Made by a program: the position numbers and the translations under genes
From: Ereboglobus sp. PH5-10
Lineage (GTDB): Bacteria; Verrucomicrobiota; Verrucomicrobiia; Opitutales; Opitutaceae
DNA length: 64,000 nt
Reading direction: 5' to 3'
NCBI RefSeq assembly: GCF_029504735.1
Contig: NZ_JAQFIP010000011.1
Location: forward strand, 1-64,000
The notes under the pieces: model-generated
Database searches by the model: none
Seen by the model: the letters and a program-made list of their open reading frames with translations, nothing else
What the model was told of the DNA's origin: nothing
Shown here: positions 1 to 64,000 of the stretch, piece by piece
How positions within the stretch are numbered: the first letter of the stretch is position 1
Layout: each line of letters begins with the position of its first letter

Positions 1-240
1 AGCCGCTGGGCGCCCTACGGCAAGTTTGCGGCGGTCTCGGTGGAAAGCTCCGACGGCGAGATCACTGCGCACGGCAGAACATTTGAGGCCAACTACGACG
101 GCAAGCGAGTCGAGTTCGGCCTGGGCACGAGCTACCGCATCGACGCGATCAGCCAAGTTTACATCGACTACGAATATGCGAAGGCCCAGTTCTACGAACG
201 CCCCTGGTCCCTAAACCTCGGCTACCGCAGACTCTGGTAA
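1..240 (+). CDS. Autotransporter beta-barrel domain, C-terminal end (5' partial)
   Basis: Frame 1 is open from the window edge and gives the last 79 residues of a protein. Alternating hydrophobic and polar residues form short strands (for example SQVYIDYEYAKA), and the protein ends LNLGYRRLW with a terminal aromatic residue. That is the usual end of an outer-membrane barrel recognised by the BAM machinery and fits the autotransporter beta-domain family. The passenger domain lies outside the window, so the cargo is unknown. A perfect 12-bp hairpin follows two bases after the stop. The next gene, trpB, converges on it from the other strand. Confidence 0.7.
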   Translation, partial: SRWAPYGKFAAVSVESSDGEITAHGRTFEANYDGKRVEFGLGTSYRIDAISQVYIDYEYAKAQFYERPWSLNLGYRRLW

Positions 241-241
241 C

Positions 242-268
242 GTGGAAGCGGCGTCCCGCCGCTTCCAC
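242..268. terminator. 12-bp perfect hairpin between convergent genes
   Basis: Bases 242-253 are the exact reverse complement of 257-268, with a 3-base loop. It lies directly after the stop of the barrel gene and about 85 bases past the trpB stop on the other strand. There is no long T run, so it may be a weak bidirectional terminator or a dispersed palindrome. Confidence 0.45.
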
Positions 269-288
269 CTTGCCGTCCGAACCGCCCC

Positions 289-314
289 GACTCACCGGGA
301 CGGTTCGCCCTGCC
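289..314 (-). repeat. Single arm of the GGCAGGGCGAA dispersed repeat
   Basis: On the minus strand this reads GGCAGGGCGAACCGTCCC followed by GGTGAGTC. It closely matches copies at 23975-24000, 26034-26059 and, in part, 28301-28320. It is intergenic here. Confidence 0.6.
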
Positions 315-351
315 GTGAAAGGCCCGAAAGCATAAGGAAGTTGAAGCCAGC

Positions 352-1599
352 TCAGTATTCCTTGTCCGCGTAGTCGCCGTATTTTTCCATGACGAAGTCG
401 ATGTCCTTGTCGCCGCGTCCGCTCAGGTTGACGAGAATGTCCTCCTGCGGGCGCTCCTTGGCGAGCTTCACGGCGTAGGCGACGGCGTGCGCGCTTTCGA
501 GCGCGGGAATGATGCCCTCGAGTCGTGAGAGTTGGAAAAACGCATGGATGGCCTCCGCATCCGTGGCGGTCACGGTCTTGGTGCGTCCGATGGATTTTAA
601 GTAGGCGTGCTCGGGGCCGCTCGACGGATAATCGAGTCCGCTGGCGACGGAATACACGGGCGCGGGCTCGCCTTTTTCGTCGGTGAGCATGATCGAGTTG
701 AAGCCGTGCATGATGCCCTCCTTGCCGTAGGTGAGCGAGGCGGCGTGGTCGCCGAGTTTCGCGCCGCGTCCGAGCGGTTCGACGCCGTGGAGTTCGACGG
801 GGTCGTCGAGGAAGCCGGAGAAAATGCCCATCGCGTTGGAGCCGCCGCCGACGCAGGCGACGACGTTGTTGGGCAGCTCGCCGGTCATCTCGATGAACTG
901 CTCGCGCGCCTCGATGCCGACGACGCGCTGAAACTCGCGCACCATGAGGGGGAAGGGGTGCGGCCCCATGACCGAGCCTATGCAATAGATGCTGTTGACG
1001 GGGTCGCTCAGGTAGGCGTCGAACGCGGAATCGACGGCCTCCTTGAGCGTGCGGTTGCCGAAGGTGACGGGCACGACCTTGGCTCCGAGGATTTTCATGC
1101 GCACGACATTCGGATGCTCCTTGGCAATGTCGACTTCGCCCATGTGGATTTCGACGGGGATTCCGAAATACGCGCCCGCCGTGGCGAGGGCGACGCCGTG
1201 CTGGCCCGCGCCGGTTTCGGCGATGAGTTTTTTCTTGCCGAGGTATTTGGCTAGAAGCGCCTCGCCCATGCAGTGGTTGAGCTTGTGCGCGCCGGAGTGG
1301 TTGAGGTCCTCGCGCTTGAGGTAGATGCGCCCGCCGCCGACCTTGTCGCTGAGGTTTTTGCAATAATAGACCGGCGTGGGGCGGCCTTGGAAGTGTTTGC
1401 GGATGCTTCGCAGTTCGCGGATGAAATCGTGGCTTCGGCAGATGTGCTGGTAGCCGCGATAGATTTCGTCCATTTGCTTTTGGAGTTCGGGCGGGACGAA
1501 CGAGCCGCCGAACTTGCCGAAGAAGCCGCGCTCGTCGGGCACCTGCAGGTGCATCGGGAGTTTGGGACGTGTGTATTGCGTGGATGTCTGTGTGTTCAT
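352..1599 (-). CDS. trpB: Tryptophan synthase beta chain
   Basis: 415 residues, normal length for TrpB. TrpB condenses indole with L-serine to give L-tryptophan, using PLP. The PLP lysine lies in the conserved [15 protein letters not shown] stretch near residue 100, and the glycine-rich phosphate-binding loop GGGSNAMG is present near residue 245. The N-terminus ([19 protein letters not shown]) is the classical TrpB start, which supports the ATG at 1599. No trpA or other trp gene is adjacent in the window. It is preceded by a 21-codon reading frame with two Trp codons and a terminator hairpin, so attenuation by tryptophan is likely. No Shine-Dalgarno sequence is seen before the start. Confidence 0.97.
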
Positions 1600-1662
1600 G
1601 TGTGTGTTTGTTTTCTGTTGTTTGGTTTTGTTGAAACTGAAGCGCCGTGATTAGCCGGATGG

Positions 1663-1697
1663 AAAAAATAAAAAACCTGCCGGATAATGACGGCAGG
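1663..1697 (-). terminator. Intrinsic terminator of a trp attenuator upstream of trpB
   Basis: On the minus strand CCTGCCG (1697-1691) pairs with CGGCAGG (1682-1676) around an 8-base loop, followed directly by TTTTTTATTTTTT. It ends about 65 bases before the trpB start, so it would stop transcription before the gene. The segment 1692-1686 (CGTCATT), covering the end of the left arm and most of the loop, is exactly complementary to AATGACG at 1754-1748, which overlaps the leader-peptide stop codon. Pairing of those two would preclude the terminator. Confidence 0.8.
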
Positions 1698-1749
1698 CTT
1701 CATGTTTAAATGGAATCGGTGCGTTGATATTACAGTGCGTAAGCGTGCG

Positions 1750-1812
1750 TCATTGTCTCGTTGAGGAGCAACGCCAGCGCCAAGTATTGTTGATGTTTTT
1801 GTTCAAACGCAT
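1750..1812 (-). CDS. trpL: trp leader peptide (two Trp codons)
   Basis: A 20-residue reading frame, ATG at 1812 and TGA at 1750-1752, encodes MRLNKNINNTWRWRCSSTRQ. The Trp codons are codons 11 and 13 (1782-1780 and 1776-1774). Size, the closely spaced Trp codons and the position about 150 bases before trpB match classical trp leader peptides. A ribosome that finishes translation would cover the antiterminator strand AATGACG, which contains the stop codon. A ribosome stalled at the Trp codons would leave it free. No Shine-Dalgarno sequence is seen, but that is also true of most genes here. The function is inferred from architecture only. Confidence 0.7.
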   Translation of the reverse strand: MRLNKNINNTWRWRCSSTRQ

Positions 1813-1835
1813 GTCTGAAAATTGAAGTTGCGCGG

Positions 1836-1865
1836 AAAATGCGCGGTGAGGGTTTGGGGAGTCAA
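1836..1865 (-). promoter_or_regulatory. Candidate promoter for the trp leader transcript
   Basis: On the minus strand a TTGACT -35 box lies at 1865-1860 and a weak CATTTT -10 candidate 18 bases further on, about 25-30 bases before the leader ATG. The -35 is good and the -10 is poor. Confidence 0.3.
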
Positions 1866-1905
1866 GGGAAAATATTTTTGGGCAAAGGGCGCTTGTGTCG
1901 CTCCA

Positions 1906-2421
1906 TCAGCGGCGCGGTTTCTTTCCCCTGAAAACTCCGCGCGCGTGCCAGAGGATCAGGAGCGCGTTGGTCGCGACCATTGGCCACGCGCGCGGGGTCG
2001 CGCCCGAAATTATCGCGACCGCAATTATCCACGCATGGATGCCGAGCGCGATTGCCGAGACGCAATAATCCGCCCGTCGCGCCGCCTGTTCGCGCCATTG
2101 AATATATGCCACGGCGCACCAGACGGCGAGCGCCACGACCGCGCCGGCCCGGCAGAATTGCGAGGCGCGCGCGATTTTTTCCTGATGCTCCAGCAGGAGC
2201 GTCAGCAGCCAGAACAGCAGTTGGTTGAAATAAAGAAAGCCGGTCACGAGCGCCGATATCAGGTGCGCGTTCACGGGGAACTGGCCTTTCTCATCGACCG
2301 GCACGCGCGAGAGCAGGGCGCAGCCGGCGCAGCAGAAATGGGTCGCCGGGGATGTCTCGTTCGCCGCGCTCGCGGCTGTCCTGAACGGGGTGCCGCAGCG
2401 GCTGCATGTTACGTTTTGCAT
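1906..2421 (-). CDS. Zinc-ribbon-like membrane protein of unknown function
   Basis: 171 residues. The N-terminus carries two cysteine pairs, CSRCG near residues 6-10 and FCCAGC near residues 29-34. This pattern resembles the metal-binding domain found at the N-terminus of some heavy-metal P-type ATPases. The rest contains four hydrophobic stretches (about 55-75, 90-107, 121-140 and 145-160), so it is probably a small inner-membrane protein with a cytoplasmic metal-binding head. There is no ATPase domain. It lies between the trp leader and the DUF2017-like/clpS pair, all on the minus strand. I do not recognise a named function. Confidence 0.6.
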   Translation of the reverse strand: MQNVTCSRCGTPFRTAASAANETSPATHFCCAGCALLSRVPVDEKGQFPVNAHLISALVTGFLYFNQLLFWLLTLLLEHQEKIARASQFCRAGAVVALAVWCAVAYIQWREQAARRADYCVSAIALGIHAWIIAVAIISGATPRAWPMVATNALLILWHARGVFRGKKPRR

Positions 2422-2462
2422 GGTTGGGTCGTTCTTTGTTGGAAAAGAGGGGGGGAGTTTTT

Positions 2463-2915
2463 TCAGGGTTCAACGTGCCGGATTATCAATTCCTGCAGGG
2501 TGGCCAAAAACATGTAGGCCATGAGGGCGCGGCGCGTGTCGGGTTGCAGCGCGTCGAAATCGCCGATGCCCTGCTCCAATGTTTCGTCGGGGATGTCCGC
2601 AAGCTGGCGCAGGCGCATTTGCAGGCGCAGCGCGGTGCAGGCGCGGATTATTTGCATGCTTTCGTCGGTATTGATCGTGACGGTGCCTGTTTCAAAAAAC
2701 TCGCCGTCGAATAGCGCGAGCAGCACGCCGACACTCTCGTTTTGCGTGGAGAGGAGCGAGTTCCGCCACATTTCGTCCATTTCGGCATCGTCGCCGTTTG
2801 CGGGCGGATGCAGTTGCACGGCGAGTTGGGTCTTGAGTTCGTTCGCGGTGGCATTGAGCAAGTCCATCAGCGGCGCGACGATTTTCAGGCTGAGCGTGAT
2901 CTCGATTCGGCTCAT
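2463..2915 (-). CDS. DUF2017-like protein, coupled to clpS
   Basis: 150 residues starting MSRIEITLSL; its ATG overlaps the clpS stop as ATGA, so translation is coupled. It appears all-helical and ends with a helix pair containing TALRLQMRLR and LATLQELIIRH. This order and the position directly after clpS recall the DUF2017 family, known mainly from Actinobacteria, where it also follows clpS. The family has no established function; the linkage suggests a role with the ClpS/Clp protease adaptor. The open frame extends upstream to 3305 but that part runs across clpS and is not used. Confidence 0.6.
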   Translation of the reverse strand: MSRIEITLSLKIVAPLMDLLNATANELKTQLAVQLHPPANGDDAEMDEMWRNSLLSTQNESVGVLLALFDGEFFETGTVTINTDESMQIIRACTALRLQMRLRQLADIPDETLEQGIGDFDALQPDTRRALMAYMFLATLQELIIRHVEP

Positions 2916-3205
2916 TTGTCGTCGGCCTCCAGGATCGCCCGCAGGTGCCATTCGTGAAGCGTGTAGGCGTAGGCCTCGGCTTTTTCCCTCAGGCCGCACC
3001 ACACGACGGATCGGCCCTGTTCGTGCACCTCGAGCATGTGCTTTTGCGCCGTTTGGTCGTCGAAGCCGAGAACCTTTTTGAAAACGAGCACCACGTATGA
3101 CATAAGGTTTACGGGATCGTTGAGCACCACCACGCGCCAGTCGCCGTCTTTTGCGAGCGCGACGTGGGTGTCTGTTTTCGGGACTGTGAGCGTTTGGGCC
3201 GCCAT
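2912..3205 (-). CDS. clpS: ATP-dependent Clp protease adaptor ClpS
   Basis: 97 residues. ClpS binds N-degron substrates and delivers them to the ClpA/ClpC unfoldase. The conserved Asn-Asp pair is in LNDPVNLMSYV (about residues 29-39), and the substrate-pocket His is in EVHEQGRSVV (about 61-70). The NDPVNLMSYV wording and the closing LHEWHL stretch resemble the actinobacterial ClpS type rather than the proteobacterial one. It is followed by a DUF2017-like gene with a 4-base overlap. Confidence 0.9.
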   Translation of the reverse strand: MAAQTLTVPKTDTHVALAKDGDWRVVVLNDPVNLMSYVVLVFKKVLGFDDQTAQKHMLEVHEQGRSVVWCGLREKAEAYAYTLHEWHLRAILEADDK

Positions 3206-3320
3206 GATTGCATTTCATGCAAACTCGCGCATTATTACAGCGCAACATCGCACTTGTCAGCCGCGCGCAAATAAAGCGGAAATGAGTGCCGCACCACGCG
3301 CACAACCCTCTTCTTCAACC

Positions 3321-5507
3321 ATGACATCCACCCAACGCACAACCCACCGCTGGAAATTCGCCCGCATCGGCGGACTCGACCAAGTCATCCTCGAGACAGC
3401 CGATGATCTGCTCAACCTAGGCCAACTCGACCAGAAACTCTGGGTCGCGTTGAGCTGTCCGGTGAAAAGCCTCGAATATGACGAGGACACGCTGAAGCTG
3501 CTCGACACCGACAACGACGGACGCATCCGCGTTGACGAGATCACCGGCGCGATCAAATGGCTTTCCACGCGCCTCGCCGACGTGGGCGTCATCCTCAACC
3601 CGCAGCCGCAGTTGCCCCCCGATGCGATCAACGCCGGCACGCCCGAGGGCGCGCTGCTGCTCTCCACTGCAAATCTCCTCATCAGCGAGGGCAAAACCGG
3701 GCTCAGCGTCGCGGGCATCGCCGAAACGCGAAAGCAATTTCTCGACGGCCGTTTTAACGGCGACGGCGTCATTTCCGCCGACACCACGGACACGCCCGAG
3801 CTCAAGCAGCTCGTCGAAAACATCATCGCCACTCAAGGCGCCGCGCAGGATCTCAGCGGCAAGCCCGGCGTGACGCAGGAAAAAATCGACGCGTTTTACG
3901 ACGCGGTCGCCGCGCACATCGCGCGCAACGCCGAGGCCGCGGCGACGCAGGTTTTCGTTTTCGGCAAAACCACGCCCGCGGCCCACGCCGCGTTCAAGGC
4001 GGTGCGCGAGAAAATCGACGACTACTTCGAGCGCTGTCGCCTGGCCTCGTTTGATCCGCGCACGCTCGCCGCGCTCAACCGCCCCGAGTCCGACTACGCC
4101 GCGATCATCGCGCGCGACCTCAAGCCGGGCGATTCCGACCTGGCCGGGTTTCCCCTCGCAAAAATCACGCCCGACAAGCCGCTGTCGCTCGCCGCCGGCA
4201 TCAATCCCGCGTGGACGGCCGCCGTTGGGGCATTTCTCTCCGACACGATGCCGGTCGCGTTCAACGCGGGCAAAGCCGACATCACCGCCGCCGAGTGGGC
4301 GTCGCTGAAAACGAAGTTCGGGCCCTACGAAAACTGGCTCGCGGCAAACGCCGGCTCGCCGATCACCGCGCTCGGCGATGCGCGCATCGAGGAAATCCAC
4401 GCGACCTCCGCCGCCGACCGCGACGCGCTCGGCAAACTCGTCGCGCAAGACAAGGCGCTCGAATCCGAATCGCTCGCGCTCAACGACATCAACCGGCTCG
4501 TGCGCTACTACAGCCAGCTCGGCGTGCTGTTGCGCAACTTCGTGAACTTCGCCGATTTTTATTCGCTGAAACACTCGGCGATCTTTCAGGCGGGCGTGCT
4601 TTACCTCGACAGCCGCAGTTGCGAACTGTGCATCCGCGTCGATGATCCCGCGGCGCATTCCGTGCTCGCCGCGCTCAGCCGCGCGTGCATCGCCTACTGC
4701 GAACTCAAGCGCGCGGGCGAGGCGCCGTTGAAAATCGCGGCCTGTTTCACCCAGGGCGACTCCGACTATCTGATGGTGGGGCGCAACGGCGTTTTCTACG
4801 ACATGAAGGGGCGCGACTGGGACGCGACGATCACCAAGCTCGTTTCGAACCCGATCAGCGTGCGCGAGGCGTTTTGGTCGCCCTATAAAAAACTCATCCG
4901 CACAATCGAGGAACATCTCGCCAAACGCGGCGCCGCTGCCGAGGCCGCCACCGGCGCCAAGCTCGACAAGGTTGCGGAAAACACCGCCAATGCCGACAAG
5001 CTCGCCGCCGCGTCCGCGTCCGCGACACCCGAGGCGCCGAAAAAAATCGACGTCGGCACTGTGGCCGCGATTGGCGTGGCCGCAGGCGCGCTCACCGGCG
5101 CGATTGCCGCGATCGCAACCGGAATCGCCCGTCTCGCGCCCTGGCAAATCCTCCTCATTCCGGTGGCGTTGTTGCTGATCATTTCCGGCCCGTCGATGTT
5201 CATTGCCTGGTTGAAACTCCGCCAGCGCACACTCGGGCCGATTCTTGACGCGGCGGGATGGGCGGTCAACGGACGCGTAAAAATCAATGTCCCGCTCGGC
5301 ACCTCGCTCACGGACATCGCCACGCTTCCTGACGGCTCGCAGCGCACGCTTCGCGATCCCTACGAGGACAAGGCGGCCAAGCGCCGCAAGCGCCGCATCG
5401 TGCTGGTCCTGGTTCTCGCCGCGCTCGCGGCCTTCGGCGCATGGGCGTGGATCGATCACATCGAGACGAACACATGGATTTGGGACCGGCTGTTGTCGTC
5501 GAAATAA
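3321..5507 (+). CDS. EF-hand-containing membrane protein of unknown function
   Basis: 728 residues from the ATG at 3321; an alternative ATG at 3282 adds 13 residues and neither has a clear ribosome-binding site. A canonical EF-hand loop DTDNDGRIRVDE lies at about residues 62-73, and a second, degenerate one (NGDGVIS) at about 145-155, suggesting calcium-dependent folding or regulation. A long helical middle region follows. Near the C-terminus there are three hydrophobic segments, one alanine/glycine-rich (about 577-600), one at about 610-635, and a final one (VLVLVLAALAAFGAWAW) close to the end. The bulk is probably on one side of the inner membrane. I know no characterised homologue. A long opposing reading frame over this gene is a codon-bias shadow. 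Confidence 0.75.
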   Translation: MTSTQRTTHRWKFARIGGLDQVILETADDLLNLGQLDQKLWVALSCPVKSLEYDEDTLKLLDTDNDGRIRVDEITGAIKWLSTRLADVGVILNPQPQLPPDAINAGTPEGALLLSTANLLISEGKTGLSVAGIAETRKQFLDGRFNGDGVISADTTDTPELKQLVENIIATQGAAQDLSGKPGVTQEKIDAFYDAVAAHIARNAEAAATQVFVFGKTTPAAHAAFKAVREKIDDYFERCRLASFDPRTLAALNRPESDYAAIIARDLKPGDSDLAGFPLAKITPDKPLSLAAGINPAWTAAVGAFLSDTMPVAFNAGKADITAAEWASLKTKFGPYENWLAANAGSPITALGDARIEEIHATSAADRDALGKLVAQDKALESESLALNDINRLVRYYSQLGVLLRNFVNFADFYSLKHSAIFQAGVLYLDSRSCELCIRVDDPAAHSVLAALSRACIAYCELKRAGEAPLKIAACFTQGDSDYLMVGRNGVFYDMKGRDWDATITKLVSNPISVREAFWSPYKKLIRTIEEHLAKRGAAAEAATGAKLDKVAENTANADKLAAASASATPEAPKKIDVGTVAAIGVAAGALTGAIAAIATGIARLAPWQILLIPVALLLIISGPSMFIAWLKLRQRTLGPILDAAGWAVNGRVKINVPLGTSLTDIATLPDGSQRTLRDPYEDKAAKRRKRRIVLVLVLAALAAFGAWAWIDHIETNTWIWDRLLSSK

Positions 5508-5559
5508 TCAAACGCGAAGGACGGCGCGGATTTTTTGCCGCGCCGTTTTCAATTTCCAA

Positions 5560-6633
5560 GTGAAGACCCCGGACCTGCTCAATATACGTTTATACAATCA
5601 ATTGCTCTCCGGCCATGAGTTGAAGCAGCCGCGAGAGGTCGTGTCCCGGATGGGCGCGATGCAGTCGCAGTCGCTGGATTTGGCGAAGTGGGCGATCGGA
5701 ACGCGTCTCGAATCAAAGACGGTTGCGGATGTCGAGAAGGCCTTGAACACGGGGAAAATCATTCGCACGCACATTCTGCGCCCGACGTGGCATTTTGTGG
5801 CGGCGGATGACATTCATTGGATGCGCGAACTTTCGAACCCGCAAATAAAGCCGATTTATCTCTCCTATTGCCGGATGTGCGGCGCGGACGAGGCGGTCAT
5901 AGCGCGCGCCGTTCCCATTGTGGAGAAATCCCTGTCCAATGGCGGGCATTTGGAGAAGCAGGAAATCGGGGAGGCCCTGAAGGCGCGAAGAATAAAGGCG
6001 GATGCCACCTTGCTGAATCTTATTATACAACGCGCCGAGATGGAGGGGATTCTTTGCAACGGGAAAATACAGGGTAATAAACAAACCTATGCTTTGCTAA
6101 ACGAATGGGTTCCCCGGAAACGAAACCAAACAATAAGCCGGGAGGCTGCGTTGGAACGCCTGGCGCGGAGGTATTTCACGAGCCACGGACCGGCGACGCT
6201 TCTTGATTTTGAGTGGTGGTCGGGCTTGTCGCTCACCGATAGCAGGCGCGCTGTCGAGATGATCAAAAACGATTTTGTATGCGAAAAGGCAAGCGGGCGC
6301 GAGTTCTGGATGCGAAATGACATTAAGACTCCGCCGAAAGGAAGCGCGTCGGCATTGCTGCTTCCGCCGTTCGACGAATTTGTGGTGAGCTACAAGGACC
6401 GTTCCGAGATGATTCACGATGCTCATTATGGAAAGGTGATGACGAGGAACGGCCTCTTTTCCCCGACCGTGATGCTCAATGGCGAAATTGTCGGCTCATG
6501 GAAAAAGACGAGCAGGAAAGGAGCTGTCCGAATAGAACTCTCCTTTTTCGAAAAAACGTCCAAGCGAAAACAACAGCTTTTCGAGCCGGAGATAAGGCGG
6601 TTGGAGAAGTTTTATTCGGACAGGGATGAATAG
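5560..6633 (+). CDS. Winged-helix DNA-binding domain protein (HTH_42 / AlkZ-YcaQ-like)
   Basis: 357 residues from a GTG start at 5560, chosen because the family begins with a leucine-rich first helix that matches DLLNIRLYNQLL. Typical family motifs are VSRMGAMQSQSLDLAKWAIG (about 25-44), HILRPTWHFV (about 70-80) and LLPPFDEFVVSYKDRS (about 265-280). Members of this superfamily include DNA glycosylases that unhook interstrand crosslinks (AlkZ, YcaQ), but many are uncharacterised. I cannot assign the catalytic residues with certainty. It lies 52 bases after the EF-hand gene and is followed by a repeat-bearing intergenic region. Confidence 0.8.
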   Translation: MKTPDLLNIRLYNQLLSGHELKQPREVVSRMGAMQSQSLDLAKWAIGTRLESKTVADVEKALNTGKIIRTHILRPTWHFVAADDIHWMRELSNPQIKPIYLSYCRMCGADEAVIARAVPIVEKSLSNGGHLEKQEIGEALKARRIKADATLLNLIIQRAEMEGILCNGKIQGNKQTYALLNEWVPRKRNQTISREAALERLARRYFTSHGPATLLDFEWWSGLSLTDSRRAVEMIKNDFVCEKASGREFWMRNDIKTPPKGSASALLLPPFDEFVVSYKDRSEMIHDAHYGKVMTRNGLFSPTVMLNGEIVGSWKKTSRKGAVRIELSFFEKTSKRKQQLFEPEIRRLEKFYSDRDE

Positions 6634-7082
6634 ACATGCTTGGCAGCGAAGCGCGCGAACGGTTTGTTGATTATTAAAACCAGTGACACTGGTTCTCCAA
6701 GATGAACGATGTGTCGATATGAAATATATACATATTATAATAATCGACTATTCATTCTGTATATTCTGTTAATTCTGTCATGATCCTTAAGACAGGATTA
6801 ATTGGATGCGCAGGATGCGGACGGGAGTGGAGACACAGACAGGAATGTCTGTGTTACCTTGATTTGAGGTTTCGATTTGGTTGGTAACGTTGGGGTAGGG
6901 CGCTGGAATTGCAAAATATCAATTGTCCGGCACACTCTTCCGCCTTCCCGGCGAGCGATTAATAAATTGTAAATTATTGCGAAAAATATAATTGTGAAAA
7001 CCCGTTTGCGGTGCTGGGATTTCGGATGTTCATTTGGTTTCTTCCGCAATCATAACCCTGAAAATTCAAAAACGCCCACACT
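6634..7082. repeat. Intergenic region with dispersed-repeat fragments
   Basis: No gene is supported in this 449-base gap. It holds an AT-rich stretch (about 6715-6780), then an ACAGGATT/GCAGGATG motif and a hairpin ACACAGAC (6833-6840) / GTCTGTGT (6847-6854). The core CAGGAATGTC(T/C)GTG recurs at about 9660, so both sites contain the same repeat family. Confidence 0.5.
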
Positions 7083-7829
7083 ATGAATGCTTATGTCGCT
7101 GAATTCGTCGGAACCGCCATCCTCGTCCTTCTTGGTAATGGCATCGTCGCAAACGTGAATCTCACCAAGTCCAAGGGCAACGGCGGGGGCTGGATTTGCG
7201 TGGCCGCGGGCTGGGCCTGCGCCGTGGCCATCGCCGTCTATGCCACGGGGCGGTTTTCCGAGGCGCATCTCAATCCGGCCGTCACACTCGCGCTCGCCAG
7301 CATCGGGAGCTTCGGCTGGGGGCAGGTGGCCGGATACATCGGAGCACAAATGGCCGGCGGCATTATCGGCGCAGTTCTCGTTTACCTGACCTATTTTGCC
7401 CATTGGGGCGTGACAAACGACGCCGCCACCAAGCTCGCCTGCTTCTCCACCGCTCCCGCCGTGCGCCGGATGGGGCCCGCCTTTGTCACGGAGGTGATCG
7501 GGACCGCGGTTCTTTTGTTCGGCATCCTGGCCTTTGGAAAAGTGGCATTGGGCGCTCCCAGCGGACAGGAGGCGTGGGCCGCGGTTGTGGGCACTTGGTT
7601 TGGGCCCGCGTTGGTCGGCCTGCTTATTTTCTCCATCGGCCTTTCGCTCGGCGGTCCGTCGGGATATGCCATCAATCCCGCGCGTGACCTGGGGCCGCGC
7701 ATCGCCCACGCCGTGCTTCCCATTCCCGGAAAAGGCTCCTCCGACTGGCAGTATTCCTGGGTGCCCGTCGTGGCCCCGATTGTCGGCGGCATCATCGGAG
7801 CGCAACTTTTCGTTTTGCTCGGGTTTTAG
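7083..7829 (+). CDS. glpF: Aquaglyceroporin / glycerol uptake facilitator
   Basis: 248 residues with six membrane segments. Both aqueous-pore motifs are present: HLNPAVTLA near residue 65 and AINPARDLGPR near residue 200. The Asp after the second NPAR, together with the downstream glpK, supports glycerol rather than only water as the substrate. It sits in the inner membrane and lets glycerol diffuse in for trapping by GlpK. The gap to glpK is 220 bases and is filled by a palindromic repeat, so co-transcription is plausible but not assured. Confidence 0.93.
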   Translation: MNAYVAEFVGTAILVLLGNGIVANVNLTKSKGNGGGWICVAAGWACAVAIAVYATGRFSEAHLNPAVTLALASIGSFGWGQVAGYIGAQMAGGIIGAVLVYLTYFAHWGVTNDAATKLACFSTAPAVRRMGPAFVTEVIGTAVLLFGILAFGKVALGAPSGQEAWAAVVGTWFGPALVGLLIFSIGLSLGGPSGYAINPARDLGPRIAHAVLPIPGKGSSDWQYSWVPVVAPIVGGIIGAQLFVLLGF

Positions 7830-7838
7830 GGCTAAAAA

Positions 7839-7972
7839 TTTAACCACGGAGAACACTGAGATACACGGAGGGAAAACAAGAATGCCAGAGAGCCAGAGGC
7901 CGGAAATCCAGGTCAAGCCCCAGACGTTCAGACGCTCCTCCTCCGTGCCGCTCCGTGCCATCCGTGGTTAAA
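7839..7972. repeat. Inverted-repeat element between glpF and glpK
   Basis: The ends TTTAACCACGGA (7839-7850) and TCCGTGGTTAAA (7961-7972) are perfect inverted repeats. Between them lie CACGGAG-type subrepeats and a GAATGCCAGAGAGCCAGAGG segment that recurs at 38228-38278 and, in related form, at 39040-39151. It looks like a nested intergenic element with no reading frame. Confidence 0.75.
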
Positions 7973-8049
7973 AATCAGGACACAGTATTTCAGGATAACT
8001 TCTTAATCCACTCCACTCATCGTTAAAAAATCCATCGTCATTCAACATC

Positions 8050-9552
<1,503 letters not shown>

Positions 9553-9590
9553 GGCATCCAAAATACGCAAGTATTCAAGAGCCGACTCCG

Positions 9591-9670
9591 CATCCTGTAA
9601 ATCCTGACCATTCTGGTTTAAATTTTCTGACAGGATTGGCGGGATTTACAGGATGAAGGCAGGAATGTCC
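9591..9670. repeat. ATCCTGTAAATCC palindromic intergenic repeat
   Basis: CATCCTGTAAATCC (9591-9604) and GGATTTACAGGATG (9642-9655) are perfect inverted repeats. They are followed by CAGGAATGTCCGTG, shared with the element near 6841. The element lies just after glpK. Confidence 0.7.
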
Positions 9671-9743
9671 GTGCTATTTTTCAGACGATAATCGCCCTTA
9701 TCTTGACGTCATTTCAACCTGCTCCTGCGAGGCGTTTTCGGAC

Positions 9744-10205
9744 TCAAGACGGCAACTTCTTTAATATTCTGGGTTCGGAAACAATGCGATTTTCTGGCTT
9801 CCCATGAAAGGTAGCCATTCCAATCATGGTGTGGCCGTCATTTTGAACACTAAACACATAGGAGCCTGAGTCGAATCCATCTCCTTTTTGATCCTCAAAT
9901 AGAAGAGTAATTTGGTTATTTTGTATCTTTCCTTGATACACAAAGCTACGATTGGAATCAGTGCCATCTCGTTTTTTCCTTCGAGTGCTTTTCCCTGAAA
10001 CCCTGTAACCATTTTGCTTTAGATCAATTTGACCAACATGAACTTCAACGCCATTGCGTGTTTCAATAATCGCCCAAGGACCTTCTATTCGAATGCCTTT
10101 TGAAAAGAATCGATACTGAGCAGCTGGCCAAACGAATCTAACAAATACTGCGACCGATCCGGTGGCGGTGAGGCTTGAAAAAAAACCGATAATGAAATTA
10201 ATCAC
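9744..10205 (-). CDS. AT-rich orphan gene, membrane-anchored protein of unknown function
   Basis: 153 residues. One N-terminal hydrophobic segment (about 2-28, FIIGFFSSLTATGSVAVFV) acts as a signal anchor, followed by a soluble domain with many short strands (GPWAIIETRNGVEVHVGQIDL and onward). No family is recognised. Its composition is clearly more AT-rich than the surrounding genome, and the same is true of the next gene upstream on the strand. The 110-base gap between them holds an attC-like hairpin, so it may be a gene cassette or another recent acquisition. Confidence 0.6.
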   Translation of the reverse strand: MINFIIGFFSSLTATGSVAVFVRFVWPAAQYRFFSKGIRIEGPWAIIETRNGVEVHVGQIDLKQNGYRVSGKSTRRKKRDGTDSNRSFVYQGKIQNNQITLLFEDQKGDGFDSGSYVFSVQNDGHTMIGMATFHGKPENRIVSEPRILKKLPS

Positions 10206-10248
10206 AGAAATTCCTTCTTTTTGGAGTGTAATACTTATCTATATTTCT

Positions 10249-10307
10249 TCCTAACGGTTACCATGAGTCATGCACGGTAGCGCGTTGCCTCAATGGTTTT
10301 GTTCGGT
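10249..10307 (-). other. Putative attC-like recombination site
   Basis: On the plus strand CCTAAC (10250-10255) opposes GTTCGG (10301-10306) with one mismatch. Inside, ACCATGAG (10260-10267) pairs with CTC plus ATGGT (10289-10297), leaving one extrahelical base at 10292. GCACG (10272-10276) pairs with 10283-10288, leaving a second extrahelical base at 10286. Outer pseudo-core boxes, an unpaired spacer, an inner box with an unpaired base and about 59 bases total are the architecture of integron attC sites. It begins 9 bases after the stop of the 326-residue gene. The core boxes deviate from GTTRRRY by one base each, and no integrase is in the window. Confidence 0.4.
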
Positions 10308-10315
10308 TTTATTTG

Positions 10316-11296
10316 CTATTCCTTACTAATGTCTAGATGTGACACCATGATAGTTGAATCGACACTAAACTCGCCCTGAATATTGTCATCACTCAAGTCA
10401 ATAAACTCGCTGAGTCCAGCAGCTCTTAGCACTGCATTCGAAAACATCTCTGCTTCTCTATCTAACGTGTGATCAAATGCATAGACTATTTCACCAATCT
10501 GAAAAGATGTCCATGCTCGAATAAAGTCGTGTAAGTCGTGCAGTGTCCGTTGGGACGAAAAAAGAGGCGATATAAGTGAAATCAAAGGAAGGGGAAATCC
10601 GCGCTTGTGCCATATGCAAAAAATCTCGTGCAAGATCATAAGATCATCAGACCATGGAAAGACGCATGTATCGTTGCCACGCAAGTGTTGCCCAGCATTA
10701 CTTGCCCCCGACGCTAGTGCTGTCTTTGTGAAGGATGAAGAGCCATTCAGGGTGTTACTCAAAACTCCAGCATTCACATGGATGAGTTCGCCAGGGGCTT
10801 CAAAGAACCCATACGCACCGAGACACATTTGAGTGTTCCGAAACACGACATCCTTCGCCCCTCGGAACATCCCTTTGCTTCCGCTAAACAGAGGAAAATT
10901 TTTCAGTAAAAAAAGCTGTTCCTCGTCTATATGAGCTTTGCCATTACGAAGCATCTTATTCTGCACAATACAAAGTTTCTGTAGTAAACGCCGCTTACCA
11001 TCGGAGACAACTGTAACAAGAATCAAGTCCCCCAGTTCTTTGGAGGTCGGCTTGTTTCGGAAATTGAATGAAACGTAAGATTTTGAGCCGTGTATCTTCT
11101 CGCAGTGAATTCGTAGACCATGATATGATTGGCCCTTGAGGGTGTTTGCTATGCGTGTAACCAGTGCAACCTCACCTTCATTGTTCGTGTATCCCTGTCC
11201 CAGTTGATCATAGACTTCAGCGATACGGGCATGCTGGAACCTCAAGAATCCGGGATCGGCTAGGAGTGAATGATATTTTTGTATGAGTTTTCTCAT
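10316..11296 (-). CDS. AT-rich orphan gene of unknown function
   Basis: 326 residues, no signal peptide and no clear membrane segment, so probably cytoplasmic. I see no recognisable catalytic motif; the protein is mixed helix and strand with scattered Cys and His. AT-rich composition and codon use unlike the neighbours suggest horizontal acquisition. It is followed on the minus strand by the attC-like structure and then by another AT-rich orphan gene in the same orientation. The reading frame itself is convincing because of its length in an AT-rich context. Confidence 0.6.
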   Translation of the reverse strand: MRKLIQKYHSLLADPGFLRFQHARIAEVYDQLGQGYTNNEGEVALVTRIANTLKGQSYHGLRIHCEKIHGSKSYVSFNFRNKPTSKELGDLILVTVVSDGKRRLLQKLCIVQNKMLRNGKAHIDEEQLFLLKNFPLFSGSKGMFRGAKDVVFRNTQMCLGAYGFFEAPGELIHVNAGVLSNTLNGSSSFTKTALASGASNAGQHLRGNDTCVFPWSDDLMILHEIFCIWHKRGFPLPLISLISPLFSSQRTLHDLHDFIRAWTSFQIGEIVYAFDHTLDREAEMFSNAVLRAAGLSEFIDLSDDNIQGEFSVDSTIMVSHLDISKE

Positions 11297-11628
11297 TACA
11301 TTGTATTTTTATTAATCGTTACGGGTGTAATGCCTCGTTGCTTGCGGCGGGGGCCTTTACTAAACACTTACGGGCGAATCTCGTGCAGGCAAGTGCTTTC
11401 ACGTGGGACTGGAGCTGGTAATGCGGTCGAATGCCACGCACACCTTCACACTTGCACGTAGGGCGGTCAAAATTTGAGACGAAAGATAAAAAGGGATGAA
11501 TACAACGCGACAGCGCCCGGGAGCGCGGGCATCTTGCCCGCAGATTTGGAGGTTTGTGCGGGCGGGACGCCCGCGCTCCCAGGATGGCGTCGCAATCGAA
11601 GCCCTTACAGTATCTGCGCTATGTAGCA
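11297..11628. repeat. Intergenic region with GC-rich inverted repeat
   Basis: No gene is supported. GGGAGCGCGGGC (11519-11530) and GCCCGCGCTCCC (11569-11580) are perfect inverted repeats. Inside are further GCGGGC/GCCCGC modules, giving a dispersed palindrome of about 62 bases. TTACGGG occurs twice (about 11319 and 11370), without an evident purpose. Confidence 0.6.
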
Positions 11629-11656
11629 AAAGGGGCGTCGTTTGCGACGCCCCTTT
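11629..11656 (-). terminator. Terminator after nifJ
   Basis: AAAGGGGCGTCG (11629-11640) pairs with CGACGCCCCTTT (11645-11656) around a 4-base loop, a perfect 12-bp stem. It starts 22 bases after the nifJ stop on the minus strand; the stem's own A/T end gives a short U tract. Confidence 0.75.
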
Positions 11657-11677
11657 GTGTGTGTTTTGGTTGCTTGC

Positions 11678-14600
11678 TTACTTTTGCGCGGGCGCGGATG
11701 GCGCGGCGGGTGTCGGGGCGACGGCCGCTTTGACGTCGCCGCCGTTGTCGGCGAGGCGCTGGTAGAGGGCGAAGCGGTCGTTGACTCCTTTTTGCGCCTC
11801 GGCTTCGAACACCGCCACTTGCTCCGGCGACACGGAGCGGGCCACCAGTTTGTAACGGTTTTCGGCGCGGGTAAACGTGCTCAGCTCGCCTTTCGGCGCG
11901 GCGCTGTCGAGTTGCATCGGGTTCTTGCCTTCGGCGGCGCGGCGCGGGTCGTAGCGGAAGAGCGGCCAGTAGCCGGTTTCCACGGCGAGTTTCTGCCGGT
12001 CGAAGCCTTCATACATGGCCTTGAAGCCGTGCGAGATGCAGGGCGCGTAGGCGAGGATGAGCGAGGGGCCGTCGTAGGACTCGGCTTCGCGGATGGCGTT
12101 GAGCGTTTGCGCGTCGCGGGCGCCCATGGCCACGCGGGCCACGTAGACGTTGCCGTAAACGGTGGCGAGGAGCGCGAGGTCTTTTTTGCCAGTGGGCTTG
12201 CCGCCGCCGGCGAACTTCGCGGTCGCGCCGAGGGGCGTCGATTTCGAGCACTGGCCTCCCGTGTTGGAATAGACTTCGGTGTCGAGCACCATGATGTTCA
12301 CGTTGCGCCCGGAGGCGATGACGTGGTCGAGGCCGCCGTAGCCGATGTCGTAGGCCCAGCCGTCGCCGCCGAAGATCCAGACGGATTTTTTCACGAGGTA
12401 GTCGGCGACTTTTTCGAGTTCGCGGGCTTGCGGGTCGTTGATGCCGGCGAGGGCGGTTTTCAGTTCCGCAATCTTGGCGCGGAGCGCGGCGATGGCGGGA
12501 TCGTTCGACTGGTCGGCGGTGAGGATGGCGTCAACGAGCGGCTGGCCGATTTGCGCGGCGAGGGCGTTGAGGAGGCGCTTGGCGCGGTCGGCGCTGCGAT
12601 CCATCGAGAGGCGCATGCCGAGGCCGAATTCGGCGTTGTCCTCGAAGAGCGAGTTGGCCCATGCGGGGCCGCGTCCGTCCTTGTTTGTCGTGTAGGGCGT
12701 GGTCGGGAGGTTGCCGCCGTAGATGGAGGAGCAGCCGGTGGCGTTGGCGATGACGGCGCGGTCGCCGAAGAGTTGACTGACGAGTTTGATGTAGGGTGTC
12801 TCGCCGCAGCCAGCGCAGGCGCCGGAGAATTCGAAGAGCGGGTCGAGGAATTGCACGTTTTTCGGCGTGTCGGCCTTGAAGCTGGCGCGGTCGATCGAGG
12901 GCAGGTCGAGGAAGAACTTGAAGTTGGCGCGCTCGCGTTCGCGGATCGGGTATTGCTCGACCATGTTGATGGCGCGTTTCTTCGGGTCGGCCTTGTTTTT
13001 GACCGGGCAAACGTGCACGCAGAGTTCGCAGCCGGTGCAATCCTCGACGGCGACTTGGAGGACGTAGTTGTTGCCCTTGTATTCCGTGGATTTGAAGGGC
13101 ACGGACTTGAAGCCCTCGGGCGCCTTGCTGAGGAGCGCGGGGTCGAAGAACTTGGCGCGGATGGCGGCGTGCGGGCAGGCTTGCACGCATTTGTTGCACT
13201 GGATGCAGATGGAGGCGTCCCATTCGGGAACCGTGGCGGCCATGTTGCGTTTTTCGTATTGGGCGGTGGCGGAGGGCCAGGTGCCGTCAACGGGAAATGC
13301 GGAGACAGGGAGGTCGTCGCCGCGGCCGGCGAGGATCATGCCGGTGACGTTGCGCACGAAGTCGGGCGCGTCGGTGGGCACGGGGGGCTGGCGGAGCGCG
13401 GTGGAGTCGGCGGCGGCGGGAATCTTGACTTCCTTGAGCGCGGAGAGGGCGGCGTCGATGGCGCGGAGGTTTTGGTCAACGATTTCCTGGCCTTTTTTCG
13501 AGTAGGATTTGATCGCGGCCTTTTTGATGTTGTCGATGGCTTCGTCAACGGGGAGCACTTCGCTCAGTTTGAAGAAGCACACTTGCATGACGGTGTTGGT
13601 GCGGTTGGCGGGGAGGCCGGCGGAGCGGGCGACGGCGCTGGCGTCGATCGCGTAAACGCGGAGTTTTTTGGCGATGATTTCCCGCTGCGTCTCGGCGGAG
13701 AGGCGGTGCCAGGCGGTTTCGGTGTCGCCGGGGGCGTTGATGAGGAGGATGCCGCCCTCGGAGGCGCAATCGACGACGGGTTGCTGGTCGAGAAGGTTGA
13801 ACTGGTGGCAGCCCACGAAGTCGGCGTTCTTGATGAGGTAGGGCGCGCGGATGGGGCGGTCGCCGAAGCGGAGATGCGAGACGGTGAAGCCGCCGGATTT
13901 CTTGGAGTCGTAAACGAAGTAGCCCTGGGCGTATTTGCCGGCGTCGACGCCGATGATTTTGATGGTGTTTTTGTTGGCGCCGACTGTGCCGTCGGAACCG
14001 AGGCCGAAGAAGACGGCGCGGGTGAGCGTTTCGTCGAGGCTTTCGATGTCGAGAGTGTTGTCGTAGGGGAGCGAGAGGCCGGTGAGGTCGTCGTTGATGC
14101 CGATGGTGAAGGTTTGTTTCGGTTTGTCCTTGGCGATTTCCTCGTAAACGGCGGCGACCATCGGGGGCGTGAATTCCTTGGAGCCGAGGCCGTAGCGGCC
14201 GCCGGTGATCTTGATGCGCGGGCCGGTGAGCGCGCCGTTTTCCTCGCCGTGGCGGACGGCGGCGACGACGTCGAGATAGAGGGGCTCGCCAAACGCGCCG
14301 GGCTCCTTGGTGCGGTCGAGGACGGCGATGGCCTTGGTGGTTTTCGGGAGCGCCTTGAGGAAGGCGTCGACGGGGAACGGACGGTAAAGGTTGACGGAGA
14401 GGACGCCGGTTTTTTGGCCCTTTTTGTTGAGCCAAGCGGCGGTCTCGGCGGCGGTCTCGGCACCGGAGCCCATGATGACGATAACGTGTTCGGCATCGGG
14501 CGCGCCCTCGTAGTTGACGAGGCCGTATTTGCGGCCGGTGGCGGCGGCGAACTTGTCCATCTCGGCCTGCACGATGGCGGGGACGGCTTCGTAGAATTTG

Positions 14601-15328
14601 TTGCAGGATTCGCGGGCCTGGAAAAAGACGTCGGGGTTTTGGGCGGTGCCGCGGATGGCGGGCGCGTCGGGGTTGAGGCCGCGGGAGCGGAAGGCGTCGA
14701 GCGCGTCGGCGTCGATCATCGAGCGGAGGATGTCGTCGCTGATGCGATGCACGGTGTTGATTTCGTGCGAGGTGCGGAAGCCGTCGAAGAAGTGGAGGAA
14801 GGGGACGCGTGACTTGAGGGTGGCGGCGTGGGCGATGGCGGCCATGTCGTGCGCCTCCTGCGGGGAGTTGGCGGCGAGCATTGCCCAACCGGTCTGGCGG
14901 CAGGCCATGACGTCGGAGTGGTCGCCGAAAATGGAGAGCGCGTGCGTGGCGAGGGTGCGCGCGGTGACGTGCATGACGCAGGGGGTGAGTTCGCCGGCGA
15001 TCTTGAACATGTTGGGAATCATGAGCAGAAGGCCCTGCGAGGCGGTGAAAGTGCTGGTGAGCGTGCCGCCCATGAGCGAGCCGTGCATCGCGCCCGCGGC
15101 ACCGGCTTCGGATTGCATCTCAACGACTTCGGGGATGTGACCGAAGAGGTTGGTCTTTTTCTGAACACCCCAGTCATCCATGAATTCCGCCATCGGGGTG
15201 GACGGCGTGATGGGATAGATCGTAAAGACCTCCGTCATTTTATAGGCGACATGCGCGACGGCTTCATTGGCGTCGATGGTGGCCGGTTTGGATTTGGTGG
15301 TTTCGGAGGCGGCTTGAGTTGCGTTCAT
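11678..15328 (-). CDS. nifJ: Pyruvate:ferredoxin (flavodoxin) oxidoreductase
   Basis: 1216 residues, the normal length of the single-chain enzyme. It oxidises pyruvate with CoA to acetyl-CoA and CO2 and reduces ferredoxin or flavodoxin. The substrate/TPP-pyrimidine part starts near residue 20 (AVAHVAYKMTEVFTIYPITPS). Two 4Fe-4S motifs follow, CIQCNKCVQACP near 707-718 and CTGCELCVHVCP near 762-773. A proximal-cluster motif CAGCGETPYIKL and the TPP-binding stretch GDGWAYDIGYGG (around 1000) complete it. The C-terminus is Ala/Pro-rich. It is a monocistronic minus-strand gene with its own terminator. The enzyme is oxygen-sensitive, which supports an anaerobic host. Confidence 0.97.
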   Translation of the reverse strand: MNATQAASETTKSKPATIDANEAVAHVAYKMTEVFTIYPITPSTPMAEFMDDWGVQKKTNLFGHIPEVVEMQSEAGAAGAMHGSLMGGTLTSTFTASQGLLLMIPNMFKIAGELTPCVMHVTARTLATHALSIFGDHSDVMACRQTGWAMLAANSPQEAHDMAAIAHAATLKSRVPFLHFFDGFRTSHEINTVHRISDDILRSMIDADALDAFRSRGLNPDAPAIRGTAQNPDVFFQARESCNKFYEAVPAIVQAEMDKFAAATGRKYGLVNYEGAPDAEHVIVIMGSGAETAAETAAWLNKKGQKTGVLSVNLYRPFPVDAFLKALPKTTKAIAVLDRTKEPGAFGEPLYLDVVAAVRHGEENGALTGPRIKITGGRYGLGSKEFTPPMVAAVYEEIAKDKPKQTFTIGINDDLTGLSLPYDNTLDIESLDETLTRAVFFGLGSDGTVGANKNTIKIIGVDAGKYAQGYFVYDSKKSGGFTVSHLRFGDRPIRAPYLIKNADFVGCHQFNLLDQQPVVDCASEGGILLINAPGDTETAWHRLSAETQREIIAKKLRVYAIDASAVARSAGLPANRTNTVMQVCFFKLSEVLPVDEAIDNIKKAAIKSYSKKGQEIVDQNLRAIDAALSALKEVKIPAAADSTALRQPPVPTDAPDFVRNVTGMILAGRGDDLPVSAFPVDGTWPSATAQYEKRNMAATVPEWDASICIQCNKCVQACPHAAIRAKFFDPALLSKAPEGFKSVPFKSTEYKGNNYVLQVAVEDCTGCELCVHVCPVKNKADPKKRAINMVEQYPIRERERANFKFFLDLPSIDRASFKADTPKNVQFLDPLFEFSGACAGCGETPYIKLVSQLFGDRAVIANATGCSSIYGGNLPTTPYTTNKDGRGPAWANSLFEDNAEFGLGMRLSMDRSADRAKRLLNALAAQIGQPLVDAILTADQSNDPAIAALRAKIAELKTALAGINDPQARELEKVADYLVKKSVWIFGGDGWAYDIGYGGLDHVIASGRNVNIMVLDTEVYSNTGGQCSKSTPLGATAKFAGGGKPTGKKDLALLATVYGNVYVARVAMGARDAQTLNAIREAESYDGPSLILAYAPCISHGFKAMYEGFDRQKLAVETGYWPLFRYDPRRAAEGKNPMQLDSAAPKGELSTFTRAENRYKLVARSVSPEQVAVFEAEAQKGVNDRFALYQRLADNGGDVKAAVAPTPAAPSAPAQK

Positions 15329-15954
15329 TGTTTCTAAATTATGAATTAACCTGTTTGTTTTTAAAAAATTATGAAATTACGTGGAGATGATGAAAAACTG
15401 GGCTGATTGATGGCGGGTGTTTTTTGAAATCGGGGGAAAATATGTCGTAATTATTTAAATAGATATTCGGCAGAGTAGCAGAGTCAACCAGTGGGATGGT
15501 TTTTGGAAAGATAAAATGAAAAAAAATGAGCTGATTTTGACCAAATCCTGCGCATATATTGCTTTTTCGTTCTCAATGAACACCGAGTGCCTGACGTGCT
15601 GCTTAAGATTGGTATACGTGAATATGTATATTTTGTTCAAAATTGCCGGATTTAAGGCAATTTATGCGCAGTTTTCGGTAATTTGTGCTGGTTTTGACGC
15701 AGCGGCAGTTTGAGGAGAAATGCACGTGTCGCATCAAATGGGGGAGGGCGGTTTCGCCGTTCCGCGCAACGGCGATATTCCGACAACCGCTGTGTTTGCC
15801 ACTCGTAATTCTCGGCGCGCTCGGCGAGCACCCCCCCACCTGTTGAAGACCAAGGCTGGTTTGTGAATTGTGTAACCCCAATAGGTTACGCTCCGGATGA
15901 AAACAGTCCCATTTAGGCTGTCGGAAATGGAATCCCGTTTTTGGTTGAAATTCG
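15329..15954. other. Gene-free region upstream of nifJ
   Basis: Bases 15340-15710 are AT-rich and probably hold the nifJ promoter, although I could not fix -35/-10 boxes. Bases 15710-15954 are GC-richer and lie downstream of the ABC-F gene; they contain a small hairpin GTAACC/GGTTAC near 15880. Short reading frames here look random. Confidence 0.4.
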
Positions 15955-17493
15955 CTATACCTCGTCCAGCGCGGGCAGAATTTCCAGATTGGTGTCGCCG
16001 TTGGGAAGGGCGGCGAGATGCCAGCGCTGGCGGGTTATTTTTTTCAGGAAGGCGCGGTCGTGGCTGACGAGCAGCATGGCGCAGGGGCACTCGGCGAGCG
16101 CTTCCTCAAGGCACAGGATGCTAGGCAGGTCCATGTGGTTCGTGGGTTCGTCCATCACGATCAGGTGCGGGCCGCGCACGATGCCGAGCGCAAGCAGGAG
16201 CTTGCGAATTTCGCCGGGGCTGGGCTGCGCGCTTTCGAGCAGGCGCGCGGGGCGCGAGCCGAGGCGGCTGATCGTTGTCATGATGCGGCCGCGCTCGGCG
16301 TTGGGGAGCAGTTTGATTTTTTCCAACAGCGTGCGCGAATCCTCCGCGGAAATTTCCTGCGGCACACGCACGAGTTTGTCCCCGGGGATTTGCAGATTGG
16401 AGAGGATGTGCCGGATGAGCGTGCTTTTGCCGGAGCCGTTTGCGCCGGTGAGCGCGACGCGGTCGGCGCCCCCGATGGCGAGCTTGGGAAAATGCAGGTG
16501 GCGGTTTTCGTTTTCGCCGAGCGGGAGCTTGCCCGCCGGCAGGCGCAGCAGGAAGTCGCGCGGCGAGTAGGATGCGCCGTCGATCCAGATGCCGGTTTCG
16601 TAACGCTTGGTGACTTGGATGGAGGCGCGCTCTTTTTCGACCCGGGCGGCGCGTCCTCGCATTTGCCCGGCGAGTTTGTTGGCGTAGGCATCCTTGCCGG
16701 TGAGCTTGGCGAGGCCGCGCATGGCGCGTCCGTCAGGGTCGTTTTTGGTGAGCTTTTTCTGGTGCGAGCCGCGGGCGGCGGCGGCTTTTTGCTCGGCGAT
16801 GACGCGGCGTCGCTGCGCCTCGGCGCGCAGACGGGCGGCGGCGTGCTTGAGCGCGTCGCTTTCGTTTTGCGCGGTTTGCTCCTCAATGTCCTGCTGGGCG
16901 AGCGCCTCGGTGATGTTTCCGGGACGGAGCGTGGCGCGCGGCGGCTCGAGCATGAGGCAGCGGGTGCAGAGTTCGTCGAGGAGCTCGCGGTCGTGGCTGA
17001 CGAGGATGCCGGCGCCGTGGAAGTTTTGCAGGACGTTGACGAGGAGGGCGCGCGCGTCGGCGTCGATGTGGTTGGTGGGTTCGTCGAGCGCGAGGATGGC
17101 GGGTTCGCGCCAGAGCGCGGTGGCGATTTGCGCGCGTTTGCGCTCGCCGTGGCTGAGCGTGGTCCAGCGCTCGGGCCAGTCGTCGCCGATGCGGAGGCGG
17201 GATTTGAGCGCGGCGGCGTCGGGCGCCCAGAGGAAATCCTCGAAGAGCGGCGGCGGGTCGTCGGTGCGCTGGGCGACGTAGAGCGCGGCGCCTTGCGCGT
17301 GGACGGAACCGTGCGCGGGCGGGAGCGCGCCGGTGGCGATTTGCAGGAGCGTGGTTTTGCCGGAGCCGTTGGCGCCGACGACGCCGGTCCATGTGCCCGA
17401 GGGAAATTGCACGGTTAGGTTTTCGATGAGCGGCGCGGCCATGCCGGGCCAGGAAAATTCGATGTCGGTGAGTGTGAGCTGTGCGGAGGACAT
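15955..17493 (-). CDS. ABC-F family ATPase
   Basis: 512 residues with two nucleotide-binding domains and no membrane segments, the ABC-F layout. NBD1 has Walker A GANGSGKTT (near 40), signature LSHGERKR (near 113) and Walker B ILALDEPTNHID (near 135). A charged linker is at about 190-290. NBD2 has Walker A GANGSGKST (near 350), signature SPGEIRKLLLAL (near 427) and LIVMDEPTNHMD (near 447). ABC-F proteins act on the ribosome, in translation or antibiotic protection; the subgroup cannot be fixed by eye. A 15-bp perfect palindrome lies 16 bases before the start and could regulate it. Confidence 0.9.
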   Translation of the reverse strand: MSSAQLTLTDIEFSWPGMAAPLIENLTVQFPSGTWTGVVGANGSGKTTLLQIATGALPPAHGSVHAQGAALYVAQRTDDPPPLFEDFLWAPDAAALKSRLRIGDDWPERWTTLSHGERKRAQIATALWREPAILALDEPTNHIDADARALLVNVLQNFHGAGILVSHDRELLDELCTRCLMLEPPRATLRPGNITEALAQQDIEEQTAQNESDALKHAAARLRAEAQRRRVIAEQKAAAARGSHQKKLTKNDPDGRAMRGLAKLTGKDAYANKLAGQMRGRAARVEKERASIQVTKRYETGIWIDGASYSPRDFLLRLPAGKLPLGENENRHLHFPKLAIGGADRVALTGANGSGKSTLIRHILSNLQIPGDKLVRVPQEISAEDSRTLLEKIKLLPNAERGRIMTTISRLGSRPARLLESAQPSPGEIRKLLLALGIVRGPHLIVMDEPTNHMDLPSILCLEEALAECPCAMLLVSHDRAFLKKITRQRWHLAALPNGDTNLEILPALDEV

Positions 17494-17509
17494 TGCGGAA
17501 AAGATGATC

Positions 17510-17549
17510 GGCTTAAATCGACTTAAGTCGACTCAAGTCGATTTAAGCC
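17510..17549. repeat. Perfect 15-bp inverted repeat before the ABC-F gene
   Basis: GGCTTAAATCGACTT (17510-17524) is the exact reverse complement of 17535-17549, with a 10-base loop that itself contains GTCGACT. The unit AAGTCGA recurs in tandem. It sits in the 97-base gap between the amino-acid ABC transporter operon and the ABC-F start, both minus strand. It could be a terminator for the first, a leader structure for the second, or a dimeric operator. Confidence 0.7.
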
Positions 17550-17590
17550 GGGGCGGATGATGAAGCTGGCGCGGAGGTGTTTACGCCGGT

Positions 17591-18373
17591 TTACAGCATG
17601 TTTTCCAAGAAGGCGCGGGTGCGTTTGTGGACGGGGTTTTTGAAAAACTCAACGGAGGTGTTCGTTTCGATGATTTCTCCGTTGTCCATGAAGATGACGC
17701 GGCTGGCGACTTCGCGCGCGAAGCCCATTTCGTGCGTGACGACGAGCATCGTCATGCGCTCGTCGGCGAGCTGGCGCATGGTGCGCAGGACTTCGCCGGT
17801 GAGCTCGGGGTCGAGCGCAGAGGTGGGTTCGTCGAAGAGCATGATCTCGGGGTGCATGGCGAGGGCGCGCGCGATGGCGAGGCGTTGTTTTTGCCCGCCG
17901 GAAATCTGCGAGGGGTAGGCGTCGCGCTTGTCGCGGAGGCCGACTTTTTCGAGGAGGGTCTCGGCCTCGGGGAGGATGTCGGCGCGGGCGCGTTTTTTCA
18001 CGGTCATGGGCGGCGCGATGACGTTTTCCAGCACGGTCATGTGCGGGAAGAGGTTGAAGTGCTGGAAGACCATTCCCATGCGCGAGCAGATGCGGCGGAT
18101 CTCGGGCTCGGGCGCGTAGCGGCAATGGCCGCCGGGCTCGGTGCGCGCGAGGGTCGCGCCCTCGATGTCGATGCGCCCGGAGTCGATTTTCTCAAGGTGG
18201 TTGAGGCAGCGCAGAAAGGTGCTTTTGCCGGAGCCGGACGGGCCGATGATGGCGACGACTTCGCGTTCGGCGAGGCTGAGCGAAACGCCCTTGAGCACTT
18301 GGAGCGCGCCGAAGCTTTTGCGGATGTTTTCCGCGCGGATCATGTTTCGTTTTTCGGGCGCGCTTTCAGTCAT
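17591..18373 (-). CDS. Polar amino-acid ABC transporter, ATP-binding protein
   Basis: 260 residues. Walker [13 protein letters not shown] (near 51), signature [15 protein letters not shown] (near 156) and Walker [16 protein letters not shown] (near 180) are intact. The stretch [17 protein letters not shown] is typical of the GlnQ/HisP/ArtP group. The first codons overlap the permease stop by 8 bases, so translation is coupled; a second ATG (MIRAEN) 10 codons in is an alternative start. It energises uptake through the permease and binding protein encoded upstream. The specific amino acid is not determined by sequence alone. Confidence 0.92.
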
Positions 18374-19016
18374 AGACGGCGTAGCGTTTTTCGAGGCGTT
18401 GGAAGACGACCGTGAGCACGAAGGTCATGCAGAGGTAAAAGACGGCGGCGACGATGAAGGGCGCGGCGCTGAACTCGCGCAGCACGATGCCGCGGACGAC
18501 CTTCAGCAGGTCGCTGAGCGCGAGCACGTAGATGAGCGAGGTGTCCTTGACGAGCGTGATGGTTTCGTTGCTGAGCGGGGGGAGGATGCGCTTGACGACC
18601 TGGGGCATGACGATGTGGCGCATCGTTTGCGGGTAGGTGTAGCCGAGGACCTTGGCGCCCTCATACTGGCCCTTGTCGATCGACTGGATGCCGGCGCGGA
18701 AAATCTCGGCGAAGTAGGCGGCGTAGTTCAGCGTGAAGGCGACGACGGCGGTGAGAAAATCGGGGAGGATGATCGGGAGGCCGGGGAGGTTTGGCAGCGC
18801 GAAATAGATGAAGAACATCTGGAGCATGAGCGGGGTGCCGCGCATGAGCCAGATGTAGCCGTTGACGCCGGCGCCGAGCGCGCGGAAGCGCGAGATGCGC
18901 ATGAGCGCGAGCGCGAGTCCGAGCGGCAGCGAGAGGAGCAGCGTGATGAAAAACAGCTTGAGCGTGACCCACGCTCCTCCGAGCAGCGGGCCGAGGTTGT
19001 TGATCACGGTGTCCAT
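18366..19016 (-). CDS. Polar amino-acid ABC transporter, permease
   Basis: 216 residues. The first stretch [25 protein letters not shown] is the usual HEQRO-type permease start, cut here to stay brief: [13 protein letters not shown]. Five hydrophobic segments follow. The EAA loop reads [20 protein letters not shown] near residue 125, the contact site for the ATPase. It acts as an inner-membrane dimer. The order binding protein, permease, ATPase on the minus strand is a standard three-gene uptake operon. Confidence 0.9.
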
Positions 19017-19071
19017 TCAGGCTGTGCGCGCGGGAAGGTGCGGTGGAATCGGGCGGCGGCGGGCGGGCGCG

Positions 19072-19833
19072 TTATTTGACGACGTCGGCGCCGAACCACT
19101 TCGTGGAGATTTTCGCGGAGGCACCGTCCTTTTTCATGTCGTTGAGCGCCTTTTGCAGTTCGGAGAGGAGGGCGGTGTCCTCCTTGCGCAGGCCGACTCC
19201 GTATTCCTCGGTGCCGAAGTCTTCCGTGAGCACGACGTATTCGCCGGGTTTTTTGGAAATGTAATAACGGCCGACAACCTCGTCGAGCACGACGGCGTCG
19301 AGGCGTCCGACACCGAGGTCCATGAGCGCGGTGACGTTGTCGGCGAAGGTTTTCATTTCTCGAAATGTCTTGCGTGTGGCGGCGTCGCGCTCGATGGCGT
19401 CGACGGCGGTGCTGCCCTCCTGCACGCCGACGACTTTTCCGGCGAGGCCGGCCTTGTTGCGGATGGGGGACTTGGCGGGGACGATGATGATTTGGTGGTT
19501 CTCCATGTAGGGGGCGGTGAAGGCGATTTTGGCCTTGCGCTGCTCGGTGATGGTGAGGCCGTTCCAGAGGACGTCGATGCGCTTGCTGGCGAGCTCGGCC
19601 TCCTTGGAGTTCCAGTCGATGGGCTTGAACTCGGCGCTGCGGCCCATGCGTTTGAACGCCTCGCGAGCCATGTCGATGTCGAAACCGACGATGTTGTGCT
19701 GTTCGTCGCGGAAGCCCATCGGGGGAAAACTGTCGTCGAGGCCAACGACGATTTTATTGGATTTTGGACTGCAAGCCGTGAAGAGGAGGCTGGCGGTGAT
19801 TGCGACAAGTGCGGAGAGCGCGCGGAATTTCAT
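19072..19833 (-). CDS. Amino-acid ABC transporter, substrate-binding lipoprotein
   Basis: 253 residues. The N-terminus is a lipoprotein signal with lipobox LFTAC, so the mature protein starts at Cys21 and is probably held at a membrane facing the periplasm. The mature part (IVVGLDDSFPPMGFRDE, then GFDIDMAREAFKRMG and WNGLTITEQRKAKI) is the SBP_bac_3 family that binds polar amino acids. It is the first gene of the three-gene operon, with a 55-base gap to the permease. No leader peptide or riboswitch is evident upstream. Confidence 0.92.
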   Translation of the reverse strand: MKFRALSALVAITASLLFTACSPKSNKIVVGLDDSFPPMGFRDEQHNIVGFDIDMAREAFKRMGRSAEFKPIDWNSKEAELASKRIDVLWNGLTITEQRKAKIAFTAPYMENHQIIIVPAKSPIRNKAGLAGKVVGVQEGSTAVDAIERDAATRKTFREMKTFADNVTALMDLGVGRLDAVVLDEVVGRYYISKKPGEYVVLTEDFGTEEYGVGLRKEDTALLSELQKALNDMKKDGASAKISTKWFGADVVK

Positions 19834-19955
19834 TCGGGCAATAGGTCTGAAAAGCGGCGGAAAAGGTCAAGACGCGTGTTCAATTTGATATCGAGGAAAC
19901 TGATGGAAAACTGTTATCAGGCCTGAAAATGATTGTGCGTTAGTAGCTTCTTTAT

Positions 19956-22502
19956 TTATGCGAGCAACGACTTGAGGTCGGAGAGGGTGAGTTTTGCGCT
20001 GAGCGTGTCGCTTGCCTCGAAGACGTCGGAGAGCAGCGCGCGTTTGTTTTCCTGAAGCTGGAGGACTTTTTCCTCAACGGTGCCGCTGCAAATGAGTTTG
20101 TAGCTGGTGACGACTCGTTTTTGCCCGATGCGGTGGGCGCGGTCGGTCGCTTGCGCCTCGACTGCGGGATTCCACCACGGGTCGAAGTGCACGACGGTGT
20201 CGGCGGCGGTGAGGTTGAGGCCGGTGCCGCCGGCCTTGAGCGAGATGAGGAAAACGGGAGGTTCGGGCGCGCCGGCGGGCGGGTTGTTGAAGCGGTCAAC
20301 CTCGGCCTGGCGCGCGCGAACGGACATGGCGCCGTCGAGATAGGCGAAGGGGATTTGTTGCGCGTCGAGCTCCTCGCGGACGAGCGCGAGGAGTTTTGTG
20401 AACTGGGAAAAAACGAGCAGGCGGTGTCCGTCGTCGATGGCCTCGGAGAGGATTTCACGGAAGGCGTTGAGTTTTGCGGAGGCGAAATTGGAGGAGTCAG
20501 GAGTCAGGAGACAGGAGTCAGGAGAAAATGCACCCCGGCATACTGAACCCTCTTTCACCGTCCTATCTTCTGAATTCTGACTCCTGACTCCTGTCTCCTT
20601 TGCTGCCGTCCTCGGCAGCAGCCTCGGATCGCAGCAGACTTGGCGGAGGCGGAGAAGCTGGGTGAGCGTGGCGAGGCGGATTGCGTTTTCACTGGCGCCG
20701 CTGGTTTCGAGGGCGAGGAGTTCGCGCTCGGTGTTTTGCTGCACGTTGCGATAGAGGGCGGCTTGGGCGGGCTCGAGTTCGCAGTAGATGACCTGCTCGA
20801 TTTTCTCGGGAAGCTCGGGGGCGACGGCGGTCTTGGTGCGGCGCAGGATGTAGGGCGCGGTGCGGGCGCGGAGGCGCTCGTCGTGCCATGCGCGTTCGTC
20901 GCCGCGCGTGCCAGGCGGGACGGGGGCGAGGTAGCCGGGCATCAGGACTTCGAAAAGCGAGCGGAGGTCGTCGAGCGAGTTTTCGAGCGGCGTGCCGGTG
21001 AGCAGAAAACGCGAGCGGGCGCGAAGAGATCGGAGCGTGCGCGCATTTTGCGTGCGGCGGTTTTTGAGATGCTGGGCCTCGTCGGCGATGAGAATGTCGA
21101 ATTCGATTTTTGAAAAAAACGCGCTGTCCCGGGCGAGCGTGCCGTAGGAGGTGATGATCAGGTCGTGCGAGGCCGCGTCGGGCGCGCGGGCGAGGCGGTT
21201 GTTGCCGTGATGGATGAATGCGCGCAGCCGCGGGGTGAAATGCGCGGCCTCGCGCCGCCAGTTTTCGACAAGGCTGGCGGGGCACACGACGAGACCGGGC
21301 GCCGCGCCGGAGTCCGGTGATTCCGAGTGCGCGGCGGCGAGCAGCGCGAGCGCCTGAAGGGTTTTGCCGAGACCCATCTCGTCGGCGAGGATTCCGCCGA
21401 GCTTGTGGTTGCGGAGATGCCAGAGCCAGGCGGCGCCGATGCGCTGGTAGGGGCGGAGCAGGGCGTCGAGTTGCGCGGGCAGGGGCGCGGGCGCGAGTTT
21501 GGAAAGATTGCGGAGCGCCTCGCTGCGCGCGCGCCAGGCGGCGGGCGGCTGGAAGTGCGGGGCGATTTCCTCGATTATGCTCTCGGCCTCGGCGAGCGCG
21601 GCGGCGGGGATGCGATGCGTGCGGCGCGCGGCGGGCGCAAGGCCGGTGTTGTCCGATGCGAGGGCGTTTTGCGCGCGCGCGAGCCGGTCGAGTTGCGCGG
21701 GCGGGACGAGGTAGATGCGTTTGTTTTCGGCGTCCTCAAGATAGGAGCGGCTGGAGGCGATGGCGTCGTGTATTTTGTTTTCGGACACACCCTCCGCGCG
21801 GAGTCCGAGGGTCAGGTCGTAGCCGCCGGAGGCGGCGGGCGTGGCGTCGCAGGCAACTTCGGCGCGAGTGATGCGGGCGGTGTTCTTCTTGAAGTTGTCG
21901 GTGAAACCGGCGTGGTAGGTGTCGCGGAGATCGTCGCCGTGGGCGGCGAGGAAATTCAGGACTTTGTGGCGGTTGCGCAGCCACCATTTGCGATTCGACG
22001 GTTCGAGCGCGAAGCCGTTGGTTTTGAGCAAATCGAGTATCGTGTGGTAGGAAACGGATTCGCGGCTTGGCAGCGAGATGGCGAGGTAGTGCTCGGAGCC
22101 GTCAACAAGCGGCGGCGTGAGCGCCGCTTGTTGTGAATGCGGAATGCGGAGTGCGGAGTGCGGAATGGGAGGAGGGGAGGGCGGTGGCGGTTGTGATTTT
22201 TCGACGAGGTGTTCGTTAATGCCGGGGAGGTTGATGCCGTTCCAGGGGAGTGGGGCGGCGGGTTTGTTTATCCAGAAAAACAGCGGTTGTCCGGCGAGGG
22301 CGGCGATGAGCTGGCGGAGTTGGGCGCGGGTGAGCTGGATGAAGGCGGGCGGTTTTTGCGAGTTGCACCACGTTTGGATGAGCGCGAGCGCCGGGAGCAG
22401 GGCCGCGGCTGGCGGCGCGGCGAGATCGATTTCGAGTTTGATCGGGATCGCATCGCGCGCGGCGGCGGCGGGAAGATTGGGCGGCAGGTAAATACGGAGC
22501 AT
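19956..22502 (-). CDS. SNF2-family helicase with two in-frame repeat insertions
   Basis: 848 residues. It is an ATP-dependent DNA translocase of the SNF2 superfamily. Helicase motif I is [10 protein letters not shown] near residue 375, and the DEAQ box ([11 protein letters not shown]) is near 470. [13 protein letters not shown] and the final [10 protein letters not shown] near 785 belong to the second RecA lobe. The N-terminal 340 residues are specific to the bacterial subgroup. Two low-complexity stretches are encoded by repeat DNA: residues about 112-133 (a palindrome plus a 7-base tandem repeat) and about 634-670 between the two lobes (an inverted repeat). Both keep the frame. Whether they affect activity is unknown. 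Confidence 0.9.
20492..20598. repeat. GGAGTCAGGAG inverted repeat inside the helicase gene
   Basis: GGAGACAGGAGTCAGGAG (20507-20524) is the exact reverse complement of 20581-20598. The left arm extends further with GGAGTCAGGAGTCA units. The roughly 107-base element is wholly within the SNF2 coding sequence and is read as about 36 residues of unconserved sequence. Confidence 0.8.
22103..22167. repeat. Palindrome plus 7-base tandem repeat inside the helicase gene
   Basis: CAACAAGCGGCG (22103-22114) pairs with CGCCGCTTGTTG (22122-22133). Immediately after, the 7-base unit GAATGCG/GAGTGCG is repeated 4.7 times (22135-22167). Both are translated as part of the SNF2 N-terminal region. Confidence 0.8.
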
Positions 22503-22562
22503 CAGCGAGAAGAGAATTGGATATCAGGGTTTCCGGGCGAGCTGCCCGCGCCACTGCCGGAG

Positions 22563-23222
22563 TCAGGGAAAATATTTTTTTCGGGCTTTCACCTGCACGA
22601 TTCGTTTTTCAGGAAGGATGTAGGCGGTGAGCGCGCCACCCATGACGCACGCGGTGTCGATGCCGAGCGACCATTTGAGCTTGTAGGTTTCAGGGCGCGG
22701 AGTGTGGCCGTAAACGACAAAGGGCGGGCCGCTCCAGAGATCGGCCCAAAAGGGCGCGTTGGGCGCGTCGGCGCGCTTGCGGGGTCGGCCCCCGGAGTCG
22801 ATGACCTGGATGTTGGTGACGGTTTCGGCGGATTGTTTTTGCCAGGGGATTCCTGGAAGAAAACCGCCGTGCACGAAGACGGTGTTGAGCGTTTCCTCGT
22901 GGTGGGTGAGTGGCATTTGACCGATGTATTCCCAGTCGGCGGGTCGGAGCTTGGAGAAGGTGCCGATGTCGGTTTCGCGGAGATGCGAGGGATCCTTGGT
23001 TTTGTGGTAGGCGAGGAGGCGCAGCTCGTGGTTGCCGAGGAGGGCTGTGGCGTGGTGCTGGCGCGCGAGGTCGATGACCTTGCAGGAGTCGGGGCCGCGG
23101 TTGACGAGGTCGCCGAGCAGGATGAGCCGGTCGTCTTTCGCTAGGTTGAGAAGGGCGAGCAGGTCTGAAAATTCTTGGTGGCAGCCGTGGATGTCTCCGA
23201 TGGCGATGATGCGTCCGGTCAT
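22563..23222 (-). CDS. Metallophosphoesterase (calcineurin-like)
   Basis: 219 residues from the ATG at 23222, chosen because the family starts MTGRIIAIGDIHGC; an upstream in-frame ATG at 23267 would add 15 unlike residues. The metal-binding motifs are GDIHGC (about 8-13), GDLVNRGPDS (about 37-46) and GNHELRLL (about 64-71). Members dephosphorylate Ser/Thr proteins or cleave dinucleoside tetraphosphates (ApaH/PrpE-like); the substrate here cannot be told by sequence. It is a single gene between the helicase and an oppositely oriented gene, with a 61-base divergent gap. Confidence 0.88.
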   Translation of the reverse strand: MTGRIIAIGDIHGCHQEFSDLLALLNLAKDDRLILLGDLVNRGPDSCKVIDLARQHHATALLGNHELRLLAYHKTKDPSHLRETDIGTFSKLRPADWEYIGQMPLTHHEETLNTVFVHGGFLPGIPWQKQSAETVTNIQVIDSGGRPRKRADAPNAPFWADLWSGPPFVVYGHTPRPETYKLKWSLGIDTACVMGGALTAYILPEKRIVQVKARKKYFP

Positions 23223-23283
23223 TTTTTTCGATTTGCAGAAATTGACTGGCGGCACGGGCCGCCTCAAGTAAACAAGTTGGGTG

Positions 23284-23979
23284 ATGGAAATATCGATACA
23301 GCCTCAGGCAACCGTTTGTTGGGTTTCGCAGCAGCCTTTCGTGGAGGGGCGGCGCGTGGTGAGCGTGCTGCTGCGCGGGCGGCAGAATCCGGATGAGATT
23401 ATGAGGCGCGACATGCTGGAGTCGGAAGCGGGCAACTTCGTCGCCGACGGGCCGTTGATGTGCCGCTGGGTGCGCGAATACAAGCCGCGCAAAGCCAACG
23501 AAAACCCGGAGCGCGAGCTCAAGCTGACTGCGGAAAACCTGTTCATGACGCTGGTCGATCCGGCGACGGAATTGACGCCGGAGACGGGGCGGCTGGTGAA
23601 GTTTCTGGCGCTGATGCTGGAGCGAAAACGCGTGTTGCGCCCGAAAGGCCGCTCGGCGGACGGGGGCAAGAATCTCTACGAGCACGCAAAAACAAAACAG
23701 ATGATCGAGGTGCCGGGCGGCGAGCTGACGCCGGAATTTTTCGTGCAAGTGCAGGAGCAGCTGAGCGTGCTCGTGGGCGGCGGCGAATCGAAGGAAACGG
23801 AGCCGGAGGCGGAAGTGAAAGCGGAGGCCGTAGCCGAAACGGAAGCCGAGCCCGCATCGCCGCAAGAACCGGAGGCGGAAGTAGCGCTTTCGCAGGACGT
23901 GCCGGAACCGCAGCAGGAGCCGGCGCAAGATTCGCAGGAACAGCAGGACGACGAGAAGCCGGTGACGCAGGAAGGGTAG
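23284..23979 (+). CDS. Conserved-looking protein of unknown function with acidic tail
   Basis: 231 residues from the ATG at 23284; a GTG directly before it at 23281 is an alternative start. The first 160 residues look like a compact alpha/beta domain (VCWVSQQPFVEGRRVVSVLL). The last 70 residues are a Glu/Pro/Ala/Gln-rich acidic tail with EAE and QEP repeats, probably disordered. No signal peptide or membrane segment. Its TAG stop lies inside a dispersed-repeat arm (GGTAGGGCG), so the tail may once have ended elsewhere. I do not recognise a family. Confidence 0.65.
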   Translation: MEISIQPQATVCWVSQQPFVEGRRVVSVLLRGRQNPDEIMRRDMLESEAGNFVADGPLMCRWVREYKPRKANENPERELKLTAENLFMTLVDPATELTPETGRLVKFLALMLERKRVLRPKGRSADGGKNLYEHAKTKQMIEVPGGELTPEFFVQVQEQLSVLVGGGESKETEPEAEVKAEAVAETEAEPASPQEPEAEVALSQDVPEPQQEPAQDSQEQQDDEKPVTQEG

Positions 23980-24059
23980 GGCGTTCCGTCCCGGTGAGCC
24001 GCGAACAATGCGGCATATGAAACCGCCTCCGTCTGAGGCTTCTGAGGCTTCGTCCTACC
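23975..24059. repeat. Inverted-repeat element supplying stop codons to two convergent genes
   Basis: The left arm starts GGTAGGGCGTTCCGTCCC (23975 on) and the right arm, read on the minus strand from 24059, starts GGTAGGACGAAGCCTC. Between them is a small GCCGC/GCGGC hairpin. The TAG in each arm's GGTAG is the stop codon of the flanking gene: 23977-23979 for the plus-strand gene and 24057-24055 for exbD. Confidence 0.7.
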
Positions 24060-24462
24060 GCGATTGCAGGCTGAATTTGTTCAGGCCGGTTTTGCGGCAG
24101 GCGTCCATCACGAATGCGAGTGTTTTGAGCGGGGTGTCCTCGTCGGCGCTGATCAGCACGGGAATGTCGCGGCTGACCTGTTTCACTTGTTGGAGCAGAT
24201 CGACGAGTTGGGCTTCCGTGGCGGGTTTGGTATTAAAAAGAATGGTGCCGTCTTTCTCAATCGCAATGGTGACGCCCTCGACGTTGAACTGGTTGGAGCC
24301 GGCGGTGTCGACTTTTGGGAGCGTGAGGTTGAGCGTTTGCGTGTTGGCGAAACGCATCGTCACAAACGCAAAAAAGACGAGCAGCACGAGCACGTCGATC
24401 AGGGGCACCAGCGGCAGTTCGGGCCGGTGGCGGCGTTTGACGCGTAATCCCGTTGCGCTCAT
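24055..24462 (-). CDS. exbD: ExbD/TolR-family biopolymer transport protein
   Basis: 135 residues. One N-terminal membrane segment (about 17-35, LPLVPLIDVLVLLVFFAFVT) carries the Asp that couples proton flow in this family; the rest is periplasmic. With the ExbB-like partner encoded directly upstream (4-base ATGA overlap) it would energise TonB-dependent receptors, of which this window encodes at least two. No tonB is adjacent. Assignment to ExbD rather than TolR rests on receptor context and is not firm. Confidence 0.88.
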   Translation of the reverse strand: MSATGLRVKRRHRPELPLVPLIDVLVLLVFFAFVTMRFANTQTLNLTLPKVDTAGSNQFNVEGVTIAIEKDGTILFNTKPATEAQLVDLLQQVKQVSRDIPVLISADEDTPLKTLAFVMDACRKTGLNKFSLQSR

Positions 24463-25097
24463 GCGGACTTGGTGAGTTGGTTGCCCCCGGAGGCGTCGCC
24501 GCCGTCGGTTTTGCGATACTGGAGCACGCGCTCGAGGAGCACGTCGAGCTTGGCGGCCTGCGCGTCGATGCGTCGCTGGAGGTAGCCGTTGCCGATGAGC
24601 GCGATGACCGCGACCACAAGGCCGAGCAGCGTGGCCGAGAGCGCGTAGCCGACGCTTTCGGTGAATTGCACCGGGTCGGGCATTTTTGTGACCGGGTCGA
24701 TTTTGGAAAACGCGGCGAGCAGGCCGGACACCGTTCCGATCAGCCCGATGAGCGGCGCGCCTGTGTAAATGACATCCAGGTAGCTGACGCCGCGCTCCAT
24801 TTTCATGACTTCGAGGCGGGCGTAGGCCTTGGCACCCTCCATGTCGCCGGGATGCCGTTCAACAAATCCGATGATGCGTCCGAGCGCCGAATGCACGCCG
24901 GAGACGATGTTTTGCCCGCCGAGCACGGAGTCGGCGAGGTCGATCGGGATGATGGCGGATTCGCGGAGCGCGATGCTGCGTTCGCAGATGATGAAGATTG
25001 CGGCGACGGAACAGAAACCGAGCGGGTAGGCGAGAAGGCCGGCTTCCTTGATGATGCGCATGCCATCAATGGCGGAAAGGAGGGTCGTCATTAACAT
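24459..25097 (-). CDS. exbB: MotA/TolQ/ExbB proton-channel family protein
   Basis: 212 residues with three membrane segments (about 17-35, 105-130 and 145-170). The conserved core GAPLIGLIGTVSGLLAAFSKID near residue 112 is the family signature, given here in part as APLIGLIGTVSGLL. It assembles as a pentamer around ExbD and uses the proton motive force to power TonB. The pair is a two-gene minus-strand operon; upstream lies a 170-base AT-rich gap that probably contains its promoter. Confidence 0.88.
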   Translation of the reverse strand: MLMTTLLSAIDGMRIIKEAGLLAYPLGFCSVAAIFIICERSIALRESAIIPIDLADSVLGGQNIVSGVHSALGRIIGFVERHPGDMEGAKAYARLEVMKMERGVSYLDVIYTGAPLIGLIGTVSGLLAAFSKIDPVTKMPDPVQFTESVGYALSATLLGLVVAVIALIGNGYLQRRIDAQAAKLDVLLERVLQYRKTDGGDASGGNQLTKSA

Positions 25098-25267
25098 GTA
25101 TGTCGTGAATGTATGGCGTGATCTGACGCGGTTTTATAGAAAAATGTTCAGAATATTTTTTTGACCCTTCCCTGCGATAAGAAAAACGGCTTCCGCCAAA
25201 ATCGCGCGCGACTCGAAATTCCGGCGCGAAACGCGTTTCGCTTCGCAAGCGCGCGCTTGCGCGGGCA

Positions 25268-26416
25268 TCAAGCCGTTCCCGAGCGCATCCATTGTCGCGC
25301 TCGGTTCGCCAGAAAATCGACATACGCCGGCTGGTCGTTCAGGCACGGGATTTGTTGGAAGGACTCGCCGCCGGCATCGAGGAAGGTTTTTTGTCCGGCA
25401 ACCATGAGTTCCTCGAGCGTCTCCAGGCAGTCGGTCACGAAGGCGGGTGAGAGCACGAGCAGGCGCTTGATGCCGCGGGCGGGCAGTTGCGCGAGCGTCT
25501 CGTCGGTGTAGGGCGAGAGCCACGGTTCGCCGACGAGGCGCGATTGGAAGGTGATCGAATACCGCTCCGGCGCGATTCCGGCGCGCGCGGCAAATCCGCG
25601 CGCGGTCCCGAGCACTTGAGCTCGATAACACGTCGCGTGCGCGGGCGAATCGACTTCGCAGCAGTCTTTCGCACACAGGCAATGCGCGCGCGATTTGTCG
25701 GCTTCGCGCAGGTGGCGCTCCGGGATTCCGTGAAAACTGATCAGCAGGTGATCGTGCGGTTGCGCGAGATACGGTTTCGCCGACTCGACAAGCGCGGCCA
25801 GATAATCGTCGTCCTTGTAAAACGGCTGCACGCAGTCGATGCGCATTTGCGGCGCGAGCCGCGCGGCCTGCGCATAAACCTCCACGACGAGCGTTTCCCA
25901 CGACGACATCGCGTAGTGCGGATATTGAGGGAAAAGCAAAACGTGCCCCACGCCGTCCGCGGCCATTTGCGCGACCACCGACGCGATGGACGGCTTGCCG
26001 TAGCGCATGGCGAGATAAACCGTCGGTGGCGAGGGTAGGGCGAACCCTCCGGGTGAGCCGTTGCTTGGCGTCTCGATTGGCGCATTCGCATTCGCCGCCG
26101 ATTCCGGCTCAGCCGGAGGCTTCGCCCTGCCATCGCAGCCCAGCGCCATCGCCAGTTTTTCACGCACCGACATCGAGGTCACGACCAGCGGCGAGCCTTT
26201 CTCCGTCCAGATCGATGCATACGCATGGGCCGAGTTTTCGACACGCCTCGGGATGATTATCCGGTTCACAAGCAACGACCGCAGCCATCGCGCGCGCGGA
26301 CGGTCGATCACGCGCGGGTCGCCCAAAAACTCGGAGAGATACGCGCGCACATCGGCCACGGCGGGCGAATCGGGCGAGCCGAGGTTCACGAGGAGAACTG
26401 CGCGTTTGGAAGACAT
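25268..26416 (-). CDS. hemH: Ferrochelatase with an in-frame repeat insertion
   Basis: 382 residues from the ATG at 26416 (MSSKRAVLLVNLGSPDSP); an ATG 7 codons upstream is less like the family. Ferrochelatase inserts iron into a porphyrin in the last steps of haem synthesis. The catalytic His lies in LLISFHGIPERH, and the C-terminal motif DAGGESFQQIPCLND is intact. Residues about 95-127, a Pro/Ala/Ser-rich stretch between LAMALG and VYLAMRYGKPSI, are absent from normal ferrochelatases and are encoded by an inverted-repeat element. The insertion falls between two core elements and leaves both uninterrupted. gpmI diverges from it. Confidence 0.93.
   Translation of the reverse strand: MSSKRAVLLVNLGSPDSPAVADVRAYLSEFLGDPRVIDRPRARWLRSLLVNRIIIPRRVENSAHAYASIWTEKGSPLVVTSMSVREKLAMALGCDGRAKPPAEPESAANANAPIETPSNGSPGGFALPSPPTVYLAMRYGKPSIASVVAQMAADGVGHVLLFPQYPHYAMSSWETLVVEVYAQAARLAPQMRIDCVQPFYKDDDYLAALVESAKPYLAQPHDHLLISFHGIPERHLREADKSRAHCLCAKDCCEVDSPAHATCYRAQVLGTARGFAARAGIAPERYSITFQSRLVGEPWLSPYTDETLAQLPARGIKRLLVLSPAFVTDCLETLEELMVAGQKTFLDAGGESFQQIPCLNDQPAYVDFLANRARQWMRSGTA
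26034..26131. repeat. Inverted-repeat element inside hemH
   Basis: The left arm 26034-26059 starts GGTAGGGCGAACCCTCC. The right arm 26106-26131, read on the minus strand, starts GGCAGGGCGAAGCCTCC. The 26-base arms agree at 23 positions. The 98-base element lies inside the hemH coding sequence in an open frame. It belongs to the same family as 289-314, 23975-24059 and 28301-28320. Confidence 0.8.
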
Positions 26417-26549
26417 TGCGGATTGGTTTGAAACCATTGATTGGCCGTTGGATTGCCAAAAATGTCAACGGAGCGTCCTAAAAAAGAGTCGGAATTTTGC
26501 CTTTTGTTACGGCGGTGGCGTTGTTTTAATGCTCGTTTCTTAAATTCTT

Positions 26550-28160
26550 ATGAGCAAACCACAGAAGCCCGTTGTTCTCATCATCCGCGACGGCTGGGGA
26601 AAAAATCCCCACGCCGAGCAGCACGCCTTTAATGCCGTCGAACTTGGCAATTGCCCGACCGACGCCATGTTGCATGCAAAATACCCCTGCACGCTTGTCA
26701 AAGCGAGCGGCCTCGACGTCGGCCTCCCCGACGGCGTGATGGGCAATAGCGAGGTCGGCCACGAAAACATCGGCGCGGGCCGCATCGTGGACCAGGAGCT
26801 CGTCCGCATCAACAAGCTCTTCTCCGAAAAACGCCTCGCCGAAAACACCGTTTGGAAGGAAGCCCTCGAGCGTGTCAAAACCCGCGGTTCCAACCTGCAC
26901 TTCATGGGCATCGTTTCCGACGCGGGCGTGCACGGAATGCTCGAGCACCTTTACGGGCTTCTTGCGCAAGCCAAGGCCGACGGCGTCTCGCCGGACAATG
27001 TTTTCATTCACGCCTTCACAGACGGGCGCGACACGCCCCCGACCAGCGGCATCGGCTTTGTGAAACAAGTCGGGGACAAGTGCCAGGAGCTCGGCATCGG
27101 TCGCATCGCCACGGTGTGCGGACGTTTCTGGGCGATGGATCGTGACAATCGTTGGGAGCGTGTCAGCAAGGCATACGATTTGCTCACGGGCCGCGCCGCC
27201 GTCGCCACCGCGCCGGATGCGGTCGCCGCCGTCCAGCAATATTACGACAAGCCCCTCAGCGAAACGCAAAAGGGCGACGAGTTTGTCGCGCCGACCGCCA
27301 TCCTCGGCGCCGATGGCAAACCGGTTGCCACGATTGCCGACGGCGACGCCGTTGTCTTCTATAACTACCGCGGCGACCGTCCCCGCGAAATCACGAAGGC
27401 CTTTGTCCTCGACAATTTCGACGGCTTCGACCGCGGCAAGAAACTCGACCTCTACTTCGCCACGATGGCCGAATATGAAACCGGCCTGCCCGTGCATGTG
27501 ATTCTCCCTAAACCGCCCAAGCTGAAAAACATCCTCGGCGAAGTCGTCAGCAACGCCAACCTCGCGCAGTTCCGCTGCGCCGAGACCGAGAAGAACCCGC
27601 ACGTCACCTTCTTCTTCAACAACTATCGCAAGGACCCGTTTCCTGGCGAGGAGCGCGCATGCCCCGCCAGCCCGAAAGTGCCGACCTACGACATGCAGCC
27701 GGAAATGTCCGCCTCCGAGGTCACGCGTCTTTCGAAGGAGGCGATTCTCTCGGGCAAGTTCTCGCTCGTCGTGGTGAACTACGCCAACCCCGACATGGTC
27801 GGGCACACCGGTTCGCTCCCCGCCGCGATCAAGGCGGTCGAGGCGACCGACAAGGGCGTCGGCGAACTCCTTGAGGCTGTCGCGCAAATGCAAGGCAGCG
27901 CCGTCGTCTGCGCCGACCACGGCAACTGCGAGCAAATGTATGACCCCACCGCCAAAGGGCCGCACACCGCGCACACGCTCAACCTCGTTGAAGTGTTTGT
28001 CGTCGGCGAAAAATACGCCGCGCGCAAAACCAAGATGCGCACCGGCGGACGCCTTGCCGACATCGCCCCGACGCTCCTCGCGCTCATGGGCCTGCCCAAG
28101 CCCGACGAAATGTCCGGCGTGAGCCTGGTTGTGGACGAGGAAACCCGCCCGCCGTATTGA
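26550..28160 (+). CDS. gpmI: 2,3-bisphosphoglycerate-independent phosphoglycerate mutase
   Basis: 536 residues. It interconverts 3- and 2-phosphoglycerate in glycolysis using Mn. The N-terminal metal Asp lies in VVLIIRDGWG, and the phosphoserine nucleophile in GVMGNSEVGHENIGAG (near residue 70). FTDGRDTPP (near 157), YRGDRPREI (near 273), NYANPDMVGHTG (near 412) and CADHGNCEQM (near 455) provide the remaining metal and substrate ligands. The start ATG follows a 133-base divergent gap from hemH. With pyk it supplies lower glycolysis. Confidence 0.97.
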   Translation: MSKPQKPVVLIIRDGWGKNPHAEQHAFNAVELGNCPTDAMLHAKYPCTLVKASGLDVGLPDGVMGNSEVGHENIGAGRIVDQELVRINKLFSEKRLAENTVWKEALERVKTRGSNLHFMGIVSDAGVHGMLEHLYGLLAQAKADGVSPDNVFIHAFTDGRDTPPTSGIGFVKQVGDKCQELGIGRIATVCGRFWAMDRDNRWERVSKAYDLLTGRAAVATAPDAVAAVQQYYDKPLSETQKGDEFVAPTAILGADGKPVATIADGDAVVFYNYRGDRPREITKAFVLDNFDGFDRGKKLDLYFATMAEYETGLPVHVILPKPPKLKNILGEVVSNANLAQFRCAETEKNPHVTFFFNNYRKDPFPGEERACPASPKVPTYDMQPEMSASEVTRLSKEAILSGKFSLVVVNYANPDMVGHTGSLPAAIKAVEATDKGVGELLEAVAQMQGSAVVCADHGNCEQMYDPTAKGPHTAHTLNLVEVFVVGEKYAARKTKMRTGGRLADIAPTLLALMGLPKPDEMSGVSLVVDEETRPPY

Positions 28161-28300
28161 TTCGGATTCCGGAGGCGGCCGGCGCGATTACCGCGAGGCC
28201 GCCGTCCAAAAACATTTTGAACCGTTCAGTCGTGCGGTTTTCCGGCGATGTTTTTATCACCGAAAAACGCCTTTTTCAGGAGACTAAGCCGCAACATTCC

Positions 28301-28320
28301 CGGCTCACCGGGACGATGCC
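28301..28320 (-). repeat. Partial arm of the GGCAGGGCGAA dispersed repeat
   Basis: On the minus strand this includes CGTCCCGGTGAGCCG, identical over 15 bases to the arm at 23975-24000. It lies in the 220-base gap between convergent gpmI and ndk; the rest of that gap shows nothing I can name. Confidence 0.55.
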
Positions 28321-28380
28321 AAACTGTCGCTCCGCCCGAAACGCGACTGAACAAACCCAAACAGCCCCAACGGGCGCGAA

Positions 28381-28821
28381 CTAGCGCGCCGGGGCGGCGG
28401 GAGCCACTTCAAAAACCTCCTCGGGCTTGAAGAACCGCTTGATTTCGATTTCCGCGTTTTCAACGCTGTCGGAGGCATGCACGACGTTGATCATGCCGGA
28501 CTCGCCAAAGTCTCCGCGAATAGTGCCCTTGGGGGCTTTTGAGGAATCGGTGGGGCCGAGCATCTCCCGGACGCGGGCGATGACGTTTTCGCCTTGAAGC
28601 GCGACCACGACCACCGGACGCGAGCTCATGAACTGCTCGAGTTTCGGGTAAAATGGAAAATGGGTGACGTGCGCATAGTGAACGCGAAGCAGTGCCGGCG
28701 TGAGAATCATCATTTTGCAGCCGATAATGGAAAAACCAGCCTGCTCAAAACGGGCAAGGACAGTGCCGACAAGTTTTTTGTCGAGGCAGTCTGGTTTGAA
28801 TATGATAAATGTTCTTTGCAT
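28381..28821 (-). CDS. ndk: Nucleoside diphosphate kinase
   Basis: 146 residues, family length. It transfers the gamma phosphate from NTPs to NDPs via a phosphohistidine. The start MQRTFIIFKPDCLDKK is the classical beginning. The catalytic His is in MINVVHASDSVENA near residue 115; the nucleotide-binding segment PKGTIRGDFG precedes it. A Glu/Pro/Ala-rich tail follows the core. It is monocistronic and convergent with gpmI. Confidence 0.95.
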   Translation of the reverse strand: MQRTFIIFKPDCLDKKLVGTVLARFEQAGFSIIGCKMMILTPALLRVHYAHVTHFPFYPKLEQFMSSRPVVVVALQGENVIARVREMLGPTDSSKAPKGTIRGDFGESGMINVVHASDSVENAEIEIKRFFKPEEVFEVAPAAPAR

Positions 28822-29354
28822 GTAGGAAAGCCCATCACGCTACGACGCAAATCCGCACAAAGTGAAGCAATATCTGCGTATGTTAAGCCGAAAACCCCTT
28901 TTTTATTGCATTATTTGACGTAAAAATGCCCCGGACGCGGGTAATAATAATTCGTTTTCATAAAAGGCATGGTCATTTTCGGCAGGCGGTTGGCGGGCTT
29001 GAGCGTCGTTCCAAGCCTCCGTGTCCATTTCGCCAACCACTGTTTTTTTGCGATGTTTATTTGATGCATTGCGCAAGAAAGTCATGTGCGCGGAAGCGGA
29101 TATGTTTTGGCGGGTCAACATAACCCGCGCCAGGCACACTTAATGGTGGTTTTCTCGAATGTTCTCAATGTGATGGACTTATCGGGGGGCGGCTCATTTT
29201 TTGCCCAAATTGGCAATAAATGCGCGGAATGTCGCCATGCTTGACAGGTCCTTGAGCATCTAGAATCTTTACACTCAAACCTCGGAATTGTTTGCGACAA
29301 ACAAGAGTCTCTCCCGATTGGTTGCCACACCAACCCCGTCAGTCTGTTATTACC
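28822..29354. promoter_or_regulatory. Gene-free region with a candidate promoter for the TonB receptor
   Basis: No gene is supported. TTGACA at 29241-29246 is followed by TAGAAT at 29261-29266, but the 14-base spacing is short. Both lie about 90-115 bases before the receptor start at 29355. Confidence 0.3.
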
Positions 29355-32300
29355 ATGCTACCAACTACCGCTCGTATAACCCGCATGCTGACATTGGCCG
29401 CAATTACCATAGGTTTTGCGGTTTCAGCACATGCCCAAGCAATCAACACCGCGCCGATATCCGGTGTCGTTCGAACAGAGGATGGCCGCGCCATCAGCGG
29501 AGCCAAAATCACAATTACCCACAATCCGACCTCATCCGTAACGCGGGCCACCAGTGATTCCACGGGTTATTATGGCCGCGCCGATTTGCGCCCTGGCGGC
29601 CCCTATACGGTTTCCATCGCCGCCGACGGTTATGCCTCTTACGAGGTGACGGACGTGTATCTCGCCGCCGAGTCGGGCGCGCATGTGCCGGCCGTGCTTC
29701 CATCAGACGTGGTCACGATGGAAAAATATACGGTGTCCGCGAACTCGACATCGGCGCTGTTTGACCCGGGGGCAACGGACAAGAGCTCCTTTATAAGCAC
29801 CCGCGACATTCAAAACATGGTTGCCGGGGATCGCACGCTGGGCAGCTTGCTGGCCAACGATCCCCGTGTTGTTTACAACCGCAATCCGGAGCAACAATAC
29901 ATATCGGTCAGCGGCATTAATAATCGCTACAATCAGATCATGGTTGATGGTGTGAGCGTGGCGGATCCTTTTGGCCTCAACTCAAACAACCTGGCCGCGC
30001 AGAACAATGTCATTCCGATCGAGGCAATCGAAAGCATTGCCGTCAGCACGTCCCCGTATAATGCGCGCAAGGGCGGATTTACCGGGGCGTATGTCAATGT
30101 TGTCACAAAGAGCGGCGGCAATGATTTTCACGGGTCGGTTTATTACACATTCCGCAATCAGGATTTGGTGGGCGAGCATTTGGACGGCAAGAGCTCGCCG
30201 GTCTCGAATTTCAAGGAGCAAACCTATGGAGCTTCGCTCCGCGGCCCAATTATACCCAAAAAGCTGTTTTTCATGGGAAACATAGAGCGAAAAGACTTCA
30301 ACAAACCCATGCCCTCGCCCGCCTATCCCCTGGCGAACGACACGATGCGGCAGCTTTTGGACGGTATAGCCGCATTAAACTCAGGAACCGCCGCCAACGG
30401 AAACGTCATCAACACAGGCACGGTGCCGTTTGACGTGGGGACGACAGACGGCGAATCCAACAAGATCAAAAACACCGTCGCCACGGCCAAGCTTGAATGG
30501 CAGGTCAACAATGACCACCGGATCACGGCCGGTTACCAGTATTCCGAGGGCTCTCGCCCCAGCTTTCCCGGGTTTGGCTCGTCGGGCGGGTCATCCCAGA
30601 ATAATTTTTCATTTAGTAACTCCTGGTATAACTTGAAAAAGAAAAGCTCCGCCATAACCGGTGCGTGGACGGCCAACTGGTCGGACAAATTATACACGGA
30701 GGTGAACGTCGGATATAAAAAATACGATGTTTCAAATGACTATGATATAATTCAGCCGTATGTTCAGATTCAGTATGTTCCCGTATACACGGACCTGACC
30801 GCGAGCGGCTCCAGCAACGCCGCCCATGTCATGCTGGGGACGGACAACAGCTATCAAACGAACGAGCTGAGCGTCAAGACGCGGACCATCGAGGCTTTTG
30901 CGTCATACAAACTCGGGCACGGGCACACGATTGACGCCGGGTTCCAATATAACACCAATGACGTGTATAACCTGTTCGTCCAGAACACGGCTGGATATTA
31001 TGTTTTCAACAGCTGGAATCAATTCAACGCCTACGTGAGCGGGAGCGGCACGGATATATACACTTATCGCTACAACAAGATAGACCCGGACGTGGACGCC
31101 GCCGCGAATTTCACGGAGGCCAACGTGGGCATGTTTGTTCGCGATGTCTGGCGCGTGGGCAAGAGTCTCACGCTTGATATAAATTTGCGCATGGACATTC
31201 CCGTTATCGACGAAAAGCCGGCTTATAATCAAAAATTTTACGACGCCTTTAAAATTCGCAACGATTCCACTTACGACGGCCAAGTGGTGCTGCAGCCCAG
31301 ACTCGGGTTCAACTGGCAGCCGAAAATCAACAGCGGCAAGCTAAAGACGGTCATTCGTGGCGGTGTCGGCCTGTTTTACGGCGGCATGCCCCGCGTGTGG
31401 CTGGGCAACAGCTACTCCAACACCGGGTTCAATTACACCACCTACGAATGCACGACGGCGGCCAACGCGCCCACGCTTTCCTCGGATCCGAACGCGCAAC
31501 CGACATCGGGTGTGAACGTGCCCGCAACCCAAAGCGTGAGTTATATAAATTCGGATTTTCAGCTGCCAACACGATGGAAGGGCAACATCGCCTTTGAGCA
31601 GGAATTGCCATGGTGGGGGATGAAAGCCGCCGTCGAGATTGAGCACACGCGTGTTGATAAAGACGTTTTTTACAGGAATATGAACATTGTTGCCAATACC
31701 CACGGGGAGGCCGCGCCTGACGGGCGCCCCATGTATTGGGCAAGATATAACACGGCCACCGGCGTGGGTAATTCCACGCTCAACCGTATCAACACGAATT
31801 TCTCAAGCTCATGCATCGAGTTGACAAACAGCGACGAGGGGCAGAGCACCGCAGTCACGCTTTCGCTGGAGCGGCCCATGAAGTCGGACGGCTGGCAATG
31901 GATGGTGGCATACACCCACACCAACACGATTGAGGCGGTTTATGGCAATTCGTCTGTGGCGCTGTCCTGCTGGCGCAGCCGCACGGTTTTCGACCCCAAT
32001 GCCGTCGAGCCGCATCGCGGTGACGGTGAAATCCGCCATCGCGTGCTGGTTAATATTACAAAAAGACTAAATCTGTTTTCCATCGGCGCGACAACCCTGA
32101 CGCTCACCTATAACGGGCACAGCGGCCTGCCTTACAGTTTGAGAGCCTATAATGACGTGAATGGTGACGGACAATACAACGACATCATGTATATTCCCTC
32201 CTTCGGGGATACCAGCGTCGCGGGTGACGGAAACACGGCCAGTAATTACATTTTTGCGAGCGCCGCGGATCGTGACACCTTCTATAAACTCGTAAAGCAC

Positions 32301-32666
32301 TACGGCCTCGCGGAAGGTCAAAAAACCAAGGTCAACGGACAGCGTTATCCGTGGGTGAATCAATTTGATTTGCATATTGCCCAGCAAATCAAGCTGCCCG
32401 GGTGGCGTCATAAGCTGGAGCTTGCCGTGGATGTTCTCAACGTCGGCAATATGCTCAATGACAAGTGGGGTCTCATTCGGGGCAGCGACCAAGCCTACGT
32501 GAAATCGGAGGCGATGGCCAATGTGGTTTACGACAATAACACAAAAAAATACACATATAGCCGCCCGGTTAACTATTCCCGCCAGGACCCCTGGATCAAC
32601 TCTTATGCCGGGGAACCTGCCGCGACACGCTGGTCAGTTTTGCTTAGCGTGCGATATCTGTTCTGA
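29355..32666 (+). CDS. TonB-dependent receptor with N-terminal carboxypeptidase-regulatory-like domain
   Basis: 1103 residues from the ATG at 29355, the start that gives a proper signal peptide (MLTLAAITIGFAVSAHA, cleavage after AHA). Residues about 30-110 form a CarboxypepD_reg-like beta-sandwich (SGVVRTEDGRAISGAKITIT). A plug domain follows with LGSLLANDPRVVYNRNPEQ and MVDGVSVADPFG. The remaining roughly 850 residues are a barrel ending RWSVLLSVRYLF with the terminal Phe expected for outer-membrane barrels. This is the large OAR/Cna-B type of receptor, often used for oligosaccharides or peptides. No degradative gene is adjacent, so the ligand is unknown. An intrinsic terminator follows. Confidence 0.9.
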   Translation: MLPTTARITRMLTLAAITIGFAVSAHAQAINTAPISGVVRTEDGRAISGAKITITHNPTSSVTRATSDSTGYYGRADLRPGGPYTVSIAADGYASYEVTDVYLAAESGAHVPAVLPSDVVTMEKYTVSANSTSALFDPGATDKSSFISTRDIQNMVAGDRTLGSLLANDPRVVYNRNPEQQYISVSGINNRYNQIMVDGVSVADPFGLNSNNLAAQNNVIPIEAIESIAVSTSPYNARKGGFTGAYVNVVTKSGGNDFHGSVYYTFRNQDLVGEHLDGKSSPVSNFKEQTYGASLRGPIIPKKLFFMGNIERKDFNKPMPSPAYPLANDTMRQLLDGIAALNSGTAANGNVINTGTVPFDVGTTDGESNKIKNTVATAKLEWQVNNDHRITAGYQYSEGSRPSFPGFGSSGGSSQNNFSFSNSWYNLKKKSSAITGAWTANWSDKLYTEVNVGYKKYDVSNDYDIIQPYVQIQYVPVYTDLTASGSSNAAHVMLGTDNSYQTNELSVKTRTIEAFASYKLGHGHTIDAGFQYNTNDVYNLFVQNTAGYYVFNSWNQFNAYVSGSGTDIYTYRYNKIDPDVDAAANFTEANVGMFVRDVWRVGKSLTLDINLRMDIPVIDEKPAYNQKFYDAFKIRNDSTYDGQVVLQPRLGFNWQPKINSGKLKTVIRGGVGLFYGGMPRVWLGNSYSNTGFNYTTYECTTAANAPTLSSDPNAQPTSGVNVPATQSVSYINSDFQLPTRWKGNIAFEQELPWWGMKAAVEIEHTRVDKDVFYRNMNIVANTHGEAAPDGRPMYWARYNTATGVGNSTLNRINTNFSSSCIELTNSDEGQSTAVTLSLERPMKSDGWQWMVAYTHTNTIEAVYGNSSVALSCWRSRTVFDPNAVEPHRGDGEIRHRVLVNITKRLNLFSIGATTLTLTYNGHSGLPYSLRAYNDVNGDGQYNDIMYIPSFGDTSVAGDGNTASNYIFASAADRDTFYKLVKHYGLAEGQKTKVNGQRYPWVNQFDLHIAQQIKLPGWRHKLELAVDVLNVGNMLNDKWGLIRGSDQAYVKSEAMANVVYDNNTKKYTYSRPVNYSRQDPWINSYAGEPAATRWSVLLSVRYLF

Positions 32667-32691
32667 GGATTCACGGCGTTTCACAAACAAG

Positions 32692-32716
32692 GCAGCCTCC
32701 GGTGAGGCTGCTTTTT
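32692..32716 (+). terminator. Intrinsic terminator after the TonB receptor
   Basis: GCAGCCTC (32692-32699) pairs with GAGGCTGC (32704-32711) around a 4-base loop and is followed by TTTTT. It starts 26 bases after the stop. Confidence 0.85.
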
Positions 32717-32891
32717 GTTGCTTTGGGCAGGCATTCCGACGCCAGTCCAAATTCCGCCGGTCTGCCGGGAGGCCGGCGCCGGGCGACTCCAATGCCACGG
32801 GGCAAGTTTCTGTTTTGGGAGGGGAGGAATTTGCAACCAAAGGCAATGACTTGCCTAATGACGCGCCCCGAATCATTGGTCTCTTTATTTT

Positions 32892-34337
32892 ATGAACTCA
32901 TCCGCCGCCAGTTTTCGCCGAACCAAGATTGTCGTGACCATCGGGCCCGCCACCGAGAGCGAGGAGATGCTTGAGAAAGCCATTCGCGCGGGGGCGGATG
33001 TGTTCCGGCTCAACATGGCCCACGCCAGGCACGATTGGACGCGCGCAATCATCCGCCGCATTCGCGGGGTTTCGCAGCGCGTCGGGCGCGAGGTGGCGAT
33101 CATGATGGACATCAAGGGGCCGGAAATCCGCACCGGCGATGTCGCCGCGCCCATCGAACTCAAGCCGGGCGAAATTTTCGACTTCACCATGCAGCCGGGC
33201 GACGATGGCGGAAGCAGCACGGAGATACGCTCCGTGCATGTGAATTACAAGGATCTCGTCAACGATGTGAAGGTCGGTGACACCGTGCTCGTCGACAACG
33301 GACTCATTCGGCTGGAAGTGCTCGAGAAGCGCGACGCGCGCATTCGCTGCCGCGTGCTGATTCCGGGCGAGCTGAAATCGAAGCGCCACATCAACCTGCC
33401 CGGCGTGCGCGTCAACCTGCCCTCGTTCACGGCCAAGGACAAGGACGACACGATCGTCGGCATCGAGGAGGGGATCGATTTTGTGGCGCTGTCGTTTGTG
33501 CGCGAGGCCAGGGACATCGGGACGCTGCGCGATTTTCTCAAGCAACGGGATTCAAAGGCGGGCATCATTGCCAAGATCGAGGACCAGTCGGCCATCGCGA
33601 ACCTCGACGAAATCGTGATGGCGACCGACGCGCTCATGGTGGCGCGCGGCGATCTCGGCATCGAGTGTCCGGTCGAGGAGCTGCCGATCATCCAGCGCAA
33701 CGCGGTGCAGGCCTGCCTCCGCCACGGCAAGGCGGTCATCATTGCCACGCACATGCTCGAGTCGATGATCACGCAGCCGATGCCCACGCGCGCGGAAATC
33801 ACCGACGTGGCCAACGCCGTTTTCGAGCTCGCGGATTGCGTGATGCTTTCGGGCGAGACAACCGTGGGCAAATATCCGGTCGAGAGCATCGAATACCTCG
33901 ACAAAATTTCGCGGCGCATCGAGCAATTGGAATCGGGGGATGCCAGCCTGGTCAAAGTCGAGATTCCAGCGATTCCCGAAAAGCTGAAAGTGCTGCGCTC
34001 GGCCGCGATGATGGCGGGCGAGATTCCCGGCGCGCGCATCATCACTTTCACGCGACAGGGCGTGATCGCCCGCGGACTGGCGGCGCTGCGTCCGGGCCGC
34101 GCGCCGATCATCGCGTTCACGCCGTATGAGGAAACGCTGCGCCAGTTGTGTTTGTTGCGTTCTGTCATTGGTGTGCTGATGCCCTTTGAGGCCGACCCCG
34201 ACGATACGATCGACCATGCCATCGCGCATTTAAAAAACACCAGGCAAGTGGACATCGGGGACAAGCTGGTGGTGGTCACCGACATCCTTTCGCACGACCG
34301 GCTCGTTGACAGCGTGCAGTTGCGAACCGTGCGGTAA
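32892..34337 (+). CDS. pyk: Pyruvate kinase
   Basis: 481 residues. It converts phosphoenolpyruvate and ADP to pyruvate and ATP. The start RRTKIVVTIGPATES is typical. The active-site Lys is in the family stretch containing AGIIAKIEDQSAI (near residue 225), and metal ligands lie in MVARGDLGIECP (near 250). THMLESMI and MLSGETTVGKYPVE (near 320) complete the core. The C-terminal allosteric domain is present at normal length. The product feeds NifJ, encoded elsewhere in the window. It is monocistronic, following a terminator. Confidence 0.96.
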   Translation: MNSSAASFRRTKIVVTIGPATESEEMLEKAIRAGADVFRLNMAHARHDWTRAIIRRIRGVSQRVGREVAIMMDIKGPEIRTGDVAAPIELKPGEIFDFTMQPGDDGGSSTEIRSVHVNYKDLVNDVKVGDTVLVDNGLIRLEVLEKRDARIRCRVLIPGELKSKRHINLPGVRVNLPSFTAKDKDDTIVGIEEGIDFVALSFVREARDIGTLRDFLKQRDSKAGIIAKIEDQSAIANLDEIVMATDALMVARGDLGIECPVEELPIIQRNAVQACLRHGKAVIIATHMLESMITQPMPTRAEITDVANAVFELADCVMLSGETTVGKYPVESIEYLDKISRRIEQLESGDASLVKVEIPAIPEKLKVLRSAAMMAGEIPGARIITFTRQGVIARGLAALRPGRAPIIAFTPYEETLRQLCLLRSVIGVLMPFEADPDDTIDHAIAHLKNTRQVDIGDKLVVVTDILSHDRLVDSVQLRTVR

Positions 34338-34421
34338 GCGCATGCGCTTTTCCCCGTTGCGCGTCCGCCATGCTCCCGTCCATGTTCGCATCTTGCCGTT
34401 GCCGCCTCAAAACAAACTCCC

Positions 34422-35840
34422 ATGAAAACAAACCTGCTCAAAAAATTGCTCCTCCCCTCCGCCATGCTCGTGCCGCTCGCGGCGGTGGCCGCGCAGCCGC
34501 AGACGCCAAACGTCATCGTCATTTTTATGGACGACATGGGCTACGGCGACATCGGCACCACCGGCGCCATCGGATACGACACGCCCAACCTCGACAAAAT
34601 GGCCGCCGAGGGCATGCACTTCACCCGCTTCTACGCCGCGCAAGCCGTGTGCACCGCCTCGCGCGTCGGCCTGCTCACCGGGTGTTATCCCAATCGCATC
34701 GGCTATTCCGGCGCGCTTGGCCCGTCGTCCCGCATCGGCCTTGGCGAGAAGGAGGAAACCATCGCCGACGTTTTGAGGAAAAAAGGCTACGCCACGGCCG
34801 CCTTCGGCAAATGGCACCTCGGACATCTTCCCCACGCTCTCCCCACGCGTCACGGTTTCGATGAATACTACGGCATTCCCTATTCAAACGACATGTGGCC
34901 GCGTCATCCCACGAGGAAATTTCCCGACCTCCCCTTGATCGAGGGCGACAAACCCGTCGAGCTGAACCCCGACCAGAGCCAGTTCACCGCCAATTTCACA
35001 AACAGGGCGTTGCAGTTTATAGATAAAAATAAAAACAAGCCGTTCTTTATATATCTCGCGCATCCCATGCCGCACGTTCCGCTCGCGGTCTCCGAAAAGT
35101 TCAAGGGCAAAAGCAGGCAGGGACTCTACGGCGACGTCATCATGGAAATCGATTGGAGCGTCGGCCAAATACTGGACAAGCTGCGGCGCGAGGGCCTGGA
35201 GGAAAACACACTCGTTGTCGTCACATCCGACAACGGCCCCTGGCTCAACTACGGCAATCACGCGGGAACCACCGGCGGCCTGCGCGAAGGGAAGGGCACC
35301 AGCTTCGAGGGCGGGCAGCGCGTCCCCTGCATCATGCAATGGAAGGGCGTCATTCCCGCCGCCACCATTTGCAACAAACTCTCCTCAACCCTGGACCTGT
35401 TGCCTACCTTCGCCCACATCGCAGGCGCGCCCCCGCCTCCGCACAAAATCGACGGGGTGAATATCATCTCGCTCCTGAGGCACGAACCCGATGCCAACCC
35501 GCGCGAGAGTTTTTGTTATTACTACCGCAAAAACAGCCTTGAAGCCGTGACCGACGGAAACTTCAAACTCATCTTCCCCCATCCCCATCGCACCTACGAA
35601 GGTTTCGCGCCCGGCGCCGACGGCAAACCCGGCCCTGTGAATGGAAACGCCAAGCTGGAAATCCCGCTCCTCTACGACCTCCGCCGCGACCCGGGCGAAC
35701 GCTACAACGTCATCGGGCAATATCCCGAAGTCCGCGCCAAGTTGGAGCAAATCGCCGCCGCCATCCGCGAAGACATCGGCGACGACCTCACCGGCGTCGT
35801 CGGCAAAAACAACCGCCGCCCGTCCATTGCCTCCCGGTGA
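34422..35840 (+). CDS. Secreted sulfatase (arylsulfatase family)
   Basis: 472 residues. A signal peptide (about 1-24, ending AVAAQ) directs it to the periplasm or beyond. IFMDDMGYGDIG supplies the metal Asp pair. The catalytic residue to be converted to formylglycine is the Cys in VCTASRVGLLTG near residue 88; the core reads C-x-A-x-R instead of the commoner C-x-P-x-R. GKWHLGH and VVTSDNGPW supply further active-site residues. It likely removes sulfate esters from glycans. The maturase (anSME) is not in the window. A repeat cluster separates it from an FAD-dependent oxidoreductase. Confidence 0.93.
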   Translation: MKTNLLKKLLLPSAMLVPLAAVAAQPQTPNVIVIFMDDMGYGDIGTTGAIGYDTPNLDKMAAEGMHFTRFYAAQAVCTASRVGLLTGCYPNRIGYSGALGPSSRIGLGEKEETIADVLRKKGYATAAFGKWHLGHLPHALPTRHGFDEYYGIPYSNDMWPRHPTRKFPDLPLIEGDKPVELNPDQSQFTANFTNRALQFIDKNKNKPFFIYLAHPMPHVPLAVSEKFKGKSRQGLYGDVIMEIDWSVGQILDKLRREGLEENTLVVVTSDNGPWLNYGNHAGTTGGLREGKGTSFEGGQRVPCIMQWKGVIPAATICNKLSSTLDLLPTFAHIAGAPPPPHKIDGVNIISLLRHEPDANPRESFCYYYRKNSLEAVTDGNFKLIFPHPHRTYEGFAPGADGKPGPVNGNAKLEIPLLYDLRRDPGERYNVIGQYPEVRAKLEQIAAAIREDIGDDLTGVVGKNNRRPSIASR

Positions 35841-35957
35841 ACACCGGGCATGATAAAAAAGCCGGGCATGTTGCCTCCTTGCGATTAAGACAATCCAACC
35901 ATTATTAAAAGGCGTGCAAAGTAATACCGACATGGAAACACGACATTGCGGCTCGCG

Positions 35958-36190
35958 CATCCCCAACGGGGATGAATCCCATAGCCCGGGGTTGGCGCGA
36001 GTTGCGAGCGGCTACCCCGGGTGCTATCAAAAAGAAAACACAACCCCGAAGGGGTTGCGCCCCCTAAAAACGCACGCCGCGCGCACAGGCCGCAACCCCG
36101 TTGGGGTTGTTGGTTGCGCTCATTATTCCCAGGGTAGCTCGCTGCGCTCGCAACCCAGGGCTATAGGACGGAAGCCTGTTGGGCTTCAAT
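35958..36190. repeat. Cluster of short palindromes in an intergenic region
   Basis: Perfect small hairpins include CATCCCC/GGGGATG (35958-35974), CAACCCC GAA GGGGTTG (36041-36057) and CAACCCC GTT GGGGTTG (36093-36109). They are enclosed by a long imperfect inverted repeat from CCCATAGCCC (35978) to GGGCTATAGG (36167). No reading frame. It fills most of the 398-base gap between the sulfatase and the oxidoreductase. Confidence 0.75.
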
Positions 36191-36238
36191 CAATGGCCCT
36201 TTTATTCCGCACTCCTCAATAAATCAAATCACTCATCC

Positions 36239-38227
36239 ATGAAAACCCGCATCATCACCCTTGCTCTCGCCATTACCCTCACGCTCGTTGCCACCGCCGC
36301 GCCGGCGCCGGTCGAACGCGATATCGTCATCTACGGCGACAACTCCGCCGCCGTCGCAGCCGCCGTCCAGGCGCGCCGCATGGGCAAATCCGTTGTCATC
36401 GTCGGGCACTCCTCCCGCGTCGGCGGCCTCACCACGGGCGGCCTCGGACAGACCGACATCGGCAACCGCCATGTCATCGGCGGCATCTCACGCGAGTTTT
36501 ACCGCGCCGTCCGCGACCATTATCAAAAACCCGAGGCGTGGAAATGGCAGAAGCCGGAGGAGCTTCGCGCCTCCAAAAACCGCACCGAGGCCGATGTCTG
36601 GTGGATTTTCGAGCCGCACGTCGCGCTCGACATCTACAACGGCTGGCTCGCGCGCGACGGCATCGAGTATGTTAAAAACGCCCGCCTCGACCGCTCAAAA
36701 AACGGCATCGTGAAAAACGGCGCCCGCATCATCGCCATCCGCGACGAGGCGGGGCGCGAGTATCGCGGCAAAGTTTTCATCGACGCCACCTACGAGGGCG
36801 ACCTCATGGCGCTCGCCGGCATCACCTACACTGTCGGTCGCGAGGCCAATTCGTTGTATGGCGAAACATTAAACGGCGTGCAAACCGCCATGGACAAATG
36901 GCACCAGTTTTTCCCGGGCGTTGACCCTTATGTAAGGAAGGGCGATCCGGCCAGCGGCCTGCTGCCGTTCATTGACCCGACCGGTCCCGGCGTCGAGGGC
37001 GCGGGCGACAAGCGCGTGCAGGCGTATTGCTACCGCATGTGCCTCACCGACCATCCCGAAAACAGAATCCCGTTTATAAAACCGGATGGCTACCGCGAGG
37101 ATTGGTATGAGCTGCTTTTCCGCAACATCGAGGCCGCGCCCGACCTCGCCACCGTGAAAAAGTGGATATGGATAAACTCCCCCATGCCCAACCGCAAAAC
37201 CGACACCAACAATCGCGGCGGTTTTTCCACCGATTTTATCGGCCAGAATTACGATTATCCCGAGGCCGACTATGCGACCCGCGAGCAAATCGCGCGCCGA
37301 CACCTGCTATATCAACAAGGCCTCATGTGGTCGCTCGCCTACCATCCGCGCGTGCCCGCCGAAATCCGCGAATTCGTCTCGCGCTGGGGCATGACCAAGG
37401 ACGAGTTCACCGAAGGCGGCGGTTGGCAGGGACAGTTGTATGTGAGGGAGGCGCGCCGCATGGTCTCCGACTTGGTGATGACCCAGCACCACTGCCAGGG
37501 ACGCGAAACCGTGAGCGACTCCATCGGCATGGCCGCCTACACGATGGATTCGCACCACGTCCAGCGCTACGTCGACAAAAACGGCCACGTTCGCAACGAG
37601 GGCGACGTGCAGGTCGGCAAATTTCCGCCCTATCCCGTCGGCTACCGCTCGATCGTGCCGCGCGAAAGCGAGTGCGTGAACCTCATCGTGCCCGTGTGCA
37701 TGTCCGCCTCGCACATCGCCTACGGCTCGATTCGCATGGAGCCGGTTTTCATGGTATTCGGCCAGTCCGCCGCCACCGCCGCCGCGCTTGCGATTGATGA
37801 CAATGTTTCGCTGCAAAAAGTTGATTACAAGAAACTCCGCGCCCGCCTGTTGAAGGACGGCCAGATTCTCGAACGCCCCGCGGATTCAGGCACAAAAACA
37901 ACCGCCGCGGCTACCGGCAAACTGGCGGAGAACCTCGCCGCGCTGCAAGCGCGCGGAATCATACAACAGCCCGACTACTGGCTGAAAAACGCCCGTCCCG
38001 GCAAGACCTGCGCAGGCCAGTCCGTCGCGACACTGATCGTAAACGCCGTCTCGAAGAAAAAGCCCGGCGTGACGCTCGACGAGGCGTGCGATTACCTGCA
38101 CGCCGCCGGCCTGATGTCCCGTCCCGCCGACTGGAAGCGCTATGCGCAAAAAGGCAAAACCTGCACCGGCGCCAGCACGGAAAAACTCATCGCCGCATTG
38201 GAACAGCTCACGCGGCCGGAGAAGTGA
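36239..38227 (+). CDS. Secreted FAD-dependent oxidoreductase with duplicated C-terminal motif
   Basis: 662 residues from the ATG at 36239, which gives a signal peptide ([15 protein letters not shown]). The FAD-binding Rossmann motif is varied: [21 protein letters not shown] near residues 29-50, followed by [13 protein letters not shown]. It matches the FAD_oxidored group common in carbohydrate loci of Planctomycetes, Verrucomicrobia and Bacteroidetes. The C-terminus (about 570-655) contains two copies of a motif of the form P-x-x-W-x(3)-A-x-x-GKTC-x-G-x(5)-LI. No substrate is known. It may act with the sulfatase encoded before it. Confidence 0.88.
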
Positions 38228-38278
38228 GAATCAGAAAGCCAGAGGCCAGAATGCCAGAGAGCCAGCGATCGGAAGGTC
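38228..38278. repeat. CCAGAGGCCAGAATGCCAGAG dispersed repeat
   Basis: Tandem-like CCAGA modules directly after the oxidoreductase stop. GAATGCCAGAGAGCCAG also occurs at 7880-7896, and the same modules recur at 39040-39151. Confidence 0.6.
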
Positions 38279-38329
38279 TTTCCTCTCTCTTCGGCCTTTC
38301 CCGCATGACTAGAAATCAAACTAACATCT

Positions 38330-38476
38330 ATGAAAATCAACAAAGCCCGGGCTGCCCTCTTTTGGCATACTTCCACTTTTATTCTTGGACAATATATTTT
38401 GACCCATGCCGTCAATTTTTTGGAAATTTATGCGAGTATTGGTGACGACCTATATAATCAGTTCAATAAGGAATAG
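38330..38476 (+). CDS. Small protein of unknown function, 48 residues
   Basis: ATG at 38330, TAG at 38474-38476. It encodes 48 residues starting MKINKARAALFWHTS, with one hydrophobic stretch (about 16-36) and an acidic end. The stop is 3 bases before the next ATG, and the Shine-Dalgarno of that next gene (AAGGA) lies inside this frame, so the two are probably coupled. AT-rich composition matches the downstream gene, not the genome. It could be a membrane peptide. No Shine-Dalgarno sequence of its own is visible. Confidence 0.45.
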   Translation: MKINKARAALFWHTSTFILGQYILTHAVNFLEIYASIGDDLYNQFNKE

Positions 38477-38479
38477 CGT

Positions 38480-38875
38480 ATGTTTTCTAAAATCAGTTTT
38501 TGGATTGGCACCATACTTGTTGTAGCAGGATGTAACGGGATGGTAATCACTATATTTTATTATACTCCGAAAAAGATTAGAGGATCCCCTACTATGCGCG
38601 GGCAAGACGGTGTGATTGCTGTTGCATTTATAATAATAGGAATATGTTTATTATGGTCATTGTATCGCGATAATCGCAAAGAGACCAATTTGCCAACAAT
38701 GATGAAATGTTTTTTCATAGCTGGTGGACTAGTGTTCTTTCTTGGTATTTTTTTCGGACATATGAAAAGTCTCTATTTTGGAGAAGGTAGTTGGTTGTAT
38801 GCAATTGTAACTGGATTAATGACGATACTGTTTGGATATTTTATCTTGAGAGGCAAAGGGGGCCGGCGAGAATAA
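38480..38875 (+). CDS. AT-rich four-helix membrane protein of unknown function
   Basis: 131 residues with four predicted membrane segments (about 6-26, 45-60, 75-95 and 105-122) and short loops. The ATG at 38480 is preceded at 8 bases by AAGGA. Composition is strongly AT-rich compared with its neighbours, pointing to acquisition from outside. It directly follows a 48-residue frame in the same orientation. No family recognised. Confidence 0.65.
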   Translation: MFSKISFWIGTILVVAGCNGMVITIFYYTPKKIRGSPTMRGQDGVIAVAFIIIGICLLWSLYRDNRKETNLPTMMKCFFIAGGLVFFLGIFFGHMKSLYFGEGSWLYAIVTGLMTILFGYFILRGKGGRRE

Positions 38876-39039
38876 AAGGGGGCGTCCGAGTTTTGTTGTT
38901 TTTTCCCTTTAGTCGCAACGCGAACGGACGCTCTTCGCCGGGGTAGTGTCCTATTGAGTCTGTCGGCGGGTTTTACGGGGCGCGGCGAAAGCGGTTTGTG
39001 GTCGTGGCGACGATGCTGCCACGGCGCGCGCAGCCCAGA

Positions 39040-39151
39040 GGGCCAGAAAAAACAAAAGCCAGAATACCAGCCCCGCGAAATGCGACGGCCTGGTTTTCTG
39101 GCTTCTGGTTCTCTGGCGCTCTGGCCTCTGGTATTCTGGCCTCTGTTCTTC
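39040..39151. repeat. CCAGA-type inverted repeat between a membrane gene and serA
   Basis: CCAGAATACCAG (39059-39070) is the exact reverse complement of 39128-39139. Arms are extended by imperfect CCAGAG/CTCTGG modules. It lies directly after the serA stop on the minus strand. Confidence 0.7.
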
Positions 39152-39160
39152 TGAATTTCC

Positions 39161-40750
39161 TCAGAGCTGCACGAACTTCGCCATTTTGATGGCGGGGAGG
39201 GCCTTGATTTCCTTGCGGGCGGCTTCGCTCGGCTCGGTGTCAACGCGCACGACCATGTAGGCGGTGCCGCCGGGCGTGAGGCGCGAGAGCGACATGTCGG
39301 CGATGTTCACCTTGTCCTTGCCGAGGATCGTGCCAATCGTGCCGACCATGCCGGGCACGTCGGAGTTTTCCAACACGAGCAGTCCGCCCTCGGCCAGCAC
39401 CTCGACCTCGCGGCTGTTGATGTTGACGATGCGCGGTTGTCCGCCCTTGCCGATGAGCGTGCCTTGCGCGGAATAAATTTTCCCGTCCGGCGTGATGACA
39501 TCGACCGCCATGAGCTCGGTGTAACCGCAGTCGTTGTTGGACTTGATGGTTTCGACCTGCACGCCGAGGCGCTGCATGAGCGAGGGTGCGTTGACGAAGT
39601 TGACCTGTTCGCCGCTGATGCGGCGCAGGTAGCCGCGCTGGATGGAGCGCGTGATGGCGTTGGCGTCGAGATCGACGATCTTGCCCCAATAGGTGATGCG
39701 GAGCGTGGAGATTTGCTGCGGCGAGATTTGCTGCACGAGCGTGCCGAGCTTGGCGCCGAGGTCGAGGTAGGGCCCGAGAACCTTGATCGCGGCCTCGTCG
39801 ATCGAGGGCATGTTGACGGCGTTGCGGATGACTCCGCCCTTGAGCACGTCGGCGATTTGCTCGGCGATTTCGATGCCGACCGATTCCTGCGCCTCCGCGG
39901 TCGAGGCGCCAAGATGCGGCGTGAGCACAACATTGGGCATGGCGCGCAACGGGCTGTCCTTGGCGAGCGGCTCGTCCTCGAAAACGTCGAGCCCGGCGGC
40001 AGCGACCTTGCCGGACTTGAGCGCCTCGACGAGCGCGCTTTCCTTGATGATGCCGCCGCGCGCGCAGTTGAAGATGCGCAGGCCCTTTTTGCATTTTTCA
40101 AAGGCCGCCTCGTCGATCATATACTTGGTGTCCTCGGTGAGCGGCATGTGCACGGTGATGTAGTCGGCCTGCGCGAGGATGTCGTCGAGCGTGGCGATTT
40201 CGACCTGCATGGCCTTGGCGCGGCTGGGCGCGAGATAGGGATCGTAGGCGAGCACGCGCATGCCGAACGCCTGGGCGCGCTTGGCGACCTCGCCGCCGAT
40301 GCGGCCGAGCCCGATGACGCCGAGCGTCTTGCGGAAGAGCTCGATGCCGCTGAAAGCCTTGCGGTTCCACTCGCCGTTTTTCATGGACGCGGCGGCTTGC
40401 GGAACGGGGCGCGCGCCGCAGAGGATGTGCGTGAAGGTGAGCTCGGCGGTGGCGATGGTGTTGCCCGCCGGGGTGTTCATGACAACGACGCCGCGCTCGG
40501 TGGCGGCCTCGACATCGACGTTGTCAACGCCCACGCCGGCGCGTCCGACGACTTTGAGGAGCGGAGCGGCCTCGAGCACCTGCTTCGTGATCTTGGTTTC
40601 CGAGCGCACGGCGATGGCGTGCACGTCCTTGACGAGTTCGAGGACTTTTTCCGGAGAAGAACCGTAAGCCTCGATGACTTCAAAACCCGCTTGTTTTCGC
40701 AGGTATTCAACTCCTTTTGGTGATATTTTGTCGGCGACCAGGATTTTCAT
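39161..40750 (-). CDS. serA: D-3-phosphoglycerate dehydrogenase
   Basis: 529 residues from the ATG at 40750 (MKILVADKISPKGVEYL); an in-frame ATG 26 codons upstream is unlikely. It oxidises 3-phosphoglycerate to 3-phosphohydroxypyruvate, the first step of serine synthesis. The NAD-binding motif is GLGRIGGEVAKRAQAFG (near 147). NCARGGIIKESAL carries the catalytic Arg region, and LTPHLGAST the catalytic His near 280. The long form has an intervening domain and a C-terminal ACT domain (from about 455, VLENSDVPGMVGTIGTILG), which usually senses serine. Serine is also the co-substrate of TrpB. Confidence 0.96.
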   Translation of the reverse strand: MKILVADKISPKGVEYLRKQAGFEVIEAYGSSPEKVLELVKDVHAIAVRSETKITKQVLEAAPLLKVVGRAGVGVDNVDVEAATERGVVVMNTPAGNTIATAELTFTHILCGARPVPQAAASMKNGEWNRKAFSGIELFRKTLGVIGLGRIGGEVAKRAQAFGMRVLAYDPYLAPSRAKAMQVEIATLDDILAQADYITVHMPLTEDTKYMIDEAAFEKCKKGLRIFNCARGGIIKESALVEALKSGKVAAAGLDVFEDEPLAKDSPLRAMPNVVLTPHLGASTAEAQESVGIEIAEQIADVLKGGVIRNAVNMPSIDEAAIKVLGPYLDLGAKLGTLVQQISPQQISTLRITYWGKIVDLDANAITRSIQRGYLRRISGEQVNFVNAPSLMQRLGVQVETIKSNNDCGYTELMAVDVITPDGKIYSAQGTLIGKGGQPRIVNINSREVEVLAEGGLLVLENSDVPGMVGTIGTILGKDKVNIADMSLSRLTPGGTAYMVVRVDTEPSEAARKEIKALPAIKMAKFVQL

Positions 40751-40876
40751 GGGAAAAAATGGAAACGAACAGGCAACAGGCTGGGGCAGCGCGGCGCAAG
40801 TGGTTTTTACAGAACAGCGGTTTTCCATTTACGCGGGGCGGCGAATGGTGTGTGTTTCCGCGCATAAATTTTCCTC

Positions 40877-41650
40877 ATGGCCACTTTCATTCATCCCACT
40901 GCCATCATCGAACCGGGCGCGCAGATCGGCGCGGATTGCGAGATTCTCGCGGGGGCCGTCATCAAGGAGGGCGTCGTGCTTGGCGATCGCGTGGCCGTGG
41001 GTGAATACTCGGTGATCGGCGGCGCGCCGCAATCAATCGGTTTCGACCGGTCTCTAAAGACGGGCGTGCGGATCGGCGCGGACACGGTCATTCGCGAGCA
41101 CGTCACGATCAGCCGCGCGACACACGAGGGCTGCGCCACCGTGATCGGCGAAAAATGTTTTATCATGGCGACGGCGCACGTGGCGCACGATTGCGCGCTG
41201 GCGGACAATGTCATCATGGCAAACGCGGTGCTGCTGGCGGGGCACGTGAGCGTGGGGACGAGCGCGTTTATCGGCGGGGGCGCGGTCGTGCACCAATTTG
41301 TGCGCATCGGCGAAAGCGTGATGATAAGCGGCAACGCGTCGATTTCGCAGGACCTGGCGCCGTTTACACTCGTGGCGGAGCGCGACGGCGTCGTGGGGCT
41401 GAATCTCATCGGGCTGAAACGGCGCGGCTTTTCGCGCGAGGCGATTCGCGAAATCAAGGACGCGTTTCGCGAGGTGTATCACGCGCGGACCAACATCCGC
41501 AATGTGGCGGCGGATGCGCTCGCTTCGGGGCGCTACGCGACTCCCGAGGCGGGGCTTTTCCTGCAGTTTTTCTCGGGCGGGAAACGCGGTTTTGCGCGCC
41601 TGATGCGCAAGCACGGCGAGAGCGAATCCGGCGCGCCCGCCGCGGATTAA
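40877..41650 (+). CDS. lpxA: UDP-N-acetylglucosamine acyltransferase
   Basis: 257 residues, family length. It transfers a 3-hydroxyacyl chain from ACP to UDP-GlcNAc, starting lipid A synthesis, so the organism makes LPS. The left-handed beta-helix is visible as hexapeptide repeats with I/V-G-x-x (IEPGAQIGADCEILAGAVI). The catalytic His lies in MATAHVAHDCALADN near residue 115. The C-terminal helical part (REAIREIKDAFREVYHA) is also typical. No lpxD or fabZ is adjacent. It diverges from serA; a subtilase gene follows at once. Confidence 0.95.
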   Translation: MATFIHPTAIIEPGAQIGADCEILAGAVIKEGVVLGDRVAVGEYSVIGGAPQSIGFDRSLKTGVRIGADTVIREHVTISRATHEGCATVIGEKCFIMATAHVAHDCALADNVIMANAVLLAGHVSVGTSAFIGGGAVVHQFVRIGESVMISGNASISQDLAPFTLVAERDGVVGLNLIGLKRRGFSREAIREIKDAFREVYHARTNIRNVAADALASGRYATPEAGLFLQFFSGGKRGFARLMRKHGESESGAPAAD

Positions 41651-41687
41651 TGTGGAACGCCGGCGCCGAAAAATTTGTCCCAAGAGC

Positions 41688-43340
41688 ATGCACGAAAAAC
41701 CGCGAAGCCCGATTGTTCCCGCGCTGATCACCCTGGCGCTGATCGGTTTTATGGCGTGGACGCTCGTGAAACACCAGCGGCGCGCGGAGGGGATGGCCGC
41801 GGCTGAAAAAGCGCGGACCGAGGCAACGGATGACCGGGCGGCGTTGACCGCGGCGGCGCAAAAAGCCCGCGCAAATGCGTTGACTGCGGAGGCGCGGCGA
41901 CTCGGCGCGGCGGCGTTTAAGGAGCAACTGGCGGCGCACCTCGACAACGACCATGTCCGGCGAAACGAGGCCGTGCTCGCGTTCAAGGACGCGGGGGCGC
42001 TGCAACGTTTTCTGGCGCGGGCGAAAGACGCGGGGCTGATGGTGCTGTCGAGCTCGGAAAAGTTGCTGTCGGCGCGCGTGCGTTATGCGTCGCTCGACGG
42101 ACTGGCGTCGGAGATCACGGACAACTCATCCGACTACGAGGAGGTTGGCGGCAACTTTATCGCGGAGATTCCAACCGTGCCGGAGACCGAGGCGCGCACG
42201 GCGCGCTCGCAGGTTCCCGTGCGCGACAATTTGCTTGGGGCGATCGGCGTCGCGGGCGCGGACAACAGCCAGTGGGGGCGCGGCGTGACGATCGCGGTGC
42301 TCGACAGCGGCGTGGCGGCCGACGCGACATTCGGGCAGCGCGTGCGCAGGCTCGACGCCGGCCACGGCGTTTCAATTGAGGCGGGGGAGGGGCACGGCAC
42401 CGCCGTGGCATCACTCGCCGCGGGCGCCGACGCCGACGCGCCCGGTGTCGCCCCCGCGGCCGACATCCTGAGTCTCCGCGTGACGGATTCAAACGGTCTC
42501 GGCGATCTCTACACCATTTCGGAGGCGATCATGCTGGCGGCTGACTCCGGCGCGCAGATCATCAATGTGAGCCTCGGCAGCTACGGGACGAGCGCGGTGT
42601 TGTTGCGCGCGATTGAATACGCGATGCAGGGAGGCGCGGTTGTCGTGGCGGCGGCGGGCAACGACCAGGCGGCGCAGCTCATGTGGCCCGCCGCCTATTC
42701 GCGGGTGATTTCGGTGGGGGCGACGGACGCGATGCAGCAGCAGCTCATTTTTTCCAACTCGGGCGCGCAGTTGCAGATAACCGCGCCGGGTTACGCCATA
42801 CTGGCCGCGTGGGCGGATGAGTCGCGGGTTGGTTTCACGGGCACATCGGCGAGCGCGCCGGTGGTGTCGGGCGCGATTGCGGCGCTGATGTCGGCCTATG
42901 GCGGAATCAGCGCGCAGGAGGCGTGGGCGATTTTGGTGGCGCACGTCAACGACGCCGGCGCGGAAGGGCGCGACGATGATTACGGCGCGGGCGTGATCGA
43001 CCTTGGCTGGGCGTTGGAAAGCAACGATCCCACGCGCATGGACACGGCCATTTCGAGCCATTATTACAACAGCAAGGACGGCACGGTCGATGTGGTTGTG
43101 CAAAACCGCGGCGCCACGGCCATGTCGGGGATGACGCTTGTGGTGGAGGTCAACGGAGCCGTCTCGAATGTCGCGCTGCCGTGGGTCGACGCCCGCGCAA
43201 CGACTGTCGTGAAAGTGCCGGTGCCCGAGGGCGCGGAAACAGTTGTGAACACAACGCTGCTCAACGCCGGTGGCGTGACCGACAAAAATCCGTCGAACAA
43301 TCACAAGGCCAGCGTCGTTTCCCTGGGTGGCGGCGAGTGA
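41688..43340 (+). CDS. Subtilisin-like serine protease (S8) with membrane anchor
   Basis: 550 residues from the ATG at 41688; a GTG at 41652, directly after the lpxA stop, would add 12 residues. An N-terminal hydrophobic segment (ALITLALIGFMAWTLV) is a signal anchor. An Ala-rich, probably coiled-coil region follows. The catalytic triad is complete: Asp in IAVLDSGVAAD, His in GEGHGTAVASLAAG and Ser in FTGTSASAPVVSGA. The last 90 residues (DGTVDVVVQNRGATAMSGM) look like a CARDB-type beta-sandwich. It may process or trim envelope proteins. It probably shares transcription with lpxA. Confidence 0.9.
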   Translation: MHEKPRSPIVPALITLALIGFMAWTLVKHQRRAEGMAAAEKARTEATDDRAALTAAAQKARANALTAEARRLGAAAFKEQLAAHLDNDHVRRNEAVLAFKDAGALQRFLARAKDAGLMVLSSSEKLLSARVRYASLDGLASEITDNSSDYEEVGGNFIAEIPTVPETEARTARSQVPVRDNLLGAIGVAGADNSQWGRGVTIAVLDSGVAADATFGQRVRRLDAGHGVSIEAGEGHGTAVASLAAGADADAPGVAPAADILSLRVTDSNGLGDLYTISEAIMLAADSGAQIINVSLGSYGTSAVLLRAIEYAMQGGAVVVAAAGNDQAAQLMWPAAYSRVISVGATDAMQQQLIFSNSGAQLQITAPGYAILAAWADESRVGFTGTSASAPVVSGAIAALMSAYGGISAQEAWAILVAHVNDAGAEGRDDDYGAGVIDLGWALESNDPTRMDTAISSHYYNSKDGTVDVVVQNRGATAMSGMTLVVEVNGAVSNVALPWVDARATTVVKVPVPEGAETVVNTTLLNAGGVTDKNPSNNHKASVVSLGGGE

Positions 43341-43443
43341 GATTTGTTGCGCAAACCGAGAGTCGGCCCGAGGGACTCCTTCGTTGCTTTGCAGACTTGG
43401 CATGCGGCGCGAGTTGGTTTTTGTTGCTCGTTTCACGTTTTCA

Positions 43444-44406
43444 ATGAGCACACGTCCAAAACGCGCTTACGACGCATCCTTCAAAGTCACCGACGCCTAT
43501 CGCGCGTCGCTGCCCGACGTGATGAAGTGTCCGAACGACATCGAGGGCGCGCGGGTCGCCATCCAGCAGGTCGGCATCGACGGGTTCAAGCTGCCCATGC
43601 GTTTCGCGTTGAAGGCGGGCGCGGGGAAAAAGGGTGGGGCGGCGGCGAAACATGGCGCCGGCCCGGCCACGCTCGAGGCTCGCGTCACCGGCACCGTTTC
43701 CCTCGACGCCGCGCGCAAGGGCATCAACATGAGCCGCATCGTGCGGACGTTTTACGAGCACGGCGCCGATGTGTGTTCGCCGGAATTGCTCGGGCGTATT
43801 TTGAAAAAATATCGCCGCGCCCACGCCGCGCTCGAGGCGCGGTTGCGCGTGGCGTTTTCCTTTCCCGTGTGGCAGGCCAGCCTGCGCAGCGGCCTGGGCG
43901 GCTGGCAGTATTACGACGCGGCGTATGAAGTGGCGCTCGGGCGTGCCGGCGAACTGCGCCGTTATGTGGAGATTGATTTTGAGTATTCGTCGGCCTGTCC
44001 GTGCTCGGCGGAACTTGCGGAGCATGCGCGCGAGGCGCGCGGCGTGTTTGCGATGGGGCACTCGCAACGCTCCCGCGCGCGCGTTCGCGTCGAGATCGCG
44101 TCGCGCCGGACGCTCACCGTCGATGTCCTCCTCTCGCATTGCCGCGCAGCGCTCCGCACGGAGACTCAGGTGATGGTGAAGCGCGAGGACGAGCAGGCGT
44201 TTGCCGAGCTGAACGGGGCGCATTTGAAGTTTGTGGAGGATGCCGCGCGCCTGCTTTACGCGCGCCTGGCGGCGGATGCGCGCGTGCGCGATTTTCGCGT
44301 GATGTGCGCGCATTACGAATCGCTTCATTCGCACGATGCCGTGAGCGTCATTTGCAAAGGCATTCCTGGCGGCATGAACGCCGATTCGCTGAATTTTCGG
44401 ATGTAG
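43444..44406 (+). CDS. folE2: GTP cyclohydrolase FolE2
   Basis: 320 residues from the ATG at 43444, where family similarity begins; the frame is open further upstream. FolE2 (type IB) opens GTP to 7,8-dihydroneopterin triphosphate for folate or queuosine. The metal-binding Cys is in YSSACPCSAELAEHA near residue 190. LPMRFALKAG and the C-terminal YESLHSHDAVSVI match the family. An extra Gly/Ala/Lys-rich loop lies at about residues 58-75. Type IB is often made in zinc limitation, but no Zur site is evident upstream. Confidence 0.92.
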   Translation: MSTRPKRAYDASFKVTDAYRASLPDVMKCPNDIEGARVAIQQVGIDGFKLPMRFALKAGAGKKGGAAAKHGAGPATLEARVTGTVSLDAARKGINMSRIVRTFYEHGADVCSPELLGRILKKYRRAHAALEARLRVAFSFPVWQASLRSGLGGWQYYDAAYEVALGRAGELRRYVEIDFEYSSACPCSAELAEHAREARGVFAMGHSQRSRARVRVEIASRRTLTVDVLLSHCRAALRTETQVMVKREDEQAFAELNGAHLKFVEDAARLLYARLAADARVRDFRVMCAHYESLHSHDAVSVICKGIPGGMNADSLNFRM

Positions 44407-44477
44407 CAACTGCGCGCGCCCGAGGTTGGCGCGCGATTTTGCTCCACGCTTGTCGTGCGCCGGCCTGCTTTTGGATA

Positions 44478-44525
44478 TTGCAACTTGCAATTCAGTGTTG
44501 CCCGCGGGCTGTTGCAAATTGCAAT
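44478..44525. promoter_or_regulatory. Pair of TTGCAANTTGCAAT boxes (candidate operator)
   Basis: TTGCAACTTGCAAT (44478-44491) and TTGCAAATTGCAAT (44512-44525) differ at one base and start 34 bases apart. They precede a TATATAAATA stretch at about 44539-44548 and the small gene at 44641. Each box has an imperfect two-fold symmetry, as in dimer-binding operators. Confidence 0.45.
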
Positions 44526-44640
44526 GAGCGATGCGGGATATATAAATAGCAAGTTTTGTTTTATGTTAATGAACATGCTCTTATGGATTAAGTGAGAAGT
44601 TGGCACGCATGTAGCTTAAAGGGGAGACACATAAAACATC

Positions 44641-44973
44641 ATGAACATTCTAAACGCACTCAGCTTTTTGACCTTCGGGCTTATCATGCGCTTTCTGCCG
44701 GTGTTAGTGCCGACATTTGTGGCGCCTGATGCGCTTAATGCCGCGGCGGCCGAGGCGACGACACGTGGAACGCTGCTTGTGGCGGCGGGTTATGCGTTTG
44801 GCGCGTTGGGTGCGTGGTTGCTCATAAGAAAAATAACACGCATTACCAAGCATGCGGCGGCGGAGGTTCGCCGCGAACTTCAGGCCGCCCGCGAAACTTG
44901 CGAGACCGCCGACGAGCGCAACCCCTGCGCGCGCGGCCTGGCGGGGCAGGTGGAAGTGCATGTGCAATATTGA
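44641..44973 (+). CDS. Small membrane protein of unknown function
   Basis: 110 residues. Two hydrophobic segments (about 8-28 and 44-62) flank an Ala-rich loop. A charged helix follows (ITKHAAAEVRRELQAARETC), with two Cys near the end. The gene is preceded by a pair of identical-looking TTGCAA boxes that may control it. The start has GGGGAGA about 16 bases upstream, too far for a good ribosome-binding site. No family recognised. It lies just before the 6S RNA gene. Confidence 0.5.
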   Translation: MNILNALSFLTFGLIMRFLPVLVPTFVAPDALNAAAAEATTRGTLLVAAGYAFGALGAWLLIRKITRITKHAAAEVRRELQAARETCETADERNPCARGLAGQVEVHVQY

Positions 44974-45056
44974 GTTGTGCGCAATATGCGCATGATTGTC
45001 CGGCGAGTGAAGTTCATGAAATTGAGTTTTATCCCGACACGAAATGCTCAAATCGG

Positions 45057-45084
45057 TTGACCGCGAGCCGCGCGAGGCTACTGT
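45057..45084 (+). promoter_or_regulatory. Promoter of the 6S RNA gene
   Basis: TTGACC (45057-45062) and TACTGT (45079-45084) are separated by 16 bases. A start 7 bases further on coincides with the 5' end of the predicted RNA closing stem. Confidence 0.5.
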
Positions 45085-45090
45085 TTTTCG

Positions 45091-45280
45091 TTTGATCCTC
45101 TGCAGTGTTCGAGGTGCTTTTCAATAACCGCTCTCGGCCTTTGAGTCATTACGGGAGCCAAACCCGCCGTGGAAGATGCTAGGCCGCACACCGGAAAGCA
45201 GACGCCGCGTAGGAGGCGCCCACCTTAACATAAAAAGGACTAGAGCCTTTGGGCATACGGCACAGGTGGAGGATCAATCC
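45091..45280 (+). ncRNA. ssrS: Probable 6S RNA
   Basis: About 190 bases. A 9-bp closing stem joins TTGATCCTC (45092-45100) with GAGGATCAA (45269-45277). Directly inside is GCAGTGTTCG on the 5' side and GGGCATACGGCA on the 3' side, the arrangement seen in 6S RNAs, where TGTTCG follows the closing stem. A central open region is flanked by GCTCTCGGCC and AAGGACTAGAGCC. A promoter fits its 5' end and a strong terminator its 3' end. 6S RNA imitates an open promoter and sequesters housekeeping RNA polymerase in stationary phase. I have not folded it fully; another structured RNA is possible. Confidence 0.68.
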
Positions 45281-45286
45281 TTTTTA

Positions 45287-45325
45287 AAAGAATCCCAAGT
45301 TTACACGACTTGGGATTCTTTTTTT
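45287..45325 (+). terminator. Intrinsic terminator after the 6S RNA
   Basis: AAAGAATCCCAAGT (45287-45300) pairs perfectly with ACTTGGGATTCTTT (45308-45321) around a 7-base loop, followed by further Ts. The 14-bp stem is the strongest terminator in the window. Bases 45326-45663 beyond it hold no supported gene. Confidence 0.9.
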
Positions 45326-45663
45326 CATAAAACTCTCCTGCTGTCTGGAGGTCATTCTCGCCTGTTTGACGATGAATCACTCCCAATCAACAAGAAAGCC
45401 CTCTCCGATGAGGAGAAGGCTTTTCTGGTAAAATGGTCGGGCCGGAGAGGCACGGCAATTTCCCTATGAAGAGGTGTCTTGGTTGCTGTTTGGTTGCAAA
45501 AACTGCGGGCTTTTTCTGATGAACCAACGTAATTTTTGACAAACATAACCAAGCCCAATCGCGAGGCAATCATTCACGAGAAGATGACGATGGTAAGCGA
45601 GCAGCAATACGTGGACCTCAAATTTACGGCCCACGACAATCTGCGTTTTCGAGGCTAGGAGTT

Positions 45664-46075
45664 TTACTTGCGCCCGGCGTTGTATTCGGCGAGCGCGGCT
45701 TGCATCGCCAAAATATTTTCGCGCGGGGTGCCGGGGCTGGTGCCGCCACCGACCGAAAGGATTATGTTTTCGCCGCCGCTTTTTTCCAGCACATCCAACG
45801 TCGCTGCACGGACTTGGTCGGGCGCGCCTTTCGCCATGACTTCGAACGGGGTCACGTTGCCCATCAGGCAGAGGCGGTTGCCGACGCGGTGTTTCACGTC
45901 GGCGATGCTCGTGTGCTTGCCCCAGTTGAGAACGTGGAAGCCGACATCGGGCAAGTATTCCAGGCACTTCTCTATGGAGGCGTCGTTGTGATAGATTTTT
46001 ATCCAGTCCTTCGGGAACGCGTCGCAGATGCGCTTCAAATACGGGGGGCAGAATTCTTTGCAGTCGAACTGTGTT
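45664..46075 (-). pseudogene. Uroporphyrinogen-decarboxylase-family fragment (N-terminus missing)
   Basis: The frame encodes about 136 residues resembling the C-terminal third of the URO-D/methyltransferase (MtaA-like) superfamily: KRICDAFPKDWIKIYHNDA, LPDVGFHVLNWGKHTSI and ENIILSVGGGTSPGTPRENI. Full members are about 340 residues. Similarity begins just after an in-frame TGA at 46076-46078, and the neighbouring PL11 gene ends at 46094, so the first 200 or so residues are lost. It is a remnant, probably of a longer polysaccharide locus in which such genes sometimes occur. A short product from the TTG at 46038 is possible but unlikely to be active. Confidence 0.75.
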
Positions 46076-46093
46076 CACCGATAAGTGATATTT

Positions 46094-48043
46094 TCATGGT
46101 GTAGCTGGAAGTTGTTTCAACGAAGTCACGATATTTGGTTTGGCAGGTGCGATCATATCTTCGCCGAGATAAAAGCTCGGATGCGGGGGTTGATTGTAGC
46201 CCGTGTTTTGCCACGCGATAGCCAAACGATACTGGCGGTCATGCATGAGGGTATGAAAGCGATGTTTGGTCGGAATCGTTGTTGTGTAGATACGCAGTTC
46301 GCGGTTGTCCTTCGTCTTAAAAATCACCTCCTCGCGCCAGTCGCCAAAAAGGTCGCCGCTGAGTATCGGTGTAGCCTTGGTTCCGTTGCCCGATTCGCAC
46401 TCGGGATCGGTGAGCAGGGTCTCAGCTTTGTCCCTGTTCCAATTCCACTTCGAGATTGTCACATGGTTGAGCAGTTCGCGCAGGAGATCATCGTCCCACC
46501 AGACAAGAAAACTCTGTTGCTTCAGTCGTGCGGTCGAAATGATCTCACCCTTGCAATTATAGAGTCCGCCGACCGAAGCCCACATTTCATAACCTTTGTG
46601 ACGGGGGTCTATATCGCCGGCGACGCCGCGGCCTATGTCGCCCCATTTCTCATTGGAGTAACCGAATATCAATTCCCCCGTCCGCGCATCGCGAAACTCA
46701 AGGCCTGCGTCACCGTAAACTTTTTTCTTCTCGTGCACCATGAAGACCTGCTGGCCCTCGCGAGTCGGGTCCATCACGGTCATGTGCATTGCGTCACCGT
46801 GCCCAAGTCCGGTCGAATACAGGCCCTTGCCGTCATCGTCGATCGCGCAAGCGCCATAGATTATTTCGTCGCGACCGTCGCCATCGACATCGCCAACGCA
46901 AAGGCTGTGCGCGCCCTGCCCCCGGTATTTTTCATTTCCAGGCGTGCCGTCGTCGCTGTCAAAAACCCAGCGCTGCGTGAGTTTGCCATCGCGCCAATCC
47001 CAGGCGGCGAGCACAGAACGGGCGTAATAACCTCGACACATGACAAGGCTGGGGCGTTGCCCGTCGAGATAGGCGACGCACGCAAGAAACCGATCAACGC
47101 GATTCCCGTAATCATCGCCCCAACCTGCCACCGAACCGCGCGCCGGCACATAATCAACCGTCGCCAGCGCCGCGCCGGTGCGTCCGTCGAAAATAGTCAG
47201 ATATTCCGGACCATCAAGAATCTTGCCGGCAGGTTTGCCAATGTTGCAGCGATAGTCGGCTTTGGGATCGCCAATGATTTTGCCAACACCATCAACCGTG
47301 CCATCGGCCGTCTTGCATGCGATTTCAGCAATGCCGTCGCCATCGAGATCGTAAACCATGAATTGTGTATAATGCGACCCCGAGCGAATGTTTATACCAA
47401 GATCAATGCGCCAAAGAAATTTACCATCGAGTTTGTAGGCGTCGAGATAGGTGTTGCCGGAATAGCCCGTATGGGCGTTGTCCTTCCAGTTGGTTGGTTT
47501 CCACCGCAACACAATTTCGTATTCGCCGTCGCCATCAAGGTCGGCGGCAGAGGCTTCGCATGCCTCATAAGTGTAGGCGACACCATCGGGCGAAACACCG
47601 CCCTTCGGAATGCGCAACGGTATGGTTAGATACTGGCGCATGGCGCAATTTGCCGGAAGTGTGTTGAGCGGAGTGGCGCCTTTCCTGTCACTCACCGTGT
47701 TGCCCGCCGGCATCTCCTTGCCGTTACTTCCAACGGCGCGGACCAAATACACATTGTTTTTTGAAAAATCGACCTTGGCGTCCGTGAAGTTTGTGCCTCG
47801 CGCGACTGGCGATTTGTTCAGCTTTACCGGAGCTCCATCATCAGTCTTTCGATAAACATTGAATGACGTTTCAGCCGATTCCGTTCCGAGCAACCGCCAG
47901 CTCACAAAGGCGTTTTTGGCACCCGTTCGCACGGCCACAACGCCGCGATCCAGGTTTTCCATCAACGAAGGCGGTTTTATATCAGCCTGGCAGGTTGCGG
48001 CCAAAAGAATCGTTATAATAAATATGAAATTATATTTCTTCAC
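46094..48043 (-). CDS. Rhamnogalacturonan lyase, PL11 family
   Basis: 649 residues from a GTG at 48043, which gives a signal peptide (YNFIFIITILLAATCQA). The frame is open further upstream but runs into the previous gene. The mature start (LMENLDRGVVAVRTG, then VSWRLLGTE) is the YesW/YesX type. Repeated D-x-D-G-D calcium-binding turns (DLDGDGEYEIVLRWKPTNW, DLDGDGIAEIACKTADGT, DVDGDGRDEIIYG) fit its eight-bladed propeller. It cleaves the rhamnose-galacturonate backbone of pectin by beta-elimination. The gene is 25 bases after the PL26-like gene and is the last intact one of the locus. Confidence 0.93.
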   Translation of the reverse strand: MKKYNFIFIITILLAATCQADIKPPSLMENLDRGVVAVRTGAKNAFVSWRLLGTESAETSFNVYRKTDDGAPVKLNKSPVARGTNFTDAKVDFSKNNVYLVRAVGSNGKEMPAGNTVSDRKGATPLNTLPANCAMRQYLTIPLRIPKGGVSPDGVAYTYEACEASAADLDGDGEYEIVLRWKPTNWKDNAHTGYSGNTYLDAYKLDGKFLWRIDLGINIRSGSHYTQFMVYDLDGDGIAEIACKTADGTVDGVGKIIGDPKADYRCNIGKPAGKILDGPEYLTIFDGRTGAALATVDYVPARGSVAGWGDDYGNRVDRFLACVAYLDGQRPSLVMCRGYYARSVLAAWDWRDGKLTQRWVFDSDDGTPGNEKYRGQGAHSLCVGDVDGDGRDEIIYGACAIDDDGKGLYSTGLGHGDAMHMTVMDPTREGQQVFMVHEKKKVYGDAGLEFRDARTGELIFGYSNEKWGDIGRGVAGDIDPRHKGYEMWASVGGLYNCKGEIISTARLKQQSFLVWWDDDLLRELLNHVTISKWNWNRDKAETLLTDPECESGNGTKATPILSGDLFGDWREEVIFKTKDNRELRIYTTTIPTKHRFHTLMHDRQYRLAIAWQNTGYNQPPHPSFYLGEDMIAPAKPNIVTSLKQLPATP

Positions 48044-48068
48044 AGAATGTAGTTGGTTGCTGCAGTTT

Positions 48069-50801
48069 TTACTTTTCCATTTTGTCCCCGACAAGCGCGA
48101 GACATTGAATGGCGGAGAGGCCCCATTGCGCGCTGAGGTTGGTTCCAACCCATTTGGCCTCGTCAACAGGATTCAATATCGTCGGGCCCTTGATGCGTTC
48201 GGTGGCAAGGACAACCTTGGCCCAGTCGCCCGAATAACCAGGGTAGTCGGTCACGGCAAACTTCTCCCATGCGCGCGCCGCCAGCTTGTTATCGCCAGAC
48301 ATTTTGGCGGCGTAGGCAAGAAGTCGCGAGTGCGCTTGGACAAGTGCGCCGTTTTTGAAGTTCACCCCGAGGGCGGCAATGCGCTCTTCCTTTGGCGCGG
48401 AGTAAAGCACGCAGTATTGTAACCAAGCTTTTTTAAATCCTTCGTATTCGGGTCGCCCTTCGGTGAGCTGTATAAGTTCGGAAAAGATTTCAACCGCACC
48501 GAACATGGAATCGAGATGCGAAACGGATATCGGTTTGTTTTCAGCGGTGAGCTTTCCGCGAAGGCTCAACGGTTCAATGCTGCCATCGGCTATTCTATAG
48601 CCGTAACGATCGCTTGTGAAAAAGCCCAGAGGCATGTTGCCCCAATCCCGCATGCCGCGCAAAAGCTTGTCACGATATTTCATATCCCCGCCCCTCTCCC
48701 ACTCGGTGAGCCAGGCGGCGGCAAGGTTCGCCCAATCAATTCCAAAACTCACGCGCGCGTCATAATCGCCAAGGGGCGAGGCGTCGCCGAGCTTGCGGGC
48801 GGGATCGACGTCGTTGAATTTTTTATCCACGTCGAGAAGTTCGCGCATGAGATCGCCGACGCGTTCATCGGCGGTAAGATAATAATATATGCGCCGATAA
48901 GCAGCGGTGCTAATGCGGACTTGCTTCGCGGAGCAGCCCCAGTGTTGCACATTGTGGCGCGTTCCGAGCCCGGCGAAACGTCCGAGATGATACGTGTCCA
49001 CCTCGCCGGTGTGGCGAGTCATCGCCTCGGCGAGGCGGAAAACATCAGCGCGCCCCGTGCGCAAATAATAATACCAAAGCCAAAGATCGGTGGAGAGCTC
49101 GGAATTGTCCCAGGCATTGCCGCCGATGTCATATTTCCACACATGGCGGTCTCGGTCGTAGCTGTGCATCACATCGCCATAATTCCAAAAACCATACCAG
49201 TGTCGTTGGTCGATTTGATTTTTGTAATAATCGACCTGCCACTTGAGACGGTCTTCAATGGCGGATTTCCCAGGAGTGGAGCGGTCCGGCAGCGACCAGA
49301 CGTTTCCAAAAACATTCGCGGCAAGAATACGCGCCGGCGGGCACACTAGGCGCGCGGGATCGCGAACAAGCGCAGCCATGTCAACAATCGCATCCCGCGA
49401 GGGCGTGGCGGCAAGAGCCCAGAGGTAAATCTCACTCGTGCGCGCAATGCCGTGCGCATCGCCAAAACCGGGCTCGTAATCCTCATAGGTGATCTCGAGG
49501 CCGCCTTTATATTGTTTTTCAAAAGTATCCATGCCCATGCCGTCATGGTAAAAGCGCAGATCCATCGCGGGTGCCTCGGGTGAATAGAGCCAGATGGTAA
49601 CTTCGGCGGCATCTGTGTGGGCGTTGCGAATATCGAGTTGCGAAGGGTGACGTTGCCAAAAATCGCGCAACCCAAACACAATGCCGCCGCCCTTGGCGCC
49701 GCCAATGTAACCGACGCCGGACGCGCGTCCGCCTTGATCAACATCGATCCAACCGTGTCCGGCCTTGGTGCGTTTGCGAATAGTAAAACCATTGGCCGAT
49801 AGCTGGGAAAGCGTGGAATCACCCCATGCCGGAATATATTGCAGTCGCTCGCTGACTTGGGGGTTAAAAGTCTCGACTGGCGGACATGCAAGACCGGCGA
49901 TTTGCGCGTCCTTTACTGGGTTCCCTTTGTTTTTGGCATCGGGATCGCGACGCAGACCGGTAAGCCCGCGTATGGCCTCGGCCCAAAGACCTCGACCTTC
50001 GCCGACATAGCGCACGTGCCGGTCGTGCATAAGGTCGGTCATCGGCACCTCGAATCTCACGCCAAGCCCGCGGATGAAATCTTTCTCCGCATCACCATCG
50101 AAAACGAACGAGTGCATGATGCGAAGCGTTTCACCTCCTGCATAAAAATAGAGGCGAAGCGTGAACGGCAACCACTCGCGATTCGCATCGGCATGATAAC
50201 CTTCAATTTTCACAGTGGCGCGAACCGGACCGCGTTGCTCAATTGTAACACCGGTTATTCTGCTCTGAAAAATATCCGCCGCACCGCCCAGTTCGGGCGT
50301 TTTGGAACTGATCGCAACAAGACGACCGTTGGACAAAACCGGATTTCCGGCGCGCGTGATTTTCGAAATTAATACACGACCTGATTTTTCGACAAAACAG
50401 CGCATCACGCCCGTATCGATTTCGACGTTTGCGGCAGTCTCGCGCACGGTGATCGATTTTTCCGGAACCGCCGGGGCGCCGTGGACAACCTTGAGATTAT
50501 TATCAATTGCGATGCCCGCCGGCACTGCGTGAGCCGTCCACTTGATGGAGCCATCCGGCCACCACGCGGTTGTCCATGTCTGGACTGGTATTGATTTTCC
50601 CGAGGAATCGCGAAGCGCGAACGCGGCGTCTTTGGGCGTGGAGCCCGCCGGCCACGGCACGCCCCAAGTCGCGCCGATGTTGATGGCGGGTGCGGAGCCA
50701 TCCATCCATACGGCGTCCGCACACAACAAGCCGGTGAGCGGCATCAGTGCAACCGCACCAAGGAGAACTGTCGTGACGTATTTCATTAAAGTGCTGGCCA
50801 T
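48069..50801 (-). CDS. Exo-rhamnogalacturonan lyase family protein (PL26/YetA-like)
   Basis: 910 residues with a signal peptide (about 6-28, YVTTVLLGAVALMPLTGLLCA). The mature N-terminus (INIGATWGVPWPAGSTPKD, FALRDSSGKSIPVQ) is typical of the PcRGLX/YetA-like group, with a beta-rich first half and a helical toroid after about residue 480 (HWYGFWNYGDVMHSYDRDRH). Related enzymes take unsaturated disaccharides off rhamnogalacturonan chain ends. It would work with the PL11 endolyase. Gaps to its neighbours are 2 and 25 bases, so the genes form an operon. Catalytic residues are not assigned here. Confidence 0.82.
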   Translation of the reverse strand: MASTLMKYVTTVLLGAVALMPLTGLLCADAVWMDGSAPAINIGATWGVPWPAGSTPKDAAFALRDSSGKSIPVQTWTTAWWPDGSIKWTAHAVPAGIAIDNNLKVVHGAPAVPEKSITVRETAANVEIDTGVMRCFVEKSGRVLISKITRAGNPVLSNGRLVAISSKTPELGGAADIFQSRITGVTIEQRGPVRATVKIEGYHADANREWLPFTLRLYFYAGGETLRIMHSFVFDGDAEKDFIRGLGVRFEVPMTDLMHDRHVRYVGEGRGLWAEAIRGLTGLRRDPDAKNKGNPVKDAQIAGLACPPVETFNPQVSERLQYIPAWGDSTLSQLSANGFTIRKRTKAGHGWIDVDQGGRASGVGYIGGAKGGGIVFGLRDFWQRHPSQLDIRNAHTDAAEVTIWLYSPEAPAMDLRFYHDGMGMDTFEKQYKGGLEITYEDYEPGFGDAHGIARTSEIYLWALAATPSRDAIVDMAALVRDPARLVCPPARILAANVFGNVWSLPDRSTPGKSAIEDRLKWQVDYYKNQIDQRHWYGFWNYGDVMHSYDRDRHVWKYDIGGNAWDNSELSTDLWLWYYYLRTGRADVFRLAEAMTRHTGEVDTYHLGRFAGLGTRHNVQHWGCSAKQVRISTAAYRRIYYYLTADERVGDLMRELLDVDKKFNDVDPARKLGDASPLGDYDARVSFGIDWANLAAAWLTEWERGGDMKYRDKLLRGMRDWGNMPLGFFTSDRYGYRIADGSIEPLSLRGKLTAENKPISVSHLDSMFGAVEIFSELIQLTEGRPEYEGFKKAWLQYCVLYSAPKEERIAALGVNFKNGALVQAHSRLLAYAAKMSGDNKLAARAWEKFAVTDYPGYSGDWAKVVLATERIKGPTILNPVDEAKWVGTNLSAQWGLSAIQCLALVGDKMEK

Positions 50802-50803
50802 TT

Positions 50804-53779
50804 TTATTTATTCGTTGGCGCGGGCTCGTAGAATTCCGCCTCTATAATACTCAGCGCCATTTTCCCGACACGCTCCGAACCGGTGGCGGCATTGGCTTGG
50901 TTGGCAAGCTCGGTCATTGTGAACGCATCGCCTGACTTGGAGACGCCGAGCAGCTCAATGCGCACCGTGCGCCCGGCAGCGGGCGCGGACTTCAACGGCA
51001 GCGTCACGTAACCAAGACTCTTTGGCGTGATGCCGCGAAAAACTTCCGCGCCGTCAAGCGTGATGCGCACCGGGTAGCTGCGATTGCGCCAGCCGGTGAG
51101 CCGAAGCGCGATTTCATGCAGCGCGGCAGGGCGCTCCAGCGTGTATTCAATCCACGCCTCATCAATTTTGTTGGTGCTCGACCATGCGGTTGTTTCGTTG
51201 TCGTCGTAAGTATTTGCAACGTCGTCGGTGTTTGAACCGGCGCGCGCGGAGGCAACTTCGACGGGGATGCGCGTGATTTTATACGAGGGAGTCGCGGGCG
51301 TGGGGCCGCGGTCGATGCGCGGGATGTCCGGGACGGGTTGGAGCGCGGCGAGTCCGTTAGGCGCGGGATATTCCGTGGTTTGGAAAGAAAGCTCGGCGGC
51401 GCGCAACGCGCCGGATTTTGCGCGAACTGTGATGACGCCGGGCGTGCGCGCGGTGCGGATGAAGACGCGATTCACACCGCATTCAACAGGGAGTTGCTTG
51501 GCGAGAATGTAATTATCCGGGCGTCCTTGCGCGAGTCCGCCGCGCCATTCAGCGGGGCCGTCGAGTTCGAAATCAATCATGTCGAGCGCGGTCGGGCAGC
51601 GACGGCCTTGGGCATCAATGACTTCGATTTCGATCAACGCGAGATCGTGGCCGTCGGCGTAGTAGGATTTTTTACCGAGATTGGTCAGACGCAATGCAGC
51701 CGGTTCGCCGGCGGTTTGGAGCGTCGCGGACGACACAGAGACCTGACCTCCATTGGCGTAACCTTCAGCGCGAAGTTCGCCGGGCTGCCAGGCTATATTT
51801 TCAAATGTATAGAGGAAGCGGTGGCTTTGTTCGCCGCGGCCGAGTGATTTGCCGTTGAGAAAAAGTTCAACAGAGTCGGCGCTGGAAACGACGTATATGT
51901 TTTTCACCGTGCCGGGCGCGTAATTCCAATGGCCGACTATGTGGGTGCGCGGGTTTTCAACATCCACCCAGCCGTCCCACATGACCTGATGCACATAAAA
52001 GGCATCCTTCGGAATGCGCATGGGATCGACGGAACCGCTGCGGCGGTAGTTTTCCGCGCCGCGCTGGTGCGTGTTGGAGTCGGAAAATATTATTTTCGCG
52101 CCGCCGCTGTTCACGCGACGTCCAGTGCCGGGGCGCTCGCGCCAGTAGTCATGCCAGCGAACGACATTCTCAATGGCTAGGGTGTCCTGGTTGCGGTTAT
52201 AAGGACTGGCATCCTTGCCCCTATAAAGCGGGCCGTCGCCGTCCTTGTGATATGGCGGGGAATATTCATCCCAATATTTGCGCAATCCCTCGTCGCGTGA
52301 ATATTCCATCATCCAAAGCGGAATGCGCGCGCTTTTGTTTATATAAAGCATGTGGCCGCCATACTCGGCGACTTTACTGTCGAGCATATCCCGACTGCCG
52401 CTGGCGCGCCCCCCGTGCGGGTCATATTTGTCGCGGAGGTCCTTCATTTCCTGCATGTGGCTTTCCCGGACTCCCGAGTTCCCTGTTTCGTAAAAAAGAA
52501 TACTCGGGTTATTGCGATTGTATATGATGGCATCGCGCATGAGCTCGACACGCTGCCCCCACCAACGGCCAACCGGGTCTTTCTCCGCATCGCCCGCGGG
52601 CATTGCGTGAATGAGCCCGACGCGATCGCACGACTCGACATCCTGCTTCCACGGCGTGATGTGCATCCAGCGCATGATATTGCCGCCGCTCCCGACCACA
52701 AGGCCGTTGCTGTAATCGCTCAGCCAGGCGGGAACGCTTTGGCCGATGGCGGGCCATTCATTTGTGGAGCGCGGCGCGTAGCCATGCATCTGGATAACCC
52801 GGTCATTGAGTTTGATCATGCCGTTGGCAAATTCCGTTTTGCGAAACCCGGTCCGGGTCGTCACAGTATCGACCGCCTTGCCATCGACAAGAAGCGAGGT
52901 GCGCACGTCGTAAAGCGAGCCATGCCCCCAGCTCCAGAAATCAATATTGGCGGCGCGCGCGCTGGTTTTAACGACACCTGTTTTACCGGAGCCGAGCTTG
53001 AGCGGTTTTTCGGCGACAGCCTTTACGCCGAGCAAGGGGATATTCATCGCATATGAAACCGTCTGCGTCTTTCCGGTTTCGTTACGGACTTCCGATTCGG
53101 CGTGGATCGTGGCGGTGCGGTTTTTTATATCAAAATCGGTCGCGTAAATATAAACGCCTGTAGTCTTGAGATTCGAATACAATGGAAGCGTCTGGTAGAG
53201 CCTCCTTGTGATGTGAAGCCGAACATTTTTAGTGATGCCTCCGTAGTTGGCGTTAAAATTATGATCCGCCCACTGGTAACGGCTTCCCGTGGCTTTCTCC
53301 TTGTAGCCCCAAGCATTGTCGGTGCGCACGGCAATGGCGTTTTCACCGGCGACCAACACATCGGTGATGTCGAATCCAAACGCCATGACGCCGTTTTCGT
53401 TGAGACCGACATGCTTGCCGTTCACATAAACCTCGGCCGCCTGCCGCACGCCCTCGAACTCAATGAACACCTTTGAGTCCCCGAGTTGCGCGGCAGTCAG
53501 CGTGAAGTTTTTTCGATACCAAGCAATGCCGGTTGAGTGATTCTTGATGTCCTTGCCGAACGCATCGTCCTCGTTCCACGCGCGCGGGAGAGTGACGAGT
53601 TTCCACTGCGAGTCATCGAAATTTTTAGCATCCGCGCCCTCCGGGTCGCCAACATGGAGACGCCAGTCGAGGTTGAGGTTATAAGTGGCGCGCTCCGCAT
53701 ATGTTGAAGGTGCAGTGGCAAGGCATAACAGAAGAACAGTCAATCTTCCATAAATACGGACATTAGTAATTTTTCGCAT
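50804..53779 (-). CDS. GH2-family glycoside hydrolase with C-terminal discoidin-like domain
   Basis: 991 residues with a signal peptide ending STYA. The N-terminal sugar-binding fold (WYRKNFTLTAAQLGDSKVF, GVRQAAEVYVNGKHVG) and the Ig-like and TIM-barrel parts are standard GH2. The usual acid/base motif, which normally ends Gly-Asn-Glu, reads NNPSILFYETGNSG near residue 430, with Ser at the Glu position. The candidate nucleophile region IPLWMMEYSRDEG (near 490) keeps a Glu. From about 845 a discoidin/F5-8-like domain (TYDDNETTAWSSTNKIDEAW) may bind carbohydrate. A role in removing galactose or other side chains of rhamnogalacturonan is inferred from context. Confidence 0.87.
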   Translation of the reverse strand: MRKITNVRIYGRLTVLLLCLATAPSTYAERATYNLNLDWRLHVGDPEGADAKNFDDSQWKLVTLPRAWNEDDAFGKDIKNHSTGIAWYRKNFTLTAAQLGDSKVFIEFEGVRQAAEVYVNGKHVGLNENGVMAFGFDITDVLVAGENAIAVRTDNAWGYKEKATGSRYQWADHNFNANYGGITKNVRLHITRRLYQTLPLYSNLKTTGVYIYATDFDIKNRTATIHAESEVRNETGKTQTVSYAMNIPLLGVKAVAEKPLKLGSGKTGVVKTSARAANIDFWSWGHGSLYDVRTSLLVDGKAVDTVTTRTGFRKTEFANGMIKLNDRVIQMHGYAPRSTNEWPAIGQSVPAWLSDYSNGLVVGSGGNIMRWMHITPWKQDVESCDRVGLIHAMPAGDAEKDPVGRWWGQRVELMRDAIIYNRNNPSILFYETGNSGVRESHMQEMKDLRDKYDPHGGRASGSRDMLDSKVAEYGGHMLYINKSARIPLWMMEYSRDEGLRKYWDEYSPPYHKDGDGPLYRGKDASPYNRNQDTLAIENVVRWHDYWRERPGTGRRVNSGGAKIIFSDSNTHQRGAENYRRSGSVDPMRIPKDAFYVHQVMWDGWVDVENPRTHIVGHWNYAPGTVKNIYVVSSADSVELFLNGKSLGRGEQSHRFLYTFENIAWQPGELRAEGYANGGQVSVSSATLQTAGEPAALRLTNLGKKSYYADGHDLALIEIEVIDAQGRRCPTALDMIDFELDGPAEWRGGLAQGRPDNYILAKQLPVECGVNRVFIRTARTPGVITVRAKSGALRAAELSFQTTEYPAPNGLAALQPVPDIPRIDRGPTPATPSYKITRIPVEVASARAGSNTDDVANTYDDNETTAWSSTNKIDEAWIEYTLERPAALHEIALRLTGWRNRSYPVRITLDGAEVFRGITPKSLGYVTLPLKSAPAAGRTVRIELLGVSKSGDAFTMTELANQANAATGSERVGKMALSIIEAEFYEPAPTNK

Positions 53780-53869
53780 CGAATTGTGATAGGGGGACGG
53801 ATCTCGTTCCGTCTGACAGCGACAATAAAAGTTTATTTTAAAAAGGACAACACGGAGGCCGCCCCTTCA

Positions 53870-54268
53870 TTATTTTGTCACTGATATTGGACCGATTTCG
53901 ACAGGGTCGCCATTGGTGCGCGTGGCTTTCAACCAATACCAATACGATTTACTGGCATCAGGAACGGTATCCACGTAGTCTTTGCGTTTGTTCGGATTTA
54001 CCACATTGACCTTGACGCGTCCCTTGGGTTTTTCCTGGTCATTACGACTCAAGGTAATCATGCGCCACTGGTCTTTGGGGAGTGTCCAACTGATGGTGAT
54101 TTTGTCCCCGTTTTGAGTGGCCTTGACCTCCGCGCCTTCCAAAGTTTGCGCGGCGGGTGGTTTTGAGTTTTTGGTCGATTTTTTCTTTTCTGGCGCCGAA
54201 TAAACTGCCGTCGAAAGGGCCATTGTGATCAATCCGATTAGAACGAGGATATGTTTTGTTATTTTCAT
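53870..54268 (-). CDS. Small secreted FN3-like protein
   Basis: 132 residues. A signal peptide (about 1-24) is followed by a Lys-rich linker (PEKKKSTKNSKPP) and one beta-sandwich of the fibronectin-III kind (ATQNGDKITISWTLPKDQW ... SYWYWLKATRTNG). It sits between the autotransporter (30-base gap) and GH2 (90-base gap) in the rhamnogalacturonan locus. No catalytic motif; a binding or scaffold role is possible. Confidence 0.65.
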   Translation of the reverse strand: MKITKHILVLIGLITMALSTAVYSAPEKKKSTKNSKPPAAQTLEGAEVKATQNGDKITISWTLPKDQWRMITLSRNDQEKPKGRVKVNVVNPNKRKDYVDTVPDASKSYWYWLKATRTNGDPVEIGPISVTK

Positions 54269-54298
54269 TGTATTGTTAGTTTTGACTAAAAATTGGTT

Positions 54299-56671
54299 TT
54301 AAAAACGATAGCCAACGCCGCCGCGAATCGCGAGGGTTTGGTCGACAATTATATTGCTGTGGTTGCCATAACTGGCGAAGAGGGAGAGGCCATTTGCATA
54401 ATCAAGCGACATGCCCGCCTCAATGTGCCAACCATTGCGATCAGGTTGTGTGGTTTTCAACGTAACCGCCTCGCCCATCACGCTCGCAGTAATACTACGC
54501 TCACCCGAGCTGACTCGGTATGCCCAGTAGGCGTTGAGATACGGGCGAATCACCGCCTTGCCTCGCAATATCGGAAAATCGCGAAATAGCTGCATCCCAA
54601 AAGTAGCTATTGTTGATTCGGCCTCCTGCTTTTCCACAATGAGCGTTGCCTCGTTGGCGTTGCCAGCCTCAGTGAAACCGTCTGCCTTCCATTTCACATA
54701 TTGCAAGCCAAGCGTCGGGGCAAAATCAAGTGGTCCCGGCTCAAATGTGTAGCTGACAAGCGCACGTGCGCCGTAGCGCGTGCCGTCGGTGTCGGCCTTG
54801 GCATACGTGCCGAGCTTGGTGAGCGCGACACTGCGGTTGGCAGTGTGGTCGTCGGTGCCGTAGAAGCCGATCAGGCTGGCTTGCAAAGGTCCACTGCGAT
54901 AGCGTCCGTAAACACCAAAAGTGTTACTCTTGGATTCGCCGCGACTGCCGGAATCGTCGAGTGTGTATTTGGTTTTGTCGTAGGCGTAAACAACACCGAG
55001 CAGATATTTTTTTGAGAAGGCATAATCAGCTCCGATAAGGATTTCCTCGGGGTCAATTTCATAGTATTCATTATTCGCCGACTCATTCTTGGTGGAGGTA
55101 TTGCGCGAAGCTTGTGTATAGAAGTTGAACTTTTTAGTTTCACGGAGTTTTTCATCGTTGATCGCGAGGCGATTTTCGATACTCGCGCCCAAGGATGAAA
55201 GCTGAACAATCGCGGCAGGAAACCACGATTGATAGGATTGCGGGCCCAGCTGGTTGAGAACCTTACCGTAAGCGGCAATGGTTTTTTGCGAGTCCACACT
55301 CATGATGAGCGCGTCGGGCAATATGGCTTGGATTCTGTCCAATGTATTGGCTATCACGTATTGATTTGATGTCAGGCCGGTAACGCTCGAAAAATCGCCA
55401 TGCACTATGTTCACCCAAACTTCATAGCCGCCGACTGTCGGCACGATCTCCCAATAACTTTCCTCGGCGAGAGGTCCGAAATTATGAACCAGTTTCTCGT
55501 TAAACTGCCCCTCGATTTCGCCATCTACCGTGGCTACTTTGTAGCGGCTGTCCTTCACAACAAAATTGGTTTCGTCACGAGTGACGCCCAGATTCACGCC
55601 CGCCCCCGAGCCTGTCATTGCAAGGGAGAGCGTTCCGACGATGCTCAAGTGATCGGTTTGAGTGGTGCTGAAAAAATTCAAATTGATTGCAGAGCCGTCC
55701 AGCATGTTAGCAGTGCCGGTGATTGTCAGATTTGAGGCATTTGTGCTAGAGCCGGGGGCAATTGCCGCGGCGCTATTGGCGGTGACGGTTCCAACAACAA
55801 AGCCCGATCCGCCAAGGATTGCATTGGCATTGCCTTGTAAGTTTACGTTACCATTGAAAACGCCATCGACACGAAATTCGTTATTGCGGACCAAGATATA
55901 ACTGCTGCCAGCCAGCGTGATGACGCCTGTTGAAGTGAGAACGGACAGGGTGCCTCCGTTGCCGTTCACACGCAGCGCCTCACCGCTAGTTTTTGAACTT
56001 GTGATGATTCCGCTGAAGGTGGAGTTCCATAACATGGAAAGGGTATTTGAGCCCAAGCTCATGCTTGTGCCCATATCCATTCGCAGTTCCCTTAAAATAA
56101 GACTGCTTGTAGCAGCGGAAAAATCAGCAGTGGAATTGCCGTGCATAGTCAAACTCATGCCAAAGAGAGTGGCCCGACCTGTTGCGTTTTTAATTTCAGG
56201 ATATAATGTGGCATTATTCGCGCCTGAAAATGTAATTTTTGAATAGTCGTTTAGCACTACGTTGATTGGCAGGTCATTGTCGGTATTTCGGACCGAGTAG
56301 AATCCGCCGCCAGTCACATTAAGGATTGCGAGGCCTGCGCTGCTGCCTTGCAGGGTGATGGTGTAATTGCTCGTATTGCCGGTCGCGGAAAGTCCGGCAA
56401 TGGCATACGCCACGTCGCCCGCGCCTGTGTTTATTATATCAAGGCCATGGCGTGCGTTTTCACCCATCCCTATATAATCGGTCGATGTGGGAATGCGACC
56501 AAGATTCCAATTCGCAGCATTCCTCCAGTCCGAATCGGAAGTTCCCGTCCATATAATCGTGGATGAGTCGAGAGTATCGGCCGTGACGGTGGAAGATGTG
56601 AGAAAAAGGCAGAGCACCGGAATAATAGCCGGCCAAAACTTCGCGTGACGTGATATGATGTCTTGTTTCAT
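54299..56671 (-). CDS. Autotransporter with beta-helical passenger
   Basis: 790 residues. A signal peptide (AIIPVLCLFLTSSTVTA) is followed by a passenger rich in Asn, Ser, Gly and short strands (about 30-400), the form of a beta-helix. The linker (about 440-500) precedes a barrel domain from about 520 (FNFYTQASRNTSTKNE) to the end, GGVGYRF, with the terminal Phe expected by BAM. Charged, Asp- and Glu-rich catalytic motifs are absent, so it may display or bind rather than cleave polysaccharide. It lies between the giant receptor gene (38-base gap) and the FN3-like gene. Confidence 0.85.
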   Translation of the reverse strand: MKQDIISRHAKFWPAIIPVLCLFLTSSTVTADTLDSSTIIWTGTSDSDWRNAANWNLGRIPTSTDYIGMGENARHGLDIINTGAGDVAYAIAGLSATGNTSNYTITLQGSSAGLAILNVTGGGFYSVRNTDNDLPINVVLNDYSKITFSGANNATLYPEIKNATGRATLFGMSLTMHGNSTADFSAATSSLILRELRMDMGTSMSLGSNTLSMLWNSTFSGIITSSKTSGEALRVNGNGGTLSVLTSTGVITLAGSSYILVRNNEFRVDGVFNGNVNLQGNANAILGGSGFVVGTVTANSAAAIAPGSSTNASNLTITGTANMLDGSAINLNFFSTTQTDHLSIVGTLSLAMTGSGAGVNLGVTRDETNFVVKDSRYKVATVDGEIEGQFNEKLVHNFGPLAEESYWEIVPTVGGYEVWVNIVHGDFSSVTGLTSNQYVIANTLDRIQAILPDALIMSVDSQKTIAAYGKVLNQLGPQSYQSWFPAAIVQLSSLGASIENRLAINDEKLRETKKFNFYTQASRNTSTKNESANNEYYEIDPEEILIGADYAFSKKYLLGVVYAYDKTKYTLDDSGSRGESKSNTFGVYGRYRSGPLQASLIGFYGTDDHTANRSVALTKLGTYAKADTDGTRYGARALVSYTFEPGPLDFAPTLGLQYVKWKADGFTEAGNANEATLIVEKQEAESTIATFGMQLFRDFPILRGKAVIRPYLNAYWAYRVSSGERSITASVMGEAVTLKTTQPDRNGWHIEAGMSLDYANGLSLFASYGNHSNIIVDQTLAIRGGVGYRF

Positions 56672-56709
56672 ATAAATTGGCGGGTAGAAGATTTATTTTT
56701 TAACGATTT

Positions 56710-59700
56710 TCAGAGATTGCACTTAACGACGAGGTTCAGGAGTGTGCCGTTTTCGACATAGCGCACGAGGCGTCCATAACGCACACGGTATTCTGGCTCG
56801 CCGAGGATGTTGCGCCAGTCGAGGGAGACTGCCCACGTGCGAGAAAACTGGTAGGTGAAGCTGAAGTCGATGCGCCGGGTGATGTTCATGTAGATACCAT
56901 CGCTACCCATTGTGAGAGATCCGTCGGCGTTGGTGATACTATGGGTCGGCTGATTTTTCAGGTATTTGTCACACCAGTAATAGGACAACTGGGCAGACCA
57001 ACTTCTAGCACGATATTTCAGTTGCGTATTGGAAACCATTTTTTTGTGCCCGGTCATTTCTATGTCGCCCCCAGGGTGCGCGTAACTAAAGGCTTCGTAA
57101 ATTTCGAAATTCTTGAGGAATGATGGCAGAAAACTGAATTTTTGACGGTAACTGATTTCGAAACCGTCCATGGTAGCCTTGCCCACGTTGAACGCAGTAT
57201 CGAGTTCAATGTAGTAGCCCGGATAGTCCTCGTAAAGATAGGAATAGTATTCGACCAATTCCGGCGCCAGTTCGTCCAGCGGGCCGCTAACACTGACAAT
57301 ATAGTCCCTGATATCCTTTCGAAAAACTCCGGCGGTCAAAACGCCCGCGCCAAAGCGTTTTGGAATATAATATTCTGCGCTGAGATCGAAATTGTGACTG
57401 TATTGTGGTTTGAGCGCAGTGTTTGGTCTCGTGACGGTCACAGTCAAGGCGCTGGAATTCGATGATTCGTTGTCCCTTGGATACAGGTATTGGAGCCCCG
57501 GGCGACCGATTGTCATTGTATAGGCAGCGCGGAGTATCAAGTCCTTGGTTAGGTTATATTTTAGCTGAAGGTTCGGGAAAATATCGCCATACTTTTTGCT
57601 TCTTTCCTCCCATTGGGCATCGCCGCTTCTTTTATATGCACCGGCTGTTGTGTGTGTGTATTCATAACGAGCCCCAGTCATTATGTTTAATTTCGCAATG
57701 CGCATGGACCCCATAAGGTAGCCAGCATATACTTTCTCGTTAAAACGACGGGCATAGGTTTTTGCAGACGCATCGTAGGTTTCCTGATTGAAGGTAAACA
57801 TGTCGGGGTTTTGGGCATAGTAGTCATAAACCTTCCAAGTGCTTATCCAGTTGGGAACAACGGTGTTGCTCTGGTTCCAAGAATCCTTGCGAACTGGATC
57901 GTAGAATTCACCGTAATTGGGGCGCGCGGCGCTGGTATCGTTGAGCGTCATGTTTGCGCGCTTGGCTGCGGCCGTGCGTTCCCAGTCTGTGTAGACAACG
58001 CCTGATTGAATAAGAAGGGGTTGCCCGAAGAGACGGGTCGGTATGCGAATGTTGGCCTTGCCGCCCCATTTTTTATCCACCGAATTGGCCTCGCGTATAG
58101 ACATGGTAAGCGTATCGTAGTTGTCGAGGTTAAGATAGTCTGTTTCGGGTGTTATATCGAGTTGCTGAATGGTGAACCCCGACTTGGATTGAAGATCGCG
58201 AATAATAAAATGTCCCCTGGGACTTCTGTAGCTTGTGCTGTAAATGCCTCTTCGCGGCTCTTTGAAAGAGCGCGAATAATAACCATCGTAATCTATCTCA
58301 ATGCCGCGGAACTTGTGTTTGACTCCGGGGTTGATGTGCCAGGCCTGGTTGCGTTCGCGCCGTGTCGGCGCGCTGCCCGCGCTGAGCTGCATGTAAGCGT
58401 TTTCAATTTCCACGGTATCGTAATTGGAATTGGCGGTGATCACGGTGCCGTAGGAGCCATCAAGACGGAAGCCAGCCGCTTGAGCAGCAAGTGTCTTGCC
58501 ATCATTGTAGGAGGTGCGCAGGAAAACGGATGTGGTGCGGGAAAGCTTATAGTCTAGGTTGAGGGAGGCGGAGCGATTCTGCTTCCGACTGGACGATTCC
58601 GTCGATTGAATGGAGCTCATGTAGCCGGGTGAATCGCTTGAGGGAAGTGTATTGGTCGGTATGTCGAAATAGTAACTGGCTTGGCCGATTTGATTGGAAA
58701 AGCTGTAGGTTTCGTAGGCATTAAGATTGAGGCTTATGCCAAGGCGGTTGCCGAGAAACGCTTCCGAATATGCCAAGCTAAACCCGGGCGCCCAAGGGCG
58801 ATCGGGCGTGCGACCGCCAACGGCCACAGGAGCGAAGTTGAGTGCGGCAGTGTTTAAACGAAGGCTACCTGCCATGGTGAAGCGACGGCCTTTTTGATCG
58901 AAAGCGTTTCGCGTCTTGGCGTTGATAACGCCGCCGTTGGCATTAGCGGGCGACGAAGGAGGCGGGGCCTTGAAGACTTCGAGACTTTCGATGTTGTCGA
59001 TGGACATCGTTTGGAAGGCGACACCGCGGTTGCCGGAATCGGTGCCGATGTTGGTGGGATCTGTGGTGCTGTTGGCAAACTCGTTGCCGTCAACGGTGAA
59101 GCTGCCCTCGTTGCCGCTGATGCCGCGAATGCTCATGGTGGAAACGGTGTCCCCGCCAGTGTAATCAACGAAAACGCCCGGGAGGTTTTTTAGAAGCTCG
59201 CCGGGGTTGCTGTCGATGAGGTTGCCGAAAGCGTCAGCGGTGACGACCTCGACCATAACGTCGGACTGGCGCTGGCGTTGGATGGCGGCGGCCTGGCCCT
59301 CGCGCTCAGCGGTGATTGAGAAGCGTTCGAGCATGTAAATTTCGGAGGTCATTGCAAAATCGAGGTTCGCAGTGGCGCCGGATTCGAGTGCGACGGATTT
59401 GGTTTGAGGGTCGAGGTCGGAATAGGTGACGCGCACAGTGTAGTCGCCGGGTTCGAGTCCGCCAAAGCGGTAGGAGCCGTCGGTTTGCGTGATGGTGCGC
59501 GTGGTTTTGCCATCCAGCGCACTAAGCGTGACTTCGGCAGCAGAGAGCATAACTCCGCTTTTTTCGCTACTCACCACCCCGGTAATGACACCGTTGTTCG
59601 TGGATTGGGCGGGGAGTTGGGAGGGAGCGAACGCGACGAAAAAGGCAAGGATGATGAAAGACGTCACAGAGGTCGCACCTCCATTACTCGCGCGAAACAC

Positions 59701-62700
59701 GCGGCGCGCGAGGACGAGGAACGCGAGCGCAAGCAGATACAGCCAGCCGGTCGCACCGCCGCCGCTGCCGCTGATCATGCCATCGCCTGTCGAGGGCGGT
59801 GGCACGGCACCGTTTATGCCGAGGACGGCGGAATCACTTTGAGCGGAGCCGGTCGCGTTTGTGGCAATCACAAAATAGGTGCCGGCATCGGTGCGCTGTG
59901 CCGAGGTGATGGTGAGCGTTGAATCAGTTTCGCCGGCCAAAGGCAGAGTGTCCTTATACCATTGGTAGGTTGGCGAGGGCGCACCGGAGGCTGCGACAGT
60001 GAAGGTGACCGCGGTGCCTGCATCAACCGTGCGCCCAATGGGCGAAGTAATAATGCGCGGCCCGGTTTGCAGGACGAGGATGGTGTTGTCGCCGGTATTC
60101 GTAACGTAGATTTCACCGACATCGTCGATGACGATGCCGCCGGGGGCGTTGAGTGTGCCGGTGTCAGTGATTGTGGCGGCGATACCCGTGGACGCATCAA
60201 TGGCGCAAATGGCGTTGTTACCAGTGTCGACCACGTAGAGGATGCCGGCGGAGTCAACGACAAGCGCTTGCGGCGTGTTGAGGGTGACGCTGGTGACGTC
60301 GAGTGTGTCAACAAGGGCGGTAGCGAGTGTGATGACGCGGATGGCACTGTTGCCTGTATCGGCGACGCAAAGGAGTGAGGCGTCGGCGTTGAGCGCAAGG
60401 CCCATCGGCATATCGAAACTGGCTGCGACACCCGTGTCGTCGGTGGAGCCGGGCGTGCCATCGGTGCCAGCGAGGATAGTCATCGTGCCAGTGGCGGTGT
60501 CGATTTTTCGGATGATGTGATTACCAGTATCGGCGACGTAGAGATTGCCTGTTTCATCGATGGCGAGGCCGTGCGGAGTGTCGAGCACGGGCGTGCCAGT
60601 GATCGCAAGCGCAGTCACTGTGCCAGTGGCGGTGTCGATTTTCTTGATGCTGTTGCTGCCAGTGTCCGCGACATAGAGAATCGAGCCTGCGGTGTCGATG
60701 ACGATGGCGGACGGCGAATTGAAGCCGGTGGCAAAGGTCGTGACGGTGCCATCGACGGCGATTTTGCGGATGACATTATTGTCGGTGTCGGCGACGTAGA
60801 GATTGCCTGCTTTGTCGGCAGCAGCGCCGGTCGGCGCAGAGAAACGCGCGTCCATGCTGGAACCGTTGACGAGCCCGGCGGGTTCGCTTGCCGAGCCTGC
60901 AAGCGTGGTAAGCGACGATTCGCCAGTGATGACAAGCGTGATGAGTTTGGTGCCCGGGCCAGTGCCATTCATTGCCACAAGACTGACAGTAAACGAGCCA
61001 GTGGCTCCGGGTTTTCCAGTAATGAGGCCCGTGGAAGTATCGACAGAAAGGCCGGCCGGAAGGTTTAGGGCGGCATAACTCGTCGGGTCGTTGGTGGCAT
61101 CGATTTGATAGGTGAAATCCGCACCAACCATGCCGGATGCGGTGTCGGCATTTTGTATAACTGGCGCGGGAATGAGGACGGTAATGGTGACTGTCGCGGA
61201 ACCGCTGCCGACAAGATTTGATGCAAAGACAGTGGCAGTGGTTGTGCCGGTTGTCGCAAAGGCTCCCGTGACAAGGCCCGTGGTGACATCGATATTGAAA
61301 TCGACGGGAAAGCCGTCCGCCGAATAACTGAGCGGGTCATTGCTCGCAGTAATTTGATAAATAAAGGACTCGCCCTGAATGGTCGTCACAGAGGCCGGAC
61401 TAGTGATTTCCGGCGGCGGCAGGGAAACAGTCAGTTCAAGTTGTGCGGTGCCAGTGCCGGCGATATTCGTGGCGTAAAGCGTGACGGCGTTTACCCCGGC
61501 GGCTTGAGCGATACCGCTGATCACGCCGTTGACGGCATTGATTGAAAGGCCGTCTGGCAGGTTGTCGGCGGCGAAACTTGTCGGATCGTTGCTGGCAGTG
61601 ATGTTGTAGATAAAACCTTCCTCGCCGACAGTCGCCACTGCCGACACGGGACTCGTGATGACAGGGACAGGCGGCAATGTGTCGTAGATAATGATCACAA
61701 GCGTGGCGGTTGTGGCACCGCTGCTGTTGGATGCCGAGATCGTGAGATTGTATCTACCTGCCGCGGGTGTGCCACCGATGACACCTGTTGCGGAATCGAA
61801 GCTCAATCCGGTGCCATCGAGGCCATCGACACTCAACTGCGTGGGGCTGGCCGGGTCGTTGGTGGCCTCAAATGTGTATTGAAACGGGCCGGCAAGCGCA
61901 TCGACGGTAAGCGCGCTGGTGATTGTCGGCTTGGCGATCGCGCCGCCGGCGATCGTGACCTGAAGTTTGTTGGAGTTGATGACGGAGAATGTAGCCGTGA
62001 TCGCAGGATCGTCAGGATACGACCATGTGAATGTAGGTGTGTTAATGAAACCGCCGTCAGCCTCGAGGATCGTGTAGGTGCCGTTGACGAGGGTAACTCC
62101 ATCGGGAGCGACGGGCGTAACGGTGAAACCTTGCGCATTGGCAGCCGGAAAGGTGACGCTGCCAACTACGGTGAGGCCGGCGAGCGCGCCTGAGCCGTCG
62201 GAGTCGGCGAGGAGCACCGCGTTATCGCCGTAGGAGACATCGGTGGCGACGATGCCGGAGCCGCCGAAAGCAGCGGAATCGGCGATGACGAGCGTGGTGG
62301 CGCCGAGTTCCCCTGTGGAAGCGACGCGAAGCGCGCCAGCGGCGACGGTGGTGGTGCCAGTGTGAGTGTTCACGCCTGCGAGCGTGAGCATGCCCGTGCC
62401 GATTTTTTCGATGGAGATGTTGGTCCCGCTAAACGATCCGGCAAAGGTGGTATCGAGGTTTTTTGCACCGATACGGTATGTCACCTTGCCTGTCGAGGCA
62501 GCGAGATTGCTGCGCGCGCCAGCGGCAAAATGCCCGCCGGTGCCGGAGAGCGCGGCTATAGGAAGCACCTGATTGGTGTTGTTGCCAACAATCGGCACGA
62601 GGGTGCCGGAATTAAAGACCAGCGAGGTGTCCGCCCAGCCTTCAGTCGCGAAATAATTAACACCCGAGGAATTCCTATCGGTAATGGGCAGTCGCAAATT

Positions 62701-63999
62701 TCCGACACCCGTTCCGGTGATTTCCAGTTCACCGTGAAAACCAGTGAAGTCGGCGCCAAACTCGGCAACGGTTGTTCCAATATAAACCGGGAAGTTCAAG
62801 ACGAGCGTGCCCGAGCCTTGAAAGGAGCCGTTGTAGCGATACAATGCGGGCATGTTGAAGGTGCCGTGCTTGCCTTCCGGCACGATGATCGTGGTTCTGG
62901 GAATCGCACGCGCGCCCGTCGACAAATAGGTTGTCGAGAGCGTGCCGCCCGCCAAGACCACGGGGCCGAGCCCGAAATCGCCGTTGGACGGGCTCGTAAT
63001 CCGGAGTATGCCGGCCTCGACGGTGGTCGTGCCGGTGAAGCCCGAGTTTGTTGCGGAGAAAGCAAGCATGCCGGCGCCTTTTTTGAGCAGGGGGACGGCG
63101 CCACTGAGTCCGTTGCCAGCCGTCGGAGTGAGTATAAGAGTGCCAGTGGTATCAACGGTAACTGAGGCGGGCGCGACGGGCGTGGTGATGCTGACCGAGC
63201 CGGTCACCGCCACGGAAGCGTCGTTGAAGAGAACTTTGTCGCCGTCGTTGTAATTGGTCGGGAGGCCGGCCATCGTCCAGTTCACAGTGGCCTTGTCCCA
63301 AATGTTATCAGTCGTGCCAGCCCAGACGAGTGCGTCAACGGCAGCGGGTTCGATGATGGCAATGGTAAGAGCAACCGTGTCGCTGGTTCCGTGACTGTTG
63401 GCAGCGGCGATGTAAACTTTGGAGAGACCGATTTCCGTTGGTGTGCCGGAAATGAGGCCGCTGTTTTCAGAGAAGGCCAAACCAGCGGGAAGCTCGGTGG
63501 TGGTGTAAATCGTCGGGGAATTGGTGGCCTCAATTTGGTAGCTAAAGGCCTGGCCGATCGTGCCGGTTACAGTGAGCTCGCTCGTGATCGAAGGCGCGGG
63601 CGACCAAGCGGCGGCGATGTCGAGTTGCAGTTGCGCGGTGGCGACACCGACTTGGTTTGTCGCGCTAATGGTGACCGTGGTCGTGCCCGCCGCCGTGGGC
63701 GCGCCCGAAATGACGCCGCTTGCCGGGGCGAGCGTGAGGCCATCGGGAAGGCCGGTTGCTCCATAGCTGGTCGGATCACCGGTTGCGACATTAGCAATCG
63801 AGAAACTAAATGCCTCGCCGACCGTGCCGCTCGCGCTGAGCGGACTTCCGGAAATTGCCGGCAATGGATAGGCGTTAAGCGTGAGTGTGGCCGTGCCGGT
63901 GCCGGAAGCATTGATCGCGCTGAGCGTGATTGTGTTCACGCCGGCGGCGGCCACAGCCAGCGTCCCGTTGATAAGTCCTGTCGATGTGTCAACCGACAA
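56710..63999 (-). CDS. Giant surface protein fused in frame to a TonB-dependent receptor (5' partial)
   Basis: A single open frame of 2429 residues runs in from the window edge. In order: putative-Ig (He_PIG) repeats (about 1-230), autotransporter-associated strand repeats (about 300-570, TTTVEAGILRITSP), more putative-Ig repeats (about 660-1040), NHL-type repeats (about 1046-1313, ADTGNNAI) and an Ig domain (about 1313-1386). Then comes a Gly-rich C-terminal sorting-like segment (GSGGGATGWLYLLALAFLVL, about 1412-1432). After this, without a stop, a signal peptide (SFIILAFFVAFAPSQLPAQ), a carboxypeptidase-regulatory domain, a plug (PGELLKNLPGVFVDYTGG) and a full barrel ending NLVVKCNL follow. 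The last 985 residues are a complete receptor with its own likely GTG start at 59667. Confidence 0.88.
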   Translation of the reverse strand: MSVDTSTGLINGTLAVAAAGVNTITLSAINASGTGTATLTLNAYPLPAISGSPLSASGTVGEAFSFSIANVATGDPTSYGATGLPDGLTLAPASGVISGAPTAAGTTTVTISATNQVGVATAQLQLDIAAAWSPAPSITSELTVTGTIGQAFSYQIEATNSPTIYTTTELPAGLAFSENSGLISGTPTEIGLSKVYIAAANSHGTSDTVALTIAIIEPAAVDALVWAGTTDNIWDKATVNWTMAGLPTNYNDGDKVLFNDASVAVTGSVSITTPVAPASVTVDTTGTLILTPTAGNGLSGAVPLLKKGAGMLAFSATNSGFTGTTTVEAGILRITSPSNGDFGLGPVVLAGGTLSTTYLSTGARAIPRTTIIVPEGKHGTFNMPALYRYNGSFQGSGTLVLNFPVYIGTTVAEFGADFTGFHGELEITGTGVGNLRLPITDRNSSGVNYFATEGWADTSLVFNSGTLVPIVGNNTNQVLPIAALSGTGGHFAAGARSNLAASTGKVTYRIGAKNLDTTFAGSFSGTNISIEKIGTGMLTLAGVNTHTGTTTVAAGALRVASTGELGATTLVIADSAAFGGSGIVATDVSYGDNAVLLADSDGSGALAGLTVVGSVTFPAANAQGFTVTPVAPDGVTLVNGTYTILEADGGFINTPTFTWSYPDDPAITATFSVINSNKLQVTIAGGAIAKPTITSALTVDALAGPFQYTFEATNDPASPTQLSVDGLDGTGLSFDSATGVIGGTPAAGRYNLTISASNSSGATTATLVIIIYDTLPPVPVITSPVSAVATVGEEGFIYNITASNDPTSFAADNLPDGLSINAVNGVISGIAQAAGVNAVTLYATNIAGTGTAQLELTVSLPPPEITSPASVTTIQGESFIYQITASNDPLSYSADGFPVDFNIDVTTGLVTGAFATTGTTTATVFASNLVGSGSATVTITVLIPAPVIQNADTASGMVGADFTYQIDATNDPTSYAALNLPAGLSVDTSTGLITGKPGATGSFTVSLVAMNGTGPGTKLITLVITGESSLTTLAGSASEPAGLVNGSSMDARFSAPTGAAADKAGNLYVADTDNNVIRKIAVDGTVTTFATGFNSPSAIVIDTAGSILYVADTGSNSIKKIDTATGTVTALAITGTPVLDTPHGLAIDETGNLYVADTGNHIIRKIDTATGTMTILAGTDGTPGSTDDTGVAASFDMPMGLALNADASLLCVADTGNSAIRVITLATALVDTLDVTSVTLNTPQALVVDSAGILYVVDTGNNAICAIDASTGIAATITDTGTLNAPGGIVIDDVGEIYVTNTGDNTILVLQTGPRIITSPIGRTVDAGTAVTFTVAASGAPSPTYQWYKDTLPLAGETDSTLTITSAQRTDAGTYFVIATNATGSAQSDSAVLGINGAVPPPSTGDGMISGSGGGATGWLYLLALAFLVLARRVFRASNGGATSVTSFIILAFFVAFAPSQLPAQSTNNGVITGVVSSEKSGVMLSAAEVTLSALDGKTTRTITQTDGSYRFGGLEPGDYTVRVTYSDLDPQTKSVALESGATANLDFAMTSEIYMLERFSITAEREGQAAAIQRQRQSDVMVEVVTADAFGNLIDSNPGELLKNLPGVFVDYTGGDTVSTMSIRGISGNEGSFTVDGNEFANSTTDPTNIGTDSGNRGVAFQTMSIDNIESLEVFKAPPPSSPANANGGVINAKTRNAFDQKGRRFTMAGSLRLNTAALNFAPVAVGGRTPDRPWAPGFSLAYSEAFLGNRLGISLNLNAYETYSFSNQIGQASYYFDIPTNTLPSSDSPGYMSSIQSTESSSRKQNRSASLNLDYKLSRTTSVFLRTSYNDGKTLAAQAAGFRLDGSYGTVITANSNYDTVEIENAYMQLSAGSAPTRRERNQAWHINPGVKHKFRGIEIDYDGYYSRSFKEPRRGIYSTSYRSPRGHFIIRDLQSKSGFTIQQLDITPETDYLNLDNYDTLTMSIREANSVDKKWGGKANIRIPTRLFGQPLLIQSGVVYTDWERTAAAKRANMTLNDTSAARPNYGEFYDPVRKDSWNQSNTVVPNWISTWKVYDYYAQNPDMFTFNQETYDASAKTYARRFNEKVYAGYLMGSMRIAKLNIMTGARYEYTHTTAGAYKRSGDAQWEERSKKYGDIFPNLQLKYNLTKDLILRAAYTMTIGRPGLQYLYPRDNESSNSSALTVTVTRPNTALKPQYSHNFDLSAEYYIPKRFGAGVLTAGVFRKDIRDYIVSVSGPLDELAPELVEYYSYLYEDYPGYYIELDTAFNVGKATMDGFEISYRQKFSFLPSFLKNFEIYEAFSYAHPGGDIEMTGHKKMVSNTQLKYRARSWSAQLSYYWCDKYLKNQPTHSITNADGSLTMGSDGIYMNITRRIDFSFTYQFSRTWAVSLDWRNILGEPEYRVRYGRLVRYVENGTLLNLVVKCNL
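59665..59682 (-). promoter_or_regulatory. Internal Shine-Dalgarno and GTG start of the receptor part
   Basis: On the minus strand GGAGGT (59682-59677) is followed by 9 bases and then GTG (59667-59665), in the same frame as the giant gene. Translation from it gives a 985-residue protein starting VTSFIILAFFVAFAP, a normal signal peptide. Such a perfect site is rare in this window. Confidence 0.6.
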
Positions 64000-64000
64000 G

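Follow-up and report, generated by a model that had tools for sequence, protein, structure and literature searches.

Architecture of the trpB leader region

The 64,000-nucleotide stretch of DNA analysed here, which we call the window, carries on its minus strand (352..1599) a gene for a tryptophan synthase beta subunit of 415 aa, recognised by TIGR00263 with 506.4 bits against a cut-off of 392.45. We refer to this gene as the lone trpB and to its product as TrpBx. The same genome (G000) has another, canonical trpB within a trpE-G-D-C-F-B-A operon on another contig, and the two products share 51% identity. The gene names of this operon were checked with family models, TrpE scoring just under its cut-off (515.0 vs. 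517.7).

Upstream of the lone trpB and on the same strand, a 20-codon open reading frame with its stop codon (1812-1750) encodes the peptide MRLNKNINNTWRWRCSSTRQ, which has Trp at codons 11 (1782-1780) and 13 (1776-1774). The UGA stop (1752-1750) lies within the heptamer AATGACG (1754-1748). A preliminary description of this DNA had pointed out both the 20-residue frame with its two Trp codons and the position of the stop, and both are found exactly there. No Shine-Dalgarno sequence was seen before the leader ORF in the window sequence. A possible hairpin at 1802..1819 (minus strand, TTCAGAC-ATGC-GTTTGAA) would place the start codon of the leader within a loop of 4 nt. Among the relatives of the window locus (L001) in its genus, designated L003, L004 and L005, this hairpin is kept in L005 with a one-sided change and has at least one broken pair in L004; it is present in 10 folds. 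Further upstream on the minus strand lie a putative -35 element, TTGACT (1860..1865), and a putative -10 element, CATTTT (1836..1841; TATTTT in L005), with an 18-nt spacer in all four genus members. The -35 element is identical in 4/4, in flanks that have otherwise diverged; the -10 element is a weak match to the sigma-70 consensus and was not returned by the sequence scan. We infer that the pair is the promoter of the leader.

Downstream of the leader ORF, an intrinsic terminator (1701-1670, minus strand) consists of an 11-bp stem whose foot includes G-U and A-U pairs, an 8-nt loop and a T tract. The preliminary description had placed a terminator with a T tract just before trpB; presence and position stood, whereas the stem proved to be 11 bp instead of 7 bp. 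Two segments can form an alternative structure: region 2, AATGACGCACGCTT (1741..1754, minus strand), which contains the leader stop and forms the 5' side of an antiterminator, and region 3, AAGCCTGCCGTCATT (1686..1700, minus strand), which forms the 3' side and comprises the 5' arm of the terminator minus its outermost G, plus the loop. In the window the antiterminator has 13 bp (AATGACG-CA-C-GCTT with AAGC-C-TG-C-CGTCATT): AATGACG:CGTCATT is followed by CA:TG across a bulged C, a C-C mismatch and GCTT:AAGC at the foot of the arm. The exact complementarity of the heptamer to CGTCATT (1692-1686) had been recognised before, and the pairing turned out to be longer than described. This extent matters because 7 bp with the tip and loop alone would leave most of the stem able to pair.

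Conservation within the genus

The four genus members encode the leader peptides MRLNKNINNTWRWRCSSTRQ (twice), MRLPKNINNTWRRPCLTSEQ and MRLTKNINNTWRWRCFTSKQ, with the leader ORF kept in all. Codons 1-12 differ synonymously only, except for codon 4, and the amino-acid changes beyond codon 12 fall at positions 13, 14 and 16-19. Codon 13 is Arg in L004, whose leader has a single Trp codon. The preliminary description had staked its reading on close relatives conserving the leader Trp codons and the antiterminator pairing, and both are retained: Trp11 in 4/4, Trp13 in 3/4, and 94.2% of antiterminator cells paired in register, as opposed to 9.6-46.2% when the strands are slid by 1-3 columns. Region 2 contains ACAATGACGCRCGCTY in 4/4, and the loop part of CGTCATT is invariant in all four. 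The antiterminator has 12 bp in the three relatives, the foot pair being lost in 3/4 sequences.

The terminator is 100% paired in the four sequences; three of its pairs vary, each on one side only and with pairing intact, and in the antiterminator one pair varies, again on one side. The covarying arms that the preliminary description had suggested looking for in relatives did not appear: no pair in either structure is altered on both sides among the four sequences, so covariation is neutral, speaking neither for nor against the pairing. The window antiterminator duplex has an energy of -17.4 kcal/mol vs. a shuffle mean of -7.77, and 1/2000 dinucleotide shuffles equalled it; the corresponding counts were 1/2000 for L003, 22/2000 for L004 and 14/2000 for L005. 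When only the RNA 3' of the last Trp codon was used, shuffles as good numbered 0 (L001), 14 (L003), 60 (L004) and 1 (L005) per 1000; limiting the test in this way weakens the support for the pairing.

Folding of the leader transcript

We folded the transcript as far as the loop of the terminator, masking the ribosome footprint, and scored the mean antiterminator pair probability. With a ribosome at Trp11 or Trp13 this probability was 0.93, with a ribosome at the leader stop it was 0.0, and in the ribosome-free transcript it was 0.74. In these models of the incomplete transcript, ribosome position decides which structure is formed. The complete transcript folded at equilibrium as terminator in every ribosome state (0.95-0.96), so the switch must be kinetic, as is usual for switches of the attenuator type. 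In E. coli the trp leader has a protecting 1:2 hairpin. A 1:2-like stem appears in one window fold, yet the ribosome-free incomplete transcript still reaches 0.74 antiterminator, which makes such a protector doubtful and probably weak or missing here; an untranslated leader might read through.

The proposed mechanism would run as follows. Transcription would start roughly 15-25 nt upstream of the leader. When charged tRNA-Trp is scarce, the ribosome would stall at Trp11/Trp13 and leave 1754-1741 exposed; this segment would pair with 1700-1686, block the terminator and allow trpB to be transcribed. When Trp is plentiful, the ribosome would reach the UGA in region 2 and cover it, and the terminator would form. 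TrpBx would then make tryptophan from indole and serine independently of TrpA, so that Trp starvation would, through this switch, lead to indole salvage. The preliminary description had proposed the attenuation logic of enterobacterial trp operons, and the conserved anatomy and the masked folding support that proposal.

Distribution of the leader

A degenerate DNA pattern for the leader motif NINNTWR matched 4/250 genomes of the family, at one site each and all in genus members, and the reversed pattern used as control gave 0 matches in the same 250. The pattern is exact and lets differently worded leaders escape; the four matches are all the genus members drawn. By protein search, some trpB was found in 145/150 family genomes and an orthologue of the window gene in 24/150 (68-100% identity); in the genomes lacking an orthologue, the best trpB match was 9.5e-122 (49%) or weaker. 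The other 20 of the 24 family orthologues lack a two-Trp leader with terminator, and no Trp-holding ORF before a terminator occurs within 400 nt, in a terminator scan that admits loops of up to 10 nt and misses longer-looped hairpins such as that of L038. We rejected a family-wide attenuator, since 20/24 lone-trpB orthologues from the 150 family genomes lack it. At L038, a lone trpB of the Opitutales, the region from 210 to ~90 nt upstream holds GGAGG, a short Trp-free ORF (MKNNRTASVLILK) and a strong hairpin with a long loop and T following; this element is perhaps another kind of leader.

In the protein tree the genus forms one clade (support 0.966) adjoining leader-less genomes (0.711 for that grouping). 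This placement makes a gain of the leader on the branch to the genus the simplest reading, and most simply the leader would have been gained there, with loss elsewhere as the alternative. Searching with R1, a covariance model built from the leader, gave matches in 35 of 273 genomes of the order at E ≤0.01; only the window's own site was strong (185.5 bits), all others reaching at most 36.6 bits. G002, G051 and G080 do not appear among these matches, presumably because they lay outside the genome draw. The 36.6-bit match, in the window's genome, was rejected as a leader: it follows a dehydrogenase-like gene and is an ordinary terminator. Against 18 chosen sources R1 gave weak full-length matches to L062 (24.1 bits), L174 (19.9), L064 (18.8) and L075 (17.2), for which no homology is claimed because the other strand of L075 also scored 20.8 bits.

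A further Trp leader is predicted before the trpE-led operon of the window's genome: MSAQLHTTNRWWRRQVCR, with WW, lies at G000:C4:14290-14346 (L032 5291-5347) on the minus strand. A hairpin with a T tract follows it 3', before trpE, and the leader end GTCTGCCGG can pair with CCGGCGGAC in the 5' arm of this hairpin, a pairing not above GC-rich shuffles (145/1000 as good). The earlier statement that the attenuator acts on trpB alone rather than on a trpE-led operon is thus right for the gene and wrong for the genome. A W-W ORF, that is, a short ORF with two Trp codons, was present in 2/30 fetched trpE loci (61 genomes searched), those of the window's genome and L120, where the ORF has a GTG start and ends 288 nt before trpE. 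Upstream of the trpE of G051, no Trp leader was found when the sequence was read by eye.

Other lone-trpB loci

We compared 104 upstream regions of lone trpB genes (24 from the family plus the best 80 of 585 GTDB loci) with those of 459 other ORFs at the same loci, each 220 aa or longer; the latter are mechanical ORFs, some surely not genes. Short W-W ORFs occurred upstream in 15/104 lone-trpB regions vs. 35/459 control starts, and the combination of such an ORF with a terminator behind it in 7/104 vs. 0/459. L101, one of the seven, was rejected as an attenuator because it is really a T-box. The remaining 6/104 vs. 0/459 give a Fisher p of 3.5e-5 for loci that are not independent (three from the window's genus, two Ancylomarina and one other Bacteroidales). 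The filter demands two Trp codons and consequently missed L004. In the antiterminator test, shuffles as good numbered 67 (L062), 238 (L064), 27 (L075) and 435 (second leader of L174) per 1000; among these four and the trpE leader of the window's own genome, L075 alone falls below 5%.

We also searched 198 genomes of the order to which the Ancylomarina genome G253 belongs, and 13/30 fetched loci were of the lone type (69-100% identity). Two of these have a Trp leader and terminator, namely L174 and L162, the latter from the genome that also contains L064; in the other 11/13 no W-W ORF was found. The lone-type trpB of L174 is preceded by two Trp-leader ORFs in series, of which one reads MNTRKIYPVKAVTNFWWWHLFKRR and the other contains NMKNIWRWWHININ; behind each lies a terminator. 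The trpB genes of this order that we took as canonical (49-55% identity) have a W-W leader and terminator upstream in 9/17 fetched cases, which means that the window is not alone in having an attenuator in front of a trpB. The nine, with WW or WWW leaders, are L175, L177, L178, L179, L183, L186, L187, L188 and L190.

A T-box core was detected in 10/104 lone-trpB loci, all Clostridia. Before trpB, a candidate ATG ORF with KRWR/KRWW is found in 7/10 T-box loci and in L105, which lacks the core; examples are MLLTKRWRRSI and MFILSKRWWRLNSQDCII. At L071, L089, L096, L098, L100, L103 and L110 the T-box core is followed by a purine-rich site, the KRWR-type ORF and trpB, an arrangement that looks like a tandem T-box and Trp leader. 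At the Rfam gathering cut-off, 12 chosen loci, five of them carrying the core, yielded one T-box (RF00230, L083).

Alternative readings of the leader

The best explanation of these observations is a ribosome-mediated transcription attenuator controlling a lone extra trpB, to which we assign a probability of about 0.88. It builds on the anatomy, its conservation, the computed alternative pairing and the lack of TrpA, TrpC and TrpE matches in the sister species G002, with the second Trp leader at trpE of the window's genome as further support, and predicts a promoter, stalling, readthrough and salvage. Points against it are that no pair is altered on both sides, that L004 has a single Trp codon, that the leader start shows no Shine-Dalgarno sequence, that the ribosome-free fold is permissive and that G002 retains a TrpF-like gene. 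A leader of different logic, acting by translation coupling or as a trans-acting peptide with the antiterminator pairing incidental, could account for the conservation of MRLxKNINNTWR as amino acids, which attenuation alone does not need, and for the permissive ribosome-free fold; the trans role described for the Sinorhizobium meliloti Trp leader peptide offers a precedent (PMC7298713). Terminator and antiterminator are however both conserved, and 150 nt separate the leader stop from the trpB start, a long distance for direct coupling; we regard this explanation as very unlikely.

The hairpin might instead merely terminate transcription of the upstream gene, with the two-Trp ORF a product of chance. 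In the window and in L003 the upstream neighbour is indeed a same-strand, membrane-type ORF, ending in the window at 1906, ~200 nt before the hairpin; L005 likewise has a same-strand gene upstream, and the control starts show that short W-W ORFs are not rare. The L005 neighbour is nevertheless another gene, rimO-like by its protein sequence, and that of L004 (L157) is divergent and, again by its protein sequence, glutamate 5-kinase-like. Because the neighbour varies without loss of leader, region 2 or terminator, leader and terminator belong to trpB. The near-exclusively synonymous substitutions in codons 1-12 and the absence of a W-W ORF with terminator among the 459 controls also speak against chance, and the invariant loop part of CGTCATT would be dispensable for termination. 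We rejected the upstream-gene terminator, which the differing or divergent neighbours of the retained unit render highly improbable. The remotest of the alternatives is a switch with a different input, RNA or protein (a T-box, TRAP or a metabolite riboswitch): T-boxes do precede related lone trpB genes in Clostridia (core in 10/104; RF00230 in one of 12 scanned), but Rfam returned no family match in window 1-6000 at E ≤1 and the window is not among the 10 loci with a T-box core. Judged by sequence, ribosome-mediated Trp attenuation appears by far the best of the readings.

Role of the lone trpB

The sister species G002, assembled as one contig and 99% complete, keeps the lone trpB and the attenuator. 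Searches of G002 found no TrpA, no TrpC match and one trpB match only, with no canonical TrpB. Its best TrpE match merely reached 4.1e-27, the level of the second hit in G000 (1.2e-26), which is presumably pabB-like. A TrpF-like gene is retained. G002 is likely a Trp auxotroph able to use indole, and the persistence of trpB and attenuator where TrpA, TrpC, TrpE and canonical TrpB gave no match points to indole salvage. TrpBx most likely converts indole and serine to tryptophan without TrpA. We infer indole salvage as the role of the lone trpB, most strongly for G002.

TrpA is present in 21/24 family genomes with a lone trpB (absent from G002, G080, which is 65% complete, and G104, 91%), so a lone trpB does not by itself imply auxotrophy. 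Related trpB genes occur in several phyla, as seen in the best 80 of 585 GTDB loci. Within these 80, of which 62 have flanks of at least 1.5 kb on both sides, tblastn with the trp proteins of the window's genome placed TrpA near trpB once, at L101, whose lone trpB lies directly downstream of a complete trp operon that includes a trpB of its own; 10/15 tested genomes of this set hold TrpA somewhere. At L060 tblastn gave a TrpG match near the lone trpB, and L004 has a TrpC match downstream of its lone trpB with an opposite-strand ORF between.

Discussion

The type of attenuator described here is textbook; its target, a lone trpB probably salvaging indole, is unusual. We have here a compact, conserved and probable case of classical Trp attenuation, acting on a gene best understood if indole comes from outside the cell. 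In the open literature searched, no paper combined Verrucomicrobia, attenuation, leader peptide and tryptophan, and the lone-trpB attenuator arrangement was not named; most subscription journals lie outside such a search and an earlier description is possible. The sister species, which keeps gene and switch in the absence of TrpA, TrpC and TrpE matches, makes lone TrpB as starvation-induced indole salvage directly testable.

Tentatively, and at slightly less than even odds, the lone trpB could be a multi-phylum family for indole salvage that on several occasions came under Trp-specific RNA control through different devices. With the same reserve, the devices may be attenuators in this genus and a handful of Bacteroidota (L062, L064/L075 and two in series at L174), and a T-box followed by a conserved MxxLxKRWR-like leader ORF in Clostridia. 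If this is true, selection would keep the device and not the sequence: an indole-salvage starvation switch separate from the de novo operon.

Rfam includes a Trp operon leader family, of which the window leader is not a sequence member, given the lack of any Rfam match in window 1-6000 (E ≤1). In E. coli trpL, a stalled ribosome frees the antiterminator; if it does not stall, transcription meets a terminator ahead of the structural gene (PMC7755916). The window shares the short Trp-codon leader, antiterminator and terminator before a structural gene. Unlike trpL, the predicted window switch controls a lone trpB and not a trpE-led operon, its leader has WRW (or one W) instead of WW, and the 1:2 protector is probably weak or missing.

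The at operon of Bacillus subtilis has a Trp leader peptide besides its T-box. These two Trp-specific devices in tandem resemble the T-box and KRWR ORF of the Clostridia and differ from the window. The link of this operon (rtpA) to a T-box is described in PMC2494555 and PMC11255114, and in Dehalococcoides a trpB-like gene is placed under a Trp-related T-box (PMC2494555). By contrast, the window has no T-box by Rfam or core motif, and its sensor would be a translated leader. The plTrpB of Pelodictyon luteolum is of the TrpB1 type, is encoded apart from trpA and uses indole without TrpA (PMC11917138). The window trpB similarly stands apart from trpA, the activity being known for plTrpB and predicted for TrpBx; unlike plTrpB, for which the available text mentions no RNA control (PMC11917138), it has a putative one.

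Another related system is the trpRBA operon of Chlamydia trachomatis, where a TrpL is annotated upstream of trpBA (PMC7755916). This TrpL has 59 aa and no consecutive Trp codons, is not validated and is judged a poor attenuator, YtgR controlling the operon instead (PMC7755916). Both systems would place trpB under tryptophan control where the pathway is incomplete. In contrast to the Chlamydia TrpL, the window leader is compact and conserved across its genus.
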